Shown here in pieces: positions 1 through 35,813 of a stretch of DNA of 35,813 nucleotides. The position numbers and the translations under genes were made by a program. The DNA is from Thermoplasmata archaeon (lineage in GTDB: Archaea > Thermoplasmatota > Thermoplasmata > Thermoplasmatales > Thermoplasmataceae): NCBI GenBank assembly GCA_021806295.1, contig JAJZXS010000006.1, positions 1 through 35,813 of the forward strand, read 5' to 3'. The notes beneath the pieces are model-generated. The model made no database searches. It saw only the letters and a list, made by a program, of their open reading frames with translations, and was not told the origin of the DNA. Each line of letters begins with the position of its first letter. Positions within the stretch are counted from its first letter, which is position 1.

Positions 1-541
1 TATAATTCCTAACAGAATCTATCATTTCAACTGCCATATTCTTGTCATATACAGATGCAGTGGTTATCTTCCATTCCATTACAGATAATGAATCAGTATC
101 TATTGAAGCATGCACCTTCCTTCCATACTCATAGCCCATTGTGCCGTAACACCATGAACTTTCAGGATCCTTGTATTTCTTATTCTTCCTTCTCCTCTGT
201 GCTGTGGTATCCTTACAGGGCTTTACAACTGATGAATTTACTGCAGCACTGTCATTATAGGGGTTTATTATATCTATTATTGATGAATTTATATAATGCC
301 AGTCTATCCTTAAAGATCTGCAGGATAATGTCCTGAAGTTGGGTATATCTGTCATATTCAACATTTCCATGAATTCAGGATGGTTATTGAAGAAGTATTT
401 CGATGACCTGTATGATACTCCATATATTTTCAAAATTACAATAATCTTTACAATTAGGGATGCAGAATATTTTCTTATTCTATTCTCCGCAACTATTTGA
501 GCCAACCTTTGCATAATTAATGGGATGTGGTTCGCTTCCAT
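1..541 (-). CDS. DDE transposase, IS4/IS5-like, N-terminal part (cut by window edge)
   Basis: An open frame reads leftward from an ATG at 541, with an in-frame TAA just upstream, and leaves the window at base 1 (about 180 residues seen). The start MEANHIPLIMQ is followed by a helical basic N-terminal region. A Lys/Arg linker near residue 115 leads to YGRKVHASIDTDSL and then ITTASVYDKNMAVEMID, a layout typical of the RNase H-fold core of IS4/IS5-class transposases (known family pattern). The Asp of HASIDTD is intact. The upstream position where a first catalytic Asp is expected reads AVNSSVVK, with Asn. No terminal inverted repeat could be fixed; the element end should lie within about 541-620. 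It could be a live copy or a decayed one; the missing C-terminus prevents a decision. Confidence 0.75.
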   Translation of the reverse strand, partial: MEANHIPLIMQRLAQIVAENRIRKYSASLIVKIIVILKIYGVSYRSSKYFFNNHPEFMEMLNMTDIPNFRTLSCRSLRIDWHYINSSIIDIINPYNDSAAVNSSVVKPCKDTTAQRRRKNKKYKDPESSWCYGTMGYEYGRKVHASIDTDSLSVMEWKITTASVYDKNMAVEMIDSVRNY

Positions 542-676
542 ATCCCACTGATAATTTTCAAATTAATAAATATGGCAATTGTCGAACAAATTATGAAAGT
601 TTGGACATTCTAAGCATATTCTATAATAGATCTTTCAGCAATAATTCTATGGAAGAAGGTTAAAAAGGATAATCCT

Positions 677-868
677 GTGCATCTGAGAGAGCAAAAATAT
701 TTCTTCATAATACCTCTGCTTGGGATTGTAACAATTTTTATCACTATTTCATACCTGGGACTCCACGCCATAGAAATAAGCCTTTCGGTATTATTGATCG
801 TTTCTGTTATTTACGGGTTGAAGCATATACTTGAGTCAAGAAATGTTATTAAATCGGCAAAAAAATGA
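677..868 (+). CDS. small two-helix membrane protein
   Basis: A 63-residue frame starts at GTG 677, with an AAAAAGGA stretch about 8 nt upstream that can serve as a ribosome site. The protein has a short charged head (HLREQKY), two hydrophobic segments (about residues 9-28 and 31-47) and a basic tail ending KSAKK. This suggests a small inner-membrane protein with both ends on the cytoplasmic side. No family recognised. It lies between the transposase end and isocitrate dehydrogenase and could be a fragment left by the insertion, but hydropathy and codon use look genuine. An ATG at 649 is out of frame and yields only MEEG before a stop. Confidence 0.5.
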   Translation: MHLREQKYFFIIPLLGIVTIFITISYLGLHAIEISLSVLLIVSVIYGLKHILESRNVIKSAKK

Positions 869-1018
869 TACCACGTATAAGTGAAGTTAGAGTATTTGGG
901 AAAACCCGGTATAGAATTAAAAAATAAAAAAACCATGGATTCCACTATATTTATTCTACTAATAAATTGTAATAAGAGAAATATTAATAATTCATATACC
1001 GATGACTACAGGATTTAT

Positions 1019-2197
1019 ATGGGGAAAATAACATTTGAAAACGGAAAGTGGAAAGTGCCCGATAGCCCTACAATTCTATATACCGATGGAGATGGTATAG
1101 GTCCGGAGATCATGGATGCAACAAGGAAAGTTGTTGACGCGGCTGTTAAAAAAGCATACAAAAATAAAAAAATAGAATGGAGAGAGGTTCTTGTTGGCGA
1201 TAAAGCCCTAAAAGAAAAAAATGACAGGTTTCCGCAGGAATCACAGGATGCTATCAACGAATACCGGGTACTGTTAAAAGCTCCACTGGGAACACCCATA
1301 GGAACCGGTTTTAAATCAATAAATGTTAGAATCCGGCTCATGCTTGACCTTTATTCCAATATAAGGCCTGTAAATTATATGAAAGGACTGGAAAGTCCGC
1401 TCAAGCACCCGGAAAACGTCAATCTAACTATATTCAGGGAAAATACAGATGACCTCTACATGGGAATAGAATGGAAATATGACAGCCCGGAAGCTGCCGA
1501 GATAAGAAAATTCCTCATGGACAAATTTCAGGTCCATATAAGTGACGACTCTGGAATAGGAATCAAGCCCATGAGCAGGGCAAAAACGCAGAGAATTACC
1601 AGGGCGGCTGCCAAATTTGCCATAGAGAACAATAAAAAGAAAATAACCATAATGCACAAGGGAAACGTAATGAAATACACGGAAGGTGCATTTAGAGAAT
1701 GGGCATATGAAACCTTGGAAAATGAATTCGGAGGCTATGTTTCAAAGGACGATCCCAGCAAAATACTGGTAAATGACATGATAGCCGATAATATGTTTCA
1801 GCAGATTATAACCAGGCCTGAAAACTATGAGGTTATAATAGCCCCCAATATTGACGGTGATTACATCTCAGATGCAGCAGGAGCTCTAATAGGAAATATA
1901 GGTACACTTGGCGGTGCAAATGTGGGAGATAATGGTGGTATGTTCGAGGCAGTCCACGGAACAGCACCGAAGTATACCGGAATGAATGTTGCAGACCCTC
2001 TTGGTCTCATAAGGGGTGCACAGCTCATGCTAAAATACATGAACTGGCATGAAGCCCATGATGTTGTGGAAAGGGCAATAGGGACTGCTATAGAAACAAA
2101 AAGGGTGACGCAGGACCTTGCAAAATTCTTCAATGTAAAACCCATGGGAACAAAGGAATTTGGAGAAAGCCTGGTAACCATAATAGAAAATATGTGA
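1019..2197 (+). CDS. icd: isocitrate dehydrogenase (NADP-type)
   Basis: Oxidises and decarboxylates isocitrate to 2-oxoglutarate in the citric acid cycle, in the cytoplasm. The 392-residue protein has the family's usual length. Substrate-site residues are visible: S100, N102 and R106 in FKSINVRIRLMLDLYSNIRP, with R116 further on. The C-terminal half has GGANVGDNGGMFEAVHGTAP followed by K-Y, where Lys-Tyr after HGTAP is the mark of NADP use; the later Tyr of the E. coli enzyme is replaced by Gln (VTQD). The frame is open back to 881, but TATA-like ATATTAATAA at 981-990 sits about 30 nt before ATG 1019, and the 46 upstream codons look non-coding, so 1019 is chosen. Single-gene unit. Confidence 0.93.
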   Translation: MGKITFENGKWKVPDSPTILYTDGDGIGPEIMDATRKVVDAAVKKAYKNKKIEWREVLVGDKALKEKNDRFPQESQDAINEYRVLLKAPLGTPIGTGFKSINVRIRLMLDLYSNIRPVNYMKGLESPLKHPENVNLTIFRENTDDLYMGIEWKYDSPEAAEIRKFLMDKFQVHISDDSGIGIKPMSRAKTQRITRAAAKFAIENNKKKITIMHKGNVMKYTEGAFREWAYETLENEFGGYVSKDDPSKILVNDMIADNMFQQIITRPENYEVIIAPNIDGDYISDAAGALIGNIGTLGGANVGDNGGMFEAVHGTAPKYTGMNVADPLGLIRGAQLMLKYMNWHEAHDVVERAIGTAIETKRVTQDLAKFFNVKPMGTKEFGESLVTIIENM

Positions 2198-2228
2198 TAT
2201 TCCGGGAGAAATTCCGTACAAGGCAAAC

Positions 2229-2474
2229 CTATCTATTACTATTTTCCATTTTTTTAATAGATTTTTCATAGTTTTTTAATATAAGCAATTCAGCCAGTAC
2301 TAGGAAACCGCCCACAGCCAGAACCGTTATAATGCCATTGGCCACTATTCCCGTTTTAACGTTAAGGTAGGATGTACTGACCCTGAGTGCAACTGTTATA
2401 ACACCGAATGGGAGCAAAACCTTTCTATGCTTCCATGTAAATCTTTCATAATCATTCTGGCTAAGTACAGTCAT
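2229..2474 (-). CDS. small two-helix membrane protein
   Basis: An 81-residue protein begins MTVLSQNDYERF, with a basic segment KHRK, then two hydrophobic helices (about residues 20-36 and 43-66) and a charged Lys-rich tail. This resembles the 2TM-type small membrane proteins common in Thermoplasmatales; no named family recognised. A TATA-like element (ATTTTATAGA on the minus strand, about 2495-2504) lies about 25 nt before the ATG, so the transcript is probably leaderless. It is convergent with isocitrate dehydrogenase (32 nt between the ends) and divergent from the permease. Confidence 0.6.
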   Translation of the reverse strand: MTVLSQNDYERFTWKHRKVLLPFGVITVALRVSTSYLNVKTGIVANGIITVLAVGGFLVLAELLILKNYEKSIKKMENSNR

Positions 2475-2687
2475 TTAATTTATATTACCTGACTCTATAA
2501 AATATCATTGCTTGATTCAATTGTAAATGATTCCTTATATTCAATACTATATACCGATATAAAAGTTTAAAATTATTTCCTATTTGTTAATACAAATATT
2601 TAAATTCATGTTATGTATTTTTATTGTTACAGTTGTCAATAGGGGAAATAAAGTATAAATTCATATTTTTGAGGGCAAGTATTAAAT

Positions 2688-4403
2688 ATGCTTACCTTAT
2701 CCTTATTTATGGAAGATTTAGATAATAAAGTTTTGGGAAAGAGGACCAAAACTGGAATGAGAAGAGGAATGAGCACCCACGAGGCAATAATGTTTGGAAT
2801 AGGTGGAGCAGTGGGCTCGGGTATCCTGTTTGCAGCGGCTGGTGGTACCTCGTATGCCGGTCCGGCAGTTATAATATCATGGATTCTTGCAGCTGTATTT
2901 ATCGTGCTGGTCACACTCCCATTCGCAGAATATTCTGCAATGTTTCCAAGGTCTGGAATCAGTGCCAGGGTTGCATATTATTCCTATGGGTCATACGGAG
3001 GATTTATGTCTGGATGGGGATTGCTAATATGGGCTGCCACCATACCGGCTATAGAGGCTGTGGCAGTAGCAACCTATGCATCACTGTATTTTCCATTTCT
3101 GTACAATGCGACTACCGGAGTTTTAACAGGCTACGGTATCTTTTTGGCTATATTACTGCTGCTGGGGTTCTTCGCACTGAACATGCTTGGAATTTCAAGA
3201 TTTGGGAAATTTAACAAGTTCCTGACCTGGGTAAAAATAGGGGTGGTTGTTGCGTTTATAGTAATACTTCCTATGTTTATATGGCACTGGGGTAACTTTA
3301 CCTCTGGACTTACAGGTGCAAGCAGTGCAGGAGGACTTTCAGGATTTCTTCCATCGGTGGGAGGATTATTCATAGCAATACCTGCTTCAGGTATATTATT
3401 CTCCTTCGGTGGATACAGGCAGGTTGCAGATATGGCAGGAGAGGTTAAAAATCCGGGAAAGACCATGCCAAAAATTATCGGTACAGTTCTGCTGGTTCAA
3501 TCCCTGCTGTATATAGGTATGGCAGTAGTGATAGTAGGTACAGTCAGCTGGGCAGGATTCGGCATACAGACCGGAGACTGGAACTTTGTCGGGGCTCTTG
3601 GGTCTCCTCTATCATCCATAATTCATGCAAATATAGTTCCAGGCATGACAGTAGGTGAGGCGGACCTGCTTGGAGGCATGGTCATAGTGTTCTTCCTGTT
3701 TGCCATATTCTCGCCAGGTGGAACCCTTGGAGTATATTTGACAGGAGCCAGCAGAATTATATTCGGGTATTCAGAGGAGGATGCACTTCCGGGAGCCTTT
3801 AGAAAAACAACCAAACATGGGGCTCCTTACTTTGCATTAATACTTGCACTGGTTCTGGCAATTATATTCCTGTTACCGCTGCCATCATGGTATGCCCTTG
3901 TTGACTTTGTTGTGGTTGCGGCAGTGGCAAACTTTGCCGTTGCCTCCATATCCCTGCCCGTATTGAGAAGGCTTTATCCTAACGTGGAAAGGCCATTCAA
4001 AATACCATATCCAATGCTGTGGAGTTTTGTGGCTTTCGAGGTTGCGACATACCTTATATACTGGTCTACATTCCCAACAACACTTTATGCACTGGGTGCA
4101 GTACTTGCAGGTTCTGTAATTTTCATATACCAGGCCAGCAGGAAGCACTTCATGGGGCTTAATCTGAAGAATTCAGCATGGATACCAGTATACATAGCCG
4201 GCATGATACTTTTATCATATCTCGGCGGATCACCTACCGGTGGAATAAACCTCATTGCATACCCATTCGACTACGTAGTTCTCGGTATATACGCTGCAAT
4301 ATTCTTCGTTATAGGCCTAAACAGTGCACCCAAAGAGCCACTCACCTCTGCAGAGGCATTGCTTGACCCAGCAAAGGAAGTGGACGCAGAAGCAGAGTAC
4401 TGA
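2688..4403 (+). CDS. APC-family amino acid/polyamine permease
   Basis: Secondary transporter for amino acids or related cations in the cytoplasmic membrane. The 571-residue protein has about 12 hydrophobic segments. It opens with a helix bearing FGIGGAVGSGILF, the unwound Gly-rich TM1 of the LeuT-fold APC superfamily, and carries GGYRQVADMAGEVKNPGKTM after the middle, the classical conserved cytoplasmic loop of the family. The C-terminal tail is acidic (DAEAEY). The substrate cannot be read from sequence. ATG 2688 is 28-30 nt after a TATA-like AGTATAAAT (2652-2660); an in-frame ATG at 2709 (MEDLDNK) is the alternative start. It ends 25 nt from the convergent cbiD stop. Confidence 0.88.
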   Translation: MLTLSLFMEDLDNKVLGKRTKTGMRRGMSTHEAIMFGIGGAVGSGILFAAAGGTSYAGPAVIISWILAAVFIVLVTLPFAEYSAMFPRSGISARVAYYSYGSYGGFMSGWGLLIWAATIPAIEAVAVATYASLYFPFLYNATTGVLTGYGIFLAILLLLGFFALNMLGISRFGKFNKFLTWVKIGVVVAFIVILPMFIWHWGNFTSGLTGASSAGGLSGFLPSVGGLFIAIPASGILFSFGGYRQVADMAGEVKNPGKTMPKIIGTVLLVQSLLYIGMAVVIVGTVSWAGFGIQTGDWNFVGALGSPLSSIIHANIVPGMTVGEADLLGGMVIVFFLFAIFSPGGTLGVYLTGASRIIFGYSEEDALPGAFRKTTKHGAPYFALILALVLAIIFLLPLPSWYALVDFVVVAAVANFAVASISLPVLRRLYPNVERPFKIPYPMLWSFVAFEVATYLIYWSTFPTTLYALGAVLAGSVIFIYQASRKHFMGLNLKNSAWIPVYIAGMILLSYLGGSPTGGINLIAYPFDYVVLGIYAAIFFVIGLNSAPKEPLTSAEALLDPAKEVDAEAEY

Positions 4404-4428
4404 AATAACATATATTTATTTTTGATAA

Positions 4429-5493
4429 TTAATATTCATTTTTTATAATTTCTATGGAAACATCTATTTTATTTTCAGTATATCTTCTAATATTCTCCAC
4501 ACATTTCTCTTTAATAGTTTCCAGAAATCTTTTATTATATTCAATAATCTGCATTACCTGAAGAACCGTATTGGCATTACTGATTTTCGATGCTATATTA
4601 TGTTCAAATCCACTATCTATGGCTACCGATGCCAGAAATTTGAAATTTACCCTGCTATTTGATGAATGCAGGTCCATATTATTATCAGCCAGTTTAGACA
4701 TCTTTCCAGGCATGCCTGCAACAACAATTTTTTTTATTCCTGCCTCCACTGCCCTTTTTAAGGAGAATCCCAGAAAATCACCTATTTCTATAAACTGCTC
4801 ATCAAGCAGGTCAGGGAATAATTTCTTAACTGCAGCATCGCTGCGCCCTCCTGTGCTGAAAACAAGAAAATCTATGCCCATTCTGGATGCTACCCTTATA
4901 CCCAACACAATAGATGCCTTCCAGGAGGAATCTGAAAAGGGTATTACTATCCCCCTGGTTCCAAGTATTGATATCCCTCCCACAATTCCCAGTTTTGGGT
5001 TGCATGTTTTTTTTGCAACTTCGGACCCTCCCGGAGCGTATATTGTAATTTTCACGCCTTCACGAACGCCGTGGGCTTCCATGATTTCTCCTACAGCATT
5101 TCTGATCATCTTTAATGGCACTGGATTTATTGCAGGATTTCCTGGCTTTACCGGCAAACCCTCCTTAGTGACTGTACCTATACCTTCACCACCTGTAATT
5201 ATTATTCCGGATTCCTCTGTGAGTTCTACCCTTGAATATATATACAATCCTGTCGTTACATCAGGGTCATCACCACCATCTTTTCTAACAGAGGCAATAC
5301 AGTACCCTTTTTCTATTCTCTGATTTTCTATTATAAAATCCGCCGTTTTTTTTACAGGCAGATAGATTTCTACTCTATTTACCATCTGGCCTGTAAGGAG
5401 CATAAGAAAGGCAGCTTTAGTGGCAGCCGTGGCACATGCTCCTGTTGTATATCCGTACCTTAAATTTGACCTATCCGGATTTTCAATATACAT
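4429..5493 (-). CDS. cbiD: cobalt-precorrin-5B C1-methyltransferase
   Basis: CbiD methylates C1 of the corrin ring with S-adenosylmethionine during ring contraction in the anaerobic (early cobalt) cobamide pathway. The 354-residue protein starts with the family hallmark RYGYTTGACATAATKAA and later has GGEGIGTVTKEGL, GTRGIVIPFSDSSW and FSTGGRSD, all typical CbiD blocks. The ATG at 5493 gives a start close to the hallmark. A 17-residue extension to 5544 would lie entirely inside cbiC and is rejected. Its first 11 nt overlap the end of cbiC, so translation is probably coupled. Last gene of the zinc ribbon-cbiJ-cbiC-cbiD operon. Confidence 0.93.
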   Translation of the reverse strand: MYIENPDRSNLRYGYTTGACATAATKAAFLMLLTGQMVNRVEIYLPVKKTADFIIENQRIEKGYCIASVRKDGGDDPDVTTGLYIYSRVELTEESGIIITGGEGIGTVTKEGLPVKPGNPAINPVPLKMIRNAVGEIMEAHGVREGVKITIYAPGGSEVAKKTCNPKLGIVGGISILGTRGIVIPFSDSSWKASIVLGIRVASRMGIDFLVFSTGGRSDAAVKKLFPDLLDEQFIEIGDFLGFSLKRAVEAGIKKIVVAGMPGKMSKLADNNMDLHSSNSRVNFKFLASVAIDSGFEHNIASKISNANTVLQVMQIIEYNKRFLETIKEKCVENIRRYTENKIDVSIEIIKNEY

Positions 5494-6082
5494 TTTCGTA
5501 CGCTTCCATTGCATTGAATATGGCAGCGGCAACTGCAGATCCACCCTTTCTGCTCAGATTTGTTATAAAATTTCCGTTAAATGAAAGAAGTTTTGACTTT
5601 GATTCCAGTGCAGATACGAAGCCCACTGGAACCCCAATTATTAATTCCGGGTTGCATGACCCATCATCCACTGATTCCAGAAGCGATAAAAGGGCAGTAG
5701 GTGCATCTCCAATTATATACACTCCGTCCGGATATTCCCGGCATGCCTTTTTAATTGCCAGGTAAGATCTTGATAGCCCGCTATTTTTTGCATTTTCTAT
5801 CACATCATGGTCATTAATAAAACATTTCCTCCTTGCATGTCTTGGAATTCCTGCATACACCATGTTGATATCTGTTATCACCATTCCTCCATTCCTGATG
5901 TACCCAAGGGAATTTTCAAAATGCCTGGAGAAGACAAGCGATTTTCCAATATCGAAATCTGCAGTTGCATGTACTGTCCTTACTATAATATCTGATTTTA
6001 ATGACCTGTCCAGTCCCATTTCACTCCTGATATAAGAAAAACTTCTGGAATAAATCTCTGAAGGATTCATGGTGCCATCCAT
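5483..6082 (-). CDS. cbiC: precorrin-8X / cobalt-precorrin-8 methylmutase
   Basis: CbiC moves the C11 methyl group to C12, giving (cobalt-)precorrin conversion to hydrogenobyrinate/cobyrinate. The 199-residue protein fits the family. It shows TVHATADFDIG with the His expected to protonate the ring, the segment VITDINMVYAGIPR, and GVPVGFVSALESK towards the end, all conserved CobH/CbiC blocks. The ATG at 6082 follows the cbiJ stop after two bases; a second ATG at 6070 is an alternative start. Downstream it overlaps cbiD by 11 nt. Made from the operon promoter near 7060. Confidence 0.92.
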   Translation of the reverse strand: MDGTMNPSEIYSRSFSYIRSEMGLDRSLKSDIIVRTVHATADFDIGKSLVFSRHFENSLGYIRNGGMVITDINMVYAGIPRHARRKCFINDHDVIENAKNSGLSRSYLAIKKACREYPDGVYIIGDAPTALLSLLESVDDGSCNPELIIGVPVGFVSALESKSKLLSFNGNFITNLSRKGGSAVAAAIFNAMEAYENVY

Positions 6083-6084
6083 AA

Positions 6085-6846
6085 TTATTTTATCCCCATA
6101 TCGTTTAAAATCTTTTTTATTTCAGCGAAATTCTCTCCTACTATTTTCCAGTTAAAGGTTTTTCTGGATATAATTATAACATTTATTCCCAGTGAGAGGG
6201 CCGCATTGACTTTTGGTTCTGCATTGAATCCACTATCCTTCGTAATTAAAGTATCTATTCTGTAATACTTCATTAATGCCCTATTAAGATTTTCATCAAA
6301 GTTCCCCTCCATTGCAATTATATGATCCTTTCTAACTCCAAGTTTTATCAGTAATGCAATATTTTCTGGGTCAGGTATTATACGCACATAGGCATTCCTG
6401 CTATCAATAATGCCTTTTAATTTCTCTATATGCTTAATTCCTGTAGTAATAAATATGTTATTGCCCTTCATTGCCCTTTCTTCTGCGGACTCATAGTTAT
6501 CTGCATAGAATATCTTTCTATCTCTGATTTTGATGCTCCCGCGATCATACCTGATAAGTGGAATACCTAGGCTTGCAGCGGCCCTCATGCAGGTTTCATG
6601 GAGGGAATCAGCGTAGGGATGTGATCCGTCTATCAATGCTTTAATGGAACCTTTTCTGCATATTTCTATAATAGAACTATAATCAAGCTTTCCCATTACA
6701 CTACTTATACCAGCCTCATGCAATTTTAAAACTCCATCATCTGTTGTGGCAGTTGCGAGGATATCAAAACCAGAAGATGAAAGTTCCATTGCAAGTTTGC
6801 GTGAATCAGAGGTCCCATCAAAAAGCATAATCATGTTTACTGCCAC
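6085..6846 (-). CDS. cbiJ: precorrin-6A / cobalt-precorrin-6A reductase
   Basis: Pyridine-nucleotide-dependent reduction of the corrin macrocycle at C18-C19, acting between CbiD and CbiC. The 253-residue protein starts with a nucleotide-binding strand and turn MLFDGTSDSRKLA, then DGSHPYADSLHETC, matching the CbiJ/CobK signature (usually DATHPFA), and TKDSGFNAEPKVNAA near the end. The first codon is GTG at 6846, one base overlapping the upstream zinc-ribbon stop (TAGTG). An ATG four codons later (6834) is an alternative start. A two-base gap separates it from cbiC. Confidence 0.9.
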   Translation of the reverse strand: MAVNMIMLFDGTSDSRKLAMELSSSGFDILATATTDDGVLKLHEAGISSVMGKLDYSSIIEICRKGSIKALIDGSHPYADSLHETCMRAAASLGIPLIRYDRGSIKIRDRKIFYADNYESAEERAMKGNNIFITTGIKHIEKLKGIIDSRNAYVRIIPDPENIALLIKLGVRKDHIIAMEGNFDENLNRALMKYYRIDTLITKDSGFNAEPKVNAALSLGINVIIISRKTFNWKIVGENFAEIKKILNDMGIK

Positions 6847-7034
6847 TATTTTTTTGCCTCTCTCAATTCTTTCTGAAACTTTTCAATATCCTTAAACCTG
6901 ACCTCGAGAACAAATGCCCCGACGTAATTGCAATCATCACATTTATAGATAGGGCCGGCAATTCCACCGGCAACCCAGTTAAGCTTCAATGAACCGCACT
7001 GGGGGCAAATTCTTACGTTCCTGTACTCGTCCAT
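6846..7034 (-). CDS. zinc-ribbon protein heading the cbi operon
   Basis: A 62-residue protein of unknown function with one zinc ribbon: CPQC near residue 10 and CDDC near residue 32, separated by a Gly-rich turn (GGIAGPIYK), then a charged helical tail. The ATG at 7034 (MDEYRN) is 27 nt from a TATA-like element; the ATG at 7046 would lie too close to it. Its stop overlaps the cbiJ start by one base, which ties it tightly to cobamide synthesis genes. A metal or RNA-related accessory role is possible but unproven. Zinc ribbons of this size are common in Archaea, so co-location may be partly chance. Confidence 0.75.
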   Translation of the reverse strand: MDEYRNVRICPQCGSLKLNWVAGGIAGPIYKCDDCNYVGAFVLEVRFKDIEKFQKELREAKK

Positions 7035-7056
7035 GTATGAACACATATTGAAACCG

Positions 7057-7066
7057 TATTTAACTA
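7057..7066 (-). promoter_or_regulatory. TATA box of the zinc ribbon-cbiJCD operon
   Basis: On the minus strand the sequence reads AGTTAAATACGG around 7055-7066, centred about 27 nt before ATG 7034. This is the usual archaeal TATA-to-start distance for a leaderless mRNA. No promoter is visible between the four genes, so this one probably serves all of them. Confidence 0.6.
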
Positions 7067-7119
7067 TTTTCAGCCGTGATTAGTTCTTATTACATGAAAG
7101 CGACATACTCCCAGGCTAC

Positions 7120-7137
7120 CGCAAAGTGATTTTTGCG
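7120..7137. other. 6-bp hairpin in GC-rich patch between divergent promoters
   Basis: CGCAAA (7120-7125) and TTTGCG (7132-7137) form a perfect 6-bp inverted repeat around a 6-nt loop. It sits in a GC-richer stretch (about 7095-7137) in otherwise AT-rich spacer between the cbi operon and the enoyl-CoA hydratase gene. It could be an operator, a remnant of an insertion, or part of a short RNA; nothing distinguishes these. Confidence 0.35.
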
Positions 7138-7165
7138 TAATAGTTAAAATATCTAGAGTGGTAAG

Positions 7166-7173
7166 TATTTAAT
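7166..7173 (+). promoter_or_regulatory. TATA box of enoyl-CoA hydratase gene
   Basis: TATTTAAT centred 24-25 nt before ATG 7194 matches the archaeal TATA consensus and spacing for a leaderless transcript. Confidence 0.6.
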
Positions 7174-7193
7174 CGAATTATGAATATATATAC

Positions 7194-7946
7194 ATGGAGT
7201 ATACAGATATAAATCTGGTAGAGGAAGAGGGCATATCGGTTATATATTTTAACAGAGAAAAACAGTTGAATACAATAACAGGACACATGGTTGATGAAAT
7301 AATCCGTGCAATGAAAAGTGTAAGTAATAGTTGCAGGTCAATCATAATCGGTGGCAGAAATAATTTTTCTGCAGGAGCAGACGTTGCCCAGTTTCAAAAT
7401 ATAGATACACGCAGTGCATATGAATTTCATATAAAGCTCAATGAACTGGCACTTTTTTTCAGGAGTTACCCAAGGCCGGTAATATCATTTCTTAACGGGT
7501 ATGTGCTTGGTGGTGGTCTGGAGCTGTCGCTGTCCACAGACATAAGAATATGCTCTGAAAATGCCATACTGGGCCAGCCAGAAATAAATCTTGGTATAAA
7601 TGCAGGTGCGGGCGGAAATGTGGTACTTCCTTCTGTTATAGGACGCAACAGGGCCCTATACATGATACTCACAGGGGAAAAAATCACCGCTTCCCAGGCA
7701 TATGATTTTGGCCTCGTGGATCTGCTGTCGGATAACTCCGAGTTAGAGGCAAGAAGGATAGCAACCTTGATAAATAGGATGCCAGAGGAAACAGTATCCA
7801 CTGCAAAGCGGACAGTAAATAATGTAGCGAGTAACGGTCTCGAAATGAAACTGGATTACGAAGCGGCTCTCTTTGGCATACTTCAATCAGAAAAATATAC
7901 AAAGGAGAGGATAGACAGGTTTATGCAGAAAAAAGGAAAACAATAA
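7194..7946 (+). CDS. enoyl-CoA hydratase/isomerase (crotonase) family enzyme
   Basis: Crotonase-fold enzyme, most likely hydrating 2-enoyl-CoA to 3-hydroxyacyl-CoA in fatty or branched acid breakdown, in the cytoplasm. The 250-residue protein has the usual length. The oxyanion-hole segments FSAGAD (about residues 59-64) and GYVLGGGLELSL (about 102-113) are intact, the latter carrying the first catalytic Glu. The second Glu lies in LGQPEINLGINAGAGG. Both Glu residues argue for hydratase rather than isomerase-only activity. It is a single gene with its own promoter; a thiolase lies 1.3 kb downstream on the other strand. Confidence 0.88.
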   Translation: MEYTDINLVEEEGISVIYFNREKQLNTITGHMVDEIIRAMKSVSNSCRSIIIGGRNNFSAGADVAQFQNIDTRSAYEFHIKLNELALFFRSYPRPVISFLNGYVLGGGLELSLSTDIRICSENAILGQPEINLGINAGAGGNVVLPSVIGRNRALYMILTGEKITASQAYDFGLVDLLSDNSELEARRIATLINRMPEETVSTAKRTVNNVASNGLEMKLDYEAALFGILQSEKYTKERIDRFMQKKGKQ

Positions 7947-8036
7947 CTCATTTTTTATTAAAATTATAAATATACATTACAGAAAAACTATTTTATATTG
8001 TTAATTTTGCGATGTTATCATTGAATAATTTGTAAG

Positions 8037-8390
8037 TTATTCCTCTATTTCTATGAAGCCTGCCTGCTCTCTGAGGTTGTAAGTCTTAAGCGTATATTTT
8101 TCCATGGGAAGTTCTGGAGCAATGAAAGGCGGCTTTACCATTTTTCCTGTATCCAGCTCAAAGGATGCATTATGGCATGGGCAAACAACATGCTTTCCAT
8201 CCTCTGCTACGTTTCCCAGTATGCATTTTAGATGGGAACATATACCATTTATTCCGAACAACTTCCCATTTTGCTTTGTTATAAATACAACTTCTCCATT
8301 TCCAAGATTTATAGATACATGGTTTCCAGAATTTTCCAGTGCTTTCATACCTAATATTTTTCTCCATGACATAACATCCAATTTCATCAT
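8037..8390 (-). CDS. Rieske [2Fe-2S] protein, soluble, small
   Basis: A 117-residue Rieske domain. Cluster ligands are C51 and H53 in CSHLKC, and C70 and H73 in CPCH. The extra cysteines C56 and C72 are in the places that form the disulfide of high-potential bc1-type Rieske proteins and some ferredoxins. There is no transmembrane anchor or oxygenase domain, so it is probably a free electron carrier like NirD-type or dioxygenase ferredoxins. The start is set at ATG 8390 (MMKLDV), about 30 nt after a TATA-like TTATTTAAAA on the minus strand; the longer frame to 8438 would begin upstream of that box. Confidence 0.85.
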   Translation of the reverse strand: MMKLDVMSWRKILGMKALENSGNHVSINLGNGEVVFITKQNGKLFGINGICSHLKCILGNVAEDGKHVVCPCHNASFELDTGKMVKPPFIAPELPMEKYTLKTYNLREQAGFIEIEE

Positions 8391-8490
8391 TCGATTTATA
8401 TCTTTTTGATAAAAGCTTTTTAAATAAAACAGGTTCAATAGGAATGATAATCTATGATAAATTATTTATATCCAGTACATATTCATATTT

Positions 8491-8868
8491 ATGTTTATCA
8501 AGGACAAAAGTAAATACGGGTTTCAGGAAACTGTTAAAATTGTTAAGGATTTTCTGAAGGGCAGGAATTTTGAAATATTTGCGGAAATAGACCACAGAAA
8601 GAATGCCATAAATGCTGGGATGGATATGCAGAATGAAACCGTGCTCATCTTCGGGTCTCCCTCTGCAGGAACTCTTCTAATGGAAGAAAATCCGGAAATC
8701 GGTATTGAACTGCCCGCCAGGCTGCTTATATATTCAACAAACGATAACGTTTATCTTCTTTACAAAAATCCTGAGGAGCTAATAGATACATATAAAATAA
8801 TGGATCAAAAGGAGGTGCTGAAAAAACTCAAAGTACTTTTTGATAATGTTATCAACGCCGTTTCATAA
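8491..8868 (+). CDS. DUF302 family protein
   Basis: A 125-residue protein with the DUF302 pattern: an N-terminal phrase KYGFQETVKIVKDFLKGRNF, then FAEIDHRKNA, and a central IFGSPSAGTLLMEENPEIG followed by ELPARLLIYST. The family is small, cytoplasmic and of unknown biochemical role. ATTTATAT-like sequence at 8462-8470 is about 25 nt before the ATG, so the transcript is leaderless. It is divergent from the Rieske gene, with a shared 100-nt promoter region. Confidence 0.85.
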   Translation: MFIKDKSKYGFQETVKIVKDFLKGRNFEIFAEIDHRKNAINAGMDMQNETVLIFGSPSAGTLLMEENPEIGIELPARLLIYSTNDNVYLLYKNPEELIDTYKIMDQKEVLKKLKVLFDNVINAVS

Positions 8869-8983
8869 ATTCTGAATATAAAACTGGTTTTTTCCAGATT
8901 CAGTAACATCACTCATAGCTAATGTAAGAGACTCTCAAATTAAGAGTTAAAAATAGTTTATATTTAACTTTTCCCCGGTTTAA

Positions 8984-9125
8984 CGGATATTAATCACGTT
9001 TCATAATTTCCTGACCCACGGGGAATTCTCAGCCCGGCCCCTGATCAGATGGTCATTGCAATGTGACTCGCAATATGCTGTATCTGAAGCCCATTGAAGG
9101 CCAGGTAGCTTTTAGTCTTACGTCG
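8984..9125 (+). mobile_element. possible IS200/IS605 (tnpB) 3' relic in a 362-nt gene-free stretch
   Basis: The gene-free stretch 8869-9230 holds short terminator-like hairpins near 8890 and 8930 and a GC-richer block from about 8995 to 9115. One plus-strand frame (8984-9097) ends GEFSARPLIRWSLQ...AVSEAH and stops. This resembles, from memory, the variable tail of TnpB proteins. Just after it GCC-loop-GGC (9089-9101) is followed by GGTAGCTTTTAGTC, similar in layout to IS605 right ends. No TnpB catalytic region is present. The assignment is tentative; alternatives are a non-coding RNA or a decayed gene. Confidence 0.33.
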
Positions 9126-9230
9126 TCATATATATTCATGAATCGTATATACTATTAATAAGACATATGATAATTAATGCATTGCTTTTAAATCTTTCAT
9201 TAATGCCAGCCAATGAATTTATAAAATAAT

Positions 9231-10394
9231 TTATACAAGTTCCAGTGTAAGTGTATGCCCACCACCTCCACCGTGGCATATGGTAGCGAGACCGGTTTTC
9301 ATATTCCTGCTCTGGAGTGCATTGATCAGTGTTACTATTATCCTTGAACCACTGTTGCCCAGGGGATGTCCGATGGCTATTGCGCCGCCGTTTACATTAA
9401 ACCTATCATTTTCTACCCCGAGCTGATCCCTGACTATCAGGGAGGCAACCGAAAATGCCTCATTATGCTCTACCAGGTCATAATAGTCTATTTTTTTATG
9501 CTGTTTTTCAAGCAATTTTTTTGTTGCTGGTATTGGAGCCTCAACAAAGTCCCTGGTATCAAGAGATGCAGAACTGAAACCGGTAATTTTGGCAATAGGT
9601 TTTAAACCATACTCCTTGAGCCCTTTCTCGGAGGAAAGTAAAAGTGCAGATGCACCATCAGACAATTGTGATGAATTTCCTGCGGTCAGTATCCCGTTAC
9701 GGTCAAATGCCGAATTAAGTTTTGCCAGGTCTTCCATGGATGTTTTTCTCATACCCTCATCCTTTTCCAGATTTTCCAGTTTCACAATTTCCTTTGCAAA
9801 TTCTCCGGATTCTGTTGCTCTGATAGCCCTGTTCTGGCTTTCTACAGAGAATTCATCGGCCTGTTCCCTTGTTAGCCCGTATTTCCTGGCTGAATGTTCT
9901 GCTGACACTCCCATATGCTCACCATACATAGCATCAACCAGTCCATCGTTCAGCATCGAATCCTCAATTTTTAGATTTTTATAGAGCAACTGCTTCGGCC
10001 CCCACCTGAATTCAGCAGGCAGTATTAATGGCGAATTGCTCATATTCTCAAATCCACCTGAAATAATTATATCATGTTCTCCAAGCATAATTTCTCTGGC
10101 TGCATTTTCTGTTGCAAGCATGCCAGAGGCACACACAACATTGACTGTGTTCTTTGTTACCTCTGGTTTTAGCCCTGCATGGAATGCTGCCTGTCCGGCA
10201 GGATTCTGACCAACATTAGCCTGGATGACATTTCCCATTATCACCTCCTCTATGAGGTCACTGTCAATTCCAGAATCCTTAATAACTGCTTTAATTGCAG
10301 CCGCACCCAGCTCAGTGGCTCTGGTCCTTGAAAGTGATTTTCCAAATTTCCCTATGGGTGTACGTTTTGCTGAAACGATATATACATCTTCCAT
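9231..10394 (-). CDS. thiolase (acetyl-CoA C-acyltransferase), bacterial type
   Basis: Cleaves 3-ketoacyl-CoA, or condenses acetyl-CoA units, in the cytoplasm. From ATG 10394 (MEDVYIVSAKRTPIGKFG) the protein has 388 residues, normal for the family. The nucleophile is C88 in NVVCASGM; the second triad part is NEAFSVAS, then GHPLGNSGSR with the catalytic His, and the final ICHGGGGG with the acid/base Cys. The full catalytic set and CxGGGxG ending match bacterial-type degradative or biosynthetic thiolases, not the archaeal mevalonate-pathway thiolase, and no HMG-CoA synthase or DUF35 gene is adjacent. The frame extends to 10484, but the extension does not look like thiolase. Confidence 0.9.
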   Translation of the reverse strand: MEDVYIVSAKRTPIGKFGKSLSRTRATELGAAAIKAVIKDSGIDSDLIEEVIMGNVIQANVGQNPAGQAAFHAGLKPEVTKNTVNVVCASGMLATENAAREIMLGEHDIIISGGFENMSNSPLILPAEFRWGPKQLLYKNLKIEDSMLNDGLVDAMYGEHMGVSAEHSARKYGLTREQADEFSVESQNRAIRATESGEFAKEIVKLENLEKDEGMRKTSMEDLAKLNSAFDRNGILTAGNSSQLSDGASALLLSSEKGLKEYGLKPIAKITGFSSASLDTRDFVEAPIPATKKLLEKQHKKIDYYDLVEHNEAFSVASLIVRDQLGVENDRFNVNGGAIAIGHPLGNSGSRIIVTLINALQSRNMKTGLATICHGGGGGHTLTLELV

Positions 10395-10552
10395 GCATTC
10401 AGTATATTCTATTTCTTTATGTATTTTATTATCGACAATAACCGTCAGCCTCATTTTATGCAATACTATTATACACCACCACAAATTTCATATCCGGTAT
10501 ATTCAATACATATGATAGATAAATTTAATAATGACAGATTTATCTTAACCGG

Positions 10553-11056
10553 ATGGCAGATCAAAATAATGGGGATTTCGAGAATGGAACAGAACCACAG
10601 GTAGATCAGGAAGCACCGGCAGAACAGAATACTGTTCCACCAAAAGAGCCTAAAAATAAATCTAACGTTAAACTTTATATAGAAATAGTAATAATATTGA
10701 TCGGTATTATACTCATAGCAGTTGCTTCAGTACAGGTTAAGAGCATAGGGCATGTCAAGTGGAATGGGTTTTCAGAAATTGCTTTCCCGCTGAGTATTAT
10801 ATTCATGGTTTCCCCGGCCGTTCTGTATTTCAAAAAATTAAGGTCCATGAAACCAGCAATTGCAGTGATCATTATCATGCTGGTTGGAATCCTTCTCATG
10901 TACATCCTTCTTGTACCATATAAGATGTTCACGGTTCATTTCGGACTGCTCGGGGATGTGATAGTAGAATATCTCATAGGAGTATTTCTTCTGATTTTCA
11001 TGGTGTCCCATATGACAAAGGTGCATCTGATGAAAAATAATAAGTTAGGAAACTAA
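10553..11056 (+). CDS. four-helix membrane protein with acidic N-terminal tail
   Basis: A 167-residue protein of unknown function. Residues 1-40 are polar and Pro/Glu-rich (NGTEPQVDQEAPAEQ), probably disordered and cytoplasmic. Four hydrophobic segments follow at about 41-62, 73-92, 98-120 and 130-150, ending in a basic tail (HLMKNNKLGN). A TATA-like AATTTAATA lies about 26-30 nt before ATG 10553. The gene is divergent from the thiolase. No family recognised. Confidence 0.7.
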   Translation: MADQNNGDFENGTEPQVDQEAPAEQNTVPPKEPKNKSNVKLYIEIVIILIGIILIAVASVQVKSIGHVKWNGFSEIAFPLSIIFMVSPAVLYFKKLRSMKPAIAVIIIMLVGILLMYILLVPYKMFTVHFGLLGDVIVEYLIGVFLLIFMVSHMTKVHLMKNNKLGN

Positions 11057-11190
11057 TAATAAATATTTTTTGCTTCGTTTATAATTAATTTTGTATATTT
11101 TTCCTGTTTATGTTAACGATTCCATATCAGTGGTACCTGTATATTTAACCTAAAGTCTAAAAGATTTCTGAGTTAACGTGGGAAAGTTAC

Positions 11191-11496
11191 TTATTTGATT
11201 TTTGAGATATATAATGTAAGGTCCCTGATTGACTTAACATATGCTATTTCTCCTTTTGCAAATGTTTCCTGAGGATCATCAGGCACAGCTTTCCATAACT
11301 GTGAGTCAACCGCAATCTCATAGGAATTATTCTTCAGTATACTCTTAATTTCCCCAGTTTTTCCTATCAACGAATCCTTGCCTGTTGCCGGTTTCCTTCT
11401 GAATGGATGCCTGAGCCAGAATCTTGAAAACCATGCACCGATAAAGAATGCTACAATTGTATCAATTATATATCCTATTATTACTATTTGACTCAT
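11191..11496 (-). CDS. short NfeD-like membrane protein
   Basis: A 101-residue protein with one N-terminal hydrophobic helix (about residues 3-23), a basic linker, then a small beta-rich domain: GKTGEIKSIL, AVDSQLWKAVPDD, KGEIAYVKSIRDLTLYI. This pattern (G.TG..., V..E.WKA, G..V.V....L.L.V) is the OB-fold C-terminal domain of NfeD proteins. NfeD family members often work with stomatin-like proteins or membrane serine proteases, but neither lies nearby here. The function in this organism is unknown. Confidence 0.72.
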   Translation of the reverse strand: MSQIVIIGYIIDTIVAFFIGAWFSRFWLRHPFRRKPATGKDSLIGKTGEIKSILKNNSYEIAVDSQLWKAVPDDPQETFAKGEIAYVKSIRDLTLYISKIK

Positions 11497-11614
11497 AAAA
11501 ATTAAATATAATCTTGATATATTAAATTTGATATTAAATTTTTATTGCTGTATTCTATGGATTGGCTATAGCCATTGTAGAAAAATATTTATATTTCAAT
11601 TATAATTTATTCTT

Positions 11615-12064
11615 GTGGATAAATACCCGTTGAATAAATATTACAGTGTTGATAATATACTGTTGCCTGGTGAGAGAGTCCTGGCACAATATACATTAAT
11701 CTATTTGACTGATAAAAGAATAATTTTTTCTAGGTTATTCCATAAATATTATGAATCATTCAATTACAGTGATATTGGAAGTATTTATGAAGGCATTGCA
11801 CGAATTGTATATATAGAATTTTTATTTGGAATAGCATATGTACTTTTAACCTTATTTTTTATGTTTTATCTAAATGATTTCTACTCTATTACTTTAATAT
11901 TTTTTTTAGCGTCTGGTATTTATTTTATTGCCTTTGCAATTATTATGAAGCAACAAAAATTTATTATTATAAAATATGGAAATAGAATTCTAAGACTAAA
12001 AGCCTCAGATAGAAATAATACAATCCAAATGCTTAACCGTCTGAGAAACCCGGTTAGTAATTGA
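11615..12064 (+). CDS. PH-like (DUF304-type) membrane protein
   Basis: A 149-residue protein starting at GTG 11615, about 25 nt after TATA-like ATATTTATAT (11585-11594). The first part has LLPGERVLAQYTLIYLTDKRIIFS, the L-T-D-x-R-I phrase typical of bacterial PH-like membrane domains. Two hydrophobic helices follow (about residues 65-85 and 90-113), then a second strand-rich part FIIIKYGNRILRLKASD. It is probably membrane-anchored with a cytoplasmic PH-like fold. The assignment rests on one motif; the role is unknown. It is unusually rich in Ile and Tyr and more AT-rich than its neighbours. Confidence 0.55.
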   Translation: MDKYPLNKYYSVDNILLPGERVLAQYTLIYLTDKRIIFSRLFHKYYESFNYSDIGSIYEGIARIVYIEFLFGIAYVLLTLFFMFYLNDFYSITLIFFLASGIYFIAFAIIMKQQKFIIIKYGNRILRLKASDRNNTIQMLNRLRNPVSN

Positions 12065-12117
12065 TAATGTATAATTTCACATAGAAATCTATTTTAAACC
12101 GGGTCACATTTGATATT

Positions 12118-12825
12118 ATGTCTGGAAAGAATATTCTTTTAGCCGGTACAGGGGAACTGGGTAAGGCACTCACCTATGAACTTCTTTTAAATGGAAACTA
12201 TGTCATAATTAATTCCCGTAACAGTGAAAAACTGGAGAAAATTGTGTCAGAATACTCAGTTTATGGAAAAATAAATTATATAGCAAAGGAGTTAAATGAT
12301 GAACAGAGCTGCAATGAACTAATAACTGATTCACTTAAAACCTTAAAGTCAATAGATTCCCTTGTAGTAATGGTCGGGGGATTTGTAGAAGATAGCATCG
12401 AAAACCTTGATGGCCTGGATACAATGATTTTGAATCATTTAAAAATTCCCATGTATCTGGCAAAGCATGCAATAAAACATATGAATTATGGCTCTTCAAT
12501 TATATTCGTGAGTAATTCAGCAAGTTCGGTAAAGAATAAGCCAAACCTGCTTTCATATTCAATATCAAAGTATGCCCTGGAAAAGGCGGCCAAAATAATT
12601 GCCCTTGAACTGCAGGAGAAAGGAATAAGGGTAAACGTTGTTGCCCCTGAATATATTATTCAGAATTTTCAAATTGGCAGGGATTATACAAAAATGAGAA
12701 AATATGGAGACGTTGAAACGCCTCCTGAGGACATTTCCAGTGTTATTACATTCTTAATTGACGGAAAATCCTCATGGATTAATGGTGCCGTAATACCTGT
12801 GGATGGAGGTCATAGCCTGAAATGA
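12118..12825 (+). CDS. short-chain dehydrogenase/reductase
   Basis: NAD(P)-dependent oxidoreductase of the classical SDR family, 235 residues, cytoplasmic. The nucleotide-binding turn is AGTGELGKAL (residues 9-18), slightly unlike the usual TGxxxGxG. The catalytic Ser lies in VSNSAS (around 132-136), with Y147 and K151 in YSISKYALEKAAK. The end PVDGGHSLK is typical. The C-terminal part is short and the substrate is not predictable. Its stop overlaps the start of the uracil-DNA glycosylase gene (ATGA), so the two are cotranslated; a functional link is not obvious. Confidence 0.87.
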   Translation: MSGKNILLAGTGELGKALTYELLLNGNYVIINSRNSEKLEKIVSEYSVYGKINYIAKELNDEQSCNELITDSLKTLKSIDSLVVMVGGFVEDSIENLDGLDTMILNHLKIPMYLAKHAIKHMNYGSSIIFVSNSASSVKNKPNLLSYSISKYALEKAAKIIALELQEKGIRVNVVAPEYIIQNFQIGRDYTKMRKYGDVETPPEDISSVITFLIDGKSSWINGAVIPVDGGHSLK

Positions 12826-13496
12826 GTTACAATGAATTGAATAAAAGCATAGTGGATTGCAGAAAATGCAAGAGACTCGTTGATTACAGGAATACCCGGG
12901 AGATCCCGGCCAGGTATTCAGGCGAAGAATACTGGAATAAACCTATAACAGGGTATGGAGACATAAATGGTAAAATACTGGTGGTAGGTTTGGCCCCTGC
13001 TTTCAATGGGGGTAACAGGACTGGAAGAATTTTCACCGGAGATCACAGTTCAGATTTTCTTATATCCTCGCTTTATGAGGTGGGATTGACCAGTATACCA
13101 ACCTCTGAGAACAGGAATGATGGCCTAAAATATAAGGACATGTACATTACCCTAGCATTGAAATGCGCCCCACCAGATAATAAACCGTTAAATGTGGAAC
13201 TCGATAACTGCAGCAGCTACATGTACCGGGAAATAGATCAGATGAAAAACATCAGGGCAATTGTATGCCTTGGAAAAATCGCTTTCGATGCCGTTATTAA
13301 ATATTATAAAAGTAGGGGGGCTAATACCAAAAACATGAAATTCGGGCATGGGGTATATTATGATATTTCAGGGGTCCGGTTATACGGGTCTTACCATCCC
13401 AGCCCGCGCAATGTCAATACAGGATTGCTGAAAAAGGAGGATTTTATATCACTGCTCAGATCAGTTAAAGAATATGCCGGGTCTAACTATCCTTAA
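12822..13496 (+). CDS. uracil-DNA glycosylase, family 5 (UDGb)
   Basis: Removes uracil (and, in this family, hypoxanthine and other deaminated bases) from DNA, starting base-excision repair; useful in a hot or acidic cell where cytosine and adenine deaminate. The 224-residue protein has the UDGb motif GLAPAFNGGNRTGRIFTGD (56-74), which lacks the polar catalytic residue of families 1 and 4, and the second motif SYHPSPRNVNTG with H192. Cysteines C13, C16, C115 and C130 match the [4Fe-4S] ligands. Translationally coupled to the SDR gene through a 4-nt overlap. Confidence 0.93.
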   Translation: MSYNELNKSIVDCRKCKRLVDYRNTREIPARYSGEEYWNKPITGYGDINGKILVVGLAPAFNGGNRTGRIFTGDHSSDFLISSLYEVGLTSIPTSENRNDGLKYKDMYITLALKCAPPDNKPLNVELDNCSSYMYREIDQMKNIRAIVCLGKIAFDAVIKYYKSRGANTKNMKFGHGVYYDISGVRLYGSYHPSPRNVNTGLLKKEDFISLLRSVKEYAGSNYP

Positions 13497-13501
13497 TATA
13501 C

Positions 13502-13843
13502 CTATTCTTTTTTATGATAAATCCATCTATCGTCTTCCAGATGCAGATATCCGCCATTTCTTAGATATACCCTTATTACCTTCCTTGATCCTGTATTTAT
13601 CTCTTCATAGTTATGTCTGCAAATCCTACTTCTCTTTATGATTTTTTTCACACATTCCATTCTGGCTCCACATTTATTCAGTCCCTTTTTTAAATTGGTT
13701 ATATTATCTTTTTCGTTTTTTAGTTTTTGCTTTTCTTTTGTTATATATCCTGGTTCAAATCTTTCTTGTGATGAATGCTTTCTCCTGCGGACAAATGTGG
13801 CCCTCTTCGGTATATACATTCCTTTTCTGGGCGATACTGCCAT
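13502..13843 (-). CDS. basic protein of unknown function
   Basis: A 113-residue, strongly Lys/Arg-rich protein (for example KRATFVRRRKH, KKIIKRSRICRHN). It starts at ATG 13843, about 27 nt after a TATA-like TTTTAATATT on the minus strand. Three cysteines (CGARMEC and later RICRH) are present but make no clear zinc site. The C-terminal half looks strand-rich (VIRVYLRNGGYLHLEDDRWIYHK). The charge suggests nucleic-acid or ribosome binding; no family recognised. It is convergent with the glycosylase gene, with five bases between stops. Confidence 0.6.
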   Translation of the reverse strand: MAVSPRKGMYIPKRATFVRRRKHSSQERFEPGYITKEKQKLKNEKDNITNLKKGLNKCGARMECVKKIIKRSRICRHNYEEINTGSRKVIRVYLRNGGYLHLEDDRWIYHKKE

Positions 13844-13904
13844 ATTTTTATCAATTGAAAAATAATATTAAAACCTATGTTTAATACGAGTTTTCTATAA
13901 AATT

Positions 13905-14825
13905 TCAGTAATTATAATACTTTATCAGTTTGTCAATCCCTTCATCCAGGGATATCTTCGCCTTGAAGCCAATACCGTTCTCCGTCTTCCTTATATCTGC
14001 CTTTGTGTAGTAGACGTATGTATCCTTCATTGGGTTCTCTATGTACTCTGGCTTTATGTTTTTGTTGAGGTGCCTATTAAGTATCCCTACCAGTTCATTC
14101 AGTGTATAGTTCTTTCCTGTTCCAACATTGTACACATTGAATTTCTTATTGTTCTCTGCTGCAAGGATTAGTGCATTTACCAGATCCTCTATGAATACAA
14201 AATCCCTCTTCTGCTCACCGTCTCCATAGAGAACAGGGCTAATGTTGTCATGCATTGCCCAGAGGAACTGGGATACTAAGTTTGCATATATCTTCTTTGA
14301 CCTCTCATTGTATCCATACACGGAGAAGAACCTCATGCCCGATACGCTCATATCATATAGGTTGCAGTATAAGTTTGCTATCCTCTCCATTGCTATCCTT
14401 GCCTCGGTGTAGTAGTCCGATACCTTTGGTATGGCATCCTCCTTCTGCTCCTCTATTCCATTGTATATGGATGATGTGGATGCATACACTATGGGTACTC
14501 TCTTTGGCTTTGCATACTCTAACACTGTTATCAAATCATCTATGGCATTTGCCATTAGGTGTGGATTGTTCTTGTACATGGGTGAAGAAGAGTATATGCC
14601 TATATGGAATATGTAATCAGGATTTATCTCATAGTCATTTATATTCTTGACCTTATCCTTTATGAATTCTATCCTTCCTATTGAATCATCTAAATTATGA
14701 ACTGACCCTGTCTGAAGGTCGTCAAGCGCATACACATGATTCTCTTTTGATAACGTGTTTACCAAATTGGATCCAATGAATCCTGCACCGCCTGTAACTA
14801 AAATTTCCTTATTCCTGATTGACAT
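13905..14825 (-). CDS. NAD-dependent nucleotide-sugar epimerase/dehydratase
   Basis: Extended SDR enzyme acting on nucleotide sugars (UDP-glucose 4-epimerase-like), cytoplasmic; it would feed glycan synthesis. The 306-residue protein starts ILVTGGAGFIGSNL and has the Ser-rich strand VYASTSSIYNG, then DYYTEARIAMERIA, RFFSVYG and GDGEQKRDFVFIEDLV. The usual Tyr-x3-Lys catalytic pair reads Tyr139-x3-Arg143. The start is ATG 14825, 24 nt from a clear TATA box. An in-frame ATG at 14894 would lie upstream of that box and adds a non-homologous head. Substrate unknown. Confidence 0.88.
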   Translation of the reverse strand: MSIRNKEILVTGGAGFIGSNLVNTLSKENHVYALDDLQTGSVHNLDDSIGRIEFIKDKVKNINDYEINPDYIFHIGIYSSSPMYKNNPHLMANAIDDLITVLEYAKPKRVPIVYASTSSIYNGIEEQKEDAIPKVSDYYTEARIAMERIANLYCNLYDMSVSGMRFFSVYGYNERSKKIYANLVSQFLWAMHDNISPVLYGDGEQKRDFVFIEDLVNALILAAENNKKFNVYNVGTGKNYTLNELVGILNRHLNKNIKPEYIENPMKDTYVYYTKADIRKTENGIGFKAKISLDEGIDKLIKYYNY

Positions 14826-14844
14826 GGAGGGTAATCCAATGTTT

Positions 14845-14853
14845 GTATAAATA
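14845..14853 (-). promoter_or_regulatory. TATA box of epimerase gene
   Basis: The minus strand reads TATTTATAC here, 24 nt before ATG 14825. This spacing decides the start codon and implies a leaderless mRNA. Confidence 0.65.
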
Positions 14854-15037
14854 AGTTTATTAAGAGGATTCCTTATGTGTACTTCTCCTGCCACAACTCT
14901 ATGACATGAACTATTAGTTTATTGGAAATAGTAATAAAAATAATCGGAAATAAATAATACACACATCCAAGACTTGGAAGCCGGCTGAACTCTGTACACA
15001 ATAGCCAATATTTAAGTTTAATTTGCAATCCCATTAC

Positions 15038-15820
15038 ATGGAAGTTCGTACAGTAGAGAATTCATCCGAAATAAGTGACTTTATGGATATTATCAAATCT
15101 GCATGGAAATCAGATAGTGCATTATCTGGATTCAAGGACACGATACATTCCATGGCATTCCATGGTGGTTTTGTTTTAGGGGCCTACGAGGATGGCAGGC
15201 TTATAGGCATGAGCTTTTCGTATCCAGGTTACAGGCACGGGAAAGTATATCTTTATTCCCATATGACTGGAGTTATTGACCAGAAAAAGTATTCCGGTGC
15301 TGGCTATCTGATGAAGATGAAGCAAAAAGACCTTGCCATTAAATATGGATATAAGATGATAGCGTGGACATTTGATCCAGTTATGAGCCTCAATGGTTAT
15401 TTTAATATAGGAAAACTCGGTGCAGTATCAAGAAATTATCTTGATAATTTTTACGGCATCATGAATGACGGTATAAACGCTGGCCTACCCACTGACAGGC
15501 TGGTAGCAGAATGGCATATAGGAGAAGATTATGATGTATCGTACAAAAACGTCCAGTTCATTAACCATGTCCACGAATATAGTATGGAATTCTTAGATGT
15601 TCCCCTTGGTGAAACAGTGGGTTTGAAAATGATACGGGATTTCCTGGGCTTTAAGTTATCCAATATTGAAGAAGCCGTCAAGGTAAAACTCCTTCTAAGG
15701 GAAAAATTCCATATGCTTCTTTCTGCCGGTTATACAATCATAAATTTTGATAGGGAAAACAACGCATATATATTTAAGAAAAATTTTGAATTAAAAAGAA
15801 ATAATATTTTTTATGATTAG
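15038..15820 (+). CDS. GNAT-superfamily N-acetyltransferase (COG3375-like)
   Basis: A 260-residue protein with one GNAT domain in the first 140 residues: GGFVLGAYEDGRLIGMSFSY, then HMTGVIDQKKYSGAGYLMKM, where the acetyl-CoA loop appears as Y-x-G-A-G-Y-L-M rather than the usual Q-x-x-G-x-G/A, and FDPVMSLNGYFNIGKLG. The longer C-terminal part with LPTDRLVAEW matches the predicted acetyltransferase group COG3375. Substrate unknown. ATG 15038 is 27 nt from AATATTTAA (15007-15015), so it is chosen over TTG 15023. Its last 4 nt overlap the end of the convergent PEP synthase gene. Confidence 0.8.
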   Translation: MEVRTVENSSEISDFMDIIKSAWKSDSALSGFKDTIHSMAFHGGFVLGAYEDGRLIGMSFSYPGYRHGKVYLYSHMTGVIDQKKYSGAGYLMKMKQKDLAIKYGYKMIAWTFDPVMSLNGYFNIGKLGAVSRNYLDNFYGIMNDGINAGLPTDRLVAEWHIGEDYDVSYKNVQFINHVHEYSMEFLDVPLGETVGLKMIRDFLGFKLSNIEEAVKVKLLLREKFHMLLSAGYTIINFDRENNAYIFKKNFELKRNNIFYD

Positions 15821-18177
15821 GGTAGATCCCAGTCCGGATCTGTCTGCACCTTTCCCAGTGCAGCTTCCAGCTGTATTCTCTTTTCTACAGATGCAACCAT
15901 CTTCCTTACATGGACCACTGCATCAGGATTAACGGAAATGTCGTCTATACCGGATCTCACAAGGAAATCAACAATTTCATCATACTGTGAAGGTGCCTGG
16001 CCACATATTGATACTATTTTTCCATCCCTGTGTGCAATTTTTATTAGATACCGGATCGCCCTTTTCACTGCAAGGTCTCTTTCGTCAAACATGGAGCTCA
16101 TTTTTCCATTGTTCCTGTCAGATCCGAGAAGAAGCATTGTAAGGTCATTTGAACCTATGGAATACCCGTCAACATACTGATTAAATTTATCCGCGAGAAC
16201 AATATTGCTCGGTATTTCTGACATCAGAAACAGTTTGAAATCCTTTGTTCTTTCCAGGCCATTATCCTCCATTATTTTTACTACCTTCTTTAACTCCTCA
16301 ACAGTTCTGGTGAAAGGTATCATTACCCATAGATTCTTTAGAAGGTATTCATCCCTGGCCTTCTTGATTGCCTTCAATTCCAGTTTAAAGGCTTCCCTGT
16401 ACCTTTCGTCATAATACCTTGAGGCACCCCTCCATCCCAGTAGAGGATTGTCCTCCTCGGGCTCGAATTCCGACCCGCCCTTCAGGCTTTTGTATTCATC
16501 AGACTTGAAATCTGAGAAACGAAGTACCACCGGTCTCGGTGCGAAGTCCCTGCATACTCTTGCCAGTTCAGAGGACAGCTTATCAACGAAATAGTCACCT
16601 CTTCCGCTTTTGATAAGTGAAAGTGGATGCTCCCCTATTTCAGCCCATATGAATTCCTCTCTCATAAGGCCTATTCCATCGGATGGCAATTTTGATACCT
16701 TCTCAGATAGCTGTGGCTCACCCATATTAACCAGAACCTTTGTGCCAGTTATTATATCACTTTCATAGGAAACGGGTGTAGTTGTTTCAGCAGGTGCACT
16801 GAACTCCGTAATTCCGCCCAGATATACAAGTCCATTCTTGGCATCCACAGTTATCGTTTCCCCGTCCCTGAGGGTTTCGGTTGCCTTCTGGCCAAATGAG
16901 GATGTTCCCACTATACAGGGAACTCCAAGTTCCCTGGAAATGATTGCAGCATGGCAGGTTAATCCCCCATCATCGGTTATAATCGCACGGGCTTTACCCA
17001 TTATAGGTACCCAGTCAGGGGCTGTCATCTTTGTAACAAGTATGTCACCCTCCCTGAATTTCTCCATCTCATCCACATTCAGCAGTACCCTGGCAGTACC
17101 TGATATTTTCCCAGGTGACGCTGGCAATCCCTTCAAAATTACATCATTTTCATCTGCTTCCTTTTGCTGTTCCATCTTATTTTCACCATTATTGTTTTTC
17201 CATACAGTCTCAAATCTTGCCTGCAAAACATATATTTTATGGTCGAATGAATCCCTAGCCCATTCTATGTCCATGCTGTTTCCATAATGTTTTTCAAGTT
17301 GCATGCCATAATTTGCCAGTTCCAGTATTTCATTGTCTGAAATGGATGGCCTCTGCGCCATTTCTGAATCCACTATTAGTTCCTCTGTCCCCCCTGTTTC
17401 AAGGCATTTAAGCATTTTACCTTTGTTAGTTATAATCCTCTCCTGGATTTCCATTGTATTTTTGTCAACATAGAATGTATCGGGCGTAACTACACCGCCA
17501 ACTATGTATTCTCCAAGGCCATAGCTGGATTCAACAATTATTCTGGAATTATCTCCGTTTGAAACATCCACGGTGAACATCACCCCGGATACCTCAGAAA
17601 ACAACTGCTTCTGAACCGCAACTGCAAGGGCAATGTTGAAATGATCAAAGTGTTTCTTTTCCCTGTAATATATAGCCCTTGGAGAGAAGAGGCTGGCGAA
17701 ACATTCCTTTATATTCTGAACCACGTCGTCCTCACCGTGTATATTGAGGTACGTATCCTGTTCCCCAGCAAAGCTCGCATCAGGAAGATCTTCAGATGTT
17801 GCTGAGGACCTGACAGCAACATAAATGTTTTTTTCCTTTTCAATCAATTTCCTGTAATATTCCCTTATCTCCTGCCCCAGTGTATGGTTGAAATGTGAAC
17901 TGAGGAATAACTGTCTGATTTTCTCACTTGCCTCCTTAAGCTTCTTTGAGTTATCAATGTCGGTGCTTTTTATTATATTGAGAATTCTGTCATCCAGGTT
18001 ATTCTCCTTTATGAATTCTCTGTATGCAAGGCTGGTTGTGGAAAATCCGTTTGGAACCGGAACCGATTTCAATTTTACCATCTCTCCCAGATTAGCGGAC
18101 TTGCCTCCAACTATTGGTACATCCTCTTTCGAAATTTCACTAAACCACAGTATTCTAGCGCTGGTTTTATCTGTCAT
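15817..18177 (-). CDS. ppsA: phosphoenolpyruvate synthase (pyruvate, water dikinase)
   Basis: Makes PEP from pyruvate and ATP, giving AMP and phosphate; the entry to gluconeogenesis in many Archaea. The 786-residue protein shows the full order: ATP-grasp domain with VGGKSANLGEM and VRSSATSEDLPDASFAGEQ (122-140), the phospho-His domain with TDDGGLTCHAAIISRELG (H409), and the PEP/pyruvate barrel with GIGLMREEF, SNDLTMLLLGSDR and the catalytic Cys in SICGQAPS. It has the usual length. A linker near residues 328-345 is rich in Asn, Glu and Lys. TATA-like GTTAAATATC sits about 26 nt before the ATG, so it is probably leaderless. Confidence 0.95.
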   Translation of the reverse strand: MTDKTSARILWFSEISKEDVPIVGGKSANLGEMVKLKSVPVPNGFSTTSLAYREFIKENNLDDRILNIIKSTDIDNSKKLKEASEKIRQLFLSSHFNHTLGQEIREYYRKLIEKEKNIYVAVRSSATSEDLPDASFAGEQDTYLNIHGEDDVVQNIKECFASLFSPRAIYYREKKHFDHFNIALAVAVQKQLFSEVSGVMFTVDVSNGDNSRIIVESSYGLGEYIVGGVVTPDTFYVDKNTMEIQERIITNKGKMLKCLETGGTEELIVDSEMAQRPSISDNEILELANYGMQLEKHYGNSMDIEWARDSFDHKIYVLQARFETVWKNNNGENKMEQQKEADENDVILKGLPASPGKISGTARVLLNVDEMEKFREGDILVTKMTAPDWVPIMGKARAIITDDGGLTCHAAIISRELGVPCIVGTSSFGQKATETLRDGETITVDAKNGLVYLGGITEFSAPAETTTPVSYESDIITGTKVLVNMGEPQLSEKVSKLPSDGIGLMREEFIWAEIGEHPLSLIKSGRGDYFVDKLSSELARVCRDFAPRPVVLRFSDFKSDEYKSLKGGSEFEPEEDNPLLGWRGASRYYDERYREAFKLELKAIKKARDEYLLKNLWVMIPFTRTVEELKKVVKIMEDNGLERTKDFKLFLMSEIPSNIVLADKFNQYVDGYSIGSNDLTMLLLGSDRNNGKMSSMFDERDLAVKRAIRYLIKIAHRDGKIVSICGQAPSQYDEIVDFLVRSGIDDISVNPDAVVHVRKMVASVEKRIQLEAALGKVQTDPDWDLP

Positions 18178-18469
18178 CGATTAAAAATTCGCTTTTGATA
18201 TTTAACTACTACCTATAATGATAACAATTTTTCGGCAATTCACGTGTGTAATATATAGTAAAAGTTTCACAAAGCTAAATTGAAAAAACATAAAATGAAC
18301 ATAATATGTATCATGAGCCAATATTTTTAACTATTTCAAGCATATTATGAATAAGATTATCATAAGCGACATTAAAACAATATGTTTAAATACTTAAATT
18401 GATTTAACTACCACATTTTAAACTTTTTCCAATGCACAAATTTTAACTAATAGAGAAACATAATCAATT

Positions 18470-19060
18470 ATGTTGGAAGACAAATTCATTACAGTGCAAG
18501 ATTCAAAAATACACTATATAGAGGACGGAAACGGAACACCGATTATTTTCTGCCATGGAGCAAGATTCAACGCAAGAACCTATGAAGAAACAGGCACAAT
18601 TCAGACGGCAGTGGATGCCGGTTACCATGCAATTTCTGTAGACTTTCCCGGCTACGGAAAATCAGAAAATCTTTCTACTGATCTTTTTACCTTCATTTCG
18701 GAGTTTATGGAGGCCATGAAACTTGAACAGGCCGTTGTACTTGGCGCATCCATGGGCGGAGAAGCGGCTATTGGCTTCGCAACAAAATACCCGGAAAAGA
18801 CCCGAGCCCTTATCCTGGTCGGAGCTGTTGGAGTTACAGATATGGAAGCCGGCCTGAGCATGATTGCGGATAAGCCAACTCTCCTGATCTGGGGTAAAAA
18901 TGATGCTATATCGGCCCCTTCAAACTACGAAATCATAATGCGCTATAATACGGCAGCAGAATTCGCTAACATAGGGAGGCAGCATGCCTGTTATCTCGAT
19001 GACCCAAAAGGGTTCAATGACAGAATAAAAGCGTTTCTTGAGGAATTAAGAGGTAAATAG
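18470..19060 (+). CDS. alpha/beta hydrolase
   Basis: A 196-residue serine hydrolase with the complete triad: S94 in GASMGG, D145 in WGKNDAIS, H172 in GRQHACYL. The oxyanion segment is FCHGARF (27-33). The compact size without a lid domain resembles CIB/CCG1-interacting-factor-B-like hydrolases; the substrate is unknown, with small esters likely. AATTTTAACT (about 18437-18446) lies about 27 nt before the ATG. The 292-nt spacer before it is very AT-rich and shows only promoter-like elements for this gene and for PEP synthase. Confidence 0.87.
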   Translation: MLEDKFITVQDSKIHYIEDGNGTPIIFCHGARFNARTYEETGTIQTAVDAGYHAISVDFPGYGKSENLSTDLFTFISEFMEAMKLEQAVVLGASMGGEAAIGFATKYPEKTRALILVGAVGVTDMEAGLSMIADKPTLLIWGKNDAISAPSNYEIIMRYNTAAEFANIGRQHACYLDDPKGFNDRIKAFLEELRGK

Positions 19061-19084
19061 GTCATATTTTTTATTATCAGAATC

Positions 19085-20047
19085 TTAAACGAAATGTCTT
19101 ATAAATGGGAGCACCTCCAGCCTGATCCCAAAATCGTTGACAGTTTTTTTAACGTATTTTATGGCTATGATGTTGCTGAGATTCAATGTCCTGCCTGCCT
19201 GTATGTTTGATACCAGCCTGGAAAGCCTGTAATAATAACCGAATTCTTTTATAATGCGATGCCGGTACACATTTCCTGCATCTTCTGGGCCATACCTTTT
19301 TATGCATTCATACAATATTTCAGCACTCCTCAATGAGGGAATTATCCCTTCTCCAGTTACCGGTGATACTGTTCCTATTGATTCTCCTATTCCAATAACA
19401 TTTCCATTCTGGATAGAACCGAATTGCGGGGACATCCTGATATTTCTGGATGTTATTCTTACCGGTATGTATTTTCTAACAGCGGTGAGGTCATCCACGG
19501 AGAGGGAACCAGCTCCTACATGATATTTATTTCCCATTGGGAAACTCCAGAAGTAGCCTCTCCCACGTTCAAAAAAATAAAAATAGAAATCCTTGTGTTC
19601 AGAACTGTCAGTTAAATATTCCAGAGTATAGTACTGTGTGTCTTCCCGGGATTTGCCAAGATACGCCCTGGAAATACCTGTAGCATCAATAATTAATCCA
19701 TCGTCATCCCTGTTGATTTTTGATAGTTCAATACTATTTCTGGCATCCTCCTCGAGTTTATTTTTATCAAACGTACAGAGGCCTGATGGGTCAAGTATCC
19801 TGTCATCAAACTTATTCCCTGCAAATGTTATTTTATTTGCACGTGAAAGTATATATTTTTCAAAATCGATATTTATCTGTGACATATATTTATGCATTAT
19901 GTTTTCATTTGTTGCGTATCCACACGGTATGTAGAATTTTTCCTTCTTTATGTCAAATCCGGTAACGTTAAAGCCATCATTCTTTAAGCGCTGGTATAGA
20001 TATATTCCTGAAATGCCCAGTCCGGCTATTCTTATCCTTTGTTCCAT
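19085..20047 (-). CDS. geranylgeranyl reductase-family flavoprotein
   Basis: FAD-dependent reductase of the family that saturates isoprenoid chains of archaeal lipids. The N-terminus has the Rossmann turn GLGISG (9-14), then YIPCGYAT as the P-C-G substrate-site phrase, a YFWSFPMGNKYHVGAG segment, and IGESIGTVSPVTGEGI, the second FAD motif (usually GDAAG...P.TGEGI). At 320 residues it is shorter than the roughly 390 usual for digeranylgeranylglycerophospholipid reductase, so it may be a paralogue acting on another isoprenoid. A TATA-like GATTTATGC lies about 28 nt before the ATG. Confidence 0.82.
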   Translation of the reverse strand: MEQRIRIAGLGISGIYLYQRLKNDGFNVTGFDIKKEKFYIPCGYATNENIMHKYMSQINIDFEKYILSRANKITFAGNKFDDRILDPSGLCTFDKNKLEEDARNSIELSKINRDDDGLIIDATGISRAYLGKSREDTQYYTLEYLTDSSEHKDFYFYFFERGRGYFWSFPMGNKYHVGAGSLSVDDLTAVRKYIPVRITSRNIRMSPQFGSIQNGNVIGIGESIGTVSPVTGEGIIPSLRSAEILYECIKRYGPEDAGNVYRHRIIKEFGYYYRLSRLVSNIQAGRTLNLSNIIAIKYVKKTVNDFGIRLEVLPFIRHFV

Positions 20048-20134
20048 AACGTTATATCTGCGTTTGCATAAATCTTTTTATCATGACTATGCATACAAAA
20101 CAAAATATATCTACAATTTTCTGAAATTTTATGG

Positions 20135-20142
20135 TATAAAAA
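20135..20142 (+). promoter_or_regulatory. TATA box of DtxR-family regulator gene
   Basis: TATAAAAA, 31-38 nt before ATG 20173. A second AT-rich choice, GGTTTAATT (20143-20151), is 22-30 nt before the ATG. Either way the downstream palindrome covers the core promoter or the transcription start. Confidence 0.6.
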
Positions 20143-20146
20143 GGTT

Positions 20147-20166
20147 TAATTAGGCATACCTAATTA
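20147..20166. promoter_or_regulatory. DtxR-type metalloregulator operator (perfect palindrome)
   Basis: TAATTAGG and CCTAATTA form a perfect 8-bp inverted repeat around the 4-nt centre CATA. The core TTAGG-n4-CCTAA agrees with known DtxR/IdeR/MDR1-type sites (TTAGG...CCTAA). It lies between the TATA box and the start codon of a DtxR-family gene, so metal-dependent self-repression is the simplest reading. No second copy with both half-sites was noticed by eye in the window. Confidence 0.75.
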
Positions 20167-20172
20167 TGTTTT

Positions 20173-20808
20173 ATGAATTTCAAGAACAACGAAGAGGATT
20201 ATGTTAAAACAATTTTTTCTTTATCGGAGGCATTCGAGGTGGCAAACGAAAACCAGATAAGCAGGGATTTAAATGTATCAATGGCTACTGTTTCAGAATA
20301 CCTGAATAAACTGGAAAGAAAGAAACTTATCAGAAAGGACGGGAGGGACATAACACTTACCAGGGAAGGCTATACTATGGCCATACCGGTGATTAAAAAA
20401 CACAGGATATCAGAAGTATTTGCGGTCAAAATGCTGGAAGTTCCATGGGAATATTCGCACTCTGCTGTAATGGACATCGAACATACCATAGAAGATAAAT
20501 ATTTTGATAATTTTATTCGAAATCTCGGCAACCCTTTAAAATGCCCACATGGAAACTCTATATATAATACAAGCAAAACTGATGATATAAAAGCACTTCT
20601 GGCAGATAATGGAAAATACCGGATAAGCCGCATTGTTTATGAGGATACAGAAATGCTGAAAAAAATGGCAGATCTTGGGATGTATCCTGATACGATTGTT
20701 GAAGTCATGCATGGGGATGTAGTTATCCTGTCAAATAACAATGGGGAGCTGAAACTGCCATCAATAATGTCTAGGACCATCAGGTTAGGTAATATCCTCC
20801 CTGCTTAA
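20173..20808 (+). CDS. DtxR-family metal-dependent transcriptional regulator
   Basis: Iron- or manganese-responsive DNA-binding repressor, 211 residues, with all three family parts. A winged helix is at about 6-62 (ISRDLNVSMATVSEYLNKLE as recognition region). The metal-binding and dimer domain (about 65-135) has KKHRISEVF, HSAVMDIEHTIED and the C-P-H-G phrase PLKCPHGNSIYN. A C-terminal FeoA/SH3-like domain follows (about 140-210). The metal cannot be read directly. The operator palindrome just upstream suggests autoregulation. The geranylgeranyl reductase gene diverges 125 nt away. Confidence 0.92.
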   Translation: MNFKNNEEDYVKTIFSLSEAFEVANENQISRDLNVSMATVSEYLNKLERKKLIRKDGRDITLTREGYTMAIPVIKKHRISEVFAVKMLEVPWEYSHSAVMDIEHTIEDKYFDNFIRNLGNPLKCPHGNSIYNTSKTDDIKALLADNGKYRISRIVYEDTEMLKKMADLGMYPDTIVEVMHGDVVILSNNNGELKLPSIMSRTIRLGNILPA

Positions 20809-20964
20809 CTCAAGTGGCTTCCCAATTAAGACTTAAATAAGCTGACATAATTTTATCTATCTTTAAAATAAATAAATTTATTAAAAAATATAAATAAAGC
20901 ATAAACTGGTCCAATACAACGTGCCACTGTTATAATAATTTTTTCTTTCGGTTATAATATAAAA

Positions 20965-21741
20965 TTATTTCTTGGGGCTTTTCACGGATCTCTTGGTTGA
21001 TATAGATCGCTTCCTGACTGTCATGTTATTTTCCAATAGGAAACGATATTTTTCAAGTAAGGCTTTAAAATTATCATTGGCTGAATTCAGAAGCTGTATA
21101 GTATCATCAAGTGTTCTTTCTTTAATTTCGTGCATCTGGAGTTTCTGTTCCAACCCGTAATTCTTTGTCTTTAATTCCTCTATGAATCCATTTCTATTTT
21201 CTAATGTATTTTCCATATTTTTTATTGTTGATTCCTGTTTTTTTGATAGGGATGTAAGTTCTGTATTAACCTTTTCAATTTCCTGAATCTTTGCCTGTAT
21301 ATTAAGTAAAGATTTATTTTTTTCATCAAGCTCCTGCTTGAGTTTCATTATTGCATCCTGATTGGCTGCTTTAGTATTTTCAAGGTCATCCCTGAGCTGC
21401 CCGTTTTCCTGTTCCAGTTTTTCAACGGTAGAGGTATTTTCAGTTATGGCATTCTTACTCTTCTCAAGCTCTGCATTTCTATCCTCCAGCTCAAGCTGCA
21501 TATTCTGCATCTGTTTTTTAGAGGATTCAAAAGCCTCATTAGTATTTAAAAGTGATTGTTTTAGGGATTCATTTTCCTTTTGAAGTTCTGCCTTTTCCCT
21601 GGCAGCCTCATCTATCTTGCCCTCAAGATCGTTTATGTGGGATTTTAATTTTTCATTATCTGCCTCAAGATTCTCCATATCGGAATGCATTTTCTGTATC
21701 TGATCCTGAAATTCTTCCAGCTGTTTTTTAGCGTTTGCCAT
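20965..21741 (-). CDS. long coiled-coil protein with basic tail
   Basis: From ATG 21741 (MANAKKQLEEFQDQ) the protein has 258 residues, almost all heptad-like helix rich in Glu, Lys, Gln, Asn and Leu (about 5-225), with no Pro or Gly breaks of note. It ends in a basic Ser/Lys/Arg tail (VRKRSISTKRSVKSPKK). There is no signal peptide, membrane segment or ATP-binding site, so it is not an SMC or Rad50 protein. A cytoskeletal, chromatin-linked or scaffolding role is possible, but coiled coils give no sure assignment. A 16-residue upstream extension to 21789 is less likely because TATA-like sequence lies within it. Confidence 0.75.
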   Translation of the reverse strand: MANAKKQLEEFQDQIQKMHSDMENLEADNEKLKSHINDLEGKIDEAAREKAELQKENESLKQSLLNTNEAFESSKKQMQNMQLELEDRNAELEKSKNAITENTSTVEKLEQENGQLRDDLENTKAANQDAIMKLKQELDEKNKSLLNIQAKIQEIEKVNTELTSLSKKQESTIKNMENTLENRNGFIEELKTKNYGLEQKLQMHEIKERTLDDTIQLLNSANDNFKALLEKYRFLLENNMTVRKRSISTKRSVKSPKK

Positions 21742-21958
21742 AGTGGAATATATATTAAAGCGTATATAATTCTTTGTATATGAATTCAAAAATTTCCATG
21801 TAATCTATTATAGCAACATGCTACAAAATGTTAATAAATTAATTATAAAAATCCATAATGTAAATTTCAGTACTGGTTGATTTAATTACATTTGAAATAA
21901 AATTCGCTGGATAATTAGTTAAATTAATATAAGATATAATTATCTAATATTGATAACT

Positions 21959-22546
21959 ATGTTACAGATAGGAGAATTAGCACCGGATTTTGAAACAGAC
22001 ACATATTTTCCAGAAAAGAAAGAGATAAAGACTATTAAACTGTCGGATTACAGGGGCAAATGGGTAATCCTTACATTCTATCCCGGGGATTTTACCTTTG
22101 TCTGTGCCACCGATATAGAGGCCCTGATGGGTTCATACGACAAGTTCCTGAAGGAAGGCGCCCAGGTATTCGGCATCAGTGAGGATTCAGTGTTCTCACA
22201 CAAGGCTTGGTGTGATACATCTCCAAGGGTAAGTAAGAGCAAAATCCCGCTGATAGACGACTATACAAAGGAAATAGCAAAGAACTATGGATTCCTGGAC
22301 ACAAAGGGATACCAGGCACAGAGAGGGCTCGTAATAATTGACCCAGAAGGCAAAATACAGTATGAAGCCATGTTCAATGATGGACTCGGAAAGGATGTAA
22401 GGCATATCTATGGTGCATTTATGGGATTGAAAACATTGCATGATGCTCCGGAAGAGGCAGGCCATATGTGCGCAATACCTGCTGACTGGACACCAGGAGA
22501 ATCACCACTGGATATAAATATAGTAAGGGATATAGGAAAACTTTAA
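21959..22546 (+). CDS. 2-Cys peroxiredoxin (AhpC/Prx1 class)
   Basis: Reduces hydrogen peroxide and organic peroxides in the cytoplasm. The 195-residue protein has the peroxidatic C49 in YPGDFTFVCATD, with the conserved Thr two residues before the Val, and the resolving C171 in EEAGHMCAIPADW. A further Cys (C85, WCDTSP) is present. Length and motifs fit the AhpC class. The ATG at 21959 lies 24 nt from TATA-like AGATATAAT; the TTG at 21950 is an upstream alternative. A T-run terminator follows, then a TrmB-family regulator. The nearby CoA-disulfide-reductase-like enzyme may belong to the same thiol network (inference). Confidence 0.93.
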   Translation: MLQIGELAPDFETDTYFPEKKEIKTIKLSDYRGKWVILTFYPGDFTFVCATDIEALMGSYDKFLKEGAQVFGISEDSVFSHKAWCDTSPRVSKSKIPLIDDYTKEIAKNYGFLDTKGYQAQRGLVIIDPEGKIQYEAMFNDGLGKDVRHIYGAFMGLKTLHDAPEEAGHMCAIPADWTPGESPLDINIVRDIGKL

Positions 22547-22553
22547 TTTTTTT
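22547..22553 (+). terminator. oligo-T terminator after peroxiredoxin gene
   Basis: Seven consecutive T on the coding strand immediately follow the stop codon. Archaeal RNA polymerase commonly stops at such runs. The next gene has its own TATA box at about 22571-22580. Confidence 0.45.
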
Positions 22554-22598
22554 ATTAATCAATATAAATATTTATTTATATCTTTACAATAAACCTAT

Positions 22599-23624
22599 AT
22601 GACCGGTGAAGAACTATTTGAAAAATTATCAAAGTTTGGATTATCACCCTATGAGATAAAAGTTTATAAAACATTATTGCTGAACGGACCGCAGACATCA
22701 ACCTCAATTGTTTCTACTGCTGGAGTTCCACAGCCCAGAGTTTATGATCTTTTCAACAATTTGCTCACAAAAGGGCTAATAGAAATTAGTCCGGGCAAGA
22801 AAAAGATATACCGTGCAGTGCCTGTTGACGTTGCCCTGACAAGGATAATTGGGGAGATGACATCATACAGGGATGAACTCTCAGAGTTTATCAAAAGTTC
22901 TGAACCAGAAACAACAAAATACAATCCTTACCTGTGGTATATGGACAATATTAACCTGATAAGAGAGCAAATGAAAAATATGGTTATGAATGCCCAGTCG
23001 GAAATTATAGTGTCATTGCGCCTTCCGCTTCTACGGTACCTGGATAAATATCTACTCGATGCAGCAGAGCGGGGGATTTCTGTAATTATAACTGTATTTC
23101 CAGATTCTGACAGGTATGACATTAGCCAGCTGGTGACAAAAGCCGTGATTAAAAGAAGGCCGGGCATATCACCTGAAATTATGATAATGGACAGGGATGA
23201 GGCAATAGTATATGTTGATAATATAAGTACAAAAACCAAATATGCTATAGATTTCCAGGAACAGGAAATGATTCACATTATAAATTACTATTACTATAAC
23301 GTGGTCTGGAAACCTTCCATATACATATCCAAGTTCCAGATTAAGGATTCATGGGGCTTCAAGACTTCATGGATATCATGCGAGGCCATTAATGTGTTTA
23401 TGAATAATGGATACCGTCTCACAGGACATGTTATAGGAGACACACAGAACGGGGAGGTCAATATAAGTGGAAACATAAAGGGCACAGATGTCATTCCCGG
23501 ATACAAAAATTCCTATCTTATAGAAACGGATGAACGTGTCTTCACTGTGGGAGGCCGGCTGACACGTATAGAGGATATAAGAATGGACCTGCTCGAGCTC
23601 CATGCAGAGAAAATCCAGCAGTAA
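22599..23624 (+). CDS. TrmB-family transcriptional regulator
   Basis: A 341-residue regulator. The N-terminal winged helix (about 8-78) has LSPYEIKVYKTLLLNGPQTS and GVPQPRVYDLFNNLLTKGLI, the standard TrmB recognition region. A phospholipase-D-like middle follows (about 110-230), then a C-terminal beta-rich domain (about 250-341) of the kind that binds sugars in TrmB/TrmBL1. It is therefore a full-length sensor rather than an HTH-only paralogue. TrmB proteins control sugar uptake and central carbon flow; the target here is unknown, and the adjacent glycosyltransferase is only a candidate. Leaderless promoter about 27 nt upstream. Confidence 0.9.
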   Translation: MTGEELFEKLSKFGLSPYEIKVYKTLLLNGPQTSTSIVSTAGVPQPRVYDLFNNLLTKGLIEISPGKKKIYRAVPVDVALTRIIGEMTSYRDELSEFIKSSEPETTKYNPYLWYMDNINLIREQMKNMVMNAQSEIIVSLRLPLLRYLDKYLLDAAERGISVIITVFPDSDRYDISQLVTKAVIKRRPGISPEIMIMDRDEAIVYVDNISTKTKYAIDFQEQEMIHIINYYYYNVVWKPSIYISKFQIKDSWGFKTSWISCEAINVFMNNGYRLTGHVIGDTQNGEVNISGNIKGTDVIPGYKNSYLIETDERVFTVGGRLTRIEDIRMDLLELHAEKIQQ

Positions 23625-23703
23625 AAATATGAATTGTAGGTTGTCCCTTTCGAATCATGGAATTCAAATATTTTAAATTTGATAACATTATATACATCGG
23701 TTT

Positions 23704-24459
23704 ATGATATCAAATGCCTCAGTTGTAATACCTGCTCTTAACGAAAAAGATAACCTGAATAGACTTATTCCAGCACTGAAAAAGGATAATGTTAGTTCAA
23801 TATATGTTATAGACGATAGCTCCACTGACGGTACCGAAGAATTGAAGAAAAAATATCCTGATGTGCATTTTCTGATCCGGGGTGGGAGACTCGGACTTAT
23901 AAGTGCAGAAATAGATGGAATGAGGCTGACCGATACAGATTATGTTGTTGTCATGGACGCAGACCTTTCACATAGGCCAGAGGATGTGCCGGGAATGATT
24001 GATCAGGCCATTAAAACATCATCCGACCTCGTAATAGGGTCAAGATACATGGAAAGCGGAATTACCAATGATGAATTCATCAGGCAGGTAATAAGTAAAA
24101 TTGCCAATATGCTTTTCAGGATATCATTTGATGTTGATCTGCACGATTGCACTTCCGGATTCAGGGTATACAGCAGAAGGGCATGCAACTACCTTGGAAA
24201 ACAGATAGATATTGAAAATGGCTATGTTGGCCAGGTAGATATAGTGAGCAGGTTGCGGCATGAAGGATTTAAAATTACCGAATACCCTGTTGTTTTTGTT
24301 AAGAGAACCGAAGGCAAATCAAAATTGAAGATGCGTGAAATAGTAAATTTCTTCCTTTTTGTTGTATATAATAAAAAGATGTTCAGATTTTTGATGAGCT
24401 TTGCAGGCCTGGTAATTGTCATGGTAGTTATTTCATACCTGATTATCCGTTTTGTCTAA
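23704..24459 (+). CDS. GT2 glycosyltransferase, dolichyl-phosphate mannose/glucose synthase-like
   Basis: Transfers a sugar from a nucleotide donor to a polyprenyl phosphate at the inner membrane face, supplying protein or lipid glycosylation. The 251-residue protein has the GT-A core: VVIPALNEKDN near the start, IDDSSTDGT (about 36-44), VVMDADLSHRPEDV with the metal-binding DxD, and DCTSGFRVYSRRA, all typical of the DPM1 group. One hydrophobic helix at the C-terminus (about 226-249) anchors it. Its last 27 nt overlap the end of the convergent flavoenzyme gene. Confidence 0.9.
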   Translation: MISNASVVIPALNEKDNLNRLIPALKKDNVSSIYVIDDSSTDGTEELKKKYPDVHFLIRGGRLGLISAEIDGMRLTDTDYVVVMDADLSHRPEDVPGMIDQAIKTSSDLVIGSRYMESGITNDEFIRQVISKIANMLFRISFDVDLHDCTSGFRVYSRRACNYLGKQIDIENGYVGQVDIVSRLRHEGFKITEYPVVFVKRTEGKSKLKMREIVNFFLFVVYNKKMFRFLMSFAGLVIVMVVISYLIIRFV

Positions 24460-25749
24460 TCCCAGACTCGCCGCTATGATAATAGGGTCCCACACGGGCC
24501 CGTATTCAGGTTCATATCCGAGGTCGCTGTATAAAAGGTCGTAAAGTGTCATATGTCCGGAAATTGCATTTGCAAGTACATTTAATCTCCATGCTGAGTT
24601 TTCCTTTCCTATTATCTGGGCCCCCACAAGTTTCCCTGATTTCTTCTCATACACAATCTTTACATATATATCTGATCCGTGAAGGTAATTGGATTTATCC
24701 TTTGCCTTTATAAGTACACTGTCACTCTTAATTCCTGCCCTGCCGGCTGTGGTGCTATTTATCCCTGTATATCCCACCTGGTATCCAAATACATTTATAA
24801 CAGTCGTACCGAGGGCCCCTGGAAATATTCTACTGTTTCCGAATAAATTGATTCCTATCGTCCTGCCCATTTTATTGGCAACCTGAGCGAGGGGGTAGTA
24901 TCCGTAACTTCCTGTAACAGGATTCCTGGTTGCAACATTGTCCCCACCTGCGTATACATCATCTTCTGATGTCTGTAAAAAGTCGTTCACCTTTATCAGC
25001 CCATTATCTGTCAGTTCTATCCCTGCCTTTTCTGCCAGTTCAACTGATGGCTTTATTCCCGTGGCAAAGATAATATAATCCGTGGTGAATGATCCCTGGG
25101 TAGTTTTAATACTGTATTTGCCGGTAGATCCAGATATGGATTCTGGTACAGAATTGTATTCAATATTGCTGTTACTCCCTATTACAATTTTATTCAAAAT
25201 TTCACCCATATCAGGATCCAGATGTGGAAGAAGGTATTCATGCTTTGATATCAATTTAACCTTGTATTTCCTTGAAAGCAATGAGAATAATTCAGTGCCA
25301 AGCACCCCTGCTCCGATAACTGTTATGCTTTCTACACCGGGCAGTTTACCCTTTATGCCAATAGCGCTTTCCATATTCCTCAGTGATATACCTATTCCAC
25401 TGAATTCTTTAGGTATTTTCGGAGATGCACCTGTTGCAAGCACAAGTTTATCATAATTATATATTTTGCCACCGGCCTCAACATATTTTTTGCCAGTATC
25501 TATTGCAGTTGCAGGTACCCCTGTAAGTACATTTATGCCCCTGTGCTCTGTGAATTCTGTTACCGGATAATGGAGAAGGTCCCTGAAATCTTCAAAGTAC
25601 CCTGATAGATAATATGGCATGCCACATTCTGCATATGAAACATAACCTGTTTTTTCAAGCACTGTTATTTTTGCATCCTTATCCATACGCCTTGCCTTTG
25701 ATGCTGCTGACATACCGGCTGCCCCTCCCCCTATAACAACTATATTCAT
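24433..25749 (-). CDS. CoA-disulfide reductase / NAD(P)H oxidase-like flavoenzyme
   Basis: Pyridine-nucleotide disulfide oxidoreductase with one active-site cysteine. The 438-residue protein begins with the FAD turn VVIGGGAAGMSAA (4-16), has the single redox Cys at 42 in YAECGMPYYLSG, the NAD(P) turn VIGAGVLGTELFS, the FAD-closing DDVYAGGDNVA, and a dimerisation domain with the Tyr-containing GYEPEYGPVWDP near the end. The Cys42 motif is that of CoA-disulfide reductases and related NADH oxidases or polysulfide reductases; activity cannot be told apart here. Convergent overlap of 27 nt with the glycosyltransferase. Confidence 0.88.
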   Translation of the reverse strand: MNIVVIGGGAAGMSAASKARRMDKDAKITVLEKTGYVSYAECGMPYYLSGYFEDFRDLLHYPVTEFTEHRGINVLTGVPATAIDTGKKYVEAGGKIYNYDKLVLATGASPKIPKEFSGIGISLRNMESAIGIKGKLPGVESITVIGAGVLGTELFSLLSRKYKVKLISKHEYLLPHLDPDMGEILNKIVIGSNSNIEYNSVPESISGSTGKYSIKTTQGSFTTDYIIFATGIKPSVELAEKAGIELTDNGLIKVNDFLQTSEDDVYAGGDNVATRNPVTGSYGYYPLAQVANKMGRTIGINLFGNSRIFPGALGTTVINVFGYQVGYTGINSTTAGRAGIKSDSVLIKAKDKSNYLHGSDIYVKIVYEKKSGKLVGAQIIGKENSAWRLNVLANAISGHMTLYDLLYSDLGYEPEYGPVWDPIIIAASLGLDKTDNQV

Positions 25750-25900
25750 AAATCTAAATTATGAATGTTTATTTAACTCTTAAGCGGGAAGCACTGATCT
25801 TTAGAGAAGGGAGGATGTCACACCGAAGCCAAAAAGAATTAAATTCGACTTAAAAAGAAATCTGAAAATGATAACTAAACATATATTTCTATTTCAATGC

Positions 25901-25969
25901 TTATTCGTCGTCATCTTCGTCTTCTTCATCGTCATCATCTTCATCGTAATGCATTATGAAACTGACCAT
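25901..25969 (-). CDS. 22-residue highly acidic mini-protein
   Basis: A short frame on the minus strand begins MVSFIMHYDEDDDDEED and ends after a run of Asp and Glu (14 of the last 14 residues acidic), then TAA. A perfect Shine-Dalgarno GAGGAGGTG lies 5 nt before the ATG, and TATA-like AATATTTATTAA (about 26008-26019) is some 40-50 nt upstream, so the transcript would have a real leader. Most genes in this window are leaderless, which makes the strong site stand out. It could be a stand-alone peptide (metal or cation binding, protein decoy) or a leader upstream of the flavoenzyme gene, which starts 151 nt downstream after its own TATA box. No known family. Confidence 0.6.
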   Translation of the reverse strand: MVSFIMHYDEDDDDEEDEDDDE

Positions 25970-25974
25970 TGATG

Positions 25975-25983
25975 CACCTCCTC
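25975..25983 (-). promoter_or_regulatory. perfect Shine-Dalgarno of the acidic mini-gene
   Basis: The minus strand reads GAGGAGGTG, fully complementary to the archaeal 16S rRNA 3' tail (CACCTCC). Five nt separate it from ATG 25969. It is the strongest ribosome site noticed in the window. Confidence 0.75.
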
Positions 25984-26070
25984 ATAGCATAATCAATATA
26001 CGTCTTAATAAATATTGTGGTTTCATGATGACATATTTTGTTGATGTTCCATTTATGGTACCGGTGAAAT

Positions 26071-26093
26071 CTTTATACGCTGAAAGTATAAAG
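26071..26093. promoter_or_regulatory. 8-bp inverted repeat over the esterase promoter
   Basis: CTTTATAC (26071-26078) and GTATAAAG (26086-26093) are perfect inverted repeats with a 7-nt spacer GCTGAAA. The left arm is the TATA box, about 25 nt before ATG 26098, and the right arm ends 4 nt before the ATG. A bound dimer would block both TBP and polymerase, so this is a candidate repressor site. Part of the symmetry comes from the TATA sequence itself. Confidence 0.5.
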
Positions 26094-26097
26094 TAGC

Positions 26098-27039
26098 ATG
26101 TATACAATAAAAGAGGAGAATCTGGCAATTGATGCCCTAAAAAATAATCCCCTCGGGGATCCATATGTTAGAAATATAATAACCGTTGAAAATATGGTTA
26201 ACGATAGGACGCCGGTTTTTATAGGCCTCCCAGGTTTCTTCGGTTCAGGGAACAGTTTTCTCAATAAAAATTATACAAGTCTAGATTTCATGGATGTATT
26301 AACAAAATTGCAGAATGATTTCAGTTTCATAATAGTTCTGCCCGATACAATGACTAGATTCGGTGGAAACCAGTTTGTTGATTCCAGTGCGGTTGGAAAC
26401 TATGAAACATACATTACTAGAGACCTTATGCAATACATAAAATCAAAATATGGTGGAAGGGATGTATTCCTATTTGGAAAATCATCTGGGGGCTTCGGTT
26501 CTATATCTCTCACGCTGGACCATCCTGAACTGTATGCAGGATTCATAGATATATCTGGGGATTCTTATTTCCCTTACTGTTACATGCCCGATTTTTCTAC
26601 TGCCTATATGGAGATAAGGGAATCTGGCATTGATAGTTTTATTGATTTATACAGAAAAGGTTACGCCCACACACAGAACCAGATCACAGCTTACAACGTT
26701 ATTGCAATGGCGGCATTTTATTCCCCGGATAAAACATCCATTAAGCTCCCCTTTTCCAGTGAAACCGGAGAACTTATCCCTGAGGTCTGGGAAAGATGGC
26801 TTAAATTCGACCCGGTAAACCGCCTTGCGGGTGAAATAAACAGGTTAAAAGGAAAAAAGATTATACTGCAAACAGGCAATCATGATGAATTCAGAATAAA
26901 TATAGGGATGAACATTATACATGATAAACTTAAGAAAAGCAATATGGAACATATATACAGAGAGTACCCTGCCGGTCATTTCAACACAAATTACTTCTAT
27001 CTGGATTCTTTCCCGGAAATTCTTAGAAACTATAAATAA
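26098..27039 (+). CDS. esterase, alpha/beta hydrolase (esterase D-like)
   Basis: A 313-residue carboxylesterase-like enzyme. The triad is visible as S129 in FGKSSGGFGS, D263 in TGNHDEF and H294 in PAGHFNTNYF. Two insertions between core strands (around 85-105 and 165-245) give it the layout of the putative-esterase (esterase D) family. There is no signal peptide, so it is cytoplasmic. Substrate unknown. Leaderless, starting about 25 nt after the TATA box that forms one arm of an inverted repeat. Confidence 0.82.
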   Translation: MYTIKEENLAIDALKNNPLGDPYVRNIITVENMVNDRTPVFIGLPGFFGSGNSFLNKNYTSLDFMDVLTKLQNDFSFIIVLPDTMTRFGGNQFVDSSAVGNYETYITRDLMQYIKSKYGGRDVFLFGKSSGGFGSISLTLDHPELYAGFIDISGDSYFPYCYMPDFSTAYMEIRESGIDSFIDLYRKGYAHTQNQITAYNVIAMAAFYSPDKTSIKLPFSSETGELIPEVWERWLKFDPVNRLAGEINRLKGKKIILQTGNHDEFRINIGMNIIHDKLKKSNMEHIYREYPAGHFNTNYFYLDSFPEILRNYK

Positions 27040-27102
27040 GTCGCTTGGTATGCAATAAATCTATAATGCATTCCTTAAATATTTTAAATAAAAATTTTGG
27101 AT

Positions 27103-27408
27103 TTATCCCTTCCATATACCTATTCCAAGCCCTATAAGGAACAGAACTGTTACGATGGTTATAGCACCAACGTGGCCAAGGCTGATAAGGCCAGGTGCCT
27201 TGTCTATATTATTTGAAATAAATTTTACCACATATGAAGATACCTTGCTAAATGATATTTTCGGAATAAACGAAAGCCCGGCATAACTCGCAAGTACAAA
27301 TGCTATAATCAGCAATACTGCAGAAACTATGCCTTTCTTAATTGCCAGTCCAAACAGCAATCCATCTACAAATGTAATTAATAATAATATATAACCTGAT
27401 ATATCCAT
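27103..27408 (-). CDS. small membrane protein, three helices
   Basis: A 101-residue hydrophobic protein with segments at about 5-22, 26-48 and 78-98. Between helices two and three lies an amphipathic stretch (ISFSKVSSYVVKFISNN). It starts at ATG 27408 (MDISGYILLL) and shows no charged motif or known family. It could be a holin-like or general membrane protein; no function assigned. Convergent with the esterase gene and divergent from the UbiA gene. Confidence 0.6.
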   Translation of the reverse strand: MDISGYILLLITFVDGLLFGLAIKKGIVSAVLLIIAFVLASYAGLSFIPKISFSKVSSYVVKFISNNIDKAPGLISLGHVGAITIVTVLFLIGLGIGIWKG

Positions 27409-27510
27409 AAATATAACAACAAAATTTTATATTTAAATCTTTGTATATTTGTAACCTCCTAAAACAGGTATTAACAAAAATATATTACTAATGCAATTAT
27501 TACGGTTTAA

Positions 27511-28323
27511 ATGAATAAATGGCTAAAAATCACACGGCCTGTAAACGGCTTTATGGGATTTTTCTCGATATATATAGTCGGCTTTATAGCTGTGAATGTA
27601 CATATAGCCAGATTTTTACTTCCAATTTCACTGGGTGCCATAAGTGTATTTCTGGTCACCGCCGGCGGGAATATCATAAATGATATAAGTGACCTTGAAA
27701 CGGATCGTTCCAATCATCCTGACAGGCCTCTTCCATCCGGTACAATTTCGAAAAAGGCTGCATACTATATGGCAATTTCATTCTTCATCGCAGGCTTTAT
27801 CGTTTCCTTATTTGTATCATTATTTATCAGCTCTATTGTGGTGCTGGCAGAAGTTCTGCTGGTCAGCTATGAATTTAAAACTAAAAAAATGGGTTTGCCC
27901 GGAAACATTACAATCAGCCTGCTTATAGGCATGATATTTCTCTATGGCGGATTCATAACAGATACACTTTCTAAGATGATTCTATTATTCTTCCTGGCAT
28001 TCTTTTCCAACATGTCCCGGGAAATTATGAAGGATATAGAAGATATAAATGGAGATATTGATAGAAATACCCTGCCGAAGAGAATCGGCATACCCCGGGC
28101 CAGGATAGTTTCAGGGTCATTTATTATCATAACAATTGTTGTATCATTCCTTCCGTATTATTTTCACATACTGTCTGTATACTACCTTTATGCCGTTCTT
28201 TTAGACGATATACTCTTCGCTCTGACTCTGATTTACCTCTATAAAAATGTGTCAAAGGGGCAGCAGATATCAAAAGTTGCAATGATATGGGGTATGGCAT
28301 GCTTCCTGCTTGGTGGTTTCTGA
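27511..28323 (+). CDS. UbiA-family prenyltransferase, likely (S)-2,3-di-O-geranylgeranylglyceryl phosphate synthase
   Basis: Adds the second geranylgeranyl chain to geranylgeranylglyceryl phosphate, an early step of archaeal membrane lipid synthesis. The 270-residue integral membrane protein has the first Asp-rich motif GGNIINDISDLETD followed by NHPDRPLPSG, and the second as REIMKDIEDINGD, then LPKRIG. These are the diphosphate/Mg sites of UbiA enzymes, and the order and length match the archaeal DGGGP synthase group. About 8-9 helices. TATA-like AAATATATTA lies about 26 nt before the ATG. Confidence 0.87.
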   Translation: MNKWLKITRPVNGFMGFFSIYIVGFIAVNVHIARFLLPISLGAISVFLVTAGGNIINDISDLETDRSNHPDRPLPSGTISKKAAYYMAISFFIAGFIVSLFVSLFISSIVVLAEVLLVSYEFKTKKMGLPGNITISLLIGMIFLYGGFITDTLSKMILLFFLAFFSNMSREIMKDIEDINGDIDRNTLPKRIGIPRARIVSGSFIIITIVVSFLPYYFHILSVYYLYAVLLDDILFALTLIYLYKNVSKGQQISKVAMIWGMACFLLGGF

Positions 28324-28395
28324 TCAAAAAATTTTTATATGCAATGTTTCACTTTAATTTTTTAAAAATATTTTAAAACACTAATCATAATAAGC

Positions 28396-28477
28396 GCGGG
28401 GAATGGGATTTGAACCCATGCTCTCATTTCGAGAAACAGCTTAGCAGGCTGCCGCCGTACCACTGGGCCATCCCCGC
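28396..28477 (-). tRNA. tRNA-Ser (anticodon GCU)
   Basis: The minus strand folds into a class II tRNA. The acceptor GCGGGGA pairs with TCCCCGC. A D-arm with GGTA is followed by the anticodon arm, with loop CTGCTAA giving anticodon GCT (reads AGC/AGU). A long variable arm has stem CTC/GAG, and the T-arm is ATGGGTTCAAATCCCAT. The long variable arm confirms serine. No intron is seen and the CCA end is not encoded. A 53-residue gene ends three nt before its 5' end on the same strand. Confidence 0.95.
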
Positions 28478-28480
28478 ATT

Positions 28481-28642
28481 TCAGGCAGGATATCTATCCT
28501 GCAGATCATTAGCTATTTCCTCCAGTATTTCCTCAAAGTTTTCATTTTCCATGCTGACAACCTCTCCACTTGGAAGTGTCATACGTACATAGTAAATTTC
28601 ACCATCCTTGGATATTTCAATATCGGCGAGACTATCTCCCAT
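28481..28642 (-). CDS. 53-residue acidic protein upstream of tRNA-Ser
   Basis: A short frame from ATG 28642 begins MGDSLADIEISKDGEIYYV, continues RMTLPSGEVVSMENEN, and ends in an acidic helix FEEILEEIANDLQDRYPA before TGA. It looks like a small strand-strand-helix domain with sensible codon use. TATA-like AATAATTATAGG is about 10-20 nt before the ATG. The stop lies three bases from the tRNA-Ser 5' end on the same strand, so one transcript probably carries both. No family recognised; the alternating hydrophobic pattern argues it is a real protein. Confidence 0.7.
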   Translation of the reverse strand: MGDSLADIEISKDGEIYYVRMTLPSGEVVSMENENFEEILEEIANDLQDRYPA

Positions 28643-28770
28643 ATACCTATAATTATTAGCCGTATATTATGTTTTTCAATACTGGCGTGCCATTTATATA
28701 ATGATTTCCTGCTTATTATAGGTCTAATTGATGACCAGGATAAAAAAAATTTTAAATTTTATTTGAATCA

Positions 28771-29349
28771 TTACAGTAAATGGCCCATCTTATCCTTCTT
28801 TGTTTCTAAATAAAACTTATCAAATTCCGTAGGCTCTATTATGAGTGGAATCCTCTTTACAATTTTTATTCCGTTTTCTTCCAGGAATTTAATTTTTTCA
28901 GGATTATTGGTCATTAGCTGAACAGACTTTATTTTGAAATATTTGATAACATCCGTTGCAAAAGTGTATGTTCTGTTATCAGCAGGAAGACCCTGTTCTA
29001 TATTTGCCTCCACAGTATCAAGCCCACTATCCTCAAGGTGGTAGGCCCTGATTTTATTTAAGAGTCCTATGCCGCGTCCCTCCTGCCTGAGATATATAAG
29101 CATACCGTAATCCTGCTTTCCTATATATTTTAACGATGTCAAAAGCTGGTCCCTGCAATCACATCTCATAGAACCGAACACATCTCCAGTCAAGCATTCT
29201 GAATGTATTCTTACCGGTACATTTTCCTTGCCCTTTACATCTCCGTGTACCAAAACTGCGTGATCCTTATTTTCATCATTTTTGAAAACGTATATTTCAA
29301 ATTCACCGAATCTGGTGGGTAACTTAGCCTTAGAATAAAATTCTAACAT
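28771..29349 (-). CDS. ribA: GTP cyclohydrolase II
   Basis: First step of riboflavin synthesis: opens GTP to 2,5-diamino-6-ribosylamino-pyrimidinone phosphate, releasing formate and pyrophosphate. The 192-residue protein has [20 protein letters not shown] with zinc ligands C52, C63 and C65, the catalytic segment [15 protein letters not shown], and [17 protein letters not shown] near the end, all typical of RibA. It stands alone without a DHBP synthase domain. Many Archaea use the unrelated GTP cyclohydrolase III instead. ATG 29349 is about 29 nt from TTTTTATAGA; the TTG at 29358 is rejected as start. Confidence 0.93.
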
Positions 29350-29572
29350 ATTTGTCAAAAGAAATTGCTAAATTCTATAAAAAGATATTTGAAAATTTTT
29401 TTAACAGCACTATGATAATATTAACCTGGCAACCTCCACTCGTTATATATAATACCGCTGAAACCATTCATTATGATTATCAGTCACATGATTTAATTTA
29501 TTGTGAAAACATTGCATAATAAATGATTTATCTCTATGTTCAATTAGCAACTTTGCGGATAATTTAGTATCT

Positions 29573-30733
29573 TCAGTGCACTTCTTCAGCTACTATATAC
29601 CTGTGCCCAACTTTAAATATATATACGTTTTTATCCCCTGAAAGATTTTTTTCAAGTTTATTCTTATACTGGTATGTTTCAGCCGGATCCATACTTAACC
29701 TAAAAAATACCCTTCCTGCATCTATTCTTTCCAGTATCCTTTCAATTTCAAGATTTTCTGAATAATCAACTATGGAGTACTGCCTTCCCGGAAAAGAACG
29801 ACTATAAGAGTTTCCGGCAAATATATACCTGCGGCTATCAGAATATAAAAGTGGCCAGTCAGGATCTATTATCTTATTCAGAAGCCTGGCATATATTACA
29901 GATATATCTGGGAGGATAAGATATTCCATGCCTTTGTATTCTGGTTCTGCCTTTTTATTTAATTCTGCCGGCATACCAGATATTTTAATATTTTGCGGAA
30001 GAATAACTGCGGTAGATTCTGCTGTTGATAGTGATGGCGAATAAACCGTCAGCCTGTTCAGGTCCCCGTTTATTGATATATACTCCTTTTCACCCTTTAA
30101 TGGTATGTTTTCCCATTTCATGTGTGGCGGGAGGTCTATTGCATAACCTGTGATACCGTGGGCATGGTCTATAATATCCAAAGGATTTGGTGAGAGCTGT
30201 GAAAAATATTTTTCACGGGAATTCTGCGGTCTGAGTGGATCACTGAATATTATTTTCCCAGTAAAATCGTTTTTATATTTAAAAAAATCTGTATTTATAA
30301 AATCCGCACTGGAATCATAGGGAATCCTGTTAAGCATGGACATGAAATATCTATTCCTGTCCATTTCTACGCCAGTAATTTTAGAATGAGATGAGAACAT
30401 TATATCCTGCATTCCAGCACCGCTTCCAGCATCTATTATGCTGTTTCCCCTTAACCTATCTGACCTGTATTTTCCCACAATCTCCGGCGTGGAATACATG
30501 GATGAGTAATGGTCAAGAAACAGGTTTTCGGCATGTGAAAATTTCCTGGATACCCTTATTCTGGACCTGGCAAACTCGAATAAAAATTTAAAATCTGGAT
30601 TTCCTGTTTTATTAATTTTTTCTGGTCCATACCCATTCCTTATCATGTCAGCAATGTTGTTAATCTCGCCGTTAACGTACTCATAGAATTCCCGGGATCG
30701 GTAAACCCTCTCCAGAAACTTAACTATATTCAT
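29573..30733 (-). CDS. class I SAM-dependent methyltransferase with THUMP-like C-terminal domain
   Basis: A 386-residue protein. A helical N-terminal part (1-95) is followed by the SAM-binding motif SIIDAGSGAGMQD (98-110), an acidic strand end GVEMDRNRY (about 121), and FSDPLRPQNSREKYF in place of the usual catalytic motif. The rest (about 190-386) matches the THUMP-like/ferredoxin-like domain seen behind such methyltransferase folds; it ends VYIFKVGHRYIVAEE. An RNA substrate is likely by family but unproven. Its ATG overlaps the stop of the AhpD-like gene by 4 nt (ATGA). Confidence 0.72.
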   Translation of the reverse strand: MNIVKFLERVYRSREFYEYVNGEINNIADMIRNGYGPEKINKTGNPDFKFLFEFARSRIRVSRKFSHAENLFLDHYSSMYSTPEIVGKYRSDRLRGNSIIDAGSGAGMQDIMFSSHSKITGVEMDRNRYFMSMLNRIPYDSSADFINTDFFKYKNDFTGKIIFSDPLRPQNSREKYFSQLSPNPLDIIDHAHGITGYAIDLPPHMKWENIPLKGEKEYISINGDLNRLTVYSPSLSTAESTAVILPQNIKISGMPAELNKKAEPEYKGMEYLILPDISVIYARLLNKIIDPDWPLLYSDSRRYIFAGNSYSRSFPGRQYSIVDYSENLEIERILERIDAGRVFFRLSMDPAETYQYKNKLEKNLSGDKNVYIFKVGHRYIVAEEVH

Positions 30734-31068
30734 TGCTTTTCAAACTGGTTTATCGCATCAATTAAACTATTCATTTCCATTAGGGCCTGAGAGCCATACA
30801 TCAACACTGTGACATAACCCACTTCCATTAACTCCTTCCTGGTTGCTCCTGCATTGAACGCTTCATGCACATGATATGAAATACACCACTCGCACCTTGC
30901 AGCTATTCCCAGTGCAAGTGCCAGCAGCTCCTTTGTTTTTGTATCCAGAGAGCCACCTTTCATTGTTGCCCCCATGAAATTCATAAAGGAGCTGGTGAAA
31001 TCTTTGTTATCCTTATCTGCTTCCATTATAACCCTATTAACTTCCTGTAATTTTTTGTTTGCGTCCAT
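30730..31068 (-). CDS. carboxymuconolactone decarboxylase/AhpD-family protein
   Basis: A 112-residue, all-helical protein with the AhpD-type redox motif RCEWCISYHVHEAFNAGAT: two cysteines two residues apart followed by His. This is the proton-relay and disulfide site of AhpD-like alkylhydroperoxidases. The start MDANKKLQEVN at 31068 follows a TATA-like ATTAATAAAA by about 20 nt. It is first in a two-gene unit with the THUMP-like methyltransferase (ATGA overlap). It may act as a disulfide reductant in peroxide defence; the substrate is unknown. Confidence 0.87.
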   Translation of the reverse strand: MDANKKLQEVNRVIMEADKDNKDFTSSFMNFMGATMKGGSLDTKTKELLALALGIAARCEWCISYHVHEAFNAGATRKELMEVGYVTVLMYGSQALMEMNSLIDAINQFEKQ

Positions 31069-31178
31069 ATGTATCTTTTATTAATTCTTTCTCCATATAT
31101 TAAGATGTTTAAAAAGAAATGTGGTGTAACCTTCGGTTGGGATATATTAACCTCATTATATATTTCTGTCAGGGGATT

Positions 31179-31345
31179 ATGCCTGTGAATACTCCGTTTG
31201 CCGTGAGTGGGGGTGCCTTATGGTATTCTATGAAGAATAATTATCTGTACAATCCAGATCAGGCAATTACTATGAATTCCAGCGACTGCAGGAAGCACCT
31301 TCATGGTAATGCATAATATTTCACGAACGATGATTGGATAACGGT
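31179..31345 (+). mobile_element. possible IS200/IS605 (tnpB) 3' relic, or 45-residue gene, in a 368-nt spacer
   Basis: The spacer 31069-31436 contains a plus-strand frame from ATG 31179, preceded by AGGGGATT and a TATA-like ATATATTAA (31142-31150). It encodes MPVNTPFAVSGGALWYSM and about 27 more residues to a stop at 31316. The C-x-G-x-M-P-V-N-T flow (frame open upstream) and the later GAAGC, ACC-loop-GGT hairpin (31297-31307) and TTTCAC end look like a TnpB tail plus IS605 right end. No nuclease core is present. It may equally be a true small gene. Confidence 0.3.
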
Positions 31346-31387
31346 ATAATAGGGAGGCTATTTTTTATAACGTATCCTCTATAACTG

Positions 31388-31409
31388 TAAGAGAAACAAT
31401 AATCTCTTA
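31388..31409. promoter_or_regulatory. 7-bp inverted repeat at the folD promoter
   Basis: TAAGAGA (31388-31394) and TCTCTTA (31403-31409) are perfect inverted repeats with an 8-nt AT-rich loop. The right arm runs into the TATA region TTATAATATAATAA (31407-31420), centred about 25-27 nt before ATG 31437. It could be an operator over the BRE/TATA region or a terminator hairpin of upstream transcription. Confidence 0.4.
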
Positions 31410-31436
31410 TAATATAATAACGTGTAAGTGTTGAAT

Positions 31437-32279
31437 ATGTTGCTTGATGGGAAAAATGTTGCAAAGGAAAAGATGTCAGGAATCAAATCAGAAATTGACA
31501 CGATAAAAGATAGATATAAGATCAATCCTGTGTTGCGGCTTCTTCAGGTAGGGAATGACTCTGCAAGTACTATTTATGCCAATTCAAAGATAAAAAGGGG
31601 AAGAAAACTTGGCATTGATGTAGAGCTTGAAAAATTTGATACAATAAACCAGTCTGCTTTTGTAGATCATGTAAAATCTATTAATGCCAGGAATGATATA
31701 AATGGCATTATGATTGAATCGCCATTACCTGAGGGAATGAATTTTTATGATGCTGTGAATAATATAAGTTTTTACAAGGACTCTGATGGAATGACGGCGT
31801 ATAACCAGGGAAATCTGGCAATGAAAAACGAAATGATAGCACCTGCTACTGCCAGGGCCGTGGTTGATATACTTGAATATTATAAGGTGGAGGGAAAAAA
31901 TGCATGCATAATAAACAGATCTCCTGTTGTGGGACGGCCTCTTGCCATGCTTCTTCTCAATAGGGATTATACAGTTACGGTATGCCACAGCAAAACATCT
32001 GATCTTAGGGCAGTTTGCAGGGAAAATGATGTGATTATAGTAGCTGTAGGTATTTCTGGATTTCTTGATAGTAGTTATGTTACAGAAGAATCATCGGTTA
32101 TAGATGTGGGTATCAATTATTCCGGTGAAAAAATATACGGTGATGCTGATTTTCCCTCTCTGGAGGGCACAGTGAAGAATATTACTCCCGTTCCCGGTGG
32201 CGTTGGAATAGTTACTGCAACAGATATATTCGAAAATTTTCTTAACGGCCTTAAATATCAGCTTAAAAACATTAAATAA
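31437..32279 (+). CDS. folD: methylenetetrahydrofolate dehydrogenase/cyclohydrolase
   Basis: Interconverts methylene-, methenyl- and formyl-tetrahydrofolate in one-carbon metabolism; cytoplasmic. The 280-residue protein has the catalytic Tyr-x3-Lys (Y47, K51 in IYANSKIKRGRKLG), a substrate loop ESPLPEGMN where most bacteria have QLPLP, KDSDGMTAYNQGNLAM (usually KDVDG), the NADP turn INRSPVVGRPLAMLLL, CHSKT, and ITPVPGGVGIVTATDI. The substitutions resemble, from memory, those of other Thermoplasmatales FolD proteins. ATG 31437 is chosen by TATA spacing over GTG 31428. Confidence 0.93.
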   Translation: MLLDGKNVAKEKMSGIKSEIDTIKDRYKINPVLRLLQVGNDSASTIYANSKIKRGRKLGIDVELEKFDTINQSAFVDHVKSINARNDINGIMIESPLPEGMNFYDAVNNISFYKDSDGMTAYNQGNLAMKNEMIAPATARAVVDILEYYKVEGKNACIINRSPVVGRPLAMLLLNRDYTVTVCHSKTSDLRAVCRENDVIIVAVGISGFLDSSYVTEESSVIDVGINYSGEKIYGDADFPSLEGTVKNITPVPGGVGIVTATDIFENFLNGLKYQLKNIK

Positions 32280-32324
32280 ATCAATTAAACAAATATTTAT
32301 AAACCAGTCTATACTCTTTTTTTT

Positions 32325-32594
32325 ATGTTTAATATCCAGCAGACTGTTGATGAATTTATCTATTCAAAATTTATAAATAATATCAACGAAATATATGTTT
32401 TAAAAGGTTTTTATGATATTAATATCAACGATTCCATCTATTACAGGATAAATATGCTGGTGATTCAGAATGAAAAACTTACCATGTTCAGGCTAAGTAC
32501 CAGGATCTGTTCCATAAATATTGACAATATAGACCACATAAGAATATTCATGGATTATAGAAAGCTAAATTTCAGGATCAGCGCCAAGCAGTAA
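32325..32594 (+). CDS. hypothetical 89-residue protein
   Basis: No family recognised. The protein is rich in Ile, Asn and Tyr (FINNINEIYVLKGFYDININ), and the pattern suggests a small beta-rich fold similar in feel to PH-like or Sm-like domains (VIQNEKLTMFRLS, IDHIRIFMDY). TATA-like AAATATTTATAAA lies about 30 nt before ATG 32325. The stop is one base from the stop of the convergent HEPN-motif gene. The low-complexity AT-rich base use resembles the PH-like gene at 11.6-12.1 kb. Confidence 0.55.
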   Translation: MFNIQQTVDEFIYSKFINNINEIYVLKGFYDININDSIYYRINMLVIQNEKLTMFRLSTRICSINIDNIDHIRIFMDYRKLNFRISAKQ

Positions 32595-32595
32595 G

Positions 32596-33390
32596 TTATC
32601 TGGGTTTCTGCCTGTTCCTGTTCATTGGATATCTTCTCTGCACTGAATTATGATACTTTTCCTGTTTAATTACCTTGCCTGGCATTTTACCTGCATGTAT
32701 TTCTGACAGTAGCTTTCCAGCTGCAGCAGCCGCTACTCTGACACTTTCAGCCACAGGGTAAAGATTCCACTCATTTTCCCCATGTGCCAGAAGATTCCTG
32801 ATATTCAGTGAAAGCCTGAACATGAGGCCGGACGGCCTGTCCAGAAATTTTGTTGCCCAGCGGAGCAGTGAGTTTTCAGATCCCGGAAATGGCTCACCGT
32901 TTACAAAAATATCGTTTCTTCCAAGGCCATTCAGCCTAATATACAGTTTAAGCCTCCTGTAATCGTAATTTTCCAGCACTATGTCCTCACTTCCATATCT
33001 GGATATGACAATCCTGTTTCCAAGCCATTTTGAATAGGCACAGCGCATTGCCATTTCAAGAAGGAGATAAAGGTCAAGGGTGGCGAGTTCGTTGAACTTT
33101 CCAAGACTGATAAGTTCCAGTGTATCTTTTCTTAGCTTTTCCAGCTTCTGTGGTAGCATGCCCGTAAAATTATCCTCCTTAACAATCAATGCAGGCAGGT
33201 TGGCAAGAAAGAATCCCAGTGCATTTTCACGGGAACACTTTAATTCAGCCTCTAATTTTTTATTCTTATATGATATGAAACCATTATTGCAGCTGATCTT
33301 TTGAAGTGATGCATTAATCATTGCCCTGTCATAACTTTCTGGATACTGGAAAAAATCAAAAATCTGGTCCATTATATATTCTTCATACAT
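32596..33390 (-). CDS. HEPN-motif protein of unknown function
   Basis: A 264-residue, mostly helical protein. Near the C-terminus lies LNIRNLLAHGENEW, with R198 and H203 forming the R-x4-H motif (with Asn after Arg) that marks HEPN RNase domains. Predicted helices surround it (about 95-125, 172-202, 214-232), as expected for a HEPN bundle. The N-terminal half (1-95) has no recognised fold. The tail is Arg/Lys-rich (QRRYPMNRNRQKPR), fitting RNA contact. TATA-like AAAATATAATAAAAG lies about 15-30 nt before ATG 33390. No nucleotidyltransferase partner is adjacent, so it is not a MNT-HEPN toxin pair. Confidence 0.6.
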   Translation of the reverse strand: MYEEYIMDQIFDFFQYPESYDRAMINASLQKISCNNGFISYKNKKLEAELKCSRENALGFFLANLPALIVKEDNFTGMLPQKLEKLRKDTLELISLGKFNELATLDLYLLLEMAMRCAYSKWLGNRIVISRYGSEDIVLENYDYRRLKLYIRLNGLGRNDIFVNGEPFPGSENSLLRWATKFLDRPSGLMFRLSLNIRNLLAHGENEWNLYPVAESVRVAAAAAGKLLSEIHAGKMPGKVIKQEKYHNSVQRRYPMNRNRQKPR

Positions 33391-33505
33391 GGCAGTTCTA
33401 TACTTTTATTATATTTTACTCTAACGGGAAAGCATTACCATATCTAGAAGGAAACTTGGAGATTTTCATCTAAATTTTTCTGGTGGTCTCTCTAGCACTT
33501 AAATT

Positions 33506-34474
33506 TTATTCTGAAAAGTAAATAATTCTAGATCCCTCAAAGTCAAAGTCAAAGTCAATGTTTCTCAGACCGAGGTCATCCAGTTTTTTCCTGTTCCAGC
33601 TATCCACAATGAATACAAGGAATCCACCTCCACCAGCGCCTATAAGATTGCCACCGTAAGCTCCAAGTTCCAGAGCTCTGGCGTAATAATCATCTATGCC
33701 TGGCGTGGATATCTTCTCATAAAGTGATTTTTTACAATGCCAGTTCTGGTCAAGAATTGTACCTAATTTTTTAATATCCATGTTGTATAAATAATGATAA
33801 AATTCCTGTGAATACCCCTTCATTTTTTCATATTCATCAAGGTGTGAAGATATTTCCTTCCTTATATTATGATGAATCTCTCCAGAATTATGGTCTATTC
33901 CAGTATAAAGCAAGGCCATATTGTCCCTCAATTTTTCCAGTTTATCATGATCAAGTGTAACCGGATTGACATAAACTGAATCATTTTCATTGAATTTAAG
34001 CATATTTATTCCTCCGAATGAAGCCATGTACTGGTCCTGCATTCCTCCCGGTTCCCGGAGTATATTCCTTTCAATTTCAATAGCCTCCTCTGCAAGCCTT
34101 TCTCTACTGGCAAATTCAGATTTATATGCATGCAAGGCGTTCAGAAGCCCCACGAGGAAAGTGGAACTTGAACCCAATCCGGTACCTGTTGATGGTATAT
34201 CTGAGACACTGAGTATTTCGATTCCACCGTCAATGTCAAGAAGCTTCATGGCCTCCCTAACACTGGGGTGCCTGATTTCTTCAACAGTATCTACTATCTC
34301 CGTTTTCGAATATGACACCCTGATTTTATGATCGAATTTTTTATTGACAATAATATATATGTACTTATTTATGGCAGCAGAAACCAGCAATCCGCCGTAT
34401 TTACGGTAATATTCAGGGATATCGGTACTTCCTCCTACAAGGCCGATTCTCAGTGGAGTTTTAGTTATAATCAT
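33506..34474 (-). CDS. hddA: GHMP-family sugar kinase, likely D-glycero-D-manno-heptose 7-phosphate kinase
   Basis: ATP-dependent kinase of the GHMP family, 322 residues, cytoplasmic. It begins ITKTPLRIGLVGGSTDIPEYY, the sugar-kinase N-terminal motif, has the ATP loop PSTGTGLGSSSTF (94-106), EREIL-like IERNILREPGGMQDQY, and the C-terminal GAYGGNLIGAGGGGFLVF. This set matches HddA (heptose-7-phosphate kinase) and related fucokinase-like enzymes. The phosphoheptose isomerase gene lies just upstream on the same strand (40-nt gap), which supports the heptose assignment. TATA-like sequence in that gap suggests it may also have its own promoter. Confidence 0.8.
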   Translation of the reverse strand: MIITKTPLRIGLVGGSTDIPEYYRKYGGLLVSAAINKYIYIIVNKKFDHKIRVSYSKTEIVDTVEEIRHPSVREAMKLLDIDGGIEILSVSDIPSTGTGLGSSSTFLVGLLNALHAYKSEFASRERLAEEAIEIERNILREPGGMQDQYMASFGGINMLKFNENDSVYVNPVTLDHDKLEKLRDNMALLYTGIDHNSGEIHHNIRKEISSHLDEYEKMKGYSQEFYHYLYNMDIKKLGTILDQNWHCKKSLYEKISTPGIDDYYARALELGAYGGNLIGAGGGGFLVFIVDSWNRKKLDDLGLRNIDFDFDFEGSRIIYFSE

Positions 34475-34514
34475 TGTGAGGGTAATTTAAATATTTATAA
34501 AAAATTATCCTTGC

Positions 34515-35063
34515 TCAATAATTCTGATCAATTAAGGCACATATCATATGTATTGCGGTTATATGAACCTCCTGTATGATGGATGTGGTGTCTGTATCCG
34601 CATGAAAAACCTCCCGGCATATTCCTGTGAGTTTTCCTCCAGTTTTTCCGGTGAATCCCAATGTGTATGCCCCAATTTTATTCGCCTGTTCTATTGCCCT
34701 GAGTACATTTTCTGAATTTCCGGATGTACTTATTCCTACAACATAATCAGATCCTGTGCAAAGAGCCCTGACCTGCCTTGAAAATATATCACTGTAAGAG
34801 TAATCATTGCCAATAGCGGTAAGTGCAGATGTGTTTGTTGTAAGTGCAATTGCTGGAAGCGGTATCCTTTCCTTTGTGAAATGCCCTGTAAGCTCAGCGA
34901 CAAAGTGCTGGGCATCTGCTGCGGATCCACCGTTGCCGAAAACTACCAGTTTTCCTCCATTTTTGAATGTTCTGACAATGTTATCGGCTATCCTCTTAAT
35001 CTGGATGTTATCTATATTTTTTCTGGCTTTGATACCCTCTTCTTTATAAGCTTCAAGATCCAT
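34515..35063 (-). CDS. gmhA: phosphoheptose isomerase (SIS domain)
   Basis: Converts sedoheptulose 7-phosphate to D-glycero-D-manno-heptose 7-phosphate. The 182-residue protein is a single SIS domain with VFGNGGSAADAQHFVAEL, the family hallmark of GmhA, ALTTNTSALTAIGNDYSY, GISTSGNSENVLRAIE for phosphate binding, and IIQEVHITAIHMICALID with the His and Glu of the active site. ATG 35063 is about 27 nt after ATATATTTAATA. It precedes hddA; the later steps (GmhB phosphatase, HddC nucleotidyltransferase) are not in the window. Confidence 0.87.
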   Translation of the reverse strand: MDLEAYKEEGIKARKNIDNIQIKRIADNIVRTFKNGGKLVVFGNGGSAADAQHFVAELTGHFTKERIPLPAIALTTNTSALTAIGNDYSYSDIFSRQVRALCTGSDYVVGISTSGNSENVLRAIEQANKIGAYTLGFTGKTGGKLTGICREVFHADTDTTSIIQEVHITAIHMICALIDQNY

Positions 35064-35328
35064 GTGCTGTAAATGGCAAAATATTATTAAATATATCCTT
35101 TGATTTTTCCCATGTGGTTTTAGTCTAAAGTAGGAAATGCCCTGTAATAATACGAAAGAACTCTCAATATCAGGACCTAAGTGCCATTGATTTTAACGCA
35201 TACCATTATTATTACCTATTCTCCGGCGGCTTTATCAAATGCGTTAATAAACATACCCGATGAAATTATTACAGTGGTTAATTTCAAAATTAGAAAAAAT
35301 TTAATTATATAATGTCATAACCCTAGCA

Positions 35329-35813
35329 ATGTCGTATATACTGTTTCCGAAAAATATCGAGTTGAAGGATAACAGAAGTATATATATAGATAGAAATACG
35401 GTAAAGGATGAGGAATCATTTTCATTGCTTATACCTGAAAGTAAATCAGATATGATTATCCAGTTTCTTAAAACCCATAGAGGCTTTGCAAATGCCACTC
35501 CGAGCTTTGATCACGGAGAGGATTACGGAATTTCAAAAATAATAAAGGCACCGTGGGAACTGCATCTCAGGATATACAACGATTCTTACTTTCCGGGATA
35601 TTCCAGGATACAGGCTCATATAGAGATTGCAAGGAGGTATTTCCAGCATCTTAATTTTAGTTATGTTCAGCCAGTTATTTACGAGCCATACAGATTTTAT
35701 AAATCTGTATTCGATGAATTTATACTTGCCTACAGAACAAGATATATGGTGGAAAATATACGGGAAAACTACTGGTTTAGACTTATGAATCCAGAACTGC
35801 TTATCCCGTGGTC
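35329..35813 (+). CDS. hypothetical protein, N-terminal part (cut by window edge)
   Basis: An open frame from ATG 35329 (MSYILFPKNIELKDNRSIYI) runs to the end of the window, 161 residues. TATA-like TTAATTATATAA (35301-35312) lies about 24 nt before the ATG. The visible part has no signal peptide or membrane helix and is rich in Tyr, Phe, Arg and Ile (YNDSYFPGYSRIQAHIEIARRYFQHL written in two parts: YNDSYFPGYSRI and QAHIEIARRYFQHL). No family recognised. It diverges from gmhA. The 265-nt spacer between them shows only the two promoters and no gene. Confidence 0.65.
   Translation, partial: MSYILFPKNIELKDNRSIYIDRNTVKDEESFSLLIPESKSDMIIQFLKTHRGFANATPSFDHGEDYGISKIIKAPWELHLRIYNDSYFPGYSRIQAHIEIARRYFQHLNFSYVQPVIYEPYRFYKSVFDEFILAYRTRYMVENIRENYWFRLMNPELLIPW

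Follow-up and report, generated by a model that had tools for sequence, protein, structure and literature searches.

An acidic microprotein gene on the minus strand

The window, a stretch of 35,813 nucleotides from contig JAJZXS010000006.1 (assembly GCA_021806295.1), belongs to the archaeal genus Ferroplasma. A very short open reading frame is located on its minus strand, preceded by a Shine-Dalgarno (SD) site and a TATA-like box and followed on the same strand by the gene of a flavoenzyme, here called Cdr (Table 1). From residue 9 onward the encoded microprotein is a run of Asp and Glu; its 14 C-terminal residues are all acidic, and the last of them is Glu. The original prediction had described an ATG, 22 codons and a TAA stop with an SD five bases upstream and a TATA-like box further up, as well as a flavoenzyme gene 151 nt downstream on the same strand, and all of these features were confirmed, with the start of Cdr at 25749. 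Judging from the position of the TATA-like box, the microprotein transcript would start approximately 15 to 20 nt 5' of the ATG.

Table 1. Features at the microprotein locus of the window
Feature	Coordinates	Strand	Description
Acidic microprotein CDS	25969..25901	minus	ATG, 22 codons (ATG included), TAA; product MVSFIMHYDEDDDDEEDEDDDE
Shine-Dalgarno site	25983..25975	minus	GAGGAGGTG; 5-nt spacer CATCA before the microprotein ATG
TATA-box-like element	26012..26005	minus	TTTATTAA; 43 nt before the microprotein ATG
Multicopy repeat	25755..25821	minus	TGACATCCTCCC...GCTTCCCGCTTAAGAG; between microprotein and Cdr
TATA box of Cdr	25769..25776	minus	TTAAATAA; 27 nt before the Cdr ATG
Cdr	24433..25749	minus	CoA-disulfide-reductase-like flavoenzyme, 438 aa; NCBIfam TIGR03385 best match, Pfam domains

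Scored against GGAGGTG, the site before the microprotein matches at 7 of 7 positions, whereas the 35 other listed gene starts of the window reach at most 5/7, and 34 of them at most 4/7. The claim that nearly all other genes here lack such a site therefore holds. Perfect matches occur at 4 of 3000 random window positions. Across the whole genome, 43 sites of the form GGAGGTG-N3-8-[AGT]TG were found, whereas the reversed control pattern gave 23, so a perfect SD site is uncommon. Together with the TATA box, the 7/7 site agrees with the proposal that the gene is real and equipped for strong initiation. The gene is also, as had been expected, below normal gene-calling limits, and annotations probably lack the microprotein even in studied organisms such as Ferroplasma and Thermoplasma.

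Relatives and coding selection in the Thermoplasmatales

Relatives were sought by DNA, pattern and profile searches, the pattern searches being class-wide and order-wide. In addition, loci were read upstream of Cdr and, in genera missed by the profile, upstream of the Lhr helicase. In the following, g1 to g19 denote the genera of the window's family (f1), and f2 to f6 the other families of the order Thermoplasmatales. Ferroplasma is g1; g15 may be Thermoplasma, g13 Picrophilus, g2 Acidiplasma and g4 Cuniculiplasma.

Relatives with the same architecture were found in 81 of 92 genomes over two families of the order. In f1 they occur in 66 of 77 genomes and in all 19 genera, and the genomes without a match are mostly incomplete assemblies. 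In f5 the profile search gave a short-frame match in each of the 15 genomes, which represent 4 genera; MSIKRRPDDDEDDEDDDDF is an example, and the f5 genes are usually preceded by GGAGGTG. The distribution over 23 genera points to a conserved function in the cell, and the microprotein is probably a conserved cell component that annotation has overlooked. To judge from the sequences recovered, the family is single-copy in each genome. One assembly (G063) contains two near-identical microprotein-Lhr loci, L192 and L193, on contigs C3 and C6, as a result of a true duplication or of an assembly that mixes strains.

No microprotein match was obtained in families f2, f3, f4 and f6. In a phylum-wide draw, profile matches below E 0.3 outside f1 and f5 sit within frames of 704 to 2317 aa, with the sole exception of a partial match that is weak and is interrupted by a stop. 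The observed range of the microprotein is f1 and f5. A pattern search of the order returned SD sites with short acidic-ended frames in f2 and f3; these were rejected as N-termini of proteins that are Hsp20-like by sequence appearance. In a virus-wide pattern scan, none of the 25 matches had the full architecture, most being out of frame or the N-termini of longer frames.

Within Ferroplasma, an SD followed by an ATG and an acidic frame is present in 10 of 10 genomes, and Ferroplasma acidarmanus Fer1 (NC_021592.1) matches the SD-acidic pattern. Loss of the frame or of the SD among close relatives had been named as a finding that would speak against the gene; both are conserved. The heads of the Ferroplasma proteins read MVSF with four variable residues or MVGF[IV]KFGY, and their tails differ at synonymous sites, in the choice between D and E, and in length by whole codons.

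The catalogue of 78 genes shows the anatomy of the family. The products are 19 to 26 residues long with a mode of 23 (one of 30 residues has an uncertain start), and consist of a hydrophobic/aromatic or KRR N-terminus followed by 10 to 16 mostly acidic residues, often with a final Phe. The mean Asp/Glu content is 56%, and the net charge of five examples at pH 6.5 is approximately -8 to -14. The terminal Phe, found in 46 of the 78 relatives, is absent in Ferroplasma and several other genera and thus is not essential to the family. It is the acidity of the microprotein that is kept, not its exact sequence. Examples from f1 are MVNFVKRRDYDDDDDYDDDDDDF (g17), MVKFVRFYDDDDDDYDDDDDDDF (g13), MVFKKMDYDDDFDDEDEDEDDDDF (g15, TTG start), MLFNYRPRDDDDDDDDDDDDDDGF (g4, GTG start), MFVPFWYGDDDDDDDDDDDDGF (g18) and MVSARRRDFDDDEDIDEDDDDF (g7). 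The most divergent versions include those of g18, beginning MFVPFWYGD, and of g15, beginning MVFKKMDYDDDF. Because the tail is mostly of low complexity, the homology of such versions is based partly on the SD, the promoter and the gene position, not on the sequence score.

The signals around the gene are conserved as well. Of the 78 relatives, 70 score 6/7 or 7/7 against GGAGGTG, a level reached by 0.5% of random positions. The TATA match was scored in 77 relatives, and in 70 of them the best match falls 38 to 46 nt 5' of the start codon; from this fixed spacing, a short leader that includes the SD is predicted. Within 60 nt past the stop, 30 of the 78 genes have a run of at least six T, where 10 would be expected from shuffling; nearly all of these genes are in f1 (29 of the 63 genes there).

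ATG, TTG and GTG are all used as start codons. Among the 46 genes catalogued first, 19 have a TTG start despite a perfect SD, a high share; the choice is consistent within lineages (g6, g8, g10 and g14 to g17). In three genomes the frame is intact and the start is unusual: G021 (L209) has ACG at the expected ATG (ACGGTAAACTTT), and in G045 (L217) and G046 (L170) a standard start is missing from its usual position. The starts of the three, which read ACG, GCG or a displaced GTG, could be errors in metagenome-assembled genomes or assemblies, or rare initiation codons.

The pattern of substitution is that of a protein-coding gene. Ferroplasma pairs of the same length differ at codon positions 1/2/3 in 2/17/75 cases, and the corresponding counts are 3/3/35 in g17, 0/4/28 in g15 and 43/56/179 in f5. 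The third position holds most of the differences in all eight lineage groups tested. An antisense hydrophobic frame at 25868..25972 on the plus strand was rejected, since the third-position variation fits the minus-strand frame. The acidic codons are mixed (GAT 294, GAC 232, GAA 67 and GAG 17), and runs of identical codons do not exceed four; the mixture of GAT and GAC and the shortness of these runs rule out a microsatellite origin. The excess at position 3, together with the relatives in 81 of the 92 genomes, supports the earlier view that a chance frame is unlikely. From these comparisons, we infer a genuine, unannotated protein-coding microprotein gene.

A regulatory RNA in which the short frame is incidental would fit the short transcript predicted here and the strong conservation of the SD and the 5' region, but it would leave unexplained the third-position excess in every group and the length changes by whole codons, and no Rfam family matches; this explanation is highly improbable. 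Searches of Pfam, NCBIfam, the PDB sequences (phmmer) and Rfam gave no match to the microprotein. A sub-threshold Rfam match to a Plasmodium snoRNA, at 27 bits against a cut-off of 90, was taken as chance. In the open-access literature, no description of the family was found.

Neighbouring genes and the question of action in cis

Cdr matches TIGR03385 at E 3e-104, which is below the curated cut-off of that family, and has the Pfam domains Pyr_redox_2 and Pyr_redox_dim. Where its start could be located (g1, g2, g13 and g15), Cdr lacks an SD and has a TATA box 27 to 30 nt before the ATG, sequence signals that suggest a separate promoter of the leaderless type. It is the next gene in these same four genera and lies 1.8 kb downstream in g12, 5 of the 23 genera in all. 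Cdr is a lineage-specific neighbour that stands outside the microprotein unit. In Ferroplasma, the distance between the two genes ranges from approximately 40 to 740 nt. The repeat between them has many copies in the genus, one of which is beside a TnpB-like frame (L008); it is probably a solo transposon end of the IS200/IS605 type and may be the source of the variable Ferroplasma spacing.

In other lineages the neighbours are different. An Lhr-type helicase of approximately 910 aa (Pfam DEAD, Helicase_C, WH_Lhr and DEAD_assoc; Lhr-core) is next downstream in 13 genera: g3 to g6, g8 to g11, g14 and g16 to g19. It follows Cdr in g15 and also in g12, where it lies 3 kb downstream. In g4 only some 15 to 40 nt separate the microprotein gene from Lhr. 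In g7 the downstream neighbours vary between species. In f5 the gene overlaps one for a RimI-like GNAT protein, which is followed by a RibL-like gene, both labels being given by sequence appearance. The likely RimI-like start codon there lies, in a different frame, among the codons of the poly-Asp run (L221, L222, L223 and L234 to L244), an overlap that suggests translational coupling in f5. No neighbour is constant throughout, and thus what has been conserved is the microprotein on its own.

The frequent linkage to Lhr raises the idea that the microprotein could serve this helicase as a small subunit or regulator, its gene having sometimes become separated from that of Lhr. Lhr is a nucleic-acid enzyme, which an acidic peptide could regulate, and in the genera just listed it is next downstream or follows Cdr. 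Against this, Lhr is elsewhere in g1, g2, g7, g13 and f5, all of which have retained the two genes, and f2, f3 and f6 have Lhr and no detectable microprotein. Genes beyond Lhr also keep their order, so the linkage is explained by inherited synteny. A partnership with Lhr is unlikely, even if it is the least unlikely of the rival readings.

The best rival that acts in cis is a ribosome-destabilising leader, in which the ribosome becomes unstable or is slowed on the acidic run (intrinsic ribosome destabilisation, as in MgtL and MgtQ) and the downstream gene, in the window that of the flavoenzyme, would thereby be regulated. Fourteen acidic residues in a row close to the N-terminus are of the type that aborts translation in bacteria and yeast (PMC8092293; PMC9718836), and the microprotein gene precedes a gene of the same strand almost everywhere. 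The short gap in g4 and the overlap in f5 make a local cis effect possible in these two groups. Like the microprotein gene, MgtL and MgtQ are very short SD-led frames with early Asp/Glu located upstream of another gene (PMC8092293). Unlike them, the microprotein has no constant downstream gene, has its own promoter, is often followed by a T-run, and has a much longer acidic run in a peptide conserved across two families. A leader requires a constant target gene, but the downstream genes are unrelated between lineages and differ even between g7 species; moreover, the Ferroplasma spacing is variable, and every Cdr locus examined shows a predicted promoter for Cdr alone. Nor would a leader that serves to abort translation need, as a separate unit, a TATA box and an SD of this strength. 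Regulation in cis as the general function is thus improbable.

Two possibilities had been proposed for the gene, a free acidic peptide or a leader that acts on the flavoenzyme. The first is the best reading of the present data. The second is unsupported, since Cdr is linked in so few genera, and it is also opposed by the TATA box of Cdr without an SD. Similarly, the suggested arrangement of SD, ATG and acidic tail was indeed found in relatives, upstream of Cdr homologues and elsewhere, but the link to Cdr is specific to certain lineages.

Possible role of the acidic peptide

The best explanation of these data is an independently transcribed, single-copy, SD-initiated gene for a polyanionic microprotein, of 22 residues in the window, to which as a whole we assign a probability of approximately 0.7. 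At the level of sequence, the spacing of promoter and SD, the frame, the length and the acidity are kept while the neighbours change. Efficient translation of the microprotein and its action in trans as a free peptide are very probable on these grounds. If so, it is of interest how the ribosomes of archaea manage as many as 14 successive acidic codons near the start, as early acidic runs of this kind are known to make the ribosomes of bacteria and yeast unstable. Proteins this short are seldom conserved, and one in which more than half of the residues are Asp or Glu, with its own promoter and a perfect SD, would be unusual.

The molecular role can be proposed more tentatively. The acidic tail may act as a nucleic-acid mimic or an electrostatic chaperone for an abundant protein with a basic surface, where it would compete with RNA or DNA or shield the surface from it, while the head and the end residue would provide contact with the partner. 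The kept charge and length, the hydrophobic/aromatic or KRR head and the frequent terminal Phe point in this direction, although this step has somewhat less than an even chance of being right. The acidic tip of the Hfq C-terminal domain provides a model: it mimics nucleic acid, binds the basic rim of the Hfq core in competition with RNA, and binds the core also as a peptide in trans; SSB has been named as a similar case (PMC5606850). An undescribed microprotein of two families that would act in trans in this way on archaeal chromatin, RNA or the translation machinery is a possible extension of the proposal, if less likely than not.

The tip of Hfq, for which electrostatic competition with nucleic acid is the proposed mode (PMC5606850), and the SSB C-terminus of E. 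coli share with the microprotein a short acidic run and, in many relatives though not in the protein of the window itself, an aromatic last residue. Both, however, are tails of a larger protein, whereas the microprotein is a separate product of 19 to 26 residues without an OB or Sm domain. A further nucleic-acid-binding protein with an acidic C-terminal tip is gp2.5 of phage T7. Attachment to a nucleic-acid-binding domain, as in SSB or gp2.5, was not seen in the microprotein family, whose relatives are all stand-alone frames.

Poly-Asp also binds divalent cations, and the tail might instead chelate Mg2+, Ca2+, Mn2+ or Fe in metal-rich acid, as a metal-ion buffer or mineral binder. The hosts are acidophiles, and conservation of acidity instead of sequence would be expected of such a function. 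It would leave unexplained the conserved head, whether hydrophobic/aromatic or KRR, the Phe with which many relatives end and the limited variation in length, and no conserved neighbour resembles a metal transporter or regulator. A role in metal binding is improbable, slightly less likely than a cis-acting leader, but more likely than an incidental frame in a regulatory RNA.

In size, a close comparison is ribosomal protein L41e, which has approximately 25 residues, is encoded by a single-copy gene and is easily missed by gene callers. L41e is strongly basic, however, whereas the present family, absent from Pfam and NCBIfam, is strongly acidic.
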